Positions 1-64,000 of a DNA stretch of 64,000 bases are shown in pieces (position 1 is the stretch's first letter; each line of letters opens with the position of its first letter). Where the stretch lies: positions 248,001 through 312,000 of the forward strand of contig NZ_CP063849.1 in assembly GCF_015277775.1 (NCBI RefSeq), written 5' to 3'. The notes under the pieces were generated by a model, which saw only the letters and a list, made by a program, of their open reading frames with translations, made no database searches and was not told where the DNA came from. The stretch comes from Paludibaculum fermentans (lineage in GTDB: Bacteria > Acidobacteriota > Terriglobia > Bryobacterales > Bryobacteraceae). The position numbers and the translations under genes are program-made.

Positions 1-6
1 CTGGCC

Positions 7-588
7 ATGGCTGAAGAGCCCCAGGCCGCGGCTTCCGCAGTGGATGAGGAAATCCTGAGTGGATTCCGTGTTCCGGCCACCCTCCGTTATCACCCCGGCC
101 ACACCTGGCTGCACCGCGAACGTAAGAACGTCCACCGCGTCGGCGCCGACGAGTTTGCCGCCATTCTGGCCGGCCCCGTCGACCGCATTGAACTGCCGAA
201 GCCGGGCCATTGGGTTCGTCAGGGACAGAAGGTGATCTCGCTCTATCGCGGCGAAGACAAGATTGAGATGATCTCGCCCGTCGAAGGCGAAGTCGTGGAA
301 GTGAACGTTGAACTGGCCAACAACCCGCATCTGCTGCGCGAAGACCCCTACGGCCAGGGCTGGCTCATGTCCGTGTTCGCCCCTGACGAAGAAGGCCCCA
401 CCCGCAACCTGCTGCCCGCTAACCTGCTTTCGTCCTGGATGAAGGAAGCGGCCGAGGGTTTCTTCGGACTGCAACCGCAACTCGCCGGTGTGACCGCGGC
501 TGACGGCGGCCGCCCGTCGAAAGACGCCACAGCCAATCTTCCTGTCGATGCATGGCACAAGGCCGCCAAACAGTACCTCTTGAGTTAA
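7..588 (+). CDS. GcvH-like (H-protein fold) protein without the lipoyl lysine
   Basis: The 193-residue protein has a glycine-cleavage H-protein-like domain at about residues 25-130. The family features seen are the GxxVxxGQ turn, the ISPVEGEVVEVN hairpin and the EDPYGQGWL segment. When aligned on the SP of the hairpin, the position that carries the lipoyl lysine (ESVKAxSD in true H proteins) is Glu in YRGEDKIEM, and the nearest Lys lies two residues later. Canonical lipoylation is therefore doubtful and a role in glycine cleavage unlikely. It lies 77 bp upstream of a ferredoxin and NrfD-like pair, so it is probably an accessory or structural subunit of that membrane redox complex. The roughly 60-residue C-terminal tail is not part of the H-protein fold. 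The operon probably begins left of the window. Confidence 0.75.
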   Translation: MAEEPQAAASAVDEEILSGFRVPATLRYHPGHTWLHRERKNVHRVGADEFAAILAGPVDRIELPKPGHWVRQGQKVISLYRGEDKIEMISPVEGEVVEVNVELANNPHLLREDPYGQGWLMSVFAPDEEGPTRNLLPANLLSSWMKEAAEGFFGLQPQLAGVTAADGGRPSKDATANLPVDAWHKAAKQYLLS

Positions 589-589
589 G

Positions 590-627
590 TTCGGTTCATT
601 GTAGAAAAATAGAACAATAGACCCGAA
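590..627 (+). other. imperfect inverted repeat between H-like gene and ferredoxin gene
   Basis: In an AT-rich 77-bp spacer, TTCGG (591-594 region) pairs with CCGAA (623-627) and ATTGT (598-602) pairs with ACAAT (614-618) around an 11-nt A-rich loop. No T tract follows, so it is not a classic terminator. It could be a processing site, an attenuator or an operator. The AGAGGA ribosome-binding site of the ferredoxin gene lies downstream of it. Confidence 0.35.
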
Positions 628-665
628 AGTCTGATATAGATTAGATAGAGCACCAAGAGGACCAG

Positions 666-1409
666 ATGTCCAAGGCCATCCTTTACGACAGCACACTTTG
701 CGTCGGATGCCGGCAGTGCGAAGAAGCCTGCTCGACCCGCTGGAAGCTGCCGTACAACGAGAAGATCGCGGCTGAAGAGAAGATCTCTTCTCACAAGCTG
801 ACGACAATCCGCACCTTTGGGGAGAAGTTTTCCCGGAAGCTCTGCATGCACTGTCAGGATCCCGCCTGCGCTTCGGTTTGTCCCGTCGCGGCGTTGCAGA
901 AAACCGCAGCCGGACCCGTCGTTTACGACGAGGACCGCTGCATGGGTTGCCGCTACTGCATGGTAGCGTGCCCGTTCCAGGTGCCCACCTACGAATGGGA
1001 AGCCCGGCTGCCCAAGGTTCGCAAATGCGACATGTGTAGTGACCGAGTGCCTGGCGGCGGGGTTACCCGCTGCAGTGAGGCCTGCGCTTACGGCGCGACC
1101 ATCACCGGCAACCGGGACGAACTGATCGCCGAGGCGCGGAAGCGGATCGCTGACAAACCCAAGGACTACTATCCGAAGATCTACGGGGTGGAGGAAGTGG
1201 GCGGAACCTCGGTTCTCATCCTCGCCTCTGTGCCATTCGATCAAATCGGGTACAACACCAAGGTGATTAAGACGGCGCTGCCCGCTCTCACATGGAACGC
1301 ACTGCAACATGTGCCCGACGTGGTGGTGATGGGCTCGGTTCTGATGGGCGGTATCCACTGGATCTCCCACCGGAAGGAAGAAGTGGCGCGCAAGGAAGGA
1401 CGGTCATGA
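666..1409 (+). CDS. HybA-like ferredoxin subunit with four [4Fe-4S] clusters
   Basis: This 247-residue electron-transfer subunit has sixteen cluster cysteines in four groups: CVGCRQCEEAC near the N-terminus, CMHCQDPACASVC, CMGCRYCMVAC, and CDMC with CSEAC. The arrangement is that of the HybA/DmsB/NrfC family, which passes electrons between a catalytic subunit and a quinone-interacting membrane partner. A single hydrophobic segment near residues 220-236 (PDVVVMGSVLMGG) is a C-terminal anchor as in HybA. Unlike E. coli HybA there is no twin-arginine signal peptide, so export would have to depend on a partner, or the protein faces the cytoplasm. It overlaps the next gene by ATGA. The catalytic subunit (hydrogenase or molybdoenzyme) is not in the window and may lie to the left. 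Confidence 0.88.
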   Translation: MSKAILYDSTLCVGCRQCEEACSTRWKLPYNEKIAAEEKISSHKLTTIRTFGEKFSRKLCMHCQDPACASVCPVAALQKTAAGPVVYDEDRCMGCRYCMVACPFQVPTYEWEARLPKVRKCDMCSDRVPGGGVTRCSEACAYGATITGNRDELIAEARKRIADKPKDYYPKIYGVEEVGGTSVLILASVPFDQIGYNTKVIKTALPALTWNALQHVPDVVVMGSVLMGGIHWISHRKEEVARKEGRS

Positions 1410-2584
1410 ACAACGCCCTGCGCACCTATTTCTGGCGTGGCTCGTTTGCCATCATCATGCTGGTGGCGCTTTACGCCACTTTCGTGCGGTTCTATTACGG
1501 CCTGGGTGCCTCCACGAATCTGAGCGATCAGTTTCCGTGGGGCATCTGGGTTGGTTTCGACGTCCTTTGCGGCGTCGGGCTGGCTGCCGGCGGTTTCACG
1601 CTGGCCGCCATCGTGCATATCTTCAATCTCAAAGCGTATAAGGCAGTGGTCCGGCCCGCGATCCTGACGGCATTCCTCGGTTACCTGCTGGTCACCGTGG
1701 CGCTGATGTTCGACCTGGGCCGGCCTTACCGCGTGTGGCACCCGCTGATTATGTGGAACCCGCGGTCAGTGATGTTTGAGGTGGGCTGGTGCGTGACGCT
1801 GTACACTTCCGTCCTGTTCCTCGAATTCCTCCCAATGGTTCTCGAGAAGCTGGGCCTGGTGAAAGCGCACAGGGTGCTCAAGAATGTGATGCTGCCCATC
1901 ATCATCCTGGGTGTCATCCTCTCCACGCTGCATCAGAGCTCGCTCGGCAGCGTGTTCCTGATCCTGCCCACGAAGCTTCACCCGCTGTGGTACTCACCGC
2001 TGTTGCCGGTTCTGTTCTACGTCTCGGCCATCGCGACCGGCCTGGCGATGACGATCTTCGAATCCTGGCATAGCGCCAAGGCGTTCGGCCGCCAACTGGA
2101 GTTTCCGCTGGTACAGAAGATGACCCGCGTTCTCGCCGTGGTCATCGCCGTCTACCTCACCATGCGCTTTCTGGATCTGTACCACCGCGGCGCACTTTCG
2201 ACCCTGAACAATCCCGGCTGGGAGCGCTGGCTCTTCGGTCTGGAAATTGTCCTCATGGCCGTACCCATGCTGATGTTCTTCCGCGAACGCACCCGCGAGA
2301 ACCCGCAGGCGATCTACGTCGGCACGGTTCTGTTCCTCCTGGGTTTCGTGACGCACCGGTTGAACGTCAGTGTCACCGGCCTGGAAGCCTCTTCCGGAGT
2401 GCACTATGTGCCCAAGTGGACCGAGATTTCGGTCACCCTGGCCATGGTCGCCTTCGGGTTCTTCGTCTTCCGCATGGCGGCTCACTACCTGCCCGTGTTC
2501 GAAGCCGAAGAGCACCAGCCAGTGCCTGAAGTTCCCGTGCTGGAAGACCGCGCCTACGCGCATTCACTCGCCCGGGGAGACTGA
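1406..2584 (+). CDS. NrfD/HybB/PsrC-type integral membrane subunit
   Basis: The 392-residue polytopic protein has about ten hydrophobic helices. Family signs include FPWGIWVGFDVLCGVGLAAGG near the N-terminus and DLGRPYRVWHPLIMWNPRSVMFEVGW, characteristic of the NrfD/HybB family that exchanges electrons between an FeS subunit and the quinone pool. I chose the ATG that overlaps the ferredoxin stop (ATGA); a longer in-frame start at 1292 would lie inside the ferredoxin gene. Together with the upstream ferredoxin it forms the membrane half of a respiratory complex. Whether it oxidises or reduces quinone cannot be read from sequence. Confidence 0.88.
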   Translation: MNNALRTYFWRGSFAIIMLVALYATFVRFYYGLGASTNLSDQFPWGIWVGFDVLCGVGLAAGGFTLAAIVHIFNLKAYKAVVRPAILTAFLGYLLVTVALMFDLGRPYRVWHPLIMWNPRSVMFEVGWCVTLYTSVLFLEFLPMVLEKLGLVKAHRVLKNVMLPIIILGVILSTLHQSSLGSVFLILPTKLHPLWYSPLLPVLFYVSAIATGLAMTIFESWHSAKAFGRQLEFPLVQKMTRVLAVVIAVYLTMRFLDLYHRGALSTLNNPGWERWLFGLEIVLMAVPMLMFFRERTRENPQAIYVGTVLFLLGFVTHRLNVSVTGLEASSGVHYVPKWTEISVTLAMVAFGFFVFRMAAHYLPVFEAEEHQPVPEVPVLEDRAYAHSLARGD

Positions 2585-2590
2585 GACCGT

Positions 2591-4267
2591 TTGACTCAGC
2601 ACGCCATCCAGTTGCCCCGCTTTGGTCTCGCAGCCAAACTGGCGGGGTGTCTGCTGGCCGCCGTAATCGTCTGTTTTACCCTCTTTGCTTACGTACTCCA
2701 GCGCCTCGAGCAGAAACATCTCGAGGCGCTGGTGTCGCTTTCCGCTGAACGCATCTCCGACGTAGTGCACTCCTCCGCCTGGCAGGCGATGCTCCACAAC
2801 GACCGCGAGATGCTCTACTCGATGATCCGCGACATCGGCCGTGAACCGGGCATTCGCAAGCTCCGCATCATCAACGAGGAAGGGCAGGTGCGCCACTCCA
2901 CCGATCCAAAGGAGATCGGGAGCATGGTGGATAAGGGCGCCGAGAGCTGTTACGCCTGTCACGCGCAATCCCGTCCGCTCACCAAGTTGGCCCGCCACGA
3001 CCGGGCGCGCATCTTCACCGGCGCCGATGGCCGCCGCACCCTCGCCGTCATCCGCCCCATCGAAAACGCCACGGAATGCTCCAACGCCGCCTGCCACGCG
3101 CACCCGGCCGAACGCCGCATCCTGGGCGTGATCGATGCCCACCTGGCGCTGGACGCCGTCGACGCGCAACTCGCCGAGCATCGCACGCAAGCCTACAGTT
3201 TCACCACCGCCACTGCCTTTTTCGCCTGCCTGCTCTCGATTGGGTTCGTCTGGTGGTTTGTCCACCGGCCGATGCGCGAACTGATGGTTGGGACCCTTAA
3301 CCTGGCCCAGGGCCACTTCGACCATAGGATCGAAGTTCATTCCACGGACGAGATGGGGGTCCTGGCGACCTCCTTCAACGAGATGGCCGCGGAACTGGAG
3401 GAAGCCCATTCCGAACTCACCCGCTGGGCGCATACGCTGGAAACGCGTGTGCAGCAGAAGACCGCGGAGCTGGAAACCGCCCACAAGGGACTGATCCATA
3501 CCGAGAAGATGGCCTCCCTGGGCCGCCTGGCCGCCACGGTGGCGCATGAGGTGAACAATCCGCTGTTCGGCATGCTCACCTATGCCCGCCTCACCCTCAA
3601 GGACCTGAGGAAGCCGGATCTGGACGAAGCCACGCGCCAGCGCATGACCGAGAGCCTGCAGGTGATTGAACGCGAAAGCCGGCGCTGCGGGGAACTCATG
3701 AAGAACCTGCTGGCCTTCGCCCGGCAGAGCCCGCCCCAGCGCGCGCCTGTCCAGGTCAACATGGTGGTGGAGCGCGCCGTCACTCTCATCGCGCACCAGC
3801 TCGATCTTGCCCAGACTGTCCTGATCAAGGAACTCGATCCTTCGCTGCCTGAAGTGCAGTGCGACGCCGGCCAGATCCAGCAGGTGCTCATCGTGCTGGT
3901 CGTGAACGCGTCCGAGGCGCTGGGCAAGGGCGGAGAGATTCGGGTGATCACCGAAGCCGCGCCGGCGGGGCAGGGCATTGTGCTGCGTGTGAAGGACAAC
4001 GGCCCGGGCATCCCCTCCACGATCCAGCAGCAGATCTTTGAGCCCTTTTTCAGCACGAAGGACAACCAGCACCGCACCGGCCTGGGCCTGGCCGTGGCCA
4101 AGGGCATCGTCGATCGCCACGGCGGCACGCTCGCCGTGCAGTCTTTGCCCGGACAGGGCGCTGAGTTTATCGTGCATCTGCCGCTGTGTGCGCCAGCGGA
4201 AACCCCCGGCGGCCCGGCTCCAGCAGCCAGGACAGCCGATCCAACATCGCAAGGAACGAATGTATGA
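2591..4267 (+). CDS. membrane sensor histidine kinase with extracytoplasmic heme c motifs
   Basis: This 558-residue kinase begins at a TTG six bases after the NrfD-like gene. Order: membrane helix (about 14-36), extracytoplasmic sensor region (about 37-204), second helix (about 205-227), HAMP, coiled coil, HisKA with H319 in VAHEVNNPL, and an HATPase domain with DNGPGIP and GLGLAVAKG. The sensor region carries CYACH (C120, C123, H124) and CSNAACH (C163, C168, H169). The first is a classic CX2CH heme c site and the second a CX4CH variant, so it plausibly senses redox state or a diatomic gas through covalent heme. It overlaps the next gene by ATGA and is very likely the cognate kinase for that regulator. 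Heme attachment is inferred from motif only. Confidence 0.88.
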   Translation: MTQHAIQLPRFGLAAKLAGCLLAAVIVCFTLFAYVLQRLEQKHLEALVSLSAERISDVVHSSAWQAMLHNDREMLYSMIRDIGREPGIRKLRIINEEGQVRHSTDPKEIGSMVDKGAESCYACHAQSRPLTKLARHDRARIFTGADGRRTLAVIRPIENATECSNAACHAHPAERRILGVIDAHLALDAVDAQLAEHRTQAYSFTTATAFFACLLSIGFVWWFVHRPMRELMVGTLNLAQGHFDHRIEVHSTDEMGVLATSFNEMAAELEEAHSELTRWAHTLETRVQQKTAELETAHKGLIHTEKMASLGRLAATVAHEVNNPLFGMLTYARLTLKDLRKPDLDEATRQRMTESLQVIERESRRCGELMKNLLAFARQSPPQRAPVQVNMVVERAVTLIAHQLDLAQTVLIKELDPSLPEVQCDAGQIQQVLIVLVVNASEALGKGGEIRVITEAAPAGQGIVLRVKDNGPGIPSTIQQQIFEPFFSTKDNQHRTGLGLAVAKGIVDRHGGTLAVQSLPGQGAEFIVHLPLCAPAETPGGPAPAARTADPTSQGTNV

Positions 4268-5616
4268 ATAGCGGGAAACTTCTCATCGTCGACGACGACA
4301 TCGTCGTACGCGACTCTCTCGGGAAGTGGTTTGAGAGCGAAGGCTTCGACGTCACCATCGCTCCGGGCGCTCCCGCCGCGCTGGAGATCCTCAGCCGCGA
4401 ACGCTTCGACCTGGCCCTCGTCGACATCAAGATGCCCGGAGTGGATGGTATCGAACTGCAGGCCCGCCTCAAGGAGATCGACCAGGACATGCCTGTCGTC
4501 ATCATGACGGGCTACGCGTCGGTCGAGACGGCTGTCCGCGCCCTCAAGAACGGCGCCTACGATTACATTACAAAGCCCTTCGACCCGGACGAACTCGTTC
4601 ACCTGGTTTCGAACGCCATCTCGCACCGCACCGCCACCCGGGAAGTCGTCCGCCTGCGCGAGAACCTGAAGCAGATCTTTCCCGATACCCAGCTGATCGG
4701 CCAGAGCGCGTCGATGAAGCGTGTGATGGAACTGGTGGAGACCGTGGCGCCCACCGATGCCACCGTGCTCATCACAGGCGAAAGCGGCACGGGCAAGGAA
4801 GTGGTGGCCCGCGCGATCCACGCCGCCAGCCCGCGGCGGTTCAACCCGATGGTGGTGATCCACTGCGGAGCGTTGACTGAGTCCCTGCTCGAGAGTGAGC
4901 TCTTCGGCCACGAACGTGGAGCCTTCACCGGAGCCCAGGCCCGGAAGAAAGGCAAGTTTGAAGTGGCCGATGGCGGAACTGTCTTCCTGGACGAAATCTC
5001 GGACATCAGCCTGCACGTGCAGACGGACCTGTTGCGCGTCCTGCAACAGAAGGAGATTGTCCGAGTCGGCGACACGCAGCAGATCAAGGTGGACTTCCGG
5101 GCCATTGCAGCCACCAACAAGAGTCTCGAGCAACTGGTGGAAGAGCGGCTGTTCCGGCCTGACCTTTACTACCGCCTGAACGTCTTTGCCATCGATATCC
5201 CACCCGTGCGTTCACGCCGCGAGGACATCCCGCTGCTGGTGGACCATTTCCTGCAGAAGTTCGCGGGCCAGATGAACCGGCCGGTGCAGCGGCTGTCGCC
5301 CCGCGCCCTGGAAGTCCTGATGGACTACAACTGGCCCGGCAACGTGCGTGAAATGGAGAATGCGATTGAGCGCGCCATGCTCATCAATCGCGAAACAGAG
5401 CTGCGGCCGGAGGACTTCCCGTTCCAGTCCCATCCCTCCCTGCTCAGCGGGGCCGTCGGACAGCGCCTGGAAGACATCGAGAAGACGCACATCGAGAAGA
5501 TGCTGCAGGAGACGAACTGGAACCTCTCCAAGACGGCACGCATCCTCGACATTGACCGCACGACGCTCTACAACAAGATCAAGCGTTATGGACTGAGAGA
5601 CGCCGCGCCCAAGTGA
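4264..5616 (+). CDS. NtrC-family sigma-54-dependent response regulator
   Basis: The 450-residue regulator has a receiver domain (acidic pocket DDD near 10-12, phospho-acceptor D54 in LVDIKMP, conserved Lys in ITKPF). An AAA+ sigma-54-interaction domain follows, with Walker A GESGTGKE, GAFTGA at 219-224 and an R-finger region ending NWPGNVREMENA. A Fis-type helix-turn-helix ends the protein (NLSKTARILDIDRTTLYNKI). The intact GAFTGA means it should activate sigma-54 RNA polymerase. It is fused translationally (ATGA) to the heme-motif kinase, so the pair probably controls the upstream redox operon or related respiratory genes. No convincing -24/-12 promoter was seen nearby; the operon promoter probably lies left of the window. 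Confidence 0.92.
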   Translation: MNSGKLLIVDDDIVVRDSLGKWFESEGFDVTIAPGAPAALEILSRERFDLALVDIKMPGVDGIELQARLKEIDQDMPVVIMTGYASVETAVRALKNGAYDYITKPFDPDELVHLVSNAISHRTATREVVRLRENLKQIFPDTQLIGQSASMKRVMELVETVAPTDATVLITGESGTGKEVVARAIHAASPRRFNPMVVIHCGALTESLLESELFGHERGAFTGAQARKKGKFEVADGGTVFLDEISDISLHVQTDLLRVLQQKEIVRVGDTQQIKVDFRAIAATNKSLEQLVEERLFRPDLYYRLNVFAIDIPPVRSRREDIPLLVDHFLQKFAGQMNRPVQRLSPRALEVLMDYNWPGNVREMENAIERAMLINRETELRPEDFPFQSHPSLLSGAVGQRLEDIEKTHIEKMLQETNWNLSKTARILDIDRTTLYNKIKRYGLRDAAPK

Positions 5617-6158
5617 TCTTAGCCATCCACCTCGTCCCGCTTTCCCTGGCGAGTGGCGAGGGGTTGCCGCCGCTCTCGGTACTCGACCGCCTGGCCGCCG
5701 CCACGGCGCGCGCCATGGCCGTCTCCTGCCGGGTCGAGACCGAACCCATTACCATCGATTACGCGTTCGACGCCTATCGCATGCAGGCATGGTCCACGCC
5801 GGTGCTGGCGCGCCTGCACGAGCGCAAGCCGCCCGCGGGCACAGTGGTGCTGGGTGTGACCGCGCTCGATCTCTACGTGCCTGTGCTGACGTTTGTATTC
5901 GGTGAGGCGCAACTGGGCGGACCGGCAGCGATTGTCTCGACCCACCGCCTGCGTGATGAGTATTACGGCCTCCCGCCCAGGGAAGAGGCGGTTTCCCAGC
6001 GCCTCTTCAAGGAGCTATTGCACGAGGTCGGTCATACCCAAGGCCTGCGGCACTGCACGGATTGGCGCTGCGTGATGTCGTCCGCCCATACCGTGGAACG
6101 CATCGATGTGCGCCAGGCGGCCTACTGCCGGCCCTGCGCCGAGGCGTTCAGCCGCTGA
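5613..6158 (+). CDS. archaemetzincin-like zinc metalloprotease
   Basis: The 181-residue protein has HEVGHTQGLRHC, followed by CVM and a C-terminal CRPC. This matches the archaemetzincin signature HExxHxxGxxHC...CxM...CxxC, in which three His bind catalytic zinc and four Cys form a second structural zinc site. Length is typical of the family. The GTG start overlaps the regulator stop (GTGA), so it is the last gene of the redox/two-component operon. Substrates of bacterial archaemetzincins are unknown to me. No signal peptide is apparent, so it is probably cytoplasmic. Confidence 0.85.
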   Translation: MILAIHLVPLSLASGEGLPPLSVLDRLAAATARAMAVSCRVETEPITIDYAFDAYRMQAWSTPVLARLHERKPPAGTVVLGVTALDLYVPVLTFVFGEAQLGGPAAIVSTHRLRDEYYGLPPREEAVSQRLFKELLHEVGHTQGLRHCTDWRCVMSSAHTVERIDVRQAAYCRPCAEAFSR

Positions 6159-6169
6159 TCAGATTCCCG

Positions 6170-6430
6170 CTACTTGCGCCGTTCGTCCGCCAGAAGTTCA
6201 ATCAGCAGGTGCGAGAAGGGGCCGCTATCGGGAGCGGTCGGCGCCAGGATGAAGTCGTCCGGCTCACCGGGCGCGGGGGGCGTCATGAAAAAACGCGGCT
6301 CGTAGGCCATGGGCGGACAATCCAACAGTACTCTTTGGCGGCGCGCTGTGCCTCCCAGCAATACGGAGAGTACCGCGCGATCCACGGATGTCTGGTGGCT
6401 AACAGCCTGGCGTAAGTCGTCTTCCTTCAC
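6170..6430 (-). CDS. small hypothetical protein downstream of the selenoprotein
   Basis: An 86-residue frame begins at GTG, 33 bp after the selenoprotein stop. I do not recognise the product. The second half (from an internal ATG at 6310, giving 46 residues beginning MAYEPRFFMTPP) has strongly G/C-ending codons like neighbouring genes, while the first half does not. The real gene may be only 6170-6310. No clear ribosome-binding site is seen for either start. If real, it is the last gene of the MoxR-VWA-rnr-selenoprotein operon. Confidence 0.35.
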   Translation of the reverse strand: MKEDDLRQAVSHQTSVDRAVLSVLLGGTARRQRVLLDCPPMAYEPRFFMTPPAPGEPDDFILAPTAPDSGPFSHLLIELLADERRK

Positions 6431-6463
6431 ATCCCGTCAGATGCTGCCGGGAGGGGAAGGGTT

Positions 6464-7177
6464 TCAGTTCTTTGGATTTTGTCCAGCCACCTGTATGACG
6501 GTGGGCCGCATCTGTTCCGGGTGAAACCCAAAGGGACCCGGGCCGCTTTTATACCGGACATAGCCGTCTTTGTCGATGACATAAAGCCGGTCGGGCCAGC
6601 CGGTGTAGGCCAAATCCACCGCGTTGTCGATGCCGTCAAGCAGCGCCGGCATCTCCAGGCCCAGTTTGCGGACGCAAGCCGACGCGACCAGCGACCGGTC
6701 CTGCTGCGTCTTCGGCGTGGCAAAGATTACGCCGTCTTTCTCATTCACCGGCAACTGCCACATGTCGCTGGCGTGCGCTTCCTGGATATACACCACATAG
6801 AAATCCACGCGATCGCGGAACTCGCGGTACATCGCGTTCAGGACGGGAACCTCCCGCCGGAAGGGCGGTCAAGTGTAGCTCCCGAACACCAGGACCACAG
6901 GCCGGGAACCGCGCAGCTCCGACAAGCGCACGCGCCCCTGGTGATCCTGCCGTTCCAGCGTGAAGTCCGGAGCCAGGTCGCCCGGCTTCACCGTACCCGC
7001 CCGCGCCTTCGCCCACATGGGCGGAAAGGGCGTTGCGTACATCAGGGGCATCGGCAGCACCATCATGAAGCGGCTGAAGTCCATGGGCGAGTTCGTCATC
7101 GCCGCGTACATGACGCCCAGGAAGACGACGTAGATTGCGAGAATGGCCAGCCCGATCCGCAATGCCCAGCGCTTCAT
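6464..7177 (-). CDS. iodothyronine deiodinase-like selenoprotein (UGA103 = selenocysteine)
   Basis: Read through one in-frame TGA at 6869-6871, the gene encodes 237 residues. Residues 5-27 form a membrane anchor. A thioredoxin-fold redoxin domain follows (GDLAPDFTL), with the active site FGSYT-U-PPF and Sec at 103. Further deiodinase-family matches after the TGA are VVYIQEAHASD, IDNAVDLAYTG and PDRLYVIDKDGYVRYKSGPGPFGF. Both sides of the TGA are needed for the family domain, with no frame change. A hairpin just downstream (6841-6858) has bacterial SECIS geometry. The ATG overlaps the RNase R stop (ATGA), so the two are cotranscribed. The likely activity is a membrane-tethered peroxiredoxin-like or reductive dehalogenating selenol; a thyroid-hormone substrate is not expected. 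No sel genes are in the window. A gene caller would split this into 6869-7177 and 6464-6832. Confidence 0.9.
6841..6858 (-). promoter_or_regulatory. bacterial SECIS-like hairpin for UGA103
   Basis: On the minus strand, bases 11-28 after the TGA read GGCGGGAGGUUCCCGUCC. They fold into a 6-bp stem with one bulged U and the apical loop AGGUU. The loop GGU lies 18-20 nt after the UGA; by my count from memory, in E. coli fdhF it lies 19-21 nt after the UGA and the loop is AGGUCU. The hairpin is inside the coding region, as bacterial SECIS elements are. A competing local stem, CCGCC with GGCGG just 3' of the UGA, shares part of the 5' arm. Confidence 0.75.
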
Positions 7178-9486
7178 CGGCCCTTGCCCCCCTTCCGCTT
7201 GATGCCTTTCGGCGGCCCGGGTACGACGATGGAGAAGATCAGCTTCTTCTCGACGGCGTCGACGCGATCCAGCCGGACTTTTACTTTATCGCCAATCCGG
7301 ATCTCCTTGCGGCTGCGCTCGGCCACAATGGTTCGCGAATTCTCCTGGAAATTCCAGCGCTCACCAGGTAGGAAGTCGATCGGCACCAGTCCTTCGACGA
7401 AGAGGTCGTCCAATTCCACGAAGAATCCGAATTTGGCGGTGGAGATCACCAGGCCCTGGAAATCCTCGCCCACCCGGTCGATCATGAACTTGACCTTCTT
7501 CCACTCCATCAGCTCGCGCTCCGCCTCGGCCGCGCGGCGCTCAGTATCCGAGCTCTGTTCCGCCATCACCGGCAGCCCCATGATCGGGGCAGGCCTGCCG
7601 TCCAGCAGCCCGCCCAGCAGGCGGTGCACCAGCAGGTCGGGATAGCGCCGGATGGGCGACGTGAAGTGCGTATAAGATTTCGCCGCCAGGGCGAAGTGCC
7701 CGACGTTCTTCGTCGAGTAGCGCGCCTGCTTCAGCGACCGCAGCATCAGGTAGCTGAGGATCCGCTCTTCGGGTTTGCCCTCCAGCTTTTCCACCAGCTT
7801 CTGGTACATCTTTGAAGCCACGCGGAAACTGTCGTCCGCCCGCTCGATCACGCGCAGGATGCGGCGGCCGTCGTTCTTGCGGTCCACCTGCCGGTACCGC
7901 TTCACCGGCATGGCGGGGATCCCCAACGAGTAGCCGAACCGCGACGCGGTTTCCTCAAACTCCATCACGCGCTGCGGATCCGGCACTTCGTGCACGCGGT
8001 AGATCGACTCGTCGAGGTGCGACTCCAGATGGCCCGACACGGCCTCGTTCGCGGCCAGCATGAACTCCTCAATCAGCCGGTTTGCGATGTTCCTTGGAGT
8101 CCGCGCAATGCCCGTCATCACGCCCTGCGCGTCGAACACCACCAGCGGTTCCGGCAGGTCGAAGTCGATGGAGCCGCGCCGCATGCGCTGCTTGTTCAGC
8201 ACCAGCGCCAGTTCCTTCATCAGCTCGAACTTCGGGACCAGGTCCTTGTAGCGCTCGCGCTGCGCCGCGTCGCCTTCCAGCAGCAGGTGGACGTTCGTAT
8301 ACGTCATCCGCTCCACACTGCGGATCACGCCGCGGCAGAACTCCTGCTTCACCACCTCGCCCTGGCGGTCGATCTCCAGCAGCGCGCTCATGCACAGCCG
8401 GTCCACCTGCGGCTTCAGCGAGCAGATCTCCGTCGAGAGCTCCAGCGGCAGCATCGGCACGGCGCGATCGGGGAAATAGACGCTGGTCCCGCGCACCAGT
8501 GCTTCCAGGTCGATGGGCGTGCCCGGCCGCACATAGTGGCTGACGTCGGCGATGTGCACATGCAGCGCGTAGTGGCCATTCTCCAGGCGGTCCACCCACA
8601 CGGCGTCGTCGAAGTCGCGAGCTGTCTCGCCGTCGATGGTCACGATCTCCATGCCACGGAAATCGCGCCGGCCGTCCAGCTCGGATTGCGTGATCACGCC
8701 GGGTACATTCTGCGCCTGCTCCAGGACTTCCGGCGGGAAGCGGTTGGGCAGGTGATGCTTGCGGATGGTGACTTCCACGTCGACGCCGAAGTCGTCCGGA
8801 TGGCCCAGCACTTCCACCACACGGCCCACGGGATAGTCATCGGCGTGGTCCGGATACTCGACGATCTCCACGTTCACAATCAGGCCATCCAGATCCTCAG
8901 GCCCGCGCAGGTTCAGCGACGCGGCGCCGATCCGGTCCGGATTGACGCCCGTCTGCGGCAGTTCCATGCCATCCGGGATCAGGATCCACTTCTGCAGCTT
9001 GCTGTCATGTGGCACCACGAAGCTCTGGCGCCGCCCGACGCGAAACTCGCCCACCACTGTGGGATGCGCGCGGCGCAGAATCTTGCGGATCTCGCCTTCG
9101 GCCCGGCCGCCCTGCACGCGCGTAATTCGCGCCAGCACGCGATCGCCGTGCATCGCCGCACCCATGGAATTCGGAGGCAGGAAGACGTCTCCGCTCAACC
9201 CCAGCGGCTGCGTCTCAGGGATTACAAAGCCGTAGCCGTCGCGGTGCATGTTCAGCCGCCCCACGGCGTACTCCTGGGTGCAGCGCGGCAGCACATACTG
9301 GCCGCCTTTCAGTTCAATCAGCGAGCCCTTGCGCGCCAGGCGGTCCAGCGCGTCTTCCAGCGCCTGACGGTTCTCGCCCTTCAGTCCGAGCTCCCGCACC
9401 AGATGCTTATAGTTCGAGCGGCCGTGAGGCAGAGTGGAGAACCGCTCCAGAATCTCGTTCTCCCATTGCCAGTCACTTCGATGCAT
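7174..9486 (-). CDS. rnr: ribonuclease R
   Basis: A 770-residue RNase II/R-family 3'-5' exoribonuclease. It has an N-terminal winged-helix region, cold-shock-like OB domains (VGRLNMHRDGYGFVIPE), the RNB catalytic core with DGETARDFDDAV (metal-binding Asp cluster) and HIADVSHYV, the HFTSPIRRYPDLLVHR signature, and a C-terminal S1 domain (GLVISTAKFGFFVELDDLFVEGLV) ending in a short basic tail. It degrades structured RNA in the cytoplasm. I chose the ATG at 9486 because the longer frame would overlap the upstream VWA gene stop. It sits 26 bp after the VWA gene and overlaps the selenoprotein gene by 4 bp. Confidence 0.93.
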   Translation of the reverse strand: MHRSDWQWENEILERFSTLPHGRSNYKHLVRELGLKGENRQALEDALDRLARKGSLIELKGGQYVLPRCTQEYAVGRLNMHRDGYGFVIPETQPLGLSGDVFLPPNSMGAAMHGDRVLARITRVQGGRAEGEIRKILRRAHPTVVGEFRVGRRQSFVVPHDSKLQKWILIPDGMELPQTGVNPDRIGAASLNLRGPEDLDGLIVNVEIVEYPDHADDYPVGRVVEVLGHPDDFGVDVEVTIRKHHLPNRFPPEVLEQAQNVPGVITQSELDGRRDFRGMEIVTIDGETARDFDDAVWVDRLENGHYALHVHIADVSHYVRPGTPIDLEALVRGTSVYFPDRAVPMLPLELSTEICSLKPQVDRLCMSALLEIDRQGEVVKQEFCRGVIRSVERMTYTNVHLLLEGDAAQRERYKDLVPKFELMKELALVLNKQRMRRGSIDFDLPEPLVVFDAQGVMTGIARTPRNIANRLIEEFMLAANEAVSGHLESHLDESIYRVHEVPDPQRVMEFEETASRFGYSLGIPAMPVKRYRQVDRKNDGRRILRVIERADDSFRVASKMYQKLVEKLEGKPEERILSYLMLRSLKQARYSTKNVGHFALAAKSYTHFTSPIRRYPDLLVHRLLGGLLDGRPAPIMGLPVMAEQSSDTERRAAEAERELMEWKKVKFMIDRVGEDFQGLVISTAKFGFFVELDDLFVEGLVPIDFLPGERWNFQENSRTIVAERSRKEIRIGDKVKVRLDRVDAVEKKLIFSIVVPGPPKGIKRKGGKGR

Positions 9487-9512
9487 GATTTCTACTGTAG
9501 CGGCAAAAGCCG

Positions 9513-10646
9513 TCAGTGAATGGTGCGTGTTTTGCGGTTCAGGAAGTCCATCAGCAGGTACTGGCCCAGATTGTAGGGCGTCGTGAAATAGGCCTTGCCC
9601 TTGCACATCTCAGTCACCTTCTGGACGAACTGCACCAGCGAGTAGTCGCTGGCCAGCATGAAGGTGTTGATCAGGATCCCGGCCCGCTTGCAGCGGCCCA
9701 CCTCTTCCAGCGTCTTGCTCAGCACCAGCGGATCCAGGCCCATCGGGTTCTTGTAAATGCGCCCGTCGTCCAGCGTCAGGGCCGAAGGCTTGCCGTCCGT
9801 GATCATCACGATCTGCTTCATGTCCTTCTTTTCCGACGCCAGGATGCGCTGCGCCAGAATCAGGCCGTCCCGCGTGTTCGTATAGTAAGGACCCACCTGG
9901 ACGCGAGCCAGTTCGCCCAGCCGCACCTCCTCCGCTGAATCGTGGAACAGCACCAGCCTCAGCGAGTCGCCCGGGAACTGTGTGCGGATCAGGTGCGACA
10001 GCGCCAGCGCTACGCGCTTCGCCGGTGTGAAACGGTCCTCTCCATAGAGGATCATCGAATGGCTGCAATCCAGCATCAGCACAGTCGCACACGAGCTCTG
10101 ATACTCACTCTGGTGCACGTGCAGGTCGTCGTACTCGATCTCGAGCGGCAGCTTCAAGCCCTCGCGCTGCAAGGCGGAGAACAGGGTGGCGCTGGCGTCC
10201 AGGTTCAGGGTGTCGCCGAACTCCCACTTCTTGGACGACCCGCTGGACTCCACGCCCGTCGACAAGTCGCGAGTCTCATGCGCCCCGAACGATGACCGCC
10301 CCAGCGCGCCCATCAGGTCCTTCAGCGTCTTGAAGCCCAGGAAGTCGATGGCCTTGTCGGTGATCTCCACCTTCACCGGCTTCTCCGGGTCATCTTCCTG
10401 ATTCAGATACCCTTCTTCTTCCAGCTTGGCCAGCAGCCCGTCCAAGGCGCGCTCGATGCTCTCCTTATCGAATTCGCCTTTCTCTTCCAGTGCCCGCTTC
10501 AAGGCTTCGCGCAGCTCCTCCATCGTCAACTCGCGCCAGCCGTCGAAGCCGCTGTCCAGCATCAGGTCGCCCAACATCTGCATCAGATCCTCGGCCGAAA
10601 GGCCCAGGTCTGTTTCTTCGAAGCGTCCGTAGCGTATTTTTTTCAT
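9513..10646 (-). CDS. VWA-domain protein partnered with MoxR-like ATPase
   Basis: The 377-residue protein has an acidic, helical N-terminal region (about 1-110) rich in Glu/Lys and a C-terminal von Willebrand factor A domain. The MIDAS motif is DCSHS, with a downstream Thr in YTNTRDG and an Asp in MITDGKPS. No signal peptide is present, so it is cytoplasmic. It follows the AAA+ ATPase gene by 30 bp. MoxR/VWA pairs work as chelatase-like or chaperone-like remodelling complexes that use the MIDAS metal to bind a client. The client is unknown; cotranscription with RNase R and a selenoprotein is suggestive only. Confidence 0.85.
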
Positions 10647-10676
10647 GTGAGGAGCAGTCAGCTGTCAGTCTTGCCG

Positions 10677-12206
10677 TCAGTTGTAATTCCGCTTCTTGTC
10701 CTTGCGCCGGCGCGGCGGCCAATCGTTCTCTTCCTCTTCCTCGCCATTCCAGTCCTGCGGATCCGATGAAGGTCCATCGCCGCCCTGGAAGCCCAGTTCC
10801 TCACTGCGGCCGATCCGCTTCAACGCGTAGAGGCCTTCCAGGATGAACTCGCCCGCCGCCGCCCGCACCCCGTCGCTCTCGTTCTCTGTGAGGCCCAGAT
10901 GCTTCGTCTTTTCCAGCAACCCGGGAATCGACGACAGCGCGTTCACTACCTCGGCGGAGGTCGACAGTTCATTCAGCTTCAAGGTCCCGCCGGCCGAGAA
11001 GTGCTGGATCACTTCCCGTACGCTGACGTTCTCGAAGTGCTTCTTGTAAACGCGGGCCAGCGCGGCCTTGATCAGCTCGCGCGCCACCGCGTCGCCGCCC
11101 TTCAACTCGCCTTCATACTCCAGTTCCAGCTTGCCCGTAATCGAGGGCAGCGCGGCATAGAGGTCGAGGATTCGCGGGACTGCGTCCGAATCGCCGGTCA
11201 TCAGCGCCCTGCGCTCGGCGTTGGAGACGACGTTCTCCATCACTGAGATGGGCAGCCGCTGGCTCACGCCGCTGCGCTTGTCCACGCGCTTGTCTTCACG
11301 CGCCGCAAAGGCCAGTGTCTCCACCACATCGCGCATCCAGCCCGGTACGGCGATAGAGACAGCCGACTCGCGCTTCGTCCAGGACTCCGCGTTTGTGATC
11401 GCGATACCCTGGTCGACCGTCATCGGATAGTGTGTGCGAATCTCGCTGCCGATGCGGTCCTTTAAGGGTGTGATGATCTTGCCGCGAGCCGTGTAGTCCT
11501 CAGGGTTCGCCGTGAAGACCATCATTAGATCCAGCGGCAGCCGCACGGGGTAGCCCTTGATCTGAACATCACCCTCCTGCAGGATGTTGAACAAACCCAC
11601 CTGGATCTTGCCCGCCAGGTCGGGCAGTTCGTTGATGGCGAAGATTCCGCGATTGGCGCGCGGCAGCAGGCCGTAGTGCACTGTCAGTTCGTCGCTGATG
11701 TTCTGCCCGGCGCGGGCCGCTTTGATCGGATCCAGGTCTCCGATCATATCCGCGATGGTCACGTCCGGCGTGGCCAGCTTCTCGACGTAGCGCTGCTCGG
11801 GCGTCAGCCACGCAATGGGCGTCTCCTCGCCCATCTCTTCCACGGTCAGGCGGCCCATCTTGCTCAGCGGCTGGTAGGGGTTGTCGCGGATCTCCGACCC
11901 GGCGATGTACGGCATCGCCTCGTCCAGCAGGTAGGTGAGCATGCGCACCAGCTTCGTTTTCGCCTGTCCGCGCAGGCCCAGCAGGATGAAATTGTGCTTG
12001 GAAAGCACGGCATTCACCACCTGCGGAACCACTGTATCTTCATAGCCCACAATGCCTGGAAACAGCGTTTTGCCCTGTTTCAGCTTGCAGATCAGATTCT
12101 CCCGCATCTCGTCTTTGACGCTACGGCAGCGGCTGCGCTGCTCCGACCACTCGCTGCGGCGCAGCGCGCCGAGGGTATGCGGCAATTCCCAGGTGTTGAC
12201 GCCCAT
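10677..12206 (-). CDS. MoxR/magnesium-chelatase-like AAA+ ATPase
   Basis: A 509-residue AAA+ protein. Visible features are an N-terminal segment (TLGALRRS, SVKDEMRENL), a Walker A-like GLRGQAKTK, a Walker B-like IFAINELPDL, a sensor-1 FTANPEDYT and a Lys/Glu/Asp-rich C-terminal tail. It belongs to the MoxR/chelatase branch and is followed by its VWA partner. The start is uncertain: ATG at 12206 is used here, a GTG at 12221 would add five residues, and an internal Met before RENLICKL is possible. It is first in the leftward operon and divergent from the TrmB-like regulator, about 90 bp away. Confidence 0.85.
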   Translation of the reverse strand: MGVNTWELPHTLGALRRSEWSEQRSRCRSVKDEMRENLICKLKQGKTLFPGIVGYEDTVVPQVVNAVLSKHNFILLGLRGQAKTKLVRMLTYLLDEAMPYIAGSEIRDNPYQPLSKMGRLTVEEMGEETPIAWLTPEQRYVEKLATPDVTIADMIGDLDPIKAARAGQNISDELTVHYGLLPRANRGIFAINELPDLAGKIQVGLFNILQEGDVQIKGYPVRLPLDLMMVFTANPEDYTARGKIITPLKDRIGSEIRTHYPMTVDQGIAITNAESWTKRESAVSIAVPGWMRDVVETLAFAAREDKRVDKRSGVSQRLPISVMENVVSNAERRALMTGDSDAVPRILDLYAALPSITGKLELEYEGELKGGDAVARELIKAALARVYKKHFENVSVREVIQHFSAGGTLKLNELSTSAEVVNALSSIPGLLEKTKHLGLTENESDGVRAAAGEFILEGLYALKRIGRSEELGFQGGDGPSSDPQDWNGEEEEENDWPPRRRKDKKRNYN

Positions 12207-12294
12207 GTAGATCAGATGCACGAACTGCCCCGGGTGTTGCAGCGGCAGCCGTTTCCTTGTGATATACCTGATGAACCTAAGGATGAATGGGGAT

Positions 12295-13113
12295 ATGGCA
12301 AACGATCTTGCCGATGTTGATTATGAGAAATTCTGGCGCCGGCTTCAGCAGGTTGGGCTGAACGCATACGAGGCGCGATCCTACGTTGTGCTCGTGGGGC
12401 ATCCACGCTTCAAGGCGCTGGAACTGGCCGCGCGGGCGCGCGTACCCAGACAGAAGATTTACGAGGTGCTCGATAGCCTGGTGGAAAAGGGCTTCGCGCA
12501 AGTGGTGCAGGAAAAGACCAAACTCTTCTCCGCCGTCGAACCCGGCCTGGCCATACCGGCCTACCTGGAGCGGCAGAAAGAGAACCTCGAACAGCAACTG
12601 GACGAACAGAGGCGCCATGGCAATTCCCTGGCGACTGACCTCAGAACCGCTTATGCCGAAGGGCAGGGCGGCCGCGGAACTCTCGACTATCTGCGCATCG
12701 TGAACGACCCGTCGCAGATCGCCGTCCACTACCGCTCCATGCTATCCAGCGTCGAGCGGGAGTTCATCGAGTTCTCCCGGCCACCTTACGCCGTCGATCC
12801 GCTGGACGAACAACTGGTGAAACAGGCGGCCGCACGGGGTGTGCGCAGCCGGATCCTGGTGGAGTCCGGAGCCCTCGACGACGAGCACCGCGGCCGCCTG
12901 CAGGACTACAAGTCCGTGGGCGTAGAAGTCCGCGAAGTGCTTTCCTTGCCTCTGAAATTGGCTTTGTTTGACTGCAACCAGGGTCTGGTGGCGCTGCTCG
13001 ATCCGGTCATTACCCGCCCGTCCTGGACGGCTGTGGTCTTCGATCACGCCGGCCTGGCCGAGGCGATGGCCGGCCTGTTTGAAGAGCGCTGGCGCCGCGC
13101 CATCACTCACTAA
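12295..13113 (+). CDS. TrmB-family transcriptional regulator
   Basis: The 272-residue protein has an N-terminal winged helix typical of TrmB regulators (GLNAYEARSYVVLVGHPRFKALELAARARVPRQKIYEVLDSLVEKGFAQ). A coiled-coil segment (about 95-125) and a C-terminal phospholipase D-like effector-binding domain follow. I chose ATG 12295, which has GGGG about 5 nt upstream; in-frame starts at 12283, 12271 and 12259 are possible. It is transcribed divergently from the MoxR-like operon, so that operon is a plausible target. TrmB proteins often bind sugars, but the ligand here is unknown. Confidence 0.83.
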   Translation: MANDLADVDYEKFWRRLQQVGLNAYEARSYVVLVGHPRFKALELAARARVPRQKIYEVLDSLVEKGFAQVVQEKTKLFSAVEPGLAIPAYLERQKENLEQQLDEQRRHGNSLATDLRTAYAEGQGGRGTLDYLRIVNDPSQIAVHYRSMLSSVEREFIEFSRPPYAVDPLDEQLVKQAAARGVRSRILVESGALDDEHRGRLQDYKSVGVEVREVLSLPLKLALFDCNQGLVALLDPVITRPSWTAVVFDHAGLAEAMAGLFEERWRRAITH

Positions 13114-13119
13114 AGCATT

Positions 13120-13184
13120 GGAGCCGTGACCGGCGGCGAGCGGGAATCTACCTAGTCCACCCGTCCTGCCACGATCACGGCTCC
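13120..13184. repeat. 10-bp perfect inverted repeat between convergent genes
   Basis: GGAGCCGTGA (13120-13129) is repeated inverted as TCACGGCTCC (13175-13184) around 45 nt of spacer. It lies between the ends of the convergent TrmB-like and glycosyltransferase genes. No strong T tract follows on either strand, so a bidirectional terminator is possible but not proven. Confidence 0.4.
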
Positions 13185-13230
13185 CGGTACTCTTTCCGGC
13201 TGATTTCGATCCGGCTCCAGCCCGGCCGCC

Positions 13231-14202
13231 CTACTTGCCTTCGCCTGCCGTCTTGGCTTCCTGCTGCGACCGCACTTCCCTGATCGCATAGATCCGGCGG
13301 CCCTGGCTTTCAAAGTAGGTACGCATCAGGATCTCGCCCAGCAGGCCCGTCGTGAACATCACCAGGCCCACCAGCAACAGCAGGCCGCCGGTAAACAGCA
13401 GCGGGCCGTGCTGCATGATGATCTCCTGGCCCAGCAGCTTCTTGACCAGCAGGAAGAACAGGATGGCACAGCCCGTCGTGCCGCTGGCCAGGCCGATGCG
13501 TCCGAAGAAGTGCATCGGGCGGGTGAAGTATTTGAGCAGGAAGCGGATCGTGATGATATCGAACATCACGTTGAACGTCCGTCCGATGCCGTAGTGCGAC
13601 GCCCCGCCCGTGCGAGGCGGATTCTGGATCGGCACCTCGGCGATACGCGCGCCATAGACGCTGGCCAGGGCCGGGATGAAGCGATGGAGCTCGCCGTAGA
13701 GGTTGACGTCCTTGATCACTTCCGCCCGGTACGCCTTGTAAGTAGTGCCGAAGTCGTGCAGGTCGACGCCGCTCACCTTGGACATCAGCCAGTTGGCGAT
13801 CCGCGACGGGATCTTCCTCATCACCAGGTTGTCGTTGCGCTGCTTCCGCCAGCCGCTGGCGATGTCATAGCCCTCGTCGATCTTCGCCAGCAGCGCCGGC
13901 ATGTCCGCCGGATCGTGTTGCAGGTCGCCGTCCATCGAGATGATGACTGAACCGCGGGCTTCGTCAAAACCGGCCGAAAGCGCAGCGGTTTGTCCGAAAT
14001 TGCGGCGCAGGCGAATCACCTTCAGGTGCGAGTCGGTCTCCACCAGATTCGCCAGCAAATCGAAGCTGCGGTCGTTCGAAGCGTCGTCCACGAAAATCAG
14101 TTCATACGGACGGTTGATGATTTCCATCACCGACGTGAGCCCGTCGTACAGCCGGAGGATGGCAGGCTCTTCATTGTGAATCGGGATGACGATCGAAAGC
14201 AT
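13231..14202 (-). CDS. family 2 glycosyltransferase, polyprenyl-phosphate type
   Basis: The 323-residue protein starts MLSIVIPIHNEE and carries GT2 landmarks: FVDDASND, the DGDLQHDP metal/nucleotide-sugar motif and FGTTYKAYR. Two C-terminal hydrophobic helices (about 235-260 and 270-295) follow. The layout matches ArnC/DPM1-like enzymes that move a sugar from a nucleotide donor to undecaprenyl phosphate at the inner membrane. A longer open frame extends upstream to 14760 but lies inside the SRPBCC gene; the ATG at 14202 is 11 bp after that gene and fits the family N-terminus. Donor and acceptor are not determined. Confidence 0.88.
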   Translation of the reverse strand: MLSIVIPIHNEEPAILRLYDGLTSVMEIINRPYELIFVDDASNDRSFDLLANLVETDSHLKVIRLRRNFGQTAALSAGFDEARGSVIISMDGDLQHDPADMPALLAKIDEGYDIASGWRKQRNDNLVMRKIPSRIANWLMSKVSGVDLHDFGTTYKAYRAEVIKDVNLYGELHRFIPALASVYGARIAEVPIQNPPRTGGASHYGIGRTFNVMFDIITIRFLLKYFTRPMHFFGRIGLASGTTGCAILFFLLVKKLLGQEIIMQHGPLLFTGGLLLLVGLVMFTTGLLGEILMRTYFESQGRRIYAIREVRSQQEAKTAGEGK

Positions 14203-14213
14203 GGGGGCTACTT

Positions 14214-14948
14214 TCAGGATATCAACAGGCTTTGAAGGTGGTCGAGCGATTCTTCCAGTTGCGGTTTCACACTGGAAAGGTCGTAGTCTTTGCTCCACGA
14301 GGTCACACGCAGGGCCAGTTCCTGGGCGCCCGCCCACCGAAACGCCTTGCATTCCAGGGCGCCGCCCACCGGATCCCAGCGATAGCAGACCTCCTGGCCC
14401 GTATCCGTCAGGATCTCCCTGGGCCGTTCGGCCACCTTGAGCCAGCGCCGCAGTTCGCGCGGATCCTGGTAATACGGCAGGACTTTTGCAAACGAACCGG
14501 TCCACGGCCGCCGCACCAGCAGCGTCTGCCTGGGCTGCTCGAAGTAGTTCTCCGCGTAATGCCGCATCAGGGCCATGGACATCAGCCAGGCGGAACGGAC
14601 ATCCGCCCTGCCATCCGCCTCCGGCACCTGTTGCCCGTGCCATTGCTGCTTCACCGTCATCCGGCTGCCGTGCCCTTCGGCTCCCAACAGGAACACTACC
14701 GTCGTGCCCGGTGATTCGAGTGTCATACGCACTTCGGGAATCAACTCCGTGACCGTGCAATGGGCCTGAACGCCGAAGTCAGCGAACTTCCAGTAGTAGT
14801 CGCCGCCCACCTTGATCTCGCCCCAGGCGTGATCGCAAAACCACTGTTGTAGAAGCTCCGGGTCGGCCCAAGCCCTCCACAGCTTGTCGCACGAGGCGAA
14901 ACTGAGGACCGATGCGCTTACAGCATTGGATTCTGTCGTGGGTTGCAT
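14214..14948 (-). CDS. SRPBCC-fold protein
   Basis: The 244-residue protein begins with a START/Bet v 1-type (AHSA1-like) domain: an opening strand, KLWRAWADPELLQQWFCD, and GGDYYWKFAD. The C-terminal half is longer than the basic domain and I do not recognise it; it may be a second diverged copy. It precedes the glycosyltransferase gene by 11 bp and is probably cotranscribed. The function is likely hydrophobic ligand binding, with no further evidence here. It is divergent from gyrA. Confidence 0.65.
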   Translation of the reverse strand: MQPTTESNAVSASVLSFASCDKLWRAWADPELLQQWFCDHAWGEIKVGGDYYWKFADFGVQAHCTVTELIPEVRMTLESPGTTVVFLLGAEGHGSRMTVKQQWHGQQVPEADGRADVRSAWLMSMALMRHYAENYFEQPRQTLLVRRPWTGSFAKVLPYYQDPRELRRWLKVAERPREILTDTGQEVCYRWDPVGGALECKAFRWAGAQELALRVTSWSKDYDLSSVKPQLEESLDHLQSLLIS

Positions 14949-14976
14949 AGGTTAAGGCCCGATCTTTCAACGGCTT

Positions 14977-14985
14977 TGCTAAAAT
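14977..14985 (+). promoter_or_regulatory. candidate extended -10 promoter of gyrA
   Basis: TGCTAAAAT fits an extended -10 element (TGnTAAAAT). A start point about 7 nt downstream would leave a leader of only about 6 nt before ATG 14998, and no ribosome-binding site is present there. The gyrA message could therefore be leaderless. No convincing -35 was seen. Confidence 0.35.
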
Positions 14986-14997
14986 GATACTTGATCC

Positions 14998-17631
14998 ATG
15001 CCGAATCCGCAGAACCCTGACGATCCGCAAGCGCCACCGCCGTCCGGGGGTGGCATCCAACTGCCCCTGGGCGATCGTAAGAACATCACGCCCATCAACA
15101 TCGAAGACGAGATGCGCCGCTCGTATCTCGACTACTCGATGTCGGTGATTATCGGCCGCGCCCTGCCTGATGTGCGCGACGGGCTGAAGCCTGTCCATCG
15201 CCGCATCTTGTTTGGAATGAGCGAGATGGGCCTAACCTACAACCGGCCCACCAAGAAGTGCGCGCGCATCGTCGGCGACGTTCTCGGCAAGTTCCACCCG
15301 CACGGCGACACCTCGGTCTACGACGCGTTGGTTCGCATGGCCCAGCCGTTCTCGATGCGCTACCCGCTGGTCGACGGCCAGGGCAACTTCGGTTCGGTCG
15401 ACGCCGACCCGCCGGCGGCCATGCGGTACACTGAGGCCCGCCTCTCCAAGATCGCCGCCGTCATATTGGAGGATCTCGACAAAGAAACGGTCGATTTCCG
15501 CTCCAACTACGACGACACGATGCAGGAGCCCGAGGTCCTGCCTACCCGCGTCCCGAATCTGCTGTTGAACGGCAGCGAGGGCATCGCCGTCGGCATGGCG
15601 ACCCGCATCCCGCCGCACAACCTCACTGAGATCGTCAACGCCACCATCGAGCTGGTCCAGGATCCGCACACGCCGCTCAGCCGGATCATGGAACTGGTGC
15701 CTGGCCCCGATTTCCCCACCGGCGCTATCCTGCTGGGCCGCCAGGGCATTCTCGACTACTTCACGCGCGGCCGCGGCTCGCTCAAGATCCGCGCCAAAGT
15801 GAGCATGGAGAAGTTCGGCAAGGATCGCGATGCGATCATCATCACCGAACTGCCCTACCAGGTGAACAAGGCCAAGCTGGTCGAGCAGATCGCCCAGTTG
15901 GTCAATGAGAAGCGCCTGGAAGGCATCTCCGACGTCCGCGACGAGAGCGACCGCGACGGCATGCGGGTCGTGATCGAGCTCAAGCGCAACGAGCAGACGG
16001 ACATCGTCCTCAACAATCTCTACAAGTTGACCCAGATGCAGGTGAGCTTCGGCGTCATCCTGCTCTCCATCGTCAATGGCCAGCCGCGCGAGCTCGGCAT
16101 CATCGATTGCCTGAAGCGCTTCATCGACCACCGCGTCGAAGTCGTCCGGCGGCGTACGGAATTCCTGTTGCGCAAGGCCCGCGAACGCGAGCACCTCTTG
16201 CTGGGCTTCCAGAAGGCCCTGCAGAATCTGGACGCGGTCATCGAGACCGTCCGCGCGTCCCGCAACCCGCGGGAAGCCCGCGAAGCCCTCATGGGCCAGA
16301 TGGAGTTCCCCGAGAACCTCCGCCTGCAGGAAGTGGTGGCCAAGTGGTCCCCCACGATCACCTTCAACGGGGAGGCTATCTCCCGTTTCGACTTCTCAGA
16401 GAAGCAGGCCCAGGCGATCATCGAATTGCAGCTCCAGCGCCTCACCGGCATGGAGCAGCAGAAGATCCTCGACGAGTTGGCTGAAATCCAGCGCCTCATC
16501 TCGGGCTATCTCGAGATCCTCGGTTCCGACAAGGTCCTGCGCGGCGTCATCATCAAAGAGCTCAAGGAAGTCCAGAAGGACTTCGGTGATGCCCGCCGGA
16601 CGGCGATTGTCGAGGACGAAGGCGAGATCAGCCTCGAAGACCTGATCAAGCCGGAAGACGTGGTGGTGACCGTCACTCGCGGCGGCTACCTGAAGCGTAC
16701 TTCGCTCGACACTTACCGGCGCCAGACCCGCGGCGGCAAGGGCCGCATCGGCATGGCGACGCGCACGGAAGATGTGGTGGAGCACCTCATGGTGGCCAAC
16801 ACGCACAGCTTCCTGCTGATCTTCACGTCGATGGGCCGCCTCTACTGGCTGAAGGTGTACAACATCCCCGATGCCGGCGCCGCCTCCAAGGGCAAGAACA
16901 TCAACGGGCTCATCAGTCTGCAGGAAGACGAAACCGTTCGTACGTTCCTCGCCGTCAAGGAGTTCACGCCAGACCGCTTCGTCGTGATGGCCACCAAGCA
17001 TGGTGTCATCAAGAAGTGCGAACTGACCGTCTTCGACAACCCCATGGCCCGCGGCATCATCGCCATCGGCCTGAAGGATGAAGATGAACTCATCAGTGCC
17101 CGCATCTCTACCGGGAAGGACCTGATCTTCATCGCCACCCACGAAGGCATGGCGATCAAGTTCGACGAGAACGATGTCCGCGCCATGGGCCGTCCGGCTG
17201 CGGGCGTCACCTCCATGCGCCTGGATCTGGGCGACTACATCATCGGCATGGAAGTCGTCACCGAAGAGAGCCTGATGCTGTCCGTCTCCGATCTCGGCTT
17301 CGGCAAACGGACCAAGATCAGCGAGTACCGTCTGCAGGGCCGCGCGGGCCGGGGCGTCATCAACATGAAGCTCACCAACAAGACCGGCCGCGTGCTGGCT
17401 GTCCTGGAAGTGAAGGAAGACACGGACGTTATCCTCATCACCCGCGATGGGAAGATCCTCCGGACGGAAGCGGAATCCATCCGCAAGACCGGCCGCTCCG
17501 CCTCCGGCGTGAAGCTGGTTTCCATGGAAGCGACCGATGCCGTGGCCGCCGCTTGCGCCGTGCAGGAAGCGGAACAGGTGGAGGGCGAGGACGACGCCGA
17601 TAACGGCCAGGGCGACCTGCCGCTGCAGTAA
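14998..17631 (+). CDS. gyrA: DNA gyrase subunit A
   Basis: An 877-residue type IIA topoisomerase subunit. It has the catalytic Tyr at 144 in [10 protein letters not shown], the breakage-reunion domain, a coiled-coil region and a C-terminal beta-pinwheel with a GyrA box-like segment QTRGGKG (variant of QRRGGKG). The N-terminus has about 22 extra residues compared with E. coli numbering. At the quinolone pocket the E. coli Ser83 equivalent is Thr (residue 105, in HGDTSVYD), while the Asp87 equivalent is kept. It pairs with GyrB (not in window) to introduce negative supercoils. The gene stands alone and ends in a strong terminator. Confidence 0.96.
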
Positions 17632-17650
17632 GCAACCAGACCAAACAGGA

Positions 17651-17683
17651 CGGCCCGGAGCGCATCCCGCTCCGGGCCGTTTT
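17651..17683 (+). terminator. rho-independent terminator of gyrA
   Basis: A perfect 12-bp GC-rich stem (17651-17662 with 17668-17679) with loop CATCC is followed directly by TTTT. It starts 20 bp after the gyrA stop codon. Confidence 0.9.
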
Positions 17684-17770
17684 GCGTTCCGGAGAGAACG
17701 AACATTTCTTCTCAAGTAGTGATTGATCCGGCCACGTTTCTCCGCGAACATAGCAGGAACTGGCGGAACA

Positions 17771-19060
17771 ATGGCTATCTCTTGGCTGGGACTCTCCTCG
17801 GACGAACTGATAAAACGAAAAGACTGTCTGGTTGACGCCTGGAATCGGGCCCAGGGGCGGTATGTCACCGATGCGATCATCGCCCATACCACGAAGGACT
17901 TTGTCGGGCTGGTCGCCGGGGTCATCACCATGGTGGTGGGCGCCGCGATGGTGATCATTATCGGCAATGTGGCCGGCGCCGCCATCGGGGGCGCGCTGGG
18001 TTCCCTCGCCGGCGGAGCGGGCGCCGTGCCTGGCGCGGCAGCCGGCCGTGCCCTCGGGAACCTCATTGCCACCGGATTTCTCAATGTGCTGGGCGTCGGC
18101 CTGCTCATCGCATATATCGGATCGGAACTGGGTACCATCGGCTACCACTTCTATGTGGCCATCGACTGCGCCTGGAACTCGGCCGATTTCGGCAATCCCT
18201 ACTACACCGTGCGTATCGATTGGGCCGCCCGCCACTTCGCCGAGGGTATTGGTAAGTTCTTTGGAGCCATGGTGATGGCGCTCATCATCGTACTCACGCG
18301 GCGGCCTGCCGAAGAGCGCATGAAGGTCTTTAACAGCAAGCTGAGCCAGCTCTGCAACGGTCTGGAAGCCTACATCGCGAGGAATTTGAAGCCGCTCGAA
18401 GCCAAGTACAAGAACGGCTTGGCCAAGGCTACGGTGACCGAAGGCATTCCCGAAACGCCGGAACTCGGCATGAAGGAGCAGAAGAAGAAAGCCCAGGCAG
18501 CCGCGGCCGCGGCCAAGCCGTTTGGCGACATGCCCAGCTTCTACCGCCACAAAGTGACTGAGCTGCAGGGCTGGCTGAAGGCCAACGGCTTCACCAAGAA
18601 GGCGTCAGTCCGGAAGCCGGGCGATGCAAAACCGGGCGGCGGCACCTACTCGGATTTCCAGAGCGAAATCTGGATGCGGGATCGCGGCAACGGGGCGATC
18701 GAATGCGTACGCATCGATCCGGAAGGCCACCTGCCGCCGGCCGACCCTTCCAAGCGCACCGGACCATTCCGGGTGACGCAGGATCCAGCCACCGGCAAGT
18801 GGTCCGACGAGCGAATCGCCTGGGGCGAGCGGCCTCACTACCATCTCGAGACCATCACACCGGACAAGGCGCAGGTGTACCTGAACACGTATGTTCCGGA
18901 AGCGAAGATGTTTGAGGCGGGCGGGAAGTCGGTGGGCCAGATGCAGGATTGGCACAACTCGGCCAACGAATGGGCGATCAAGGTCTACGGCGAGGACGGT
19001 GCGCTGGCGCCGCTGCGCGGCAAGTTCGAGATGATTCACATCCCGCTGGCCGCGCCGTAA
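17771..19060 (+). CDS. glycine-zipper membrane protein, possible polymorphic-toxin or secretion-effector type
   Basis: The 429-residue protein has no signal peptide. The region of about residues 45-140 contains several hydrophobic helices with a long Gly/Ala-zipper stretch (AGAAIGGALGSLAGGAGAVP, then GRALGNLIATGF). A further hydrophobic segment follows near 175-195, then a charged Lys/Ala-rich linker (about 235-255). The C-terminal domain (about 285-429) is compact and I do not recognise it; it contains TYSDFQSEIWMRDRGNG, RPHYHLE and WHNSANEWAIKVYGEDG. An N-terminal glycine-zipper pretoxin module with an exchangeable C-terminal domain is the layout of some type VI and contact-dependent effectors, but no PAAR, VgrG or immunity gene is visible. 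The gene ends 1 bp before the convergent secA-like gene. ATG 17771 is preferred over TTG 17723. Confidence 0.6.
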   Translation: MAISWLGLSSDELIKRKDCLVDAWNRAQGRYVTDAIIAHTTKDFVGLVAGVITMVVGAAMVIIIGNVAGAAIGGALGSLAGGAGAVPGAAAGRALGNLIATGFLNVLGVGLLIAYIGSELGTIGYHFYVAIDCAWNSADFGNPYYTVRIDWAARHFAEGIGKFFGAMVMALIIVLTRRPAEERMKVFNSKLSQLCNGLEAYIARNLKPLEAKYKNGLAKATVTEGIPETPELGMKEQKKKAQAAAAAAKPFGDMPSFYRHKVTELQGWLKANGFTKKASVRKPGDAKPGGGTYSDFQSEIWMRDRGNGAIECVRIDPEGHLPPADPSKRTGPFRVTQDPATGKWSDERIAWGERPHYHLETITPDKAQVYLNTYVPEAKMFEAGGKSVGQMQDWHNSANEWAIKVYGEDGALAPLRGKFEMIHIPLAAP

Positions 19061-19061
19061 A

Positions 19062-21176
19062 CTACGCGCCGCCGTGGCGTTCGCTGAACATGCGGCGCAG
19101 ACCCTTCACGACGCGCTCGCTCCAGGTTCCGAACGGCTGGTCGGTTGTGGTGTAGGTCCAGACTGCCCCGCGTTCATTCGGATCGAGGCCGCCGGACTCT
19201 TCGGCCGTCCGCAGGCGCGCCCCGATCTCCGCCGGCAGGCTCTCTTCCAATTCCCCGAACCACTGGTGGACCGTGCGCAGGTACTCCTGGTGCGGATCCT
19301 TGCCGCCCCACGAGATCCAATGCACGCCGGTGCGGAAGTCGGCCACCCGCGCCAGGTAGTCCGCCCACAGGTCGTCGATCACCCGCAGGGTCACCAATCG
19401 CTCCAACTCGGACGCGGTGGCGGTTTCACTCTCGAGTACGGATTGCCGGTAAGTGTGGAGCCGGTGGCGCTGTCCCTCGATGGGCATCTCGTACTTCTGC
19501 AGGAACTGCCGGATGTCCAGATTTTGGCCCTCCACAAACTTCTGGACGGTGGAGGGATCGTGGCGGAACTTGGGCATGACGTCGCCGAACTTGACGATCA
19601 GGTCGTCTTCCAGTGATACGAAGTAGCGGGCGCAGCCGGGATCGCCCTGCCGCCCGGCCCGGCCGCGCAGTTGGTTGTCGATGCGGCGGCTCTCGTGCTT
19701 ATTCGTTCCAATCACATACAGGCCGCCCAGTGCCGCCACACCATCGCCCAGCCGGATGTCCGTGCCGCGGCCAGCCATGTTGGTGGAGATGGTCACGGCG
19801 CCGCGTTCTCCAGCCCGTGCAATGATCGAGGCCTCCGCCCGGTCGTTACGGGCGTTTAAAACTTCGTGGGGTACACCCGCCAACAGGTGGCTGAGGTGTT
19901 CGGATTCCGCCACGCTTGCGGTGCCGACGAGCACCGGTTGGCCCGTGGCATGAACCCGGCTGATCTCTTCCAGCAGCGCCCGGTCCTTGGCCGCTTTCGA
20001 CGGGAAGACCGCATCCGGGTAGTCGGTGCGAACGATGGGTTTGTTCGGTGGAATCACTTCCACCTCGAGCCCGTAGACCTTCTCGAACTCCTCGCGCTGC
20101 GTGGCGGCCGTGCCGGTCATCCCGCAGACCATCGGGTAGAGGGCGATCAGGTGTTGCAGGGTGATGGAGCCCAGAATCGAGCCCTGGGGCTTGGCCGAGA
20201 CGCCTTCCTTGGCTTCGATCGCCGCGTGGAGGCCGGCCGGCCAACGGCGGTCCTGGGCGATGCGGCCCTTGAACTCGTCCACCAGTTCGATCGACCCATC
20301 CTTGACCACATAGTCGACATCGCGGTGCAGCAAGCGGTGGGCGTGCAGCGCGTCCTGGATGGCCGTGTGGAGCTGCAAGTTCTTCTCATCGAACAGGTTG
20401 CCGCAAGCGAACGCGCTCTCCACGGCGCGGATGCCGGCATCGGTCAGGGCGACGTTCCGTTGGCCGGTGTCGATGGTGGAGTGCAGGTAGGGCTGCAGGT
20501 GCCGCACCACCTGATCGGCCCGCAGGGCCACTCCGCCCTCGTCATCATTGCCGCCGGCGATGACCAGCGGGATGCGCGCCTCGTCGATCAGGATGGAGTC
20601 GGCTTCATCAATCACGGCGACGGCGAAGGGCCGGTGGACTTGGTCTTTGGGATACAGCGCCAGCCGGTCGCGCAGGAAATCGAAGCCAATCTCGTTGGCG
20701 GTGGAGTAGGTGATGTCGCAGGCGTAAGCGGCACGGCGTTCGGCGCTGGTCATGCCCTGCTGGATTGCGCCGACGGTCAGCCCTAACCGCTTGTAAACAA
20801 GGCCCATCCATTCCGCGTCGCGAGCGGCCAGGTAGTCGTTCACGGTCAGGACGTGAACGCCCTGGTGTTGGCGGGCGAACCAGGAGATGGCCGGGACGGC
20901 CGCCAGGGTTTTGCCTTCTCCCGTTTGCATCTCGGCAATGCGGCCATTTGTCAGGGCGAGGCAGCCCTGCAGTTGTACGTCAAAGAGGGAGAGGCCGAGT
21001 TCGCGCTCAGCCAGAACGGCGGCCAGGGCGATCCAACGGTGCAGATCGTCCGGCCTTTCGGGGTTCAGTTCAGGCTCGGTCCGGCGGCGGTACTCCGCGC
21101 GCAAGTCATTGATTTGCTGGACGGCGTTGGCTTCGCGCCGCGCGGAGGGCAGCAGGGATTGCAGGAATCGTCGAAT
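19062..21176 (-). CDS. SecA-like preprotein translocase ATPase (accessory SecA type)
   Basis: The 704-residue protein has SecA motor features: Walker A region AEMQTGEGKTLAAVPA, the DEAD-like motif VIDEADSILIDEARIPL, a preprotein-crosslinking region, SMAGRGTDIRLG-type motif V (TNMAGRGTDIRLG) and QLRGRAGRQGDPG. It is shorter than housekeeping SecA and lacks the C-terminal Cys-rich zinc tail, so it may be an accessory SecA. Start choice: the first ATG/GTG/TTG codon is TTG 21104, but the reading frame upstream encodes SecA-like N-terminal sequence (VQQINDLRAEYRRR). The run GGAGGAGGG ends 4 nt before an ATT at 21176, so I annotate ATT as the start. It is 30 bp after accC in the same direction. Confidence 0.85.
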   Translation of the reverse strand: MRRFLQSLLPSARREANAVQQINDLRAEYRRRTEPELNPERPDDLHRWIALAAVLAERELGLSLFDVQLQGCLALTNGRIAEMQTGEGKTLAAVPAISWFARQHQGVHVLTVNDYLAARDAEWMGLVYKRLGLTVGAIQQGMTSAERRAAYACDITYSTANEIGFDFLRDRLALYPKDQVHRPFAVAVIDEADSILIDEARIPLVIAGGNDDEGGVALRADQVVRHLQPYLHSTIDTGQRNVALTDAGIRAVESAFACGNLFDEKNLQLHTAIQDALHAHRLLHRDVDYVVKDGSIELVDEFKGRIAQDRRWPAGLHAAIEAKEGVSAKPQGSILGSITLQHLIALYPMVCGMTGTAATQREEFEKVYGLEVEVIPPNKPIVRTDYPDAVFPSKAAKDRALLEEISRVHATGQPVLVGTASVAESEHLSHLLAGVPHEVLNARNDRAEASIIARAGERGAVTISTNMAGRGTDIRLGDGVAALGGLYVIGTNKHESRRIDNQLRGRAGRQGDPGCARYFVSLEDDLIVKFGDVMPKFRHDPSTVQKFVEGQNLDIRQFLQKYEMPIEGQRHRLHTYRQSVLESETATASELERLVTLRVIDDLWADYLARVADFRTGVHWISWGGKDPHQEYLRTVHQWFGELEESLPAEIGARLRTAEESGGLDPNERGAVWTYTTTDQPFGTWSERVVKGLRRMFSERHGGA

Positions 21177-21180
21177 GACA

Positions 21181-21189
21181 CCCTCCTCC
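21181..21189 (-). promoter_or_regulatory. strong ribosome-binding site that sets an ATT start
   Basis: GGAGGAGGG lies 4 nt before ATT at 21176 and just after the accC stop (TAG 21207-21209). The reading frame between that stop and TTG 21104 has no ATG, GTG or TTG. Confidence 0.6.
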
Positions 21190-21206
21190 CGGTCTGGGGC
21201 GGACTC

Positions 21207-22574
21207 CTACCGAGCGGCCGCGGCGGCTTTGCGCCGTTCCAGGAACCGCGTGATGAAGTGCGTGTCGATGGAAGCGCTTTGGAACTCGGGATCGGCCAGG
21301 ATCTCCTGGTGGAGCGAGATCGAAGTGTGAATGCCCTCGATTACGAACATGTCGAGGGCCCGCTGCATGCGGGCGACCGATTCGGCCCGGTCGCGGCCGT
21401 GTGTGATGAGCTTGGCCACCAGCGAGTCGTAATACGGCGGGATGACCCCGTCGTTATAGGCGGCGGTATCCACGCGGACGCCGATGCCGCCCGGCAGGTT
21501 TAGCGCCTGGATGCGGCCAGGTGACGGCGTGAACGTGACCGGATGCTCGGCGTTGATCCGGCATTCGAGGGCATGGCCTCTAATCTCGATCGGGCCGCCC
21601 AGGATGTCGGAGAGCTTCTCGCCCTGGGCTACGCGGATCTGGGCCTTCACGAGGTCGATGCCCGTGACGAGCTCGGTCACCGGGTGCTCCACCTGGATTC
21701 GGGCGTTCACCTCGATGAAGTACAGACTGCCGGTCTCGTCCATCAAAAACTCGACTGTACCGGCGTTGGTGTAGCCGATGGCGGAAAGCGCCTTCTTCAG
21801 GGCCGCCGCCGTCTTTTTGCGAAGGGCAGGAGAGACCGCCGAGGAGGGCGCCTCCTCGATCAGCTTCTGGTGGCGGCGCTGGATGGAGCACTCGCGCTCG
21901 CCCAGCACTTCCACGTTGCCGTGTTCATCGGCGATGACCTGAAACTCGATGTGGCGCGGCTTCTCGATGAACTTCTCGCAATACATGTCGCCATTCGAGA
22001 AGGCGCCCTGTGCCTCATGCTGCGCCTGGGCCAGCAGGCCGGGCAGTTCCTCGGGCGTGCGGACGATGCGCATGCCGCGCCCGCCGCCTCCGGCCGAGGC
22101 CTTGAGAATGACGGGATAACCGATCTCGGCGGCAATGGCCAGAGCATGTTCGGGGCTTTCGATGACGCCTTCCGAGCCCGGCAGAATCGGGACGCCATGA
22201 GCCTTCATCTTCTCGCGGGCGATCTGCTTCAGGCCCATTGAGCGGGTGACGTCCGGTTCGGGGCCGATGAACTTCAGGCCCGATGCCTTGCAGACCTCGG
22301 CGAAGTCGGAGTTCTCGCTCAGGAATCCGTAACCGGGGTGGATGGCGTCAACGTTCGTGATTTCGGCTGCGCTGATGACGGACGGGATGTTCAGGTAGCT
22401 GAGCGCGCTCTTGGCTGGACCAATGCAGACGGCTTCGTCAGCAAAGCGGACGTGGAGCGAGTAGCGGTCGGCCTCGGAGTACACGGCCACCGTCTTGATG
22501 CCCATGTCCTTGCAGGCGCAGATCACGCGCAAGGCGATCTCTCCGCGGTTGGCGATCAGGACTTTCTGGATCAT
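21207..22574 (-). CDS. accC: biotin carboxylase subunit of acetyl-CoA carboxylase
   Basis: The 455-residue ATP-grasp enzyme carboxylates biotin on BCCP using ATP and bicarbonate. Landmarks are [15 protein letters not shown] at the N-terminus, [10 protein letters not shown], the glycine-rich ATP loop [25 protein letters not shown] and the active-site segment [12 protein letters not shown] (Ala where many have Thr). Length is standard. It is 15 bp after accB and in the same operon, supplying malonyl-CoA for fatty acid synthesis; the carboxyltransferase genes are elsewhere. Confidence 0.96.
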
Positions 22575-22589
22575 GAGGGGTGGTTCCCG

Positions 22590-23087
22590 TTAGTTGGGTT
22601 TCACCAGAAACAGAACTTCGCCGTACTCTACCGGTTGGCCATTCTCGACCAAACGCTTGACGATCGTGCCGGAAACTTCTGATTCAATCTCGTTCATCAA
22701 CTTCATCGACTCGATGATGCAGAGCACCTTGCCGGGTTTGATGGAGTCGCCGACCTTGACGAAGTTATCGGCCCCGGGTGCGCCGGCGGCATAGAATGTG
22801 CCGACGATGGGCGATTTGATGGGTTCCAGGGTGGGGTCAGTGAGATCGGGCTCGCCAGGCGCGGCTTGGGCCAAGGGCGCGGCCACGGTCACCTGAGAGA
22901 GAGGAGTGGTGGAGTGCACGGGCGCCGGAGGTGCCTGCTGCGTCTGCTGCGGCACATGGATTTCCTGCGTGACGACACCCGCTGTGCGCTTGATCCAGAC
23001 GCGGTTCTCGCCGCGCTGTACTTCCAGTTCCGCAACTCCCGTGGAGCAAACCGTATGGATCAGTTCACGAATCTCTTCAATGGTCAT
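22590..23087 (-). CDS. accB: biotin carboxyl carrier protein of acetyl-CoA carboxylase
   Basis: The 165-residue carrier has an N-terminal helical region, a Pro/Ala/Gln-rich flexible linker (about 45-85) and a C-terminal biotinyl domain. Biotin is expected on Lys in [28 protein letters not shown] includes the thumb loop typical of AccB. Its start overlaps the stop of the upstream peptidase gene by 4 bp, and accC follows 15 bp later. Confidence 0.96.
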
Positions 23088-24196
23088 GATGCGAGTACCA
23101 CAAATTCCTTTGTCGTCGGCGTGAGCACGTCAACGCCGGTCTCCGTCACCAGGACGGTATCTTCAATCCGTACGCCTCCGAAGTCCTGCACATAAACGCC
23201 GGGCTCGATGGTGATCACCATGCCAGGCTGAAGGACCGTCTCCACCTTGGCGCCGATCCTTGGATTCTCGTGAATTTCGAGACCCAGGCCGTGGCCGGTG
23301 GAGTGCGTAAAATATCGATCCAGCTTCCGCTTCTTCAACGCATCGCGGGCCGCCGCATCCACCTCGGCGCACGATGCGCCCGGCTTGACGGCGGCGATTG
23401 CCTGCAACTGCGCCTCCAGCACGGCCTCATACAAGCCGCGGATGCGGGCGCCCGGTTCGCCCAAGTGGACCACCCGAGTCATATCGCTCGCGTAGCCTTC
23501 CAGGCTTGCACCCATGTCTATCAATAGTACCTGATCGTTTTTGAGCTGTTCGGTGGTCGGCTGGGCGTGCGGCAAAGCGGAACGGGCTCCGCAGGCGACG
23601 ATCGTCTCGAACGCCGGGCCTTCCGCGCCCAGGCGCCGCATGCGGTAGTCGAGTTCGGCGGCGACCTCCAACTCCGTCATGCCGGGCTTCACCTTTTTGA
23701 GGGTCTGCGCCAGGGCCTTCGAGTTGACCTGCACGGAGCGCCGGATGGTGTCGATTTCGGCCGCTGATTTGATGGCCCGCAGCGACTCCACCACGCCCTT
23801 GACGGGCCGTAGTTTCACGCCTTTGCCGATGATTTTTGCGACTTCCAGCCAGTCGGCGTGAGAGACCTTGTCGGACTCCAGCGCGATGCTGGTCAAGTTG
23901 CGCTTTTTGATCTCCGCGGCGACCTCGGGCCACAGCGGCCCACGCACGATGCGGACGGCGCAGTGGGCCTGCTGGCGCGCCTGGATGTCGTAGCGGGGGT
24001 CTGTGTAGAGGGTCGCTCCGCGGCCTGAAATCAATAAGATGGCGTTGCTGCCCGTAAAGCCGCTAAGGTAGCGGACATTCGGGAGATGAGTGATGACGGC
24101 GGCTGCCGCTTTCTGCTGATCCAGCAGGTGAAGCAGCTTGGCGCACCGGTCACGGCGGGAATCGGGAACACGAGTCAAACCTCTCAATTGTAACAT
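23084..24196 (-). CDS. M24-family aminopeptidase P-like (Xaa-Pro) peptidase
   Basis: The 370-residue protein has a creatinase-like N-terminal domain (NVRYLSGFTGSNAILL) and a C-terminal pita-bread metallopeptidase domain. Expected metal ligands are visible: Asp in LLIDMGA and YASDMTRVVH, His in HSTGHGLGLEIHE, Glu in ITIEPGVYV and in RIEDTVLVT. It removes N-terminal residues preceding proline in the cytoplasm. The ATG at 24196 is given, but a GTG at 24169 with GAGAGG 8-10 nt upstream is a good alternative start. It heads the leftward operon with accB, accC and the secA-like gene, a layout in which pepP-accB-accC is common. Confidence 0.92.
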   Translation of the reverse strand: MLQLRGLTRVPDSRRDRCAKLLHLLDQQKAAAAVITHLPNVRYLSGFTGSNAILLISGRGATLYTDPRYDIQARQQAHCAVRIVRGPLWPEVAAEIKKRNLTSIALESDKVSHADWLEVAKIIGKGVKLRPVKGVVESLRAIKSAAEIDTIRRSVQVNSKALAQTLKKVKPGMTELEVAAELDYRMRRLGAEGPAFETIVACGARSALPHAQPTTEQLKNDQVLLIDMGASLEGYASDMTRVVHLGEPGARIRGLYEAVLEAQLQAIAAVKPGASCAEVDAAARDALKKRKLDRYFTHSTGHGLGLEIHENPRIGAKVETVLQPGMVITIEPGVYVQDFGGVRIEDTVLVTETGVDVLTPTTKEFVVLAS

Positions 24197-24268
24197 TCAC
24201 CTGCTGTTGTGTTTCACACCACAAAGGCGAGGTTGTGCCTGGCCGGGGGAAGCGCGCAGAATAGGCGA

Positions 24269-26269
24269 ATGGCGCGTTTTGCCCTCCGCTTCTCCCGTCC
24301 TGCTGCTTTCGCTTTCCTGGTGATTGGTGCGCTTGCGCAAGCGGCCGATTTACCCAAGGTCCCTTCGATCGAGCAGTCGTTGAATTTCTCCGCCCCGGGT
24401 TCGGTGCGCATCTCTCCGGACGGCCAGATGGTGGTCTACACCGCGGGCTTTGCGAACTGGGAGGACAACGAGTTCCGGACCCAGGTCTGGCTGGCGAAGG
24501 CGGCCGGCGGCGCCCCTCTGCAGTTGACTCAGAACGCCAAAGGGGCCTCGGCGCCGCAATGGTCGCCCGACGGGAAGTGGATTTCGTTCGTCGCCAACAG
24601 GGATGGCAAGAAGCACATCTGGCTGATTGCGCCGCAGGGCGGGGAAGCCTGGCAGTTGACCTCAGGCGAGGCCGAGGTCCAGGCGTATGAGTGGTCGCCC
24701 GATGGGAAGAAGATCGCGTTCACTTCCTCTGGCGCGGAGTCCAAGACACTCAAGGACCGGAAAGAGAAGTATGGAGAGTACGAGGTGGTGGGCGGCGATT
24801 ATACCTACACCCACCTTTACGTGGCCGAGTTGCCAGCCGAAGTGGGCGGCAAAGCCAAAGCGGAGGCGTTGACCTCCGGGGATGGCTTCACGGTCAACGA
24901 GTTCTCGTGGTCGCCCGATTCCACTCGCATCGCCTTCAGCGCCCCAAAGGACGTTGACCTGAGTCATGGGGACACCGCGGACATTTATGTATTGAATGTG
25001 AAGGACAAGGGGTTGAAGAAGCTGGTGGATGCTCCGGGTCCGGACAGCAATCCGCACTGGTCGCCCGATGGGAAGTGGATCGCTTACGAGACCGCGAATG
25101 GAGAGCCGTTCTACTACTTCAAGAACTCGCGGCTGGCCGCGGTATCCGCCGAGGGTGGTCCGATCCGGCTGCTGACTTCCAATTTTGACGAAGAGCCGTC
25201 CCTCATCGACTGGACGGACGATGGCATCTGGTTCAGCGGGTTGCAGAAGACGGCTGTCACGGTCTTCCTGCTCGACCCCAAGCAGGGGACCTACCGGGCC
25301 GCGTTTGGGGATGCCCGGTTCCTGCCGGGTACGCCCTCGTTCAGCAAAGACCGGCGCTGGATGGCGTTCACCGGATCGGCCCTGGACGATTTCACGGAAG
25401 TTTATCTATCGCCTGTCGCGCCCTTCGAACCCAAGGCGCTGACCAGCTACCGCGACCAGTATAAGGAGTTCCGGTTGGCGACCAGTGAGGTGATCTCCTG
25501 GAAGTCGAAGGACGATACGGTGATTGAAGGGGTGCTGATCAAGCCGGCCGATTTTCAAGCCGGCAAGCAGTATCCCTTGCTCGTGGTAATCCACGGCGGG
25601 CCGACCGGCGTCGACCGGCCTTACCGCGCGGCGGACCGCTACTACCCGGTGGAGCAGTTCGCCGCGAAGGGAGCGATCATCCTGCGGCCCAACTATCGCG
25701 GTTCCGCCGGCTATGGCGAGGAGTTTCGATCGCTCAACGTCCGCAACCTGGGCGTAGGTGACGCGTGGGACGTGTTGAGCGGAGTGGATTCGTTAGTGGC
25801 CCAAGGCATGGTGGATCCTGAGCGGGTAGGCTGCATGGGCTGGAGCCAGGGCGGCTACATCAGCGCCTTTCTCACTACGGGCAGCGACCGGTTCAAGGCC
25901 ATCAGCGTGGGCGCCGGCATCAGCGACTGGATGACGTATTACGTCAACACGGACATTCATCCCTTTACGCGCCAGTATTTGAAAGCCACACCCTGGGAGG
26001 ATCCGGAGATCTACCGCAAGACCTCGCCGATTACGAACATCAAGCAAGCGCGGACGCCCACCCTGATCCAGCATGGGGGCAACGACCAGCGCGTACCGCT
26101 ACCGAACGCGTATGAGTTGTACCAGGGGCTGAAGGATCAGGGCGTGGAAGCCCGCCTGGTGGTGTACAAGGGCTTTGGGCACGGGATCAACAAGCCCAAG
26201 CAGCAGCGTCACGTGATGGAAGATAACCTGGCCTGGTTCACCAAGTGGATCTGGGGGGAAGGGCAGTAG
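24269..26269 (+). CDS. secreted S9-family prolyl oligopeptidase
   Basis: A 666-residue protein with a signal peptide (residues 1-26, ending LAQAAD). A TolB/WD-like beta-propeller follows, with repeated SPDGKWI/SPDSTRIAF segments. The C-terminal alpha/beta-hydrolase domain has nucleophile S526 in GWSQGGY, D606 in GGNDQRVP and H638 in GFGHGINK. It is an acylaminoacyl-peptidase or dipeptidyl-peptidase-like enzyme that probably degrades peptides in the periplasm. ATG 24269, with AGGCGA just upstream, is chosen over an in-frame start at 24209 because it exposes the signal peptide. It is a single gene, divergent from the aminopeptidase operon. Confidence 0.9.
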   Translation: MARFALRFSRPAAFAFLVIGALAQAADLPKVPSIEQSLNFSAPGSVRISPDGQMVVYTAGFANWEDNEFRTQVWLAKAAGGAPLQLTQNAKGASAPQWSPDGKWISFVANRDGKKHIWLIAPQGGEAWQLTSGEAEVQAYEWSPDGKKIAFTSSGAESKTLKDRKEKYGEYEVVGGDYTYTHLYVAELPAEVGGKAKAEALTSGDGFTVNEFSWSPDSTRIAFSAPKDVDLSHGDTADIYVLNVKDKGLKKLVDAPGPDSNPHWSPDGKWIAYETANGEPFYYFKNSRLAAVSAEGGPIRLLTSNFDEEPSLIDWTDDGIWFSGLQKTAVTVFLLDPKQGTYRAAFGDARFLPGTPSFSKDRRWMAFTGSALDDFTEVYLSPVAPFEPKALTSYRDQYKEFRLATSEVISWKSKDDTVIEGVLIKPADFQAGKQYPLLVVIHGGPTGVDRPYRAADRYYPVEQFAAKGAIILRPNYRGSAGYGEEFRSLNVRNLGVGDAWDVLSGVDSLVAQGMVDPERVGCMGWSQGGYISAFLTTGSDRFKAISVGAGISDWMTYYVNTDIHPFTRQYLKATPWEDPEIYRKTSPITNIKQARTPTLIQHGGNDQRVPLPNAYELYQGLKDQGVEARLVVYKGFGHGINKPKQQRHVMEDNLAWFTKWIWGEGQ

Positions 26270-26276
26270 GCCGGAC

Positions 26277-26864
26277 CTAGATATTGATGCCCATGCGCCA
26301 GAGCAGGTAGCCCACCGCCTGACGGACATAGAGCCACTGCTCTTTCCACGTGCCCTGCGGACGGTAAGGACGGGGTGAGCCGTAGACCTTCATGCCTTCG
26401 TGCTGCAGGATCCGTTTGGCCCGAAAGATGTGATAGCCGTCGCTGACGACGATGGCCGAGACGAGGTTCATGCGGCGCATGATCTCGCTCACCGCCAACA
26501 GGCTGCGTACGGTGGAGTCGCCTTCGCCTTCCACGACGATCGCCTCGGCAGCGATGCCGCGCCGCACCAGGTAATCGCGGCCCACCTGGCCTTCAGTGAA
26601 CTGCTGGTCGCCTCCGGCTCCGCCGGTGGTCAGGATCAGGTTGGACTGGCCCTTCTGGTAGAGGTCGAAGGCGTGATCGAGGCGGGCCTTCAGGACGGGA
26701 GACGGACGGCCGTTGTATTCCGCCGCGCCGAGGACGACGATGATGTCCGCCTTCTGGGAGTCGTCGATGACGGACTGCCCCTCGATCTCCTTGGCCAGAA
26801 TGACGAGATACGTCGCCAAGGGCAGACCGATGACCAGAATTGCAATGGCAATGAGCCGCCTCAT
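26277..26864 (-). CDS. YdcF/SanA-like (DUF218) membrane-anchored protein
   Basis: The 195-residue protein has an N-terminal membrane helix (about 4-24) and a DUF218 domain with ADIIVVLGAAEYNGRPSPVL, LTTGGAGGDQQFTEG, EGEGDSTVRSL and SDGYHIFRAKRI. The family is linked to cell-envelope functions such as SanA/ElyC, with no defined reaction. It ends 7 bp from the convergent peptidase gene and is divergent from the trmH-like gene (23 bp between starts). Confidence 0.85.
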   Translation of the reverse strand: MRRLIAIAILVIGLPLATYLVILAKEIEGQSVIDDSQKADIIVVLGAAEYNGRPSPVLKARLDHAFDLYQKGQSNLILTTGGAGGDQQFTEGQVGRDYLVRRGIAAEAIVVEGEGDSTVRSLLAVSEIMRRMNLVSAIVVSDGYHIFRAKRILQHEGMKVYGSPRPYRPQGTWKEQWLYVRQAVGYLLWRMGINI

Positions 26865-26887
26865 CGTACGATATTGATTCTAGCGTT

Positions 26888-27679
26888 ATGTCCCGTGCAG
26901 AAGTTATCACCAGTGCGCGCAATCCTCTGCTGAAGGAGGTCCGCCGGGCGCTGTCCCGGGGTACGCTAACCGCTGATGGGCTGTGTGTTGCCGAGACTTT
27001 CCACCTGTTGGAAGAGGCGCTGCGATCGGGGTTGGAGACGCCGGTGGTGGTGGCCTCGGACAGCGTGCGCGGCGTGGTGGAACGGCATGTGGGCAAGCTG
27101 CATGGGGTGCGCCTGATCACGGTGCCGGACGCGGTCTTCCAGGAGGTTTCGGCGACGGAGACGGCCCAGGGTGTATTGGCGCTGGTGCGTCCCCCGCAGT
27201 GGACGATGGAACATGTCCTGCGGGGCCATTCCCTGGTGGTCATTTTGGATGGTGTTCAGGATCCGGGCAACGCCGGGGCGATTGTGCGGGCCGCGGAGGC
27301 CTTTGGCGCGACGGGGTTGCTGTTGCTGAAGGGGACCGTAAGTCCCTGGAATGCGAAGACATTGCGCGCGAGCGCGGGATCGTTGTTCCGGGTGCCGTTC
27401 CTGGAGGGCGTGGCGCCCGACCTGGCCCGGAAAGCCGTGGCCCAGCACAAGATGGAGGTGTTTGTGGCGGTGCCGCGCGCGTCGCTCAGCCTGAAGGATG
27501 CGGCGCTGGATGGGCGCTGCGCGCTGGTCATTGGAAGTGAAGGGCGCGGTGTGAGCAAAGAGATGGAAGGGGCGGGGTTGAGCCTGCACATTCCTACTAC
27601 GGGCGTAGAAAGCCTGAATGCGGCGATGGCGGCGGGGATCCTGTTGTATGAGGCCTGGCGCCAAAGGACGGTAAAGTGA
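26888..27679 (+). CDS. TrmH/SpoU-family RNA 2'-O-ribose methyltransferase
   Basis: The 263-residue SPOUT methyltransferase has an N-terminal substrate-binding domain (ITSARNPLLKEVRRAL, the L30e-like RNA-binding fold) and a C-terminal catalytic knot. The three SpoU motifs are present: QDPGNAGAIVRAAEAFG, ALVIGSEGRGVS and ESLNAAMAAGILLYEAWR. It methylates a ribose in rRNA or tRNA using S-adenosylmethionine. The exact site cannot be assigned; it resembles the RlmB/TsnR branch. Its stop overlaps the rarA start (GTGA). Confidence 0.9.
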   Translation: MSRAEVITSARNPLLKEVRRALSRGTLTADGLCVAETFHLLEEALRSGLETPVVVASDSVRGVVERHVGKLHGVRLITVPDAVFQEVSATETAQGVLALVRPPQWTMEHVLRGHSLVVILDGVQDPGNAGAIVRAAEAFGATGLLLLKGTVSPWNAKTLRASAGSLFRVPFLEGVAPDLARKAVAQHKMEVFVAVPRASLSLKDAALDGRCALVIGSEGRGVSKEMEGAGLSLHIPTTGVESLNAAMAAGILLYEAWRQRTVK

Positions 27680-28998
27680 GCCTGTTTGACGCGGCTCCGG
27701 GCCTGCAGGACAACGCGCCGCGGCCCTTGGCGGAGCGGATGCGGCCGGAGACCCTGGACGGCTATGTCGGCCAGGAGCACATCCTGGGTCCGGGCAAGCC
27801 GCTGCGCGTGCAGATCGAGAAGGACCGGCTGACGTCGATTATCCTGTGGGGCCCGCCGGGCGTCGGGAAGACGACGCTGGCGAGCCTGGTTGCGCGGCAA
27901 ACGAAGTGCGCGTTCATCCCGTTCAGCGCCGTGCTGAGCGGAATCAAAGAGATCAAGGGCGTCATGGTGGAGGCGGAGCGGAACCGGCGGCAGGGGCTGC
28001 GCACGGTACTGTTCGTCGATGAGATCCACCGGTTCAACAAGGCGCAGCAGGACGCGTTCCTGCCGTATGTGGAGCGCGGCGACATCATCCTCATCGGCGC
28101 GACGACGGAAAACCCCTCGTTTGAGGTCATCTCGGCGCTGTTGTCGCGGTCAAAAGTGTACGCACTGCGCGCTTTGACTTTAGAGGAGTTAGTACTACTA
28201 CTGCGGCGGGCGCTGCCGGTGGTGGGCATTGAGGCGGAAGACGACCTGCTGGAGCAGATCGGGGCGTATGCCGGCGGCGATGCCCGGACGGCCTACAACA
28301 TCCTGGAAATTGCGGCGGCGGCGAGTGAGAGCGGCAAGCTGGAACGGCAGGCGGTGGAGGATGCCGTGGAGCGCAAGATGCTGCTCTACGACAAGGGCGG
28401 GGAAGAGCACTTCAACCTCGTATCGGCGCTCCACAAGAGTGTGCGGTCGTCGGATCCAGATGCGGCGTTGTACTGGCTGGCGCGTATGCTGGAGGCGGGC
28501 GAGGATCGGATGTACCTGGCGCGGCGCCTGGTGCGGATGGCGGTGGAGGATGTGGGGCTGGCGGATCCGCGCGCGGCGGAGCAGGCCATCGCCTGCATGC
28601 AAACCGTTCATTTCCTGGGTGTTCCGGAAGGAGACCAGGCGTTGGCCCAGGCCGCGGTCTATCTGGCCGTTGCGCCCAAATCCGATGCCGGATACCGGGC
28701 CTTGAACGCGGCCCGCGAGTTTGTGCGGAACAATGCCGCATTTCCGGTACCGATGCACTTGCGCAACGCGCCGACCCGGGCCATGAAAGAGTGGGGCTAT
28801 TCGAAGGGGTATGAGCACGCGCACGCCAACGCAGCCGGACTGACCGGGATGGACTGCCTGCCGGACGGCATGGAAGGCATTAAATTCTATGAACCTTCGG
28901 CCCGCGGAACCGAGGCTCGCATTAAGGATCGCTTAGAAGAGATCAGAAAATGGGTCGCTGAACAGCGTTCTAGCGAGCCGGACGCTTCCAAGCCGTGA
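27676..28998 (+). CDS. rarA: replication-associated recombination protein A (AAA+ ATPase)
   Basis: A 440-residue clamp-loader-like ATPase of the RarA/MgsA/WRNIP1 family, acting at stalled forks. It has the RarA opening (PLAERMRPETLDGYVGQEHI), Walker A GPPGVGKTTL, Walker B LFVDEIHRFNKAQQD, sensor-1 IGATTENPSF and the C-terminal tetramerisation region with EDVGLADPRA and NAPTRAMKEWGYSKGY. GTG start overlaps the methyltransferase stop. The 3' end overlaps the convergent RidA gene by 29 bp. Confidence 0.95.
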   Translation: MSLFDAAPGLQDNAPRPLAERMRPETLDGYVGQEHILGPGKPLRVQIEKDRLTSIILWGPPGVGKTTLASLVARQTKCAFIPFSAVLSGIKEIKGVMVEAERNRRQGLRTVLFVDEIHRFNKAQQDAFLPYVERGDIILIGATTENPSFEVISALLSRSKVYALRALTLEELVLLLRRALPVVGIEAEDDLLEQIGAYAGGDARTAYNILEIAAAASESGKLERQAVEDAVERKMLLYDKGGEEHFNLVSALHKSVRSSDPDAALYWLARMLEAGEDRMYLARRLVRMAVEDVGLADPRAAEQAIACMQTVHFLGVPEGDQALAQAAVYLAVAPKSDAGYRALNAAREFVRNNAAFPVPMHLRNAPTRAMKEWGYSKGYEHAHANAAGLTGMDCLPDGMEGIKFYEPSARGTEARIKDRLEEIRKWVAEQRSSEPDASKP

Positions 28999-29410
28999 GG
29001 GTGATCTCGATTTTGGCGGTACCAACCAACTTGGCTACCCCAACTGTAGTACGGGCTGGACGCGGCTCAGGGAAGTACTTCGTGTAGACCGCGTTCATAC
29101 GTGAAAAGAGTTCCATGTCGGTGAGGTAGACCTGGGCGGAGACAACGTCTTCTATGGTGTAGCCGCCTTTTTTGAGGATTTCGTTGGCTGCGTCGAGGGC
29201 CGCTTTTACTTCATCTTCAAAGTTTTCAGGGATTTTGCCGTCCTTGGTGCGGCCCACCTGACCGGAGCAGTAGAGGGTGTCGCCGGCGCGGATTCCGGGG
29301 GAGAACGGGCCCGAGGCCGAGGCGCCATCCGGTACTACGGCGACCTTGTCGGCGCCCGAAAGGACCAGGGACCCGGAGAGGGCTAGTACACAAAGAATGA
29401 GGGAACGCAT
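28970..29410 (-). CDS. RidA/YjgF-family protein with signal peptide
   Basis: The 146-residue protein has a hydrophobic signal sequence (residues 1-19, LVLSGA) before a RidA domain. Key family residues are kept: SGQVG, the conserved Arg in PARTTVGV and the Glu in KIEITLTAW. Cytosolic RidA deaminates reactive 2-aminoacrylate-type imines. Export is unusual for that role, so a periplasmic enamine/imine hydrolase or binding role is possible. It is a single gene overlapping the 3' end of rarA on the other strand. Confidence 0.85.
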   Translation of the reverse strand: MRSLILCVLALSGSLVLSGADKVAVVPDGASASGPFSPGIRAGDTLYCSGQVGRTKDGKIPENFEDEVKAALDAANEILKKGGYTIEDVVSAQVYLTDMELFSRMNAVYTKYFPEPRPARTTVGVAKLVGTAKIEITLTAWKRPAR

Positions 29411-29532
29411 ACGGAAGATGATACCCGACTGTCACATGGAGTGATGGTACCGGCGTACCCCCCTCAATTAAAACCAACACCCCATTGAACTTAGGTAGCG
29501 GTTCGAGCAACTATGCAGTGTGGGCTTTAGCC

Positions 29533-29901
29533 ATGAACTTTATCGGATCAGAACCAATCATCCCCGGTAAGAGGGGCAAGACGGATCGCAGGGCGTCGGA
29601 CCGCTTTCCCATTGAACGCGAGCTAAGATTCAAACTCATCAGCAAGAGGCTTGGTGATGAGGCCGGTGCGGGAACCACCGTTAACTTAAGTAGCGGCGGC
29701 GTGCTCTTTCAGACAGAGAAGGCGCTGATTCCAGGGAAGCGACTGGAGATGGCTATCAGTTGGCCTGCCCAATTGGACAACAAGTGCGCCCTGAAACTGG
29801 TGGCGCGCGGCCGGATCGTACGATGCGAAAAAGGCATGGCGGCCGTCGAGATCCAGCAATATGAATTTCGGACCGTAGGGGTCCACGGACTGGCTGTTTG
29901 A
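29533..29901 (+). CDS. PilZ-domain protein
   Basis: The 122-residue single-domain protein has RRASDRFPIER (Arg-rich c-di-GMP-binding motif) followed about 35 residues later by NLSSGGVLF (the D/NxSxxG motif). Both halves needed for c-di-GMP binding are present. It probably acts as a small c-di-GMP effector for motility, exopolysaccharide or pili. ATG 29533 is used; an in-frame TTG at 29485 would add 16 residues. No strong ribosome-binding site is seen. A terminator follows. Confidence 0.85.
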   Translation: MNFIGSEPIIPGKRGKTDRRASDRFPIERELRFKLISKRLGDEAGAGTTVNLSSGGVLFQTEKALIPGKRLEMAISWPAQLDNKCALKLVARGRIVRCEKGMAAVEIQQYEFRTVGVHGLAV

Positions 29902-29934
29902 ACTTCGTTTGATTCTCCTCACTCTCCTCTCTCA

Positions 29935-29968
29935 ATGGCCCCGGGTATGTTCCGGGGCCATTTGTTAT
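29935..29968 (+). terminator. rho-independent terminator after the PilZ gene
   Basis: A perfect 10-bp stem, ATGGCCCCGG (29935-29944) with CCGGGGCCAT (29952-29961), has a 7-nt loop and is followed by TTTGTTATT. Confidence 0.85.
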
Positions 29969-30366
29969 TGACCTCGCATTCTCAGTGCGCGCCTGCCTGC
30001 CAAGTCCCTCCGCATCCCAAGCAAGCCACCATATTCGACTTGTTCCAGGCCGTAGCGTCGTGCGGCTTCGGCCCGACATGCCCTGCTGATTCTGTTGATC
30101 TTTGGATAGCCACCCGCGAGGATGTGGCGTTCAAAGGATTGAAAATAAAGTTCTTAGCTTGCGGCAAGAGGGCCAAAGCAACGTGAATCGACTCGATTAG
30201 CTATTTAGATTGACACTTATTGAATCTCGACCGTAAACTTTGTAACACGCTGATTGTCCATCGTTGAGCAGGGGTTACCCAGGCCGGATCGATTCGCACA
30301 AGTGCTTGGGGACGTGTATGTGCCGAAGCGATGGGCAGAGACTGAATCGCTAAGCAGGGAGATTCA
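29969..30366. other. 398-bp intergenic region upstream of the TonB receptor
   Basis: No convincing gene is seen here. The left part has lower GC content and only short, unlikely frames. It holds a candidate promoter at 30210-30239 and the AGGGAG ribosome-binding site just before the receptor ATG. The roughly 125-nt stretch between the promoter and the start would be a fairly long leader; I see no recognisable riboswitch in it. Confidence 0.6.
30210..30239 (+). promoter_or_regulatory. candidate sigma-70 promoter of the TonB receptor
   Basis: A perfect -35 TTGACA (30210-30215), an 18-bp spacer and TAAACT (30234-30239; four of six matches to TATAAT) lie about 130 bp upstream of the receptor gene. 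Confidence 0.45.
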
Positions 30367-33300
30367 ATGCAACCATCGTTTTCCGGGCTCGTCCGGGGCC
30401 AGTTTCTCGTACTGGCACTGATTGCCGCCTGTGGATTTGCTGCGTTTGGGCAGGATGCCACGGGTCGTGTCGTGGGTGTCGTAACAGACGAGAGCGGCGC
30501 TGTCGTTCCAGAGGTAAAGATCACTGTTACAAATTCAAACACTGGTGTGGCCAAATCAACGGTTACGGGGCCGGATGGTGTTTATCAGGTGGTTCTGCTG
30601 CCGGTTGGGTCCTACACTGTTACGGCCGAGAAGCCGGGGTTCCGCAAGACCGTGACGGAGACGCAACCGCTCTCCATCAATCAGTCGTTGCGGTTCGACC
30701 TGAAGCTGGAGGTTGGACAGACGACGGAGACGGTGCAGGTGGAGGCGACGGCGTCAGGCGTGGAAACGGTGAACTCGACGTTGTCGCAGACGGTAACGGG
30801 TTCGCAGATTACGGCTATGCCTTTGAACGGCCGGAATGTGTTGGACCTGGCGTTGCTGCAGCCTGGGGTGACGCCCTCGTCGCCCGGTTCGGCCGGCTCG
30901 CTGGGTTTCAATATCTCGGGCGGGCGGCGCGATTCCGTCACCTTCATTCTGGACGGCGGGACGAACAACAACCTGTTGGACAACGGGGTGGTGCTGAATC
31001 CCAACCCTGATGCGATCGCCGAGTTCAGGATTCTCACCAGCAACTATGCGGCGGAGTATGGCCGCAATGCGGGCGGCATCGTCAGCGTGGTGACCAAATC
31101 GGGCTCCAATCAGTTCCACGGCAGCGCGTACGACTATTTGCGCAACGATGCGCTGAATTCGAATCTCTACTTCAATAATGCGGCGGGCGTGCCGCGGCCG
31201 GTTTTGAAGCGCAATCAGTATGGCGCCACATTGGGGGGCCCCGCGATCAAGGAGAAACTGTACTTCTTCTTCTCTTATCAAGGGCAGAAGCAGACACAGC
31301 AGCAGGCGATCAGCAGTGTACAGGTCTTCACGCCGGCGGAACTGACTGGGGATTTTTCGAAGTCCAATGCCGCGCGCAATGGGCCGGACTCAGCGGTGGT
31401 CAGCTTCCTGGGGCAGTTTCCCTATTTCCAGCCGAATCCAGCCTTGCGGTCGCAAGGCATCATCGACCCGACGCGCATTGATCCGGTATCGCAGAAGTAC
31501 ATCAAAGCCGGGCTGCTGCCGACCTCGGCCTCGGGTCAATTACTGCCGCAAGGCGGACAGAAGGCGGATTACAACGAATACACTCCCAAGATCGATTGGG
31601 TACCTGACTCCAAGGACCGTTTATCCGTCACGTTGGGCATCAACAAGGCGCCGAGCCTGCTTCCGTTCTCCGGCGTGAACGTGCCGGGATATCCAGTGAA
31701 CAGCGACCGGACGCGCAAATTCGCCAGCATCGACTATGTCCGGACGTTCTCCGGATCGCTGATCAACGATCTGCGGTTCAGTGCGCAACGCAATGACGGC
31801 AAGCAGGCATTTCCGGCCACCAAACTTCCAACGGCCAAAGAGCTGGGTGTCGGAATCACGCCGGACGAATCGACGGGGCCGCCCATTCTGAGCTTCAACA
31901 CCGGTATGAGCGCCGGGTTTAGCCCCCAGGGGCCCACGCGGCTGGTGGACAACACCTATATCCTGCAGGACACCGTTACGTGGATCAAGGGCCGCCACAC
32001 ATTCAAAGGCGGCTTCTACACCAGCGCCTACCAGAACAACACGGTTTACGACTTCTACGTCAACGGCGCGCTGTACTTCTACGGCTCAGACACGAGCGTG
32101 GGGTCGGGCAACGACTTTGCCGACTTCCTGATGGGGTTGCCGGACGAGCTACTACAGTTCCCTTCGGCGCCGTCCAATATCCGGTCGAAGCACTATTCGG
32201 GATTCTTCCAGGATGAGTGGCGAGTGAAGTCGAATCTGACGCTGACGCTGGGCGGGCGGTATGAGTACTCCCAGCCGAAGCGGGATACCCGGGGGCGGAG
32301 CTTCGCGCTGGCCCTGGGCAAGCAGTCGACCGTTTTCACGAATGCGCCGAAGGGTCTGTTGTTCCCCGGCGATCCTGGCGCGCCCGACGGAGCCAATTTC
32401 CCTGACCGGAACGATTTCGCGCCGCGCTTTGGCTTTGCGTATTCGCCGGGCAAGAGCGGCAAGACTAGCATCCGCGGCGGGTTTGGTGTGTTCTTCGATG
32501 TTCTGAAAGCAGAGGACAACCTGCAGTTCAACGGGCAGGCTCCGTTCTTCGGCTTCGCCGATCTGATCTTCGATCCGATGAGCGGTAATCCGACAGGACC
32601 CGCCACCTATTTGAGCGATCCCTTTGGTACCGCCGGCCAGCCGAATCCGTTCCCATCCAAGACACCGGCCAAGACCCTGGATTTCGATGCCGCCGGCTTC
32701 CTGCCGTTTGGCGGAGGCGGTGTGTACTTCGTGAATCCGAACCTGCGGACGCCTTATGTGATGCAGTACAACCTGAGCGTCCAGCGGGAGGTTGCGCACG
32801 ACCTGGTGCTGGATGTGGCGTATGTGGGCAGCCAGAGCCGCAAGCTGACCGGGCTCTACGACAACAACCCGTTCATCCTCGGGACGAACAACCGCATGTT
32901 CAATGCGCAGGCCGGGGTGCCTTCCTATGCCTTCAGCTACCTGGACCAGTTCGACAATATCGGCAACGCTCATTACAACTCGATGCAGCTTGGCCTGAAC
33001 TCGCGAGCCCGCGATGTAAGGTACCTGGGGCATATCGACTTCCTTCAGTTCAGCTACACATGGCAGAAGAGCATCGACAATGTCACCGGCTTCCGGGAAT
33101 CGTCGAGCCGCGTTCCTTACTACAACCGCAACCAGTTCGTGGCGGTATCGGACTTTGACCTGACGCACAACATCAAGGTGAGCGGTAGTTGGGAACTGCC
33201 GATTGCCAAACTGAACATGCCAAAGGCCATTGTGGGCGGTTGGCGCCTGCTGCCCTTGTTCAGCTGGCGGACGGGCTTCCCCCTCGACGTGCGGTCGCCG

Positions 33301-33765
33301 CTGACTCGCAGCCGTACGCGGCCCGGGCCGTCCGGAGTCGGCGACAGCAACCTGGTGCGGGCTGACCTGGTGAAGGCCGGCGTGGCTACCTACGATCCGC
33401 ACGCAACCCAGACGATCGCGGGACGCTCCGGGTCGTTCTATTTCGACACCACCGCGTTCTCTTCCGCCCGCTACACGGCGAGCAACTGGGATCCGGTGAA
33501 CAATCCGGCACAGCGGACCTACGGCACGCTGGGGCGCAACGCCTTCCGCGGACTGGGCGCCACCAATCTGGACCTGGCCCTGGCGAAAGAGTTCCCGGTG
33601 TGGCGCGAGCGGGTGATCACCGAGTTCCGGCTGGAGGCGTTCAATGTCTTCAACCACACGCAATTCGGCACCCCGAGCACGAACATCGCGAGCTCGCAGT
33701 TCGGGATGGTGAGTAGCACGCTGGATCCTCGAATTGTCCAACTGGCGTTGAGGGTCAGGTTCTAG
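30367..33765 (+). CDS. Oar-like TonB-dependent receptor with carboxypeptidase-regulatory-like domain
   Basis: The 1132-residue outer-membrane protein has a signal peptide (about 1-29, ending AAFGQD). A carboxypeptidase-regulatory-like Ig fold follows (GRVVGVVTDESGAVVPEVKI to LPVGSYTVTAEKPGFRK), then a plug domain with LPLNGR-type segment MPLNGRNVLDLALLQPG, then a long beta-barrel ending in Phe (QLALRVRF), the usual outer-membrane insertion signal. Such receptors are greatly expanded in Solibacter-type Acidobacteria and probably import large oligosaccharides or peptides with TonB energy. The substrate is unknown. A single gene with its own terminator. Confidence 0.9.
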   Translation: MQPSFSGLVRGQFLVLALIAACGFAAFGQDATGRVVGVVTDESGAVVPEVKITVTNSNTGVAKSTVTGPDGVYQVVLLPVGSYTVTAEKPGFRKTVTETQPLSINQSLRFDLKLEVGQTTETVQVEATASGVETVNSTLSQTVTGSQITAMPLNGRNVLDLALLQPGVTPSSPGSAGSLGFNISGGRRDSVTFILDGGTNNNLLDNGVVLNPNPDAIAEFRILTSNYAAEYGRNAGGIVSVVTKSGSNQFHGSAYDYLRNDALNSNLYFNNAAGVPRPVLKRNQYGATLGGPAIKEKLYFFFSYQGQKQTQQQAISSVQVFTPAELTGDFSKSNAARNGPDSAVVSFLGQFPYFQPNPALRSQGIIDPTRIDPVSQKYIKAGLLPTSASGQLLPQGGQKADYNEYTPKIDWVPDSKDRLSVTLGINKAPSLLPFSGVNVPGYPVNSDRTRKFASIDYVRTFSGSLINDLRFSAQRNDGKQAFPATKLPTAKELGVGITPDESTGPPILSFNTGMSAGFSPQGPTRLVDNTYILQDTVTWIKGRHTFKGGFYTSAYQNNTVYDFYVNGALYFYGSDTSVGSGNDFADFLMGLPDELLQFPSAPSNIRSKHYSGFFQDEWRVKSNLTLTLGGRYEYSQPKRDTRGRSFALALGKQSTVFTNAPKGLLFPGDPGAPDGANFPDRNDFAPRFGFAYSPGKSGKTSIRGGFGVFFDVLKAEDNLQFNGQAPFFGFADLIFDPMSGNPTGPATYLSDPFGTAGQPNPFPSKTPAKTLDFDAAGFLPFGGGGVYFVNPNLRTPYVMQYNLSVQREVAHDLVLDVAYVGSQSRKLTGLYDNNPFILGTNNRMFNAQAGVPSYAFSYLDQFDNIGNAHYNSMQLGLNSRARDVRYLGHIDFLQFSYTWQKSIDNVTGFRESSSRVPYYNRNQFVAVSDFDLTHNIKVSGSWELPIAKLNMPKAIVGGWRLLPLFSWRTGFPLDVRSPLTRSRTRPGPSGVGDSNLVRADLVKAGVATYDPHATQTIAGRSGSFYFDTTAFSSARYTASNWDPVNNPAQRTYGTLGRNAFRGLGATNLDLALAKEFPVWRERVITEFRLEAFNVFNHTQFGTPSTNIASSQFGMVSSTLDPRIVQLALRVRF

Positions 33766-33796
33766 GCCGCACTCCTGCCGGGTCCAGGTGAAGCAT

Positions 33797-33840
33797 GGCC
33801 GGTGCTCCTCCCGACGGAGGGGCGCCGGCCTTTCGTTTTT
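33797..33840 (+). terminator. rho-independent terminator after the first TonB receptor
   Basis: A 15-bp stem (33797-33811 with 33816-33830, two G-U pairs) with tetraloop CGAC is followed by TTTCGTTTTT. Confidence 0.92.
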
Positions 33841-33918
33841 CCGGGTCGTCGGCAACGTGGCAGGGTGCGCCAGATTAGCAGGTTAGAAGACCTCAAAATC
33901 TGATAATTTGTTGCCAGT

Positions 33919-35325
33919 ATGTCCAATGACCTGTCGGAACTGTATGCGCAACGGCTGCACCGCTATGTCACCGCGATGCGGAATGGGAAGCCCGACCGGG
34001 TGCCGCTGCGCCCGTTTGCGGCGGAGTTCACGGCGACCTACTCCGGATTCACCGACCAGCAGGTCACCCACGACTTCAACCAGGCCTTCGAGGCCGTCAT
34101 CCGCACCTGTGCGGGTTTTGACTGGGACGCGGCGGTGCCGAACATGGTCTATGTCTGGACCGGCCTGACGCAAGCGGCGAATCTGCGCTACTACGCGACC
34201 CCCGGCATCGACGTGGGACCTGACATTGCCTTCCAGTACAGGGAGCCGGAGCAGGACAACGCGTGGATGCTGCGCGAGGAGTACGACGAACTGATCGACG
34301 ATCCGGTGGGGTTCCTCTACCGGACATGGCTGCCGCGGGTCTCCGCCGACTTCGCGCTGGGGCCGTACCGGCAGAGCCTGGCACTGGTGAAGAGCACCTG
34401 GGCGATGGCGAACTACTTCAACGCGTTTGGGCCGCAGGTGGAGAGGATGCGCACGGAGACAGGGACGCCCTCAGCGATCTGCGGCATGTTGAAGGCGCCG
34501 CTGGATGTGCTGGCGGACAAGTTCCGCGGGTACCTGGGGTTGGCGTTCGACCTGATGGAGGTGCCGGAGAAAGTGGAGGCGGCTTGCCGGGCGCTGATGC
34601 CGCATCTCGCCCAGATCGCCCTGGGCAGCCTGGATCCGGCGCGCCTGGCTCCAATCCCGATCTGGATGCATCGAGGCTGTGTGCCCTTCATCTCGCGCGA
34701 GCACTTCCATTCGATCTACTGGCCCACGCTCAAGCCGATTGTCGAGGCGATCTGGGCGCGCGGGAACCAGACGTTGTTCTACGCGGAGGGGAAATGGGAT
34801 GCTCACCTGGAGGCGTTCGCCGAACTGCCGGCGGGCAGCATCATTTTCCACCTGGATCGCAGCGACTTCCGGTTGGCGCATGAGAAACTGGGCCGCCGCT
34901 TTTGCCTGAGCGGCGGGGTTCCGAACAGCCTGCTGGCGTTCGGCACGCCGCAGAAAGTGAAGGAGCATTGCCGGACGCTGATCGACACCTGCGCGGGTGA
35001 AGGCGGGTTCATCATGGACGCCAGTGCGATTATGCAGAACGACGCCACGGTGGAAAATGTACAGGCAATGACCGAGTTCACCAGAGAGTACGGCCGGTAC
35101 TCCCAGATCGCCTGTAGCGGCACACCGCCGGGTCCACCGGAGGATCGCCTGCCCGCGCCGGTGTGGCCGCAAGGACGGATCCCCGCCGGAGCCTGCCTCC
35201 CGTGGGCGGCCAAACTCGCCGAACTTCCGCCCATCAGCGGCGATGCCGAACTCTGCCGCAGAGTGTGGGAAGACGTTGATTCCTTAGCATATCTTTACAT
35301 TTGGCACCTGGTTTTGAGTTTTTGA
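33919..35325 (+). CDS. uroporphyrinogen decarboxylase (URO-D) family protein
   Basis: The 468-residue protein resembles the URO-D superfamily: an opening RLHRYVTAMRNGKPDRVPLRPF and TIM-barrel segments such as IPIWMHRGCVPFISREHFHSIYWP, FYAEGKWDAHLEAF, FHLDRSDFRLAHEKLG and FCLSGGVPNSLLAFGTP. It is longer than heme-pathway HemE (about 340-360) and lacks obvious HemE N-terminal signatures. It is more like the methyltransferase-type or uncharacterised members used with corrinoid proteins. No corrinoid protein or heme gene is adjacent, so the substrate is unassigned. It is a single gene between the TonB receptor terminator and a PEP-CTERM gene. Confidence 0.75.
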   Translation: MSNDLSELYAQRLHRYVTAMRNGKPDRVPLRPFAAEFTATYSGFTDQQVTHDFNQAFEAVIRTCAGFDWDAAVPNMVYVWTGLTQAANLRYYATPGIDVGPDIAFQYREPEQDNAWMLREEYDELIDDPVGFLYRTWLPRVSADFALGPYRQSLALVKSTWAMANYFNAFGPQVERMRTETGTPSAICGMLKAPLDVLADKFRGYLGLAFDLMEVPEKVEAACRALMPHLAQIALGSLDPARLAPIPIWMHRGCVPFISREHFHSIYWPTLKPIVEAIWARGNQTLFYAEGKWDAHLEAFAELPAGSIIFHLDRSDFRLAHEKLGRRFCLSGGVPNSLLAFGTPQKVKEHCRTLIDTCAGEGGFIMDASAIMQNDATVENVQAMTEFTREYGRYSQIACSGTPPGPPEDRLPAPVWPQGRIPAGACLPWAAKLAELPPISGDAELCRRVWEDVDSLAYLYIWHLVLSF

Positions 35326-35425
35326 ATCCATCCAAACGGCCAAAAACCAGTTGGATAGCCTGATCCGCGATGGACATCCGGCTGGAAGAGTGACAAACTA
35401 CCTCCATAGTTCCTTGGAGGAGGAA

Positions 35426-36277
35426 ATGCCACTCGTCCGTCTGTGTGCAATCTGGGTAATGCTCGTGTGCCTGCCTGCCTTCAGTGCGCCCCTTTATCAG
35501 GTGTACACCGGGGCGGTCTCGGCCATGGTGTCGGCTGAAGCTTTTCCTGGTGTCTCGGATGCCAAGGGTGCCCTCAAGGTCACAGGCATCCCCACTGGCG
35601 CGACCATCAAGGCCGCTTACCTCTATACCAGCGATTGGTTCTCCACCGCGCCCCTGCAGGCAAGTTTTGGGTCCAAGGACGTGGGCGGCGCAGCCCCGGC
35701 CAGTACCGACGGTCAGTTCAGCAGCTACCGTTGGGATGTCACCGATGCAATCAATGGAAACGGCAGTTACGATTTTGACCTCAGCGGAGGCTCGCAGATC
35801 TATTCCGTTGGGTTGGCTGTTGTCTATTCGACACCCGGCCACCCTGACCGGACGATCACGCTGATGGATTTTTCGAAGGAGGTCTCGGCGCCTAACAACT
35901 ACGGGGCGACCGCGGGGACTCCTGAGATGAACTTGCACGTGAATAGCCCGTATGACGGTGCGGGTACGCTTTGGCTGATGACGAACGCCGACGATCCGGA
36001 GTCGACCGGCGAAGGGATCTACTTCAACGCCGCCCAGGTTGGCGGGCCCATTGATGGAAATCTGGGGCCACACAGCAGCCTGTTCCGGTTGCCGGTGCAG
36101 GTCCGCTCCGGTGAGAACCGGATGTCGCTGACCTCCCAGGGGGACTGGTATGGCTGGTCGCTGGCCATTCTGGATGCTCCGGGCGCCGCGGATATTCCCA
36201 CACCGGAACCGGCCAGCTTCACCCTGGCCCTGGTCGGCCTGGTTGCTTTGGCTCTCTATCGCCGCCGCCGTTCCTAA
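35426..36277 (+). CDS. PEP-CTERM sorted surface or secreted protein
   Basis: The 283-residue protein has a signal peptide (about 1-21, LPAFSAP) and a C-terminal sorting tail: PEPASF, a hydrophobic helix (TLALVGLVALALY) and RRRRS. This tail is expected to be processed by exosortase in the inner membrane. The middle is a beta-rich region (DVTDAINGNGSYDFDLSGG, VVYSTPGHPDRTITLMD) that I do not assign to a known enzyme; it may be a surface or exopolysaccharide-associated protein. GGAGGAGG lies just before ATG 35426, which decides the start over an in-frame one at 35351. Exosortase is not in the window. Confidence 0.85.
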   Translation: MPLVRLCAIWVMLVCLPAFSAPLYQVYTGAVSAMVSAEAFPGVSDAKGALKVTGIPTGATIKAAYLYTSDWFSTAPLQASFGSKDVGGAAPASTDGQFSSYRWDVTDAINGNGSYDFDLSGGSQIYSVGLAVVYSTPGHPDRTITLMDFSKEVSAPNNYGATAGTPEMNLHVNSPYDGAGTLWLMTNADDPESTGEGIYFNAAQVGGPIDGNLGPHSSLFRLPVQVRSGENRMSLTSQGDWYGWSLAILDAPGAADIPTPEPASFTLALVGLVALALYRRRRS

Positions 36278-36302
36278 TTGTTTGTCCGCTCCCGCCTCTT
36301 AA

Positions 36303-36349
36303 CCTGCGTCCGGAGCGCCGCTGCACCTCCAAAAGGCGCTCCGGGCAGG
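36303..36349 (+). promoter_or_regulatory. strong hairpin in the acnA leader
   Basis: A perfect 10-bp stem CCGGAGCGCC (36310-36319) with GGCGCTCCGG (36335-36344) is extended by CCTGC/GCAGG arms (36303-36307 with 36345-36349). It closes a 15-nt loop and ends just before the acnA ribosome-binding site. No T tract follows, so it is not a standard terminator of the PEP-CTERM gene. The loop contains CTCCA, complementary to TGGAG in the ribosome-binding site (36355-36359). Confidence 0.5.
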
Positions 36350-36365
36350 TAAACTGGAGATATCC

Positions 36366-38990
<2,625 letters not shown>

Positions 38991-39006
38991 CTCCCGTCAA
39001 AACCGG

Positions 39007-39045
39007 AACGCGGCGTTGGATCCCCTCGATCCGGCGCCGCGTTTT
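39007..39045 (+). terminator. rho-independent terminator of acnA
   Basis: AACGCGGCG (39007-39015) pairs with CGCCGCGTT (39035-39043), with an inner GGATC/GATCC stem, and is followed by a T-rich run that continues as CCTTTG. Confidence 0.85.
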
Positions 39046-39181
39046 CCTTTGTCAGGCCGGTGCTGGTGTAACATGTGACCGCTGCTGGGGCCCGGCCCAT
39101 TGACTGGCCGTCCGTGCTGCCATAGTCTAACTATGGAAGCCGACTTCCGAGGCCAAACCGCCACCTGAGAGGGACCCCCGC

Positions 39182-41887
39182 ATGAACTGGGTGCTTGAAC
39201 TGCTGCGCCGTCTTCGTTTTCGATTCCAGCGTTCGCGCTTCGACCAGGACCTGGCCGAAGAGATGCGGCTGCACCAGGATCTGCGGGCGCAGGAGCTCCA
39301 AGGCGATGGAGTGGCGGCATCCGAGGCTCGTCTGGCCGCGCGCAGGAAGTTCGGCAACGAGGCCAGGATCGGCGAGGATAGCCGCGAAGCCTGGAGTTGG
39401 ATCTTCCTTGACCGCCTGCAGCAGGACCTGCGCTACGGCCTGCGGGCGTTGGCCTCGAATCCAGGCTTCACCATTACCGCCGTGCTTTCGCTTGCCCTGG
39501 GCATTGGTGCGAACACGGCCATCTTCAGCATCATCAATGCGATGATGCTGCGGACGCTGCCGGTGGAGGACCCGCAGGCATTGGTCCAGCTCAAAATGGG
39601 TGGCGGTGGTGACGACGAACTGAACACCCCGCTGTGGGAGCAGCTCCGCGACCACCAGCAATCGTTCTCCGGCACGCTCGCCTACGCCTCGGAGCGCCTG
39701 TCGCTCGGCACCCCCTCGGATGGCCGCTTCGCCCAGGGCCTCTGGGTCAGCGGAGACTTCTTCCGCGTCCTCGGCGTGCCGGCCATGCAGGGCCGGGCCT
39801 TCACGACCGATGACGATCGCTGGGGTGGCGGGACACAAGGGCCGGTCGCCGTCGTCAGCTACCGTTTCGCCCGGTCGCACTTTGCCGAGGGCCAACAGGT
39901 GGTCGGACAGACGATTCAACTCAACCGCAAGCCTTTCGTGATTGTCGGGGTCACTCCGCCGTGGTTCACCGGGCTCGACCTGGAGCAGTCCTACGACGTC
40001 GCCATCCCCATCGGCTGCCAGCCTGTCTTTCGAGCCGGCGCCACTACAGAGGATGAAATCCATCACTGGTGGCTGCGCATTATCGGCCGCGTGCCCGCCG
40101 GCCGTACTCTCAAGGAAGCAGACGAGCGCCTGCAGGCGATCACGCCGGACATCCTGAAGGCCACCACGCCGCCGGAGCAGAGCGCCCGCGACCAGGCCGA
40201 GTATCGCAAGGCCGCCTTTGAACTGCGGCCCGCCGGCCTGGGCTTTTCGGCCACGCGGACTCAATACCGCACCGCGCTTTATGTCCTGATGGGCACGGTG
40301 GGCCTGGTGCTCCTCATCGCCTGCGCCAATATCGCGAATCTTCTGCTGGCCCGGGCGGCGGCCCGCCAGCGGGAACTCTCCGTCCGCATCGCCATTGGCG
40401 CCAGCCGCCTGCGCATCATCCGGCAGTTGATGACGGAGAGTCTGCTGCTGGCGCTGATGGGCGCTGGCGGGGGATTCCTGTTCTCGCTTTGGGGCAGCCG
40501 AGCCCTGATCCGCATGCTCTCCACCTCCGCCCGGGTGGTGGATCTCGACACCTCGCCCGACCTGCGGCTGCTGGCGTTCACCATTGCCGTGGCTGGCCTC
40601 ACCGCTGTCATCTTCGGCCTGGCGCCTGCCATCCGCGGCACGCGCCTGGGTGTCCACACGGCCCTGAAAGAGCAGGATCGCGGAACACTGCGCGGCACGC
40701 AGCGCATGGCCCTGGGCAAAGCCCTGGTGGCCGGCCAGGTGGCCCTCTCCCTGGTACTGTTGGCCGGCGCCGGGATGTTTGTCGTGTCGCTGCGCAATCT
40801 GCTCAACGTGGACGCCGGCTTCGACCGGAACAACGTCCTCCTCGTCGGTCTCAACCTGCAGGAAGCCGTGCCGCAGGCGCGGCGCGCGGCGCTCTACCAG
40901 GAGGTGCTCCAACGGCTGGAATCCACGCCGGGTGTCGCATCGGTGGCCAGTTCCCTGTTCCAGCCCATCGGCAGCTCGGGTTGGGCGCAAGGGGTCGAGC
41001 CGGAGGGCTTTACCCCCAAGTCCCGCCGCGATAGCCTGCTCTTTCTCAACCGCGTCTCGCCTGGCTTTTTCCGGACCTTCGGAACGGCGCTGCTGGCGGG
41101 CCGCGAGTTCAACGAACGCGATACCCTCACCGCGCCGCTGGGGTTGATCATCAACGAAACGTCCGCCCGGCAGTTCTTCGGGACCACCAACGCCGTGGGC
41201 CGCACCATCCGCATGAACAAGCCTGGCAGCCGCACGGAGAAGGACAGCTACGAAGTCGTTGGCGTCGTCAAGGACACAAAGTACAACCGCATGGACGAGG
41301 CTCCGCGCCGCATTGGCTATCTGGCTCTGTGGCAGGATCCCGAACCGGGCACCTCCATTCGACTGGCCATTCGCTCCGGCAGTTCGATAGAGACCCTCGT
41401 GCCCGCGGTGCGGGCCGCGATCCTGGGCGTGCAGCGTGACGCCGCGCTGGAGTTCAGCAGTTTCGAGGCCCGCGTGAACGACTCGCTGCTGCAGCCGCGG
41501 CTGGTCGCCGTGCTCTCTTCGATCTTCGGAGCCCTGGCGCTCCTGTTGGCCGTGGTGGGCCTATACGGCGTCACGGCCTACTCCGTCGCCCGGCGGCGCG
41601 GCGAGATCGGGATCCGGATCGCCCTGGGCGCGCAGCGCGGGTCCGTCGTCTGGCTGGTGCTGCGCGATGTCGGCGCCCTTCTGCTCGCGGGCCTGCTGGC
41701 AGGGACACTCATCTCACTCGGAGCTGGGAAACTGGTGGGGACGCTTCTGTACGGCCTGAAACCCGGCGATCCACTCGTTCTCAGCAGTGCAGCGATTCTG
41801 CTTTGTACCGTCACTGCGCTCGCCGCCTACGTGCCCGCGCGCCGCGCCGCCCGCATCGATCCGATGACCGCTTTGCGGGAGGAATAG
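39182..41887 (+). CDS. ABC-type duplicated permease, MacB/FtsX-like (acidobacterial ADOP type)
   Basis: The 901-residue membrane protein begins with a cytoplasmic acidobacterial-permease N-terminal domain ([27 protein letters not shown]). It then has two copies of a MacB periplasmic core plus FtsX module: [26 protein letters not shown] (first helix), [28 protein letters not shown] (first FtsX), [22 protein letters not shown] (second copy) and [22 protein letters not shown] (second FtsX). Members are usually orphan, without an adjacent ATPase, as here. It probably works with a LolD/MacB-like ATPase in efflux or lipoprotein handling; substrate unknown. Confidence 0.92.
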
Positions 41888-41950
41888 GAACCCGCGGGGT
41901 AGAATGGGACTGAAAACTCCATTCTTTAGGAAGCAGTTGGTTCCGTATTC

Positions 41951-42688
41951 ATGAGAGCAATTCTGGCCGTAGTGAGTCTGGCCGCGATCGCCACGGCGAT
42001 GATCTACACCGCCGATCCCGGCGCCGCCGTGCGGCGCGAACCTGGCGCCTACTATGCCAAGATCATCGAGCAGCGCGCCGGTGAATCGCGCACCAGCTTC
42101 TGGGCCCGGCGCGGCGACGGCTGGCTGGCGCATACGACCTCGAAGGAGAGCAGGGAACTCCTCAGTGGAACCGGCACCGTGATCATCGTCAGCGATCAGG
42201 TGAAGGCGCGCTCGACGTTCGACCGCGTGGCCCGCGGCATTTCGCCCTTCGCTACGCCGGAATCGAACTGCATGCTCAAGTCCAATGGACTACCGGCTTC
42301 CGGCAAGCTGGCGGGAGAAACGCGCATCCAGGGCCAACGCGTACTCATGCTGCAGGAACTGCGGGGGCCGCGCGTACGCTGGACCGACTGGGCCGCGCCG
42401 GAACTGGGTTGCCTGGTGCTGCAATCGACCGGAGAAATTCGCAAGACGCCCGACGAGCCGTGGCAGCTTGCGCTGCTGCTGAAGACGGAAGAGGTCCAGG
42501 CCGGAACGTATCCGGATTGGCTCTTTGCCTTGCCCGCCGATTATCGTGAGATGAGCCCGGGGCAAGTTGTCGCTCTCATTACGAACGGCCAGGGCGGCAG
42601 TTCGGACGCGCTGCGCAGCGTGGATTCGTCCTACTACGCGAATCCCGCCCGGCTCAATGACGGGGTTCGCCAGCCAGAAGCGAAATAG
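41951..42688 (+). CDS. secreted protein of unknown function
   Basis: The 245-residue protein has an N-terminal hydrophobic segment (ILAVVSLAAIATAMIYTAD), probably a signal peptide or anchor. The remainder is a soluble domain with beta-strand character (FWARRGDGWLAHTTS, TRIQGQRVLMLQELRGP, CLVLQSTGEIRKTPDE). I do not recognise a family. It lies 63 bp after the duplicated permease in the same direction and may be cotranscribed with it. A role in the envelope is possible; nothing more can be said. Confidence 0.7.
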   Translation: MRAILAVVSLAAIATAMIYTADPGAAVRREPGAYYAKIIEQRAGESRTSFWARRGDGWLAHTTSKESRELLSGTGTVIIVSDQVKARSTFDRVARGISPFATPESNCMLKSNGLPASGKLAGETRIQGQRVLMLQELRGPRVRWTDWAAPELGCLVLQSTGEIRKTPDEPWQLALLLKTEEVQAGTYPDWLFALPADYREMSPGQVVALITNGQGGSSDALRSVDSSYYANPARLNDGVRQPEAK

Positions 42689-42697
42689 TACAGATGC

Positions 42698-43129
42698 TCA
42701 GGCGAGCCGCCAGAGCCAGCCGCCGATCCAAAACACGCATGCCACCGCCGCATAGGCAGCGCCGCCCACGCGCAATACCCGTTCCACCTGGCCGCGCCCA
42801 TTGGGCGTGAGTCCCAGCCAGACCAGCGACAGTCCGAACAACAGCATCCCCAGCACCAGCCATGGCCCCAGCGGATTCAGAGAAAACGCCTGCGCCCACT
42901 GGCCGCACACCGACAGGATTACCGCCCGAGTCAGACCGCAGCCCGGACAGGGATGCCCGGTATGCGCGCGGAAAGCGCAGGCCAATCCCGGATCCCTGCC
43001 AAACACGGTGACCCAGTCGGCGCCCGCGCGGCAGAACAGGCGCAGCACCGCCAGATGCAGCAGCAGTACTACACCTGTCACCAGGGGAGCCATCCGCCAG
43101 CGGGTGGCCATGGGCGCAGACTTGGTCAT
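42698..43129 (-). CDS. DUF2752 small membrane protein
   Basis: The 143-residue protein has three predicted helices and the DUF2752 hallmark CPGCGLTRAV, between the first and second. Function is unknown; the Cys pair suggests a metal or redox site at the membrane. Its ATG overlaps the stop of the upstream RDD gene (TAATG), so the two are translationally coupled. Confidence 0.83.
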   Translation of the reverse strand: MTKSAPMATRWRMAPLVTGVVLLLHLAVLRLFCRAGADWVTVFGRDPGLACAFRAHTGHPCPGCGLTRAVILSVCGQWAQAFSLNPLGPWLVLGMLLFGLSLVWLGLTPNGRGQVERVLRVGGAAYAAVACVFWIGGWLWRLA

Positions 43130-43773
43130 TACTGATTCATCACCACGAAGCTGCCGACTGCCTTATCGTGCAGCGTCTGCTTGGCCGGATCCCACAACGG
43201 CCACAGCAGGTCGATGAGGCCCAACAGCGGGATGAAACCCAGGCCCACCTGGGCCAGAAGCCGGATGCCCGCCGTCTGTTGCGACAGCAGTTGCCCGTTG
43301 GAATCCACGACTTTGATTTTCACCACGCCCTGGCCGATCGAGTAGCCGCGCTGGCTGACGAGGATCACCCGGTTATACACGCCGACGATCAGGAACGAGA
43401 CGGGGAAGATGCTCAACGTGCAGCAGCAGCCGAGTCCGCCAAGTCCGGAGATCCCATCCGAGCCGACCATGCGTCCCAATCCGAAGCTCGCTCCGAAAAT
43501 AATGCCGGCGACTGCGTATAGTGCAAACACAACAACCATCACCATGAGGCTGTCGATGATGTAGCCGATGACGCGCGTGGCCCAGGGCGCACACTCCATG
43601 CCGGCCGGGCCCGTGATGGGCACAGTTGGCGAATTGAATCCGCCTCCAAAAGGAGAGGGAGGCGGCGGTGGCGCCCCCTGCGGCTGTTGGTGGCCGCCGC
43701 CCATCGGGCGGCCGCAGTTCGTGCAAAAGGGTTGACCATCCGGCACGTTGGTGCCGCAGTTGGAACAGTACAT
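43129..43773 (-). CDS. zinc-ribbon plus RDD-domain membrane protein
   Basis: The 214-residue protein starts with a zinc-ribbon (YCSNCGTNVPDGQPFCTNCG). A Pro/Gly-rich linker (about 30-55) and an RDD membrane domain follow (ATRVIGYIIDSLMVMVVV to LHDKAVGSFVV, with the conserved Arg and Asp residues). RDD proteins are small membrane proteins, some linked to transport or stress. GGGAGG lies before ATG 43773, which decides the start over 43785. It is coupled to the DUF2752 gene. Confidence 0.88.
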   Translation of the reverse strand: MYCSNCGTNVPDGQPFCTNCGRPMGGGHQQPQGAPPPPPSPFGGGFNSPTVPITGPAGMECAPWATRVIGYIIDSLMVMVVVFALYAVAGIIFGASFGLGRMVGSDGISGLGGLGCCCTLSIFPVSFLIVGVYNRVILVSQRGYSIGQGVVKIKVVDSNGQLLSQQTAGIRLLAQVGLGFIPLLGLIDLLWPLWDPAKQTLHDKAVGSFVVMNQ

Positions 43774-43840
43774 CACGCCTCCCACAAGCCTAACGAGGTT
43801 AAGGAGGAATCATGTCACAGCGTGGATATCAGGTCAAACC

Positions 43841-44638
43841 TCAGCGCGGCACGTCGCGTTTGTGCGGGCTGGCGCGCTCCAGCTTGAGGCGCCAGGGCCA
43901 CGGCAGCAGTTCACCGAAGGCTGCGCCGAGCCGGTATTTCCAGTTCGGGATGACGAACAGCTTGCCGGACTCCAGGCCCTTCAGCGACTCCTCCACGACG
44001 TAGTCGGCGGGCATCCACAGCAGCTTCGGAATCGCGGCCCGGTTGATGCCTGCCGTGTCGTGGAACTCCGTGTAGGTGAAGCCTGGACACAGGGCCTGGA
44101 TCTTTACGGCCGAGCCCGCCACGTCCAGTTCCAGGCGCACGCCTTCCGTGAAATCGTTCATCCAGCCCTTGGTGGCGCAGTAGCTCACGTTGCCGGCGCT
44201 CCGCCAGAAGCCGGCAACTGAGGCGACGTTGATGATACCCCCGTGCCCGCGCTGCATCATGCCGGGCAGCACGGCCTTGGTCAGCCGCATCGTGGCGAGC
44301 ACATGGACATGCACCATATCCACCTGGCGCGAGTAATCGGTCTCAACGAAGCGGCCCATGGTGCCGAAGCCAGCATTGTTCACCAGAAGTTCCACCGGCC
44401 GTTGCTCCAGGTGGAGCGCCAGCCGCTCCGTGTCGGCGGTCGACGCCAGGTCGCAGGGAAAGCACTCAATCGCCACCTTTGTGGACGCCTGGATGCTTTG
44501 CCGGGTCTCCTCCAGCCTGCTTGCCCGGCGCGCCACCAGCAACAGACTGTAGCCCCTTTGCGCCAGCTTGCGGGCGAACACCTCGCCCAGGCCGCTGGAC
44601 GCGCCCGTAATCACCGCCAACTTGTCCGAAAGTTGCAT
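43841..44638 (-). CDS. short-chain dehydrogenase/reductase
   Basis: The 265-residue classical SDR has the cofactor motif TGASSGLGE, VNNAGFG, the catalytic Tyr/Lys in SYCATKG and the expected Ser in INVASVAG. The Arg after the first strand (VARRASR) suggests NADP(H). The substrate is unknown; the DltE/YqjQ-like group is closest by look. The ATG at 44638 is chosen because it gives the usual short N-terminus; 44656 is possible. It is divergent from the CorA-like gene, 26 bp between starts. Confidence 0.88.
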   Translation of the reverse strand: MQLSDKLAVITGASSGLGEVFARKLAQRGYSLLLVARRASRLEETRQSIQASTKVAIECFPCDLASTADTERLALHLEQRPVELLVNNAGFGTMGRFVETDYSRQVDMVHVHVLATMRLTKAVLPGMMQRGHGGIINVASVAGFWRSAGNVSYCATKGWMNDFTEGVRLELDVAGSAVKIQALCPGFTYTEFHDTAGINRAAIPKLLWMPADYVVEESLKGLESGKLFVIPNWKYRLGAAFGELLPWPWRLKLERASPHKRDVPR

Positions 44639-44664
44639 GGTTCCGCTTGCTATCATCTCACTTG

Positions 44665-46365
44665 ATGGAAGCGCAGGCTCTGCATCTTCATACCTACTTC
44701 GTGTTCCCGTTTTCGGTGGACAAGGAAGCGGTCATGCAGGATCACCAACGTGTCTGGGCCCGCCACGACTATTGGGTCGAAGGGCTCGACGACTGGATTG
44801 CCGACCACGGCCAGTCCGCCGGCAGTCCCGTGCCTGGCCGCCTGGGCAAATGGCAGCGCGACGCGTTCAAACGGTTCGATATGGACTCGTTCGCCTACCA
44901 GGACATGGTCTTCTTCCATCCCTTTGTACGGCGCGTCTTCTTCGATACCGGTGACAGCTTCAGCGCGGAGTGCGGTGAGACCGAGAACATGGTGCACTGC
45001 TACACCATCCCGCTGCTGCACCTGGGCGAAACGGGCCGCCAGCTTGTCTTTGAAGCGGAAGACGCGCGCGGCCGCAGTGCCTCCCTGCGTGTCTCGGACC
45101 TCCGCCTGTTCATGTTCTCCAACGGTATCGGGATCCTCACTCTCGGCGTCGAAGCCACCCATCTGCCCGTTGCCGACGCACTCTGGATCAACGAGATGAT
45201 GCGCAAGGTCTACCCCTCCAGCGGCCGCCAGCTGCGGGAAGGCCGGACGCCCTCGCGCCTCACCCTGAAGCTGGAAGGCGGAGGCGAAACCCAGGTGATC
45301 GTCGAAGAGACGTTCGCCCGATGCGTGATGAAGGGTTACCTGCCCCCGCTTTCCCGCACCATAACCGAACTCCTCTACTTCCTCAACTACTCCAAACAGG
45401 AATTCGAGCCGCTGCTTGATGAGCGGATGATCGTTTACTCTTATCTTTCGGTAGATGGCAACTCCGTTCCGCCGGAGTTCCACATGAGTGAGGACTACGA
45501 AATCCTGATGTCGCGGCTGCTCTTCGTCGACCGCTGGGGCGACGAGTACCGCTACGACGCCGACTTCACCCGCGAGGCGCTTCGGAAACAGGTCTACCGC
45601 CGCTGGGCGCACCAGGGCACGCTTTACGGCTTCACCAGTTACTCCAACGTGACGATGGTCCTGGGCCGCTTCGATTGCGATGAACACCAGTTGAAGGAAG
45701 GCTTCCTGGTGCACCGCATGTTCATGTCGCGCTACTACCTGACGGCCATTGTGGCCCTCTTCTACCGCGCCACCCTGCTGGACTTCAGCGAACGCACCGC
45801 CCTCGTCTCCAGGGCGCTGGGGCGCCGCTTCGGCAGCACGAAGGTGACCGACGAGGATACGCGCAACGTCGCCAAGCTCATGGCGGAGTTCCAGCTCTTC
45901 TCCAACTACTGGCACTTCAGCGAGCTGGCGAACAAGGATGAAGAGATCGAGCACTTCCAGATGCAGTGCGACGCCTTCCGCCTGGGGCCGATGAAGTCGG
46001 AAGTGGAGCAGGAGATCGAGAAGCTCAACTACTCGCTCGACCGCATCTACCAGTTGCGCAATACCGAATCCATCAACCGCCTGGCCATGCTCAGTATGAT
46101 CCTGGGCGGCGGCGCGATGGTCACCGGCTACTTCGGCATGAACTTCGGCCAGGAGTTCGAGCGGATCTTCTTCAATCCGCCCGGCGGCGGCTGGGTCCAC
46201 ATCCTGGCGATCATTCTGGTCACCCTCGTGACCGTCGGTTCAGTGCTGTTCACCATCTTCCTGGTCATCAGCAACTGGCAGGACTACCGCAAGATCCTGT
46301 TGCCACCGCGCATCACCAAGGTCGAGAGCCTGCGCCGCACTATCGGCCAGGACGACGAAGACTAG
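44665..46365 (+). CDS. divergent CorA-like metal ion transporter
   Basis: The 566-residue protein has a large N-terminal cytoplasmic region (about 1-440), a long helix and two C-terminal membrane helices. The first helix ends in TGYFGMNFG, the GMN signature that forms the CorA pore mouth. The second helix is VHILAIILVTLVTVGSVLF, followed by a short basic tail. CorA is normally about 320-370 residues, so this member has roughly 200 extra N-terminal residues, and that domain is not recognisably CorA-like. The likely role is Mg2+ or other divalent ion transport. No ribosome-binding site is clear; ATG 44665 is chosen over TTG 44647. Confidence 0.75.
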   Translation: MEAQALHLHTYFVFPFSVDKEAVMQDHQRVWARHDYWVEGLDDWIADHGQSAGSPVPGRLGKWQRDAFKRFDMDSFAYQDMVFFHPFVRRVFFDTGDSFSAECGETENMVHCYTIPLLHLGETGRQLVFEAEDARGRSASLRVSDLRLFMFSNGIGILTLGVEATHLPVADALWINEMMRKVYPSSGRQLREGRTPSRLTLKLEGGGETQVIVEETFARCVMKGYLPPLSRTITELLYFLNYSKQEFEPLLDERMIVYSYLSVDGNSVPPEFHMSEDYEILMSRLLFVDRWGDEYRYDADFTREALRKQVYRRWAHQGTLYGFTSYSNVTMVLGRFDCDEHQLKEGFLVHRMFMSRYYLTAIVALFYRATLLDFSERTALVSRALGRRFGSTKVTDEDTRNVAKLMAEFQLFSNYWHFSELANKDEEIEHFQMQCDAFRLGPMKSEVEQEIEKLNYSLDRIYQLRNTESINRLAMLSMILGGGAMVTGYFGMNFGQEFERIFFNPPGGGWVHILAIILVTLVTVGSVLFTIFLVISNWQDYRKILLPPRITKVESLRRTIGQDDED

Positions 46366-46404
46366 GCCCGGACCGGCAGCCGCGCCGGCCCGGGCTCCAT
46401 CCTG

Positions 46405-49400
46405 CTACCAGATCACTCGTAACGCCACCTGCACATTCCGCGGGGAGTTCGCCTGGCTGGTGATCACCCCGAACCCGGCGCTGCCCACAGATGTACTGGG
46501 CGAATTGAACACCGGATGGTTGGGCAGATTATACGCCTCAGCCCTCAACTGCAGCCGGATCCCTTCCTTCACCACGAAGTTCTTCATCAACGAGACGTCG
46601 ATGTTGCTCTTCGCCGGACTGCGGATGTTGTCCGTCAACCGGGCCACATCGCCGAACTCGAACGACATGGGCTGCCGGAAGGCCGACGCGTTCAGATAGC
46701 CCGTGCCGCCCGACACGCCGCCCAGCCGGCTTTCGATGTCGCCGCTGGTCTGGGGATTCACTGTTGACGACGTGTAACTCGGCCGCGATCCCGCAAACGA
46801 AGCCGCTCCGGCGTTGGAGAAGTTTAATGGGAAACCGCTGTTGAACGACATCACCGTGTTCATCTGCCAGCCGCCGGCCAGGGCATCCAGCCACCGGCTC
46901 ATGCTCGTCCCATATGCCTTACCCCGGCCCACCGGCAGCTCGTAGTTCGCGCTCACCACCAGGCGATGCGGAATGTCGGTCGCCAGTACCGACTTCTCGA
47001 TCGCCCGGTTGAAGTCATTCTGGAAGCCGGGCGTGCCGACATCCAGGAAGCCCGTAGTCAGGTTGTTCGCAATGCCCAGGTTCTTCGACCAGGTGTAGGA
47101 CGACAGCAGGGAAAGCCCATGGCTCAAGCTCTTCTGCAGCGTCACCTGCAGCGAGTTATAGCTGGAGGTCGCCTGCGCCAGGTAGTTCTGTCCGACACTC
47201 GTGAACTGCGGGAACGCCCGCAGCAGGGCATTCCGCTGCACCGTCGCGGCCGCCAAACTGCCGGTTTGGATGATGCCGGAGAACGGATTCTTGACCAGTT
47301 GCGTGAGATACGCTACCTGCGTCTGGTCGCCGGCCGCGCCGTAATACTGAAGGGGCAGGGAGTTCGGATTGAAGTTCAGCGGCAGCTTGACGCTCTCGCT
47401 GGCCGCATACGCCACGTTCAACAGCACCTTCCACGGCAGTTCCTGCTGGATGCCGAAGTTCCATTGCTGCGTATACGACATCGGGCTGTTGAAGTAGAGC
47501 CCGCTCACGCCCGCGCCCACCAGCGTCAGCGGACCGTTGGCCGAACCCGCCAGCGGAATCGTGCCCGTAGGGAATGGGTTGCTAATTGTACCCACCGGAG
47601 TCACACCATCGATCGAGCTGACAAAAGGTGTCGACACCTGGAAGCCCGGATTCCCGCTCCCATACCCGCGCTGCGACGTCGGGAGGAAGAAGATCCCGAA
47701 GCCGCTGCGCAAAACCGTTTTCGGAGTGATCTGGTAGGCCAGCCCGACGCGCGGCGAGAAGTTGTTCTTGTCCGTCTGCCACAGATTGCGCGGCTGCCCG
47801 CCCACCCCGCTGAACGCCACGCCACCTGTTAGCGGCAACCCGGTCTGCTGCGCCAGAGGCGTCGCCATGCCGGGATCGAACCACGCCTGCCGGTTGTACC
47901 GCTCAGTAAACCCGGTCTCCAGCTCATACCGCAACCCGAGGTTCAATGTCAGCTTGCGGGTCACATGCCAGTCGTCCTGGATGTAGAACCCGTGATAGAA
48001 CTGCTGCCGCGCCCACGTGTCGCTGTAGCCGATCGTGCCGCTGGAGGGCAGCCCCAGCAGGAACGTCGCATAGGCCCCAAAAGTCGACTGGCCGGCCGGC
48101 ACAGCAGCCCGTGGATTCGGACCATTCGCGAAACCGGCCGCATACGAGAAGTTGCCCGCACCGCCGTCCAGCGTCAGCTCGTTGTCGCGCAGCAGCCGCC
48201 CGTCCCAGCCGAACTTCACCGTATGCGCCCCATGGATCCAGCTCATGTTGGCGGATAGAGCGTGGGTATAGCGCGACCAGTTGCGAAGGCTGTCAAACCC
48301 GATACTGCGCAACCCGGACACATTCAGCAGTGGAATCGCATGCACCGTCTGCTGCGCCGCGAACGAGGACGGGAGTCCAATCTTCGTCACATCCTCACCC
48401 ACCGAGTCCGGCAGGAACAGATTCCGCTGGATCGCCAGCCCGTACCGCAGATCCATCACCAGCGACGGGCTCAGCACCTTCATATAGCTCAGCACAAACG
48501 TATTCGCGTGGATGGCCTGCGACCACCCCGAGATTCCGTTCTCCCAGTCGCCGTTCTTATAGCTGTCGTCGGTCACGCTCCAGCGCGCGAACAGCCGGTT
48601 CGCCGGATTGAAGTTGTGGTCGACACGCACAGTGCCCTGCGCATCGTCGGTCGCCAGCGACTGCACCCAGTTGAAGTTGTTCACCACACCCGGGGCATTC
48701 TGCAGCGGGAAGTAGGCGTTGTAGTTCTTCGTGATTGCGTTCTGCCGCCCTGCCGGAATCAGATTGTTCGGGAACGGAGACCGGATGAACTGCCCGGCGT
48801 TGTTCGGATCCGCCTGCGTCGTGGCCGGGTCATAGATGTTGGCCGTACCTTCGCTGAAGTTGCCCGCTCGCATCAGGTTCGTCGGCACTGTGGAGTTCAC
48901 ATAGCCGTACTGACGTACATTCGTCCCTTCATACCCGCCGAAAAAGAACGTCTTGTCCTTTCCGGAATAGACTTTGGGGATCTCCACCGGCCCGCCCACC
49001 GTGAAGCCATACTGGTTGTAGCGCAGCGGAGTGCGGTAGTCGTCTCGACCGGGAATCGGCACCTTCCCGGCCCGGTTCGTGAACCAGTTCGCGGCGCTCA
49101 GTTGGTCGTTGCGCAGGAACTCATACACTCCGCCATGGAAGGCATTGCTGCCGGACCGTGTGACCAGGTTCAGGATCCCGCCGCTGGTCCGCCCGAATTC
49201 AGCAGTCGAGGCATTCGTCTGGATCTTGAACTCCTGCGTCACCTCCACCGACGGGATAATCGCCGGCTGGCCCTGGCAGCAGACTGTAATCGGTACGCCG
49301 TCCAGCAGCACTTCGTTGCTACCTGCAATGCCGCCGTTTGCCATAAAGTTGTTCGCGCCCGCCATTTGCGCCGCCATGCGGGTCGCATTCAGGCCGACAC

Positions 49401-49902
49401 CGAACGAGCCCAGGGGCACCACGCCCGCGCTCAGTGAAGCCAGGGCGAAAGGATTGCGACCGTTCAGCGGCAACTCCTCCACCTGCCTGCTGCTGATCAC
49501 CTGGCCCAGCGAAGAAGTCTCGCTCTCAATCAGGACGGCCTTTTCATTGACCGTCACGGTTGACGAGACCTCGCCCACCTCCAGCGCAGGATCGATACGA
49601 ACCGTCTGGTTCACCGCCAGTTCAAACTGCGAAATGAACTTCTTGAAGCCTGACTTCGATACCTCCATCCGGTACGAGCCCGGCTGCACGAGAGGAAAGA
49701 CAAACAGCCCTTCCTCCGTGGTTTGGGTGGTCTGGCTGATTCCGGTCCGCACATTCGTGAGCGTCACCGATGTGTCCGGAATGAACGCCGCGGCGGTGTC
49801 GGTCACGCGGCCGTTCACGGTGCCCGTCGTCGTCTGGGCGGCGGCGCCCAGGCTGAACAACAGCAGAATCGAAAGGAGGACTGGTCCTCGGTTGGCAAAC
49901 AT
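46405..49902 (-). CDS. second Oar-like TonB-dependent receptor
   Basis: The 1165-residue outer-membrane receptor has a signal peptide (about 1-22, LGAAAQ) and a carboxypeptidase-regulatory-like domain (GTVNGRVTDTAAAFIPDTSVTL to SYRMEVSKSGFKKF). The plug carries ELPLNGRNPFALASLSAGV, and a large barrel ends NVQVALRVIW. Trp rather than Phe is the last residue, also accepted for barrel proteins. ATG 49902 with upstream AAGG is preferred over an extended frame to 50028. It is divergent from a membrane-anchored winged-helix protein that may control it. The substrate is unknown; the pectin-linked sugar locus 4 kb away is one possibility. Confidence 0.9.
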   Translation of the reverse strand: MFANRGPVLLSILLLFSLGAAAQTTTGTVNGRVTDTAAAFIPDTSVTLTNVRTGISQTTQTTEEGLFVFPLVQPGSYRMEVSKSGFKKFISQFELAVNQTVRIDPALEVGEVSSTVTVNEKAVLIESETSSLGQVISSRQVEELPLNGRNPFALASLSAGVVPLGSFGVGLNATRMAAQMAGANNFMANGGIAGSNEVLLDGVPITVCCQGQPAIIPSVEVTQEFKIQTNASTAEFGRTSGGILNLVTRSGSNAFHGGVYEFLRNDQLSAANWFTNRAGKVPIPGRDDYRTPLRYNQYGFTVGGPVEIPKVYSGKDKTFFFGGYEGTNVRQYGYVNSTVPTNLMRAGNFSEGTANIYDPATTQADPNNAGQFIRSPFPNNLIPAGRQNAITKNYNAYFPLQNAPGVVNNFNWVQSLATDDAQGTVRVDHNFNPANRLFARWSVTDDSYKNGDWENGISGWSQAIHANTFVLSYMKVLSPSLVMDLRYGLAIQRNLFLPDSVGEDVTKIGLPSSFAAQQTVHAIPLLNVSGLRSIGFDSLRNWSRYTHALSANMSWIHGAHTVKFGWDGRLLRDNELTLDGGAGNFSYAAGFANGPNPRAAVPAGQSTFGAYATFLLGLPSSGTIGYSDTWARQQFYHGFYIQDDWHVTRKLTLNLGLRYELETGFTERYNRQAWFDPGMATPLAQQTGLPLTGGVAFSGVGGQPRNLWQTDKNNFSPRVGLAYQITPKTVLRSGFGIFFLPTSQRGYGSGNPGFQVSTPFVSSIDGVTPVGTISNPFPTGTIPLAGSANGPLTLVGAGVSGLYFNSPMSYTQQWNFGIQQELPWKVLLNVAYAASESVKLPLNFNPNSLPLQYYGAAGDQTQVAYLTQLVKNPFSGIIQTGSLAAATVQRNALLRAFPQFTSVGQNYLAQATSSYNSLQVTLQKSLSHGLSLLSSYTWSKNLGIANNLTTGFLDVGTPGFQNDFNRAIEKSVLATDIPHRLVVSANYELPVGRGKAYGTSMSRWLDALAGGWQMNTVMSFNSGFPLNFSNAGAASFAGSRPSYTSSTVNPQTSGDIESRLGGVSGGTGYLNASAFRQPMSFEFGDVARLTDNIRSPAKSNIDVSLMKNFVVKEGIRLQLRAEAYNLPNHPVFNSPSTSVGSAGFGVITSQANSPRNVQVALRVIW

Positions 49903-50028
49903 AGCCTTACTCCCACTCGGTTGAGTATCGTGTCGACGAGATGCCGCGCTGCCCGCGGCTGCCCCTGGCCAGATCCTATAGGTGAACTTCCTGTAACAAG
50001 GAGCGAATCGAAGTAGTGTAACCGTCAA

Positions 50029-50040
50029 TTCACATGTGAA
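50029..50040. promoter_or_regulatory. 12-bp palindrome in a divergent promoter region
   Basis: TTCACATGTGAA is a perfect palindrome between the divergent TonB-receptor and winged-helix genes. It lies about 127 bp from the receptor start and 80 bp from the regulator start, in an otherwise AT-rich stretch. It is a plausible operator, perhaps for the neighbouring regulator. Confidence 0.4.
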
Positions 50041-50059
50041 GTCCTGTATTTTTAATGGC

Positions 50060-50088
50060 TTGTAGGTGATACTCCCGTATGTAATAAT
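50060..50088 (+). promoter_or_regulatory. candidate promoter of the winged-helix gene
   Basis: TTGTAG (50060-50065) and AATAAT (50083-50088) are 17 bp apart, with TG before the -10 region. The GAGAGG ribosome-binding site and GTG start follow about 30 bp later. Confidence 0.35.
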
Positions 50089-50119
50089 GATCGCTGCAGC
50101 TAGTTAGAGAGGCCTTCCA

Positions 50120-51415
50120 GTGGGTCTGACTCCCTCCAGGATGAACGACGGCTCAGAAACCGCAGGTCAGCCTGGGTGCATTCCGGACGACTCAGTCCGA
50201 CTTCACCTGGATGTGGTCCTGGCTCAGGATCCGTTCCGCGACGCCCCCACCCTTCAACGTCTGCTCCGCTTCATCGTGGAGGAGACTCTCACCACTGGTG
50301 GCAAGGATCTCAAGGAGTACAATCTCGGCGTCTCCGTTTTCAAGCGCGGCGACGACTTTGATCCCCGCACCGATTCGATCGTCCGCGTCCAGATGGGCGT
50401 CCTCCGCAAAAAGCTCGCCTCCTATTACGAGACCGCCGGCCGCAACGATCCGGTCACCATCGATATCCCCCGCGGCCACTACTCCGCACGGTTCCAGCTT
50501 CGTGCCGCCGAAACGCCCTCGCCGCTGCCGATGCCGCCGCCCCGTGGGCGCTGGACCCGCGACCTCGGCCTGGCTGGCCTCGGCCTCCTCCTCGGACTCA
50601 TCCTCTGGATCCCCTTCCGTTCCCTCTCCAACCCGCCTGTTCAGCCCTTCGAGTGGCAGCAGCATCCCCTCTGGCGCGGCTTCTTCGATCAGGACTCCTC
50701 CACCCAATTGGTCATGGGCGCTCCGATGTTTATCTTCGTCAACGGCGTCTACCTGCGCGATTCCCAGGTCAACACCCCGGAGGAACTGGAGAAGAGCGAC
50801 CGGGTCCGCAAGATGGCGGACTACTTCCACACCAAAGCCCGGCCGGAGGAGATCTACACCGGCTTGGGAGAAGCCGCGGGCCTCTACACACTGGGCCGCT
50901 TTTTTGCAAAAGGCGGCAAGGAACTGCCCCTGGTCCGAAACCGCCTGGCCCGCTGGCAGGATGTCGCCCACGGCAACCTCGTCCTCTTCTCTTCCTTCCG
51001 CTTTCGAACCCTGGGCCAGGAGATGAATCTTCCCCACGACTTCGAATTCGATGGCGACCACACGGCCATCAACAACCTGCGCCCGCGAGCGGGTGAAGCC
51101 AAAGTCTATGCGCCAGCCATGGATCCGAATTCCGATAACTATGACTATGCCGTGATCTCCGTCTGGCCCAGCCCTCAGCCTGGGCGCCGCATCATGTCCT
51201 TAAGCGGCGTGTACACCTGGGGCACCCAAGGCGCGGCTGACTATGTTGTCGATGCCCCCAGCCTGCGCGAACTCGGCCATAGGCTCGACGCGGACGCTAC
51301 CCCCAAACGCGACGCCGGGCTTCAGGTGCTGGTCAAGGTACTCGTGAAAGACCACCAGCCCGTTGCGACCAAGTACGTCACCCACCACTGGATGACCGAG
51401 CAGCCCGCCCCCTGA
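50120..51415 (+). CDS. membrane-anchored winged-helix regulator-like protein
   Basis: The 431-residue protein has an N-terminal winged-helix-like domain found widely in Acidobacteria (SVRLHLDVVLAQDPFRDAPTL, LLRFIVEETL, DFDPRTDSIVRVQMGVLRKKLASYYE, IPRGHYSARF). A Pro-rich linker, one membrane helix (about 152-172) and a roughly 250-residue C-terminal domain follow; the last I do not recognise. Homologues are often misnamed adenylate cyclase. DNA-binding inside and sensing outside, as in CadC/ToxR, is a reasonable model. GAGAGG lies 7 nt before GTG 50120; ATG 50141 is an alternative. It is divergent from a TonB receptor and may regulate it. Confidence 0.75.
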   Translation: MGLTPSRMNDGSETAGQPGCIPDDSVRLHLDVVLAQDPFRDAPTLQRLLRFIVEETLTTGGKDLKEYNLGVSVFKRGDDFDPRTDSIVRVQMGVLRKKLASYYETAGRNDPVTIDIPRGHYSARFQLRAAETPSPLPMPPPRGRWTRDLGLAGLGLLLGLILWIPFRSLSNPPVQPFEWQQHPLWRGFFDQDSSTQLVMGAPMFIFVNGVYLRDSQVNTPEELEKSDRVRKMADYFHTKARPEEIYTGLGEAAGLYTLGRFFAKGGKELPLVRNRLARWQDVAHGNLVLFSSFRFRTLGQEMNLPHDFEFDGDHTAINNLRPRAGEAKVYAPAMDPNSDNYDYAVISVWPSPQPGRRIMSLSGVYTWGTQGAADYVVDAPSLRELGHRLDADATPKRDAGLQVLVKVLVKDHQPVATKYVTHHWMTEQPAP

Positions 51416-51473
51416 TCTGCGTCCGTGGTTGCAAGCCCTCCGAGCCCCGGGGCCGGATATAATCACTCCACCT

Positions 51474-53417
51474 ATGGGCCCCCGCTGTCTCCTGTTCCTG
51501 CTGCTTTCGGCCACCGGTTTGCTCGCGCAGAACGCAACCAAGGCCGGCCGCTTCACCGTTGAACATCCCACCCTGCTCAACCTCGGGTTTGAATGGTCCA
51601 TTGAGGGCGATGCCAACCGCAACGCCAGCGTGTCGGTCGAATTCCGGCCGGCCGGCGAGACCACCTGGCGCAGGGCCCTGCCGCTGGTGCGCATCGGAGG
51701 CGAGAATATCTACCGGCGCCGCGAGAATCTCGACTACACCGTGCCCGACGGTTTCGCCGGCAGTATCCTCAACCTCCAACCCGGCACCGAATACGAATGC
51801 CGCTTCCAGCTCAGCGATCCTGACGGAGCGTCAGGCGAAACGGCACATACCGTCAAAGTCCGAACGCGTACCGAACCCCAGCCCTATCCCTCCGGCCGCA
51901 CATTGCACATCTATCCCGCCGACTATCCGGGTGTCAAACATGAGCCCAGCTTCAACGGCATCCTCCAGGCCTACTATGGAGCCGGCCTCGGCGATTGGAA
52001 CGTCGTCTGGGAACGGCGCGCCCAACCGGGCGACACGCTCCTTGTCCATGCCGGACTCTACAAACCCGAGCGCCTCAACTACGTCGACCCGATGATGGCG
52101 CCCTTCGACGGCACCATGCTGCTCACCCTGAAGGGCACTCCCGAGAAGCCCATTACGATCAAGGCGGCGGGCGACGGCGAGGTGATCTTCGACGGCGATG
52201 GCAACTACCGGCTATTTGACGTCATGGCCTCGAAGTATCACATCTTCGACGGCCTCACCTTCCGCAACACCGACGTCGCCCTCTTCGCCGGACAAAAGGA
52301 AGTGCTCGGCGCGGTCGGCCTGACCGTCAAAAACTGCCGCTTCGAGAACGTCGGCTTCGCGGTCTGGACCGAGTACGCCGGCTCCAGTGACTTCTACATC
52401 GCCGACAATCTTATCCTGGGCCGCGAAGACCGCATGCGCCTCATCGGCTGGACGTACCCGAATGCGAGGAGCGCAGGAGACTACGGCTCGCACGGCTTGA
52501 AGAGCTACTACGCCATCAAAGTCTACGGCCCCGGCCACGTGATCGCTCACAACGCCATCGCCTACTTCCACGACGCCATCGGCATCTCCACCTACGGCAC
52601 GCCCGAAGCCGATCCCGACCGCCGCGCCTCCTCCATCGACATCTATGGCAACGACATCCACATGTCGAACGACGATTTAATCGAGTCGGACGGTGGGGTC
52701 CACAACGTGCGCGTCTTCCAGAACCGCGGCATCAACGCCGCACAGGGCGGGTACAGCGCCCAACCCGTCTTCGGCGGGCCAGTCTACTTCTACCGCAACA
52801 TCCTATACAACGTGCCCAGCGGCGTGGCCTTCAAATTCTCAGCCAAGCCCGCCGGTCTGTATGTCTTCCACAACACCATCATCGGCGAGCAGACCGTCCG
52901 CGATCCCTCGTCGAACATGCACTTTCGCAACAACCTGTTTCTGGGCCGCGACACTCCGAACCGGGGCATCATGACGTGGGCCAATGCGACAGATTCGTAC
53001 AGCTCCGACTACAACGGGTACCGGCCCAACCGGGGCGTAGCCGCGCAGTATGCCTGGCTCGGTCCGGCCGCCGGACAGCGCCTCTACGAGCCCAAGCCCA
53101 CCGACTGGAATACCTTCGGCACGCTCGCTGAATTCCGTGCCGCCACCGGCCAGGAGCAGCACGGGCTGGAAGTCGACTTTGACATCTTCGAACAGCTCGC
53201 TCCGCCCAACCCGGCGACGCGTCACGCGGTGTACCACTCCATGGACCTGAACTTCCGTCTCAAACCCGGCGGCAAGGCTGTCGACGCGGGGGTGCCCATC
53301 CCGACCGTGAACGAAGGATTTGCGGGCCGGGCGCCCGATTTGGGGGCGTTGGAACTGGGGCAACCGGAGCCGCACTACGGGCCGCGCTGGCTGACTTGGC
53401 GGCCGTTTTACCGCTGA
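51474..53417 (+). CDS. secreted right-handed parallel beta-helix protein
   Basis: The 647-residue protein has a signal peptide (about 1-19, LLAQN) and a fibronectin type III-like region (about 20-130, with LNLQPGTEYECRFQLSD). A long parallel beta-helix follows with repeated short strands (KYHIFDGLTFRNTD, VKNCRFENVGFAVW, SDFYIADNLILG, VYFYRNILYNV, LYVFHNTIIGE). The C-terminal part (LEVDFDIFEQLAPP, DAGVPIPTVNEGFAGRAPDLGALELG) is typical of beta-helix/pectate-lyase-superfamily proteins. Such proteins often cleave or bind acidic polysaccharides, but I cannot point to catalytic residues. It lies immediately upstream of the sugar operon. Confidence 0.8.
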   Translation: MGPRCLLFLLLSATGLLAQNATKAGRFTVEHPTLLNLGFEWSIEGDANRNASVSVEFRPAGETTWRRALPLVRIGGENIYRRRENLDYTVPDGFAGSILNLQPGTEYECRFQLSDPDGASGETAHTVKVRTRTEPQPYPSGRTLHIYPADYPGVKHEPSFNGILQAYYGAGLGDWNVVWERRAQPGDTLLVHAGLYKPERLNYVDPMMAPFDGTMLLTLKGTPEKPITIKAAGDGEVIFDGDGNYRLFDVMASKYHIFDGLTFRNTDVALFAGQKEVLGAVGLTVKNCRFENVGFAVWTEYAGSSDFYIADNLILGREDRMRLIGWTYPNARSAGDYGSHGLKSYYAIKVYGPGHVIAHNAIAYFHDAIGISTYGTPEADPDRRASSIDIYGNDIHMSNDDLIESDGGVHNVRVFQNRGINAAQGGYSAQPVFGGPVYFYRNILYNVPSGVAFKFSAKPAGLYVFHNTIIGEQTVRDPSSNMHFRNNLFLGRDTPNRGIMTWANATDSYSSDYNGYRPNRGVAAQYAWLGPAAGQRLYEPKPTDWNTFGTLAEFRAATGQEQHGLEVDFDIFEQLAPPNPATRHAVYHSMDLNFRLKPGGKAVDAGVPIPTVNEGFAGRAPDLGALELGQPEPHYGPRWLTWRPFYR

Positions 53418-53465
53418 TCGCGCACTTTTCACCTGGAGCAAAGCGGCACAGAATTCAGGACGGGC

Positions 53466-53494
53466 TTGACGTCCGCGGCTGACGTTGATAGCTT
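53466..53494 (+). promoter_or_regulatory. candidate promoter and repeat of the sugar operon
   Basis: TTGACG (53466-53471), a 17-bp spacer and TAGCTT (53489-53494) form a weak sigma-70-like promoter 50 bp upstream of the first transketolase gene. TGACGT occurs twice (53467-53472 and 53480-53485), 13 bp apart and flanking CCGCGG. The repeat overlaps the -35 and could bind the operon's SorC regulator. Confidence 0.35.
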
Positions 53495-53545
53495 ATCTTT
53501 GGAATTTCTTGCAGTAGCGCATAAATATGCCAATGGGGACTTACA

Positions 53546-54373
53546 GTGGTGGCATCTGCAGTCCGGATTGAAGAGTTGCAGCGGATCTCGGCTGCAGTCC
53601 GCAGCCGCAGTTTGCGGATGGTTCACAGTGCAAAAACTGGCCATCCGGGTGGCGACTTGTCCTCGACCGACATCCTGGTTTCGCTGTACTTCGGGGCCAT
53701 GCGGGCAGGCGGGACATGGACGAATGCCGAAGACCGCGACCGCTTCGTGATGAGCAAGGGGCACTGCTCGGGCGCGTTCTACGCCACGCTGGCCCAGGCC
53801 GGCTGCTTTCCCGCGGAATGGCTGGACAGCTATATGCAGCCGATGTCGATGCTGAACGGCCATCCTGACCGGAACAAACTGCCCGGAGTGGAGGCAAACA
53901 CGGGTCCATTGGGACACGGCATGCCCATTGCGACGGGCATGGCGCTGGCGGCGAAGATCAGCGGCGCTGCCTGGCGGACTTTTGTGCTCACAGGCGACGG
54001 CGAGTTGCAGGAAGGCAGCAACTGGGAGGCGGCGATGACCGCGGCCCACTACGGGCTGGACAACCTCACACTGATTGTCGACCGCAATCGGATCCAGCAG
54101 GGCGCCTGGACCGAGGATACGATCCGTCTGGAGCCGCTGGCCGACAAATGGCGCGCCTTCGGTTGGGCGGTCCATGAAGTGGATGGACACGATCATGCCG
54201 CGCTGGTCGAGCTATTCCACCGCCTGCCCTTGGAGCCGGGAAAACCGAATTGTGTGATCGCGCACACTCACAAGGGCCAGGGCGTCTCGTTCATGATGGA
54301 CCGGCCGGAATGGCACCACAAAGTGCCCAGCGACACGGAATTGGAAGCAGCGCTGAAGGAGTTGCAGTCGTGA
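53546..54373 (+). CDS. transketolase-like subunit A, thiamine-diphosphate-binding half
   Basis: The 275-residue protein corresponds to the N-terminal third of transketolase. It has HSAKTGHPGGDLSSTDIL, SKGHCSGAFYATL, GPLGHGMPIATGMALA and the thiamine-diphosphate motif GDGELQEGSNWEAA...DRNRIQ. Active-site His residues of the family are present. It needs the next gene, which supplies the other half, so the enzyme is a split transketolase. Start GTG 53546 is preceded by GGGGAC. In D-apiose pathways the analogous subunits (AptA/AptB) transfer the ketol unit from D-apulose 4-phosphate; this match is by content and is not proven. Confidence 0.9.
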   Translation: MVASAVRIEELQRISAAVRSRSLRMVHSAKTGHPGGDLSSTDILVSLYFGAMRAGGTWTNAEDRDRFVMSKGHCSGAFYATLAQAGCFPAEWLDSYMQPMSMLNGHPDRNKLPGVEANTGPLGHGMPIATGMALAAKISGAAWRTFVLTGDGELQEGSNWEAAMTAAHYGLDNLTLIVDRNRIQQGAWTEDTIRLEPLADKWRAFGWAVHEVDGHDHAALVELFHRLPLEPGKPNCVIAHTHKGQGVSFMMDRPEWHHKVPSDTELEAALKELQS

Positions 54374-55329
54374 GCGCATCGGCGCAATTGTTCGATTGCC
54401 GGGACGCCTTCGCGCGCACCCTGGAAGAGGCCGCCGCGGCTGACGCGCGCATTGTGGCCGTGGTCAACGACTCGCTGGGGTCCAGCAAGATGGGCGGATT
54501 CCGCAAACTGTACCCGCGGCGGTTAGTCAATGTCGGCATCGCCGAGCAGAACATGGTGGGCGTGGGCTGCGGCCTGGCCAATGGCGGGCTGATCCCCTTC
54601 GTCTGTGGGGCCGCGTGTTTCCTGACCGGGCGTGCGATGGAGCAGGTGAAGGTAGACTTGGCCTATTCGAAGTCGAATGTGAAGTTGTGCGGCATGTCGG
54701 GCGGCATGGCGTATGGACCTCTGGGCCCGACTCACCACTCGATTGAAGACCTTGCCTGGACTCGGGTGTTGCCGAACCTGACCGTGATCGTGCCGGCGGA
54801 TCCGTACGAGACGGAGCAGGCGCTGGGCGCGGCACTGGAGTTGGATGGTCCAGTCTATCTGCGGCTGAGCCGCATGGGTGTGCCGAACGTGCATGGAGAG
54901 GGCCAGGCGTTCCGGTTGGGCCGGGCGACGAAACTGCGGGAAGGCCGCGACGTGACGCTGATCGCCAATGGCACGCTGGTGTGCCGCGCCCTGGAGGCGG
55001 CCCGGCAGTTGGAGCAGGAAGGCATAGCGGCCCGCGTTCTGAACATGGCGACGCTGCGGCCGTTGGACGAGGAGGCGATTACTGCCGCCGCGCAAGAGAC
55101 GGGTTGCATCGTTACGGCGGAGGAGCATTCCATCCACGGAGGCCTGGGCGGTGCGGTGGCTGAAGTGGTGACAGCCACGGTGCCAGTGCCGGTGAAGATT
55201 GTCGGAGTGCCTGACGTATTCGCGCCGACGGGCTCCACCGCATTCCTGTTTGAACACCTCGGCCTGACCGCGGCAGCCATCCACGATGCGGCGATCGCCG
55301 TAATGAGGAGGAAGGCCCGGAAGTGTTGA
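54370..55329 (+). CDS. transketolase-like subunit B, pyrimidine-binding half
   Basis: The 319-residue protein corresponds to the central and C-terminal transketolase domains. It has INVGIAEQNMVGVGCGLA, whose Glu activates thiamine diphosphate, and LGPTHHSIEDLAWTRVLPNLTVIVPADPYE. The C-terminal domain follows (RDVTLIANGTLVCRALEAARQL). The GTG start overlaps subunit A's stop by GTGA, so the two are translationally coupled; a longer frame from 54250 lies inside subunit A. The pair should form an alpha2-beta2 enzyme. Confidence 0.9.
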   Translation: MSASAQLFDCRDAFARTLEEAAAADARIVAVVNDSLGSSKMGGFRKLYPRRLVNVGIAEQNMVGVGCGLANGGLIPFVCGAACFLTGRAMEQVKVDLAYSKSNVKLCGMSGGMAYGPLGPTHHSIEDLAWTRVLPNLTVIVPADPYETEQALGAALELDGPVYLRLSRMGVPNVHGEGQAFRLGRATKLREGRDVTLIANGTLVCRALEAARQLEQEGIAARVLNMATLRPLDEEAITAAAQETGCIVTAEEHSIHGGLGGAVAEVVTATVPVPVKIVGVPDVFAPTGSTAFLFEHLGLTAAAIHDAAIAVMRRKARKC

Positions 55330-56831
55330 GCGCCGCTCGGATTCTGAGCATCGATCAAGGCACGACGAACACGAAGGCCCTGCTGGTGGACGCGCGAGGC
55401 GCGGTCCTGGCACGGGCTTCGCGACCGATGACGGTCCAGTGCCCGCGGCCGGGCTGGATCCAGCAGGATGCCGGGGCGATCTGGCAGGCCGTGCAGGCAG
55501 TGATGGACGAGTGCCTGGAGGCGGCCGGTGGAGCGCCGCCCGCGGCCATTGCCGTGAGCAACCAGCGCGAATCCGTCATCGTCTGGAACCGGAAGACCGG
55601 CGAGCCCTGCGGTCCCTGCGTGATCTGGCAATGCCGCCGGACCGCGCCGTTCTGTGCGGAACTCCGCCAGCGCGGGTTGGAGCCGGCCATCCGGCGGAAG
55701 ACCGGACTCGGGATTGATCCGCTGTTCTCCGCCAGCAAGGCTGCCTGGCTCATCGACCAGCTTCCGGATGGACGGGCCATGGCTGAGGGCGGTGAGTTGT
55801 GCATGGGCACGGTGGATAGCTGGCTGCTGTGGAACCTGACAAAGGGGGCGGTGCATGCCTGCGACACCACGAATGCCTCACGGACACAGTTGATGGAACT
55901 GGGCCGGCTGGCCTGGGACGACGAGTTGTTGGAATGGTTTGGCGTACCTCGCGCTGTGCTGCCCGCGATTCAGCCGTCGAGCGGAGTGTTTGGCACAACC
56001 GCGGGAGCCGGACGATGCGGGGATGGGGTTCCCATTTGCGGAGTGATCGGCGATTCCCACGCGGCGCTGTTTGCCCATGCGGCGTTCCGTCCGCGAGCGA
56101 CCAAGGCGACATATGGCACCGGCTCTTCACTGATGCGGGCGACCGAGGGACCCGTCTCCTCCAGCCACGGCCTGTCGGCGACGGTGGCCTGGTCAGCGGG
56201 CGGCCCGGCGCAGTACGGAATCGAAGGCAACATCACTCTGAGCGGCGGCACCATGCAGTGGACGGGTGAATTGCTGGGCTTGGGTGACCCGGCCGCCGAC
56301 CTGGCCGGGATGGCGGCAGGAAAGGACGACAGCGGCGGCGTCTACCTGGTGCCGGCGATGGCCGGGCTGGGTGCTCCTTACTGGCGAGACGATGCCCGCG
56401 GCCTCATTACAGGACTGACCCGTGGAACGACCGCCGGCCATTTGGCGCGCGCTGCCCTGGAATCGATCGCCTTTCAGGTCCGTGATGTTTTCGACGCGAT
56501 GACGCTGGACACCGGCGAAGAACCCGAGATGTTGCTGGCCGATGGCGGCGCCAGCCGCAACGATCAACTCATGCAGTTCCAGGCGGATATCCTGGGGCGG
56601 CCGGTGGTCCGGAATCTCTCATTGGATCTTTCCGCCATGGGTGCGGCCTGGCTAGCCGGGCTGGCCGCCGGAGTCTGGAAGGGCATTGGGGATTTGGAGC
56701 AGTTGCCGCGTCAGGAGCAGCGGTTCGAGCCCCAGATGAGCGAGGCCGACCGCCAGCGGCTGTATGCCGGATGGCGCGACGCGGTGGCCCGGACGCTGGG
56801 CGATTTCAAAACCCGGGAGATGGCAACATAA
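55323..56831 (+). CDS. FGGY-family carbohydrate kinase
   Basis: The 502-residue kinase shows LSIDQGTTNTKALLVD at the N-terminus and the catalytic Asp in VIGDSHAALF. GTGSSLM is also present, and the nucleotide-binding DGGASRNDQLMQFQADILGRPV. It phosphorylates a ketose or polyol. Sequence alone does not fix the substrate; the neighbouring isomerase and transketolase suggest a keto-pentose such as D-apulose or xylulose. GTG 55323 overlaps the transketolase gene by 7 bp, after an AGGAGG run. Confidence 0.9.
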   Translation: MLSAARILSIDQGTTNTKALLVDARGAVLARASRPMTVQCPRPGWIQQDAGAIWQAVQAVMDECLEAAGGAPPAAIAVSNQRESVIVWNRKTGEPCGPCVIWQCRRTAPFCAELRQRGLEPAIRRKTGLGIDPLFSASKAAWLIDQLPDGRAMAEGGELCMGTVDSWLLWNLTKGAVHACDTTNASRTQLMELGRLAWDDELLEWFGVPRAVLPAIQPSSGVFGTTAGAGRCGDGVPICGVIGDSHAALFAHAAFRPRATKATYGTGSSLMRATEGPVSSSHGLSATVAWSAGGPAQYGIEGNITLSGGTMQWTGELLGLGDPAADLAGMAAGKDDSGGVYLVPAMAGLGAPYWRDDARGLITGLTRGTTAGHLARAALESIAFQVRDVFDAMTLDTGEEPEMLLADGGASRNDQLMQFQADILGRPVVRNLSLDLSAMGAAWLAGLAAGVWKGIGDLEQLPRQEQRFEPQMSEADRQRLYAGWRDAVARTLGDFKTREMAT

Positions 56832-56834
56832 GTC

Positions 56835-57836
56835 ATGGCTCGGATAGACGAACTCCGGTTGATCGCCAAAGTTGCGCGCATGTATTACGGTCAGGGCTTA
56901 CGGCAGACCGAGATTATGGAGCGGCTGAATGTGTCGCAATCCACCATCTCGCGGCTGTTGAAGAAGGCCGAGGTAGAGGGCATCGTCCGCATCACCGTTG
57001 CCGTTCCTTCCGGCACTCATCCGGAGTTGGAGGAGGCGCTACAGTCGCACTATGCACTGAAGGAGGTGATCGTCGTCGATTGTATTGACGACGAGGCGCA
57101 GATCGCCCGGGACCTAGGCGCGGCGGCGGCATTCTACATGGAGACGACCCTGCGCCCGGGCGACGTCATCGGAATCTCGTCGTGGAGCGCCGCCCTGCTG
57201 GCCATGGTCGACGCCATGCATCCCAGCCAGCGCTGTGCCGGGGCCCGGGTCGTTCAGATCCTGGGCGGCATTGGGAATCCTGCTGCCGAAGTGCACGCCA
57301 CCCATGTCACGCGGCGGCTGGCGAACCTGATCGGCGGGACCGCTACACTGCTGCCGGCGCCCGGAGTACTGGGGACGGTGGAAGCCAAGCAGGTGATGCA
57401 GGAAGACCAGTATGTCCGGCAGGCCTGCGAGTTGTTTGGCGTGGTCAGTGTGGCGCTGGTGGGCATCGGCGCGATTGAGCCCTCCCACCTGCTCACGTTG
57501 AGCGGCAACGTGTTCTCCGGAGCGGAATTGAAAGAACTGGGCGAGCGCGGCGCAGTGGGCGACATCTGCCTGCGATTCTTCGATGGAGCAGGAATGCCTG
57601 TGGTGAGCCCGTTGAACGAGCGTGTGATCGGGATGAGCCTCGAAGAGTTGCGCAAGGTCAGCCGGGTAGTGGGCGTGGCGGGGGGCCGCAGAAAGCTCGC
57701 CGCCATTCGCGGTGCACTGGCCGGCAAGTGGATCAATGTGCTGATCACCGACCGGCTGACGGCTTCACAATTGCTGGAATCTTCCACCGCGGCAAACGGA
57801 GCCGGCCGCGTCGCTCAGGTATCGAGGAAACGATGA
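56835..57836 (+). CDS. SorC/DeoR-type sugar-responsive transcriptional regulator
   Basis: The 333-residue regulator has an N-terminal helix-turn-helix (QTEIMERLNVSQSTISRLLKKAE) and a C-terminal sugar-binding domain (DVIGISSWSAALLAMVDAM, LGGIGNPAAEVHA, LVGIGAIEPSH, GDICLRFFDGAG). SorC proteins respond to phosphorylated sugars, so the kinase product is a likely ligand. It begins 3 bp after the kinase gene and overlaps the next gene, so it is probably autoregulated together with the operon. Confidence 0.92.
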   Translation: MARIDELRLIAKVARMYYGQGLRQTEIMERLNVSQSTISRLLKKAEVEGIVRITVAVPSGTHPELEEALQSHYALKEVIVVDCIDDEAQIARDLGAAAAFYMETTLRPGDVIGISSWSAALLAMVDAMHPSQRCAGARVVQILGGIGNPAAEVHATHVTRRLANLIGGTATLLPAPGVLGTVEAKQVMQEDQYVRQACELFGVVSVALVGIGAIEPSHLLTLSGNVFSGAELKELGERGAVGDICLRFFDGAGMPVVSPLNERVIGMSLEELRKVSRVVGVAGGRRKLAAIRGALAGKWINVLITDRLTASQLLESSTAANGAGRVAQVSRKR

Positions 57837-58423
57837 AGCGAGCCTGCGCCGCGATTCTGAGTCTCTCGCTCACGGCTTGCGTCCCCTGGACGGTGCGGCC
57901 GATCGAAGGCCAGTCCGCGGCTGCGGCGCAGGACCGGTTCGATGCCACCCGCTTTGTCGACTCGCAATGGCAGACGAAGATCCTGCCGGCGATCGAAGCT
58001 TCCGCCGTGGATGTCAGCGGCTTGCCCGCTGCTTCCTCTCGCAAGGCCGGTACACACTTCATATTGAAGGGGACGGCTCGCGTGTTGAAAGTGAATCCAG
58101 CTCCGCCATTGGGGCAGATGAGCCTGGATTTCGAGCCCTTCGACGGACACGCCGACGCCGTATTGCAGATTGGCCCCGAAGTGCGAGGCTCCTCCCTGCG
58201 TGATGCCACGGGATTGGTTCAGTTCAGCCAGTTTGTGAATCAGATCGACTTCGCCAATGTATCCAGCAAATTGAATGCGCGCGCCCTGCAATGCCTGCCG
58301 CCCACTGCGGAGATCGCCGGCTCAGAGGGACGCCGCATCGCGTTCACCGGCACATTCACGGCGGGGGATGAGATTCCACATATCGTTCCGGTTCGATTCC
58401 GCTGGGTCGAGGGAGTCAAATGA
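57833..58423 (+). CDS. DUF2291-like lipoprotein of a sugar transporter operon
   Basis: A 196-residue predicted lipoprotein with lipobox SLTAC (C16). The DUF2291-like remainder has QWQTKILPAIEASAVDV, LKGTARVLKVN, LQIGPEVRGSSLRDATGLVQFSQFVNQIDFANV and GDEIPHIVPVRF. DUF2291 genes occur with Rbs-type ABC transporters, which fits. The role is unknown; it may assist the binding protein at the outer face of the membrane. Its ATG overlaps the regulator stop and its TGA overlaps the next start. Confidence 0.8.
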   Translation: MKRACAAILSLSLTACVPWTVRPIEGQSAAAAQDRFDATRFVDSQWQTKILPAIEASAVDVSGLPAASSRKAGTHFILKGTARVLKVNPAPPLGQMSLDFEPFDGHADAVLQIGPEVRGSSLRDATGLVQFSQFVNQIDFANVSSKLNARALQCLPPTAEIAGSEGRRIAFTGTFTAGDEIPHIVPVRFRWVEGVK

Positions 58424-59920
58424 GCCAGTCTCCCTCCCTGTTGCGCGCCTGCCAGGTCACGAAGCGCTATCCGGGTACGGTCGCCCTGGATGCGGTTGAT
58501 TTCGAGTTGCGGCGCGGCGAAGTTCACGTCCTCATCGGGGAGAATGGGGCGGGGAAGTCGACGCTCGTAAAACTGCTGGCCGGAGTCGAGCAGCCGACTA
58601 TGGGCCATCTGGAGTTGGAAGGGCGCGAGATTCGCCTGGGTTCGACGCGCGACGCGGCGGCGGCCGGGATCGGGATGATCTATCAGGAGCTTAGCCTTTT
58701 CCCGAACCTGAGCGTCGTCGAGAACATTTTCATGGCCTGCGAGCGGACTCGCGGCGGCGTGATCGATCGTAAGTCCGAGGAGGGAATAGCACGCGGGCTG
58801 ATGAAGAAACTCGAGCAGGACATTGACGTCCACACCCTGGTGGGCGACCTGCCGTTGGGCTGCCAGCAGATTGTCGAAATCTGCCGGGCGCTGGCGCGCA
58901 ATGTGCGCGTCCTGCTGATGGATGAGCCCACCTCCGCGCTGAGCCCTAACGAGATCGCCGTCCTCTTTCGTGTGATTCGCGAACTCAAGGCAGCGGGCGT
59001 TGGGATCGTCTACATCTCCCACAAGTTGGAAGAGTTGATGGAGATCGGCGACCGCGTCACGGTGCTGCGGGACGGGCGGTTGGTGGAGTCGGCTGCGATC
59101 GCGGAGGTGGACGTTGCGTGGATCATCGACCGCATGACGGACCGCCGTTGGGCAGCGTCCGCGCAGCATGCCGAATGCGCTGGCGACGCGGAAGTCCTGC
59201 GTGTGGAGCATCTCAGCGTTCCCGGCCGCGTGCACGACGTTTCCCTTTCGGTGTGCGCGGGCGAGTTGGTTGGAGTCTATGGGCTGATGGGCGCGGGCCG
59301 CACGGAACTCCTTGAGGTTCTGGCCGGGAATCGCGCCGGCTCGGGCGGGCGTATTTCGCTGGCGGGCCGCAGCCTGGAGCACCTGTCCGTGAGGGAACGC
59401 ATCGCCGCGGGCCTCGCCCTGGTCCCGGAGGATCGCCAGGCCGCGGGCCTGATCCCCACATTCTCCGTGGGCCGCAACATGACGCTGGCGAGCCTGTCGG
59501 CGCACTCCAGTCATGGGCTTCTGCGGCGCACGGAGGAGGCTGCCAGCGCCTCACGCATGATTGCGCAGTTGCGCATCAAGACCACCGGCCAGGATCAGCC
59601 GATTACGTCGCTGAGCGGGGGGAATCAGCAGAAAGCCGTGATCTCGAAGTACCTGCTGACAAAACCGCGTGTGCTGCTGATGGACGAGCCCAGCCGCGGC
59701 GTGGACGTCGGCGCACGGGCTGAGATCTTCGAGATCGCCCGGAAGCTTGCCGCCGAGGGTGTAGCAATCCTCTTCGCCTCGTCGGACCTGCACGAAGTAT
59801 TGACGCTGGCTGACCGTGTGCTGGTAATGGCACGCGGGCGCCTCTCAGCCTCTTTCGAGCGAAGCGAGCTCAACGAGCAGAATCTGATGGCCGCCGCCTG
59901 CGCCAAACCGGAGAATCTCC

Positions 59921-59937
<17 letters not shown>
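58420..59937 (+). CDS. Rbs-type sugar ABC transporter, ATP-binding protein
   Basis: A 505-residue protein with two fused ABC domains. The first has GENGAGKSTLVKLLAG, a diverged signature LPLGCQQIVEICRALARN and Walker B LLMDEPTSAL. The second has a degenerate Walker A (MGAGRTELLEV), LSGGNQQKAVISKYLL and LLMDEPSRGVDVGA. One active and one degenerate site is normal for RbsA/MglA/XylG. It overlaps its neighbours (ATGA upstream, 17 bp with the permease). Confidence 0.95.
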
Positions 59938-61884
<1,947 letters not shown>

Positions 61885-61887
61885 ATC

Positions 61888-63306
61888 ATGTCCAAGATGA
61901 CTCTGGCCGTCATTGTCGGCAATCGCGACTTCTTTCCTGACCGGTTGGTTTCCGAAGGGCGGGCGGACATCCTGCGCCTGTTCGAGGAGATGGGCATCGA
62001 GGCTGTGATCCTCGATGAAGAGGCGACGAAGCTGGGCGCGGTGGAGACCTGGCAGCACGCCCGGCTCTGCGCCGACCTGTTCCGGAGCCAACGCGACCGC
62101 ATCGACGGCGTGCTGGTCTGCCTGCCCAACTTCGGGGACGAGAAAGGTGTGGCGGATACGCTGCAGTTGTCTGAGTTGAACGTGCCCGTCCTGGTGCAGG
62201 CCTATCCGGACGACCTCACGCAACTCAGCGTGGAGCGGCGGCGCGACGCCTTCTGCGGCAAGGTCTCGGTCTGCAACAATCTGCGCCAGTACGGCATCGC
62301 CTATTCGCTCACCCGCCGTCACACCGTGCATCCGCTGACGGACAGCTTCCGCGCCGATCTCCGCAATTTCCTGGCGGTCTGCCGCGTGACCAAGGGCCTG
62401 CGCCGGGCCCGCATCGGTGCGATCGGCGCGCGTCCGAATGCCTTCAACACGACTCGTTACAGCGAGAAGCTGCTGCAGTCGGCCGGCATCAGCGTCAACA
62501 CCATCGATCTCTCTGAAGTCTTTGGAGCCGCGGAGAAGATTCCCGCCGACGACGTGCGCGTCAAGAACCACCTGGAGCGCATCCGCGGCTACGCACCGTG
62601 CGGCGATACGCCCGCCCGCTCCATGACGCAGATGGCGCGCCTGGCGATCGTCCTCTCCGATTGGATGGCGAAGTATGATCTGCAGGCCACAGCGATTCAA
62701 TGCTGGACGTCGATGCAGAGCAATTTCGGCATCAATCCCTGCACCGTGATGAGCATGATGAGTGAGCAACTCCTGCCCAGCGCCTGCGAGGTGGACATTA
62801 CGGGTGTCGTTTCCATGTACGCTCTGCAGCTTGCTTCCGGCACGCCCAGCGCCCTGGTGGATTGGAACAACAACTACGGCGACGACGATGACAAGTGCGT
62901 GATGTTCCACTGCGGCAACTGGGCCAAGAGCTTCATGCCCGACATCATCATCAGCACGGCGCCGATCCTGGGCTCGACGTTGGGCGTCCAGAACACTTAC
63001 GGCGCTCTGTCGGGCCGGACACCAGCCGGACCGCTGACGTATGCGCGAGTCAGCACGGACGACCGCGAAGGACGGATCCGGGCCTATGTTGGGCAAGGGC
63101 AGTTCACCGACGATCCGCTGGCCACCTTTGGCAGCCGGGCGGTCGTGCATGTGCCGGCGCTACAGAATCTGATGCGCTACATCTGCCGCAACGGCTTCGA
63201 GCACCATGCCGCGATGAATGCGTCACACTCGGCCGACATCCTGACAGAGGCCTTCGAGACGTACCTCGGCTGGTCGACATACCATCACGGGGCGGCAAAC
63301 GCCTAA
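61888..63306 (+). CDS. L-fucose/L-arabinose isomerase-family sugar isomerase
   Basis: The 472-residue protein has the FucI/AraA fold, with [15 protein letters not shown] at the N-terminus, [76 protein letters not shown] and a C-terminal [18 protein letters not shown]. Candidate metal ligands are Glu and Asp in CEVDIT and His in MFHCGN. It should interconvert an aldose and ketose with Mn2+. It is the last gene of the operon, 3 bp after the binding-protein gene, and is my candidate D-apiose isomerase. Members of this group also act on other pentoses, so specificity is open. Confidence 0.87.
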
Positions 63307-64000
63307 CCAGCCGTGCGGCCCAGTTGCAGCCCGCGCAGGAAGTAGGACGGCGTGCAGCTCCACGCGTGGCAGTAGCTATTCACGAGGATGCTCTTGTAGG
63401 GCGACAACATGGGATCGGACGGATCGTAGATCTCCCAGAACGTGTCCGCGCCGGCGGCCACCATGCCGCCCCAGTAGCTGCTCAGCAGGTCGAGCGCCTC
63501 CTTGCGCAAGCCGCTCAGCAGCATGGCTTCCACCATGTAGTGGTAAAGGTAGGGCGTGCCCGGCCGCACCGCATCCGGCATCTTCATCGCATTGCGCAGG
63601 GCTACCGCGCCCATCTCAGGCGTGGCGAGGCCTGACATCACCATCCAAGCCTGCGAGGCCCAGGATACCTGCCCCTGCGGCCCGCTGACGAAAACGTTGC
63701 GTGCGGAATCGAAGAAGCGCGTTCGTCCGGCGGCGGTCATCCTGTGGATCAATGCCTGATACTTCGCCGCATCCGCCTGCTGCCCGGCATGCCCGGCCAG
63801 TTCCACTGCCTGCTTCAGGCAGAACAGCAGTACCCCGTGCATGGAGGCGGTCTTCTCCAGTTCCTCGCGCCAGTCGATGAAGATCCACCAACCGCCCGGA
63901 TCGGCGAACAGGCCATCGGCGTTGATGAACTGACTGACCAGTTCGACCTGCTTGCGGACCACCGGCCACAGTTCCCTGGCGGTTTGCTGGTCCTTCGCCG
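63303..64000 (-). CDS. alpha-L-rhamnosidase-like six-hairpin glycosidase (partial, C-terminal part)
   Basis: The frame runs off the right edge without a stop or required start, so the 5' part is missing. About 232 residues are visible: a six-hairpin (alpha/alpha)6 barrel segment with [40 protein letters not shown]-like [20 protein letters not shown] and [14 protein letters not shown]. These match GH78-type catalytic-domain ends, where an acidic Glu near WEIY is expected. It ends 3 bp inside the isomerase end (convergent, 4-bp overlap). It probably releases rhamnose from plant polysaccharide, fitting the adjacent sugar operon. Confidence 0.75.

Follow-up and report, generated by a model that had tools for sequence, protein, structure and literature searches.

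A deiodinase-like selenoprotein gene of Paludibaculum fermentans, its in-frame TGA codon and the candidate partner cysteine of its product

Does an in-frame TGA codon in the genome of Paludibaculum fermentans end a short reading frame, or does it specify selenocysteine (Sec) within a single protein of the deiodinase family, and what might such a protein do in a bacterium? The codon lies in the window analyzed here, i.e. a stretch of 64,000 nucleotides (contig NZ_CP063849.1, positions 248,001 to 312,000), whose own coordinates are used throughout. The answer bears on the role of bacterial deiodinase-like selenoproteins, and hence on what deiodinases were before thyroid hormone. The locus is also an example of a selenoprotein gene that is cut in two by ordinary ORF calling and missed by annotation.

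Reading frame and encoded protein

Reading of the frames distinguished a single gene of 237 residues on the minus strand, which starts with the ATG at 7177 (Table 1). Past the in-frame TGA the frame runs for 134 more codons before the stop codon TGA 6464-6466, and the coordinates of both codons (the former at 6869-6871) were given exactly in an earlier interpretation made from the letters alone (the sequence-only reading). Standard ORF calling splits the gene into frames of 102 aa (6869-7177) and 122 aa (6464-6832), i.e. the two bogus fragments that this reading had expected of standard annotation. It had also claimed that both sides of the TGA are needed to form one deiodinase-family domain, and this was borne out by the read-through protein: residues 62-225, spanning the TGA, match the Pfam family T4_deiodinase (PF00837) with an E-value of 1.2e-30 (107 bits versus a gathering cut-off of 27; 100.2 bits in the genome-wide profile search). 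The best relatives with solved structures were DIO2 (4.4e-21) and DIO3 (1.1e-20). By comparison, the predicted product belongs to the deiodinase family, has a thioredoxin fold and is anchored in the membrane.

Table 1. Features of the selenoprotein locus (window coordinates).
Feature	Position	Strand	Description	Basis or distribution
Deiodinase-like selenoprotein gene	6464..7177	-	237 residues; Sec = codon 103; terminal stop TGA 6464-6466	PF00837 homology, selection
In-frame TGA, predicted selenocysteine U103 in FGSYTUPPF	6869..6871	-		TGA at 91/105 loci, Cys codon at the other 14
SECIS-type stem-loop	6842..6858	-	spans nt +11 to +27 past the UGA; stem of 7 bp capped by a GGU triloop (+18 to +20)	
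Predicted N-terminal transmembrane helix, residues 8-26	7100..7156	-		hydrophobicity; model helix 2-29
Cys168 codon	6674..6676	-	the protein's only Cys; candidate resolving cysteine	
Codon 151	6725..6727	-	Ile in the window protein; site of the partner Cys in the second large clade	
rnr (RNase R)	7174..9540	-	overlaps the selenoprotein start by ATGA	
VWA-domain protein gene	9513..10646	-	upstream of rnr	near the selenoprotein gene only in the window, L026 and L084
AAA ATPase gene, MoxR/chelatase type	10677..12221	-	upstream of the VWA gene	near the selenoprotein gene only in the window, L026 and L084

The membrane anchor proposed in the sequence-only reading corresponds to a 19-residue span (residues 8-26) with a mean Kyte-Doolittle hydrophobicity of 2.4. 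A similar membrane-helix-like stretch is present in 81 of the 88 testable Sec proteins of the class set described below. Membrane anchors can be oriented by the positive-inside rule, and the presence of Lys/Arg within the first seven residues of the window protein suggests that its catalytic domain faces the periplasm.

Homologues were sought in 299 genomes of one class. A PF00837 match was found in 99 of them, and 86 have a TGA inside the match, so a sequencing error at 6869-6871, which the sequence-only reading had named as a possible flaw, can be dismissed. The matches covering the Sec position comprise 105 loci (window and L026 included) with TGA (91), TGC (9) or TGT (5) at this codon; the alignment of position 103 that had been suggested thus reveals Sec or Cys in 105/105 loci of the class set. 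One distant row (L170) of the merged class and phylum set (131 rows) has Thr at this position. Phylum-wide, 38 of 396 genomes contain a match, some of these genomes overlapping with the class set. Scanning of contigs with one protein yielded one relative, 95% identical, in an Acidobacteria MAG. Two homologues look damaged, namely L100 of genome G079, with TAG and TAA besides TGA within the match, and L127, which is split over two frames. The plasmid search returned one record, Mycolicibacterium vanbaalenii NZ_CP126902.1 (138737-139141; 25.9% identity), in which a distant deiodinase-like protein is annotated on a plasmid.

Selection was compared on the two sides of the TGA. The dN/dS ratios before this codon are 0.025 (versus L026) and 0.044 (versus L084), and those after it are 0.043 and 0.091, respectively. 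Judged by these values, strong purifying selection maintains the two halves as a single protein.

Decoding of the TGA codon

The sequence-only reading had proposed that the rest of the genome be checked for selA-D and tRNA-Sec. The P. fermentans genome (9.53 Mb, two contigs) contains selA (408 bits), selB (358 bits), selD (353 bits) and a tRNA-Sec gene (68.8 bits with the Rfam model). The Rfam tRNA-Sec model also matches other tRNAs (14/14 controls, five of them above the cut-off), and the identity of this tRNA is therefore decided by ARAGORN, which calls tRNA-SeC with the anticodon tca. Within the window itself neither Rfam (at gathering scores) nor ARAGORN gave a match. The selD gene of this genome (L021, from 1531) contains an in-frame TGA of its own, which is read through (AAGUASK). 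By comparison, UGA codon 103 is decoded as Sec by the SelA/SelB/SelD/tRNA-Sec system of the genome.

Across the class, 86 genomes have a TGA-type gene and SelA was detected in 84 of these, versus 137 of the 213 others (Fisher 2.8e-11, with kinship ignored), using a presence cut-off of E < 1e-40 that we chose to exclude weak matches to paralogues. The two exceptions are G148, which is 77% complete and has a full SelB, and G260. In the latter (L086, L141) the deiodinase gene is of the TGA type and has a hairpin of 7 bp, and there is no SelA match; no tRNA-Sec was found in the six of eight candidates examined. Its SelB match begins only at profile position 72, the N-terminal part being missing, and this selB remnant shares its strand with the deiodinase gene, at a distance of approx. 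0.7 kb. The Sec system of G260 looks to be in decay.

Just past the TGA, most loci of the class set can fold into a hairpin whose loop has three bases, the first being G. The window hairpin (7 bp, GGU loop) has an energy of -9.5 kcal/mol when folded alone and is marginal against synonymous shuffles, i.e. codon-shuffled versions encoding the identical peptide (p = 0.068 for the stem and 0.098 for the energy). The same GGU loop occurs in the hairpin of the genome's selD (7 bp, triloop at +21 to +23; p = 0.0022 versus synonymous shuffles). Over the 91 Sec loci the mean triloop stem is 5.7 bp versus 3.0 in the shuffled sequences and the mean energy is -10.1 versus -6.3, with 29 loci reaching p 0.05 singly. 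The corresponding values for the 14 Cys loci are 3.3 versus 2.7 (stem) and -5.6 versus -5.7 (energy).

Two hairpin registers were distinguished among 90 loci, with the loop at +18 (76 loci) or +22 (14 loci); they were assigned by peptide group after the sequences had been seen, which favours the registers. For register +18, 85.3% of the cells are paired and both-side changes occur in five of six pairs, while sliding of the partners by 1-3 positions gave 32.5-70.2% pairing and both-side changes in 2-4 of six pairs, the latter being little below the actual count. For register +22 the pairing is 100%, with both-side changes in five of seven pairs, versus 22.4-51.0% and 0-2 of seven pairs after sliding by 1-3 positions. 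Cys loci pair at 51.2% (+18 register) and 31.6% (+22 register). Stem codons in the largest group of 49 loci are GAG (49/49), GTT (47/49) and CCC (44/49); GTT accounts for 292 of the 1508 Val codons in the selenoprotein-family genes. A G-loop hairpin of 4-8 bp at +18 or +22 was also found, in a count made without shuffle control, in 11 of 19 further Sec loci of the phylum, and a strict G-triloop hairpin at these positions is absent from the other eight. On this pairing evidence, the family has a SECIS-type hairpin past the TGA, the stem of which is preserved by compensatory changes. The location of the hairpin inside the coding region distinguishes it from the SECIS of deiodinases, placed in the 3′ UTR by the title of a reference cited in PMC1088965.

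Since UGA terminates translation by default, codon 103 might simply be a stop, the two halves representing a pseudogene or two separate proteins. Genome G260, which retains the UGA though its Sec machinery looks decayed, would fit such a view. Against it stand the complete Sec machinery of the P. fermentans genome, the purifying selection that acts before as well as after the UGA, the restriction of the codon to TGA (91/105 loci) or, in the remainder, Cys codons, and the conserved hairpin. The last three observations lead us to discard the plain stop, whose chance we consider very slight. A genome-wide reassignment of TGA was set aside because the adjoining rnr gene terminates in TGA. Positions 6464-7177 almost certainly constitute a genuine selenoprotein gene, as judged from these genomic comparisons.

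Active site and partner cysteine

Residue numbers and roles of the animal deiodinases were taken from passages of PMC9141512 and PMC12025243. The offset of the DIO3 numbering was set by Sec170, and Trp207, His219, Cys239 and Arg275 were checked to fall on the right letters. Residues S100, T102, Y130 and E133 of the window protein align to DIO3 Ser167, Thr169, Tyr197 and Glu200, and no substitution of them was found in the 91 Sec proteins (two are gapped at Y130 and E133). The window protein thus shares with DIO1-3 (PDB 4tr3, 9h48) the FGSxTUPPF motif and the Ser/Thr/Tyr/Glu network, and also, by prediction, the membrane anchor described for these enzymes in passages of PMC9141512. The omega-loop Trp (W140) is present in 83 of the 86 ungapped Sec proteins.

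In contrast, Cys168, Cys239, His219 and Arg275 of DIO3 are absent, being aligned to Tyr101, Pro177, Pro155 and Pro213, respectively, while the window protein has a Cys168 of its own. According to passages of PMC12025243, Arg275 binds the substrate carboxylate and His219 is the relay His; these and passages of PMC9141512 discuss Cys124 of DIO1 and Cys168 of DIO3 as resolving or recycling cysteines. Thus neither Sec-2, the place of the resolving Cys of DIO1 and DIO3, nor the position of Cys239 holds a Cys (Tyr101 and Pro177, respectively). As far as the alignment indicates, the selenium-activating part of the site is kept, and the proposed hormone-binding, proton-relay and resolving groups are not.

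Each of the 88 ungapped Sec proteins of the class set has a Cys at exactly one of two sites, 168 (56 proteins) or 151 (32 proteins). A second Cys after the Sec occurs in 12 of the 91 Sec proteins, at site 162 in 11. When the class and phylum sets were combined and duplicates removed, 102 complete Sec proteins were obtained: site 168 is occupied by Cys in 60, site 151 in 35 and site 101 in three, while four have a Cys at none of the three sites (by eye, two of these have a Cys near site 168, one has it elsewhere and one has no Cys). Because 98 of the 102 proteins contain exactly one candidate partner Cys, we propose that it acts as a resolving cysteine, and from this pattern we infer Cys168 as the candidate in the window protein.

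The site-101 form (L147, L151 and L154) reads GSCTUPPF, with the Cys two residues before the Sec as in DIO1 and DIO3, and this string is presumably identical to the mammalian one. The positions of its Cys, Thr and Sec fit those published for DIO in passages of PMC9141512 and PMC12025243. A tree computed after removal of the trait columns requires two changes of the partner site and three of the Sec/Cys state, and three partner-site groups could be distinguished on it, giving a clean pattern composed of few events. A model obtained with AlphaFold2 from two close sequences had a mean pLDDT of 57, with values below 50 in the active-site loop; a Foldseek search with this poor model ranked DIO2 first and DIO3 third, but the TM-scores of only 0.27 and 0.26 lend this little weight.

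Possible role, relatives and genomic context

With a probability of roughly 0.6, we interpret the protein as a periplasm-facing, peroxiredoxin-like Sec thiol oxidoreductase or peroxidase, not a thyroid deiodinase. The membrane anchor would place the domain in the periplasm, where the Ser100/Thr102/Tyr130/Glu133 network would activate Sec103, as in deiodinases. The electrophile that Sec103 would then attack is most likely a peroxide or oxidised thiol, an organic halide being less likely. Cys168 might resolve the oxidised selenium as a selenenylsulfide, to be reduced by a thioredoxin-like or DsbD-type partner, and in the other clades the role of Cys168 might fall to a Cys in position 151 or Sec-2. 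This gives a specific pair to examine, i.e. Sec103 with Cys168, 151 or 101. A proposed peroxidatic residue with a resolving Cys is a likeness to the AhpC/TSA family (PF00578), which the protein also matches (51.5 bits, cut-off 26); however, the protein reaches 107 bits with the deiodinase profile, and its active-site letters are of the deiodinase type.

Two other activities have to be weighed. ResA-type and other thioredoxin-family proteins rank next after the deiodinases in similarity, and the membrane anchor with its putative periplasmic layout would equally suit a ResA/TlpA-type thiol-disulfide exchange protein acting on the thiols of proteins or cytochromes instead of peroxides. Such proteins are, however, recognized by a much weaker model score (37.2 bits for ResA versus 198.7 for the NCBIfam deiodinase model), and neither CxxC nor UxxC is present, the +3 residue being Phe106 (F in 90 and Y in one of the 91 Sec loci), which makes this role improbable, though not negligible. 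Still somewhat less likely is a reductive dehalogenase that works like a deiodinase on a different substrate, with Sec103 removing the halogen of iodinated or brominated aromatics. The motif and network identical to those of DIO1-3, the widespread W140 and the GSCTUPPF form of three phylum-level relatives speak in its favour, whereas the replacement of the DIO3 Arg275 and relay His219 by Pro213 and Pro155 speaks against it, as do 22 neighbour clusters, none of which looked dehalogenation-like when inspected by eye. Human DIO1 remains active when His174 (equivalent to DIO3 His219) is changed to Ala, according to passages of PMC9141512, so loss of the His does not exclude deiodination.

As for the history of the thiol oxidoreductase or peroxidase favoured here, we tentatively suggest, with less than even confidence, that in a bacterial deiodinase-fold family the Sec and its network were retained, whereas the single resolving Cys shifted among Sec-2, loop 151 and helix 168. 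Animal deiodinases might then represent a branch of a more ancient Sec-dependent peroxidase/oxidoreductase that was recruited for hormones through the gain of residues such as Arg275.

Bacterial homologues of deiodinases, mentioned in the sequence-only reading, are indeed documented. Sec-containing ones are described in passages of PMC1088965 (2005), with 4 Sec and 6 Cys sequences from the Sargasso Sea, and of PMC2398784 (2008), with 22 Sec and 21 Cys GOS sequences, the latter passages giving no motif. Both sets have in common with the window protein the PF00837 domain and Sec with Cys homologues; the 2005 set also resembles it in a bacterial SECIS with a G in the apical loop and in a proposed redox role, which the passages put forward as no more than a suggestion. 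By these descriptions the two sets are marine metagenomic, which sets them apart from the family reported here, whose TGA form and SECIS-type hairpins are supplied by the 86 genomes of one class, near-complete ones included. Passages of two reviews (PMC9312934, PMC13188914) give the family motif as UxxC, which differs from the UPPF of the window protein; PMC12013277 does not mention deiodinase. The NCBIfam model NF038285 (deiodinase_rel, "deiodinase family protein") matches residues 65-228 with profile positions 178-341 of 347 (E = 1.8e-58). Its score of 198.7 bits is below the curated cut-off of 250 and its first 177 positions are unmatched, so this model alone, matched in its C-terminal half only, would not name the protein. 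The kind has therefore been known since 2005, while the acidobacterial spread and the partner-Cys pattern were not seen in print in the literature searched, a scope that leaves out most subscription journals and is no proof of absence.

The operon context described in the sequence-only reading, MoxR-VWA-rnr, stands for the window but not for the family as a whole. The VWA and MoxR-type genes (the latter with a Pfam AAA_5 score just below the cut-off) are located upstream of rnr on the same strand, and the selenoprotein gene begins inside the rnr stop codon. Owing to this ATGA overlap, rnr and the selenoprotein gene are probably cotranscribed and translationally coupled. Among the tested loci, many of which reach just 1.5-4 kb per side, rnr adjoins the gene in the window, L026, L084, L085 and L102; with rnr linked at five loci and MoxR-VWA at three, neither indicates the function. 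Neighbours differ between families, and some look like housekeeping genes by eye; in another family, 16 loci have beside them what we take, from the sequence letters, for an inorganic pyrophosphatase gene, and 18 loci what we take for the gene of a pseudouridine synthase of the RsuA type. Assignment of function from neighbouring genes was rejected on account of these differences.

Other gene groups of the window were also noted. A sensor histidine kinase (2591-4267) contains CYACH, a CxxCH motif, as well as CSNAACH with its longer spacing, and our guess from these letters is that it may bind heme. It is followed by genes encoding a sigma-54 response regulator (4186-5616) and a peptidase M54 (5613-6158). 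The segment 666-2584 encodes an HmcB/HybA-like ferredoxin and an HmcC-like membrane subunit of an unnamed respiratory module, both scoring under the curated cut-offs of the families listed for them.
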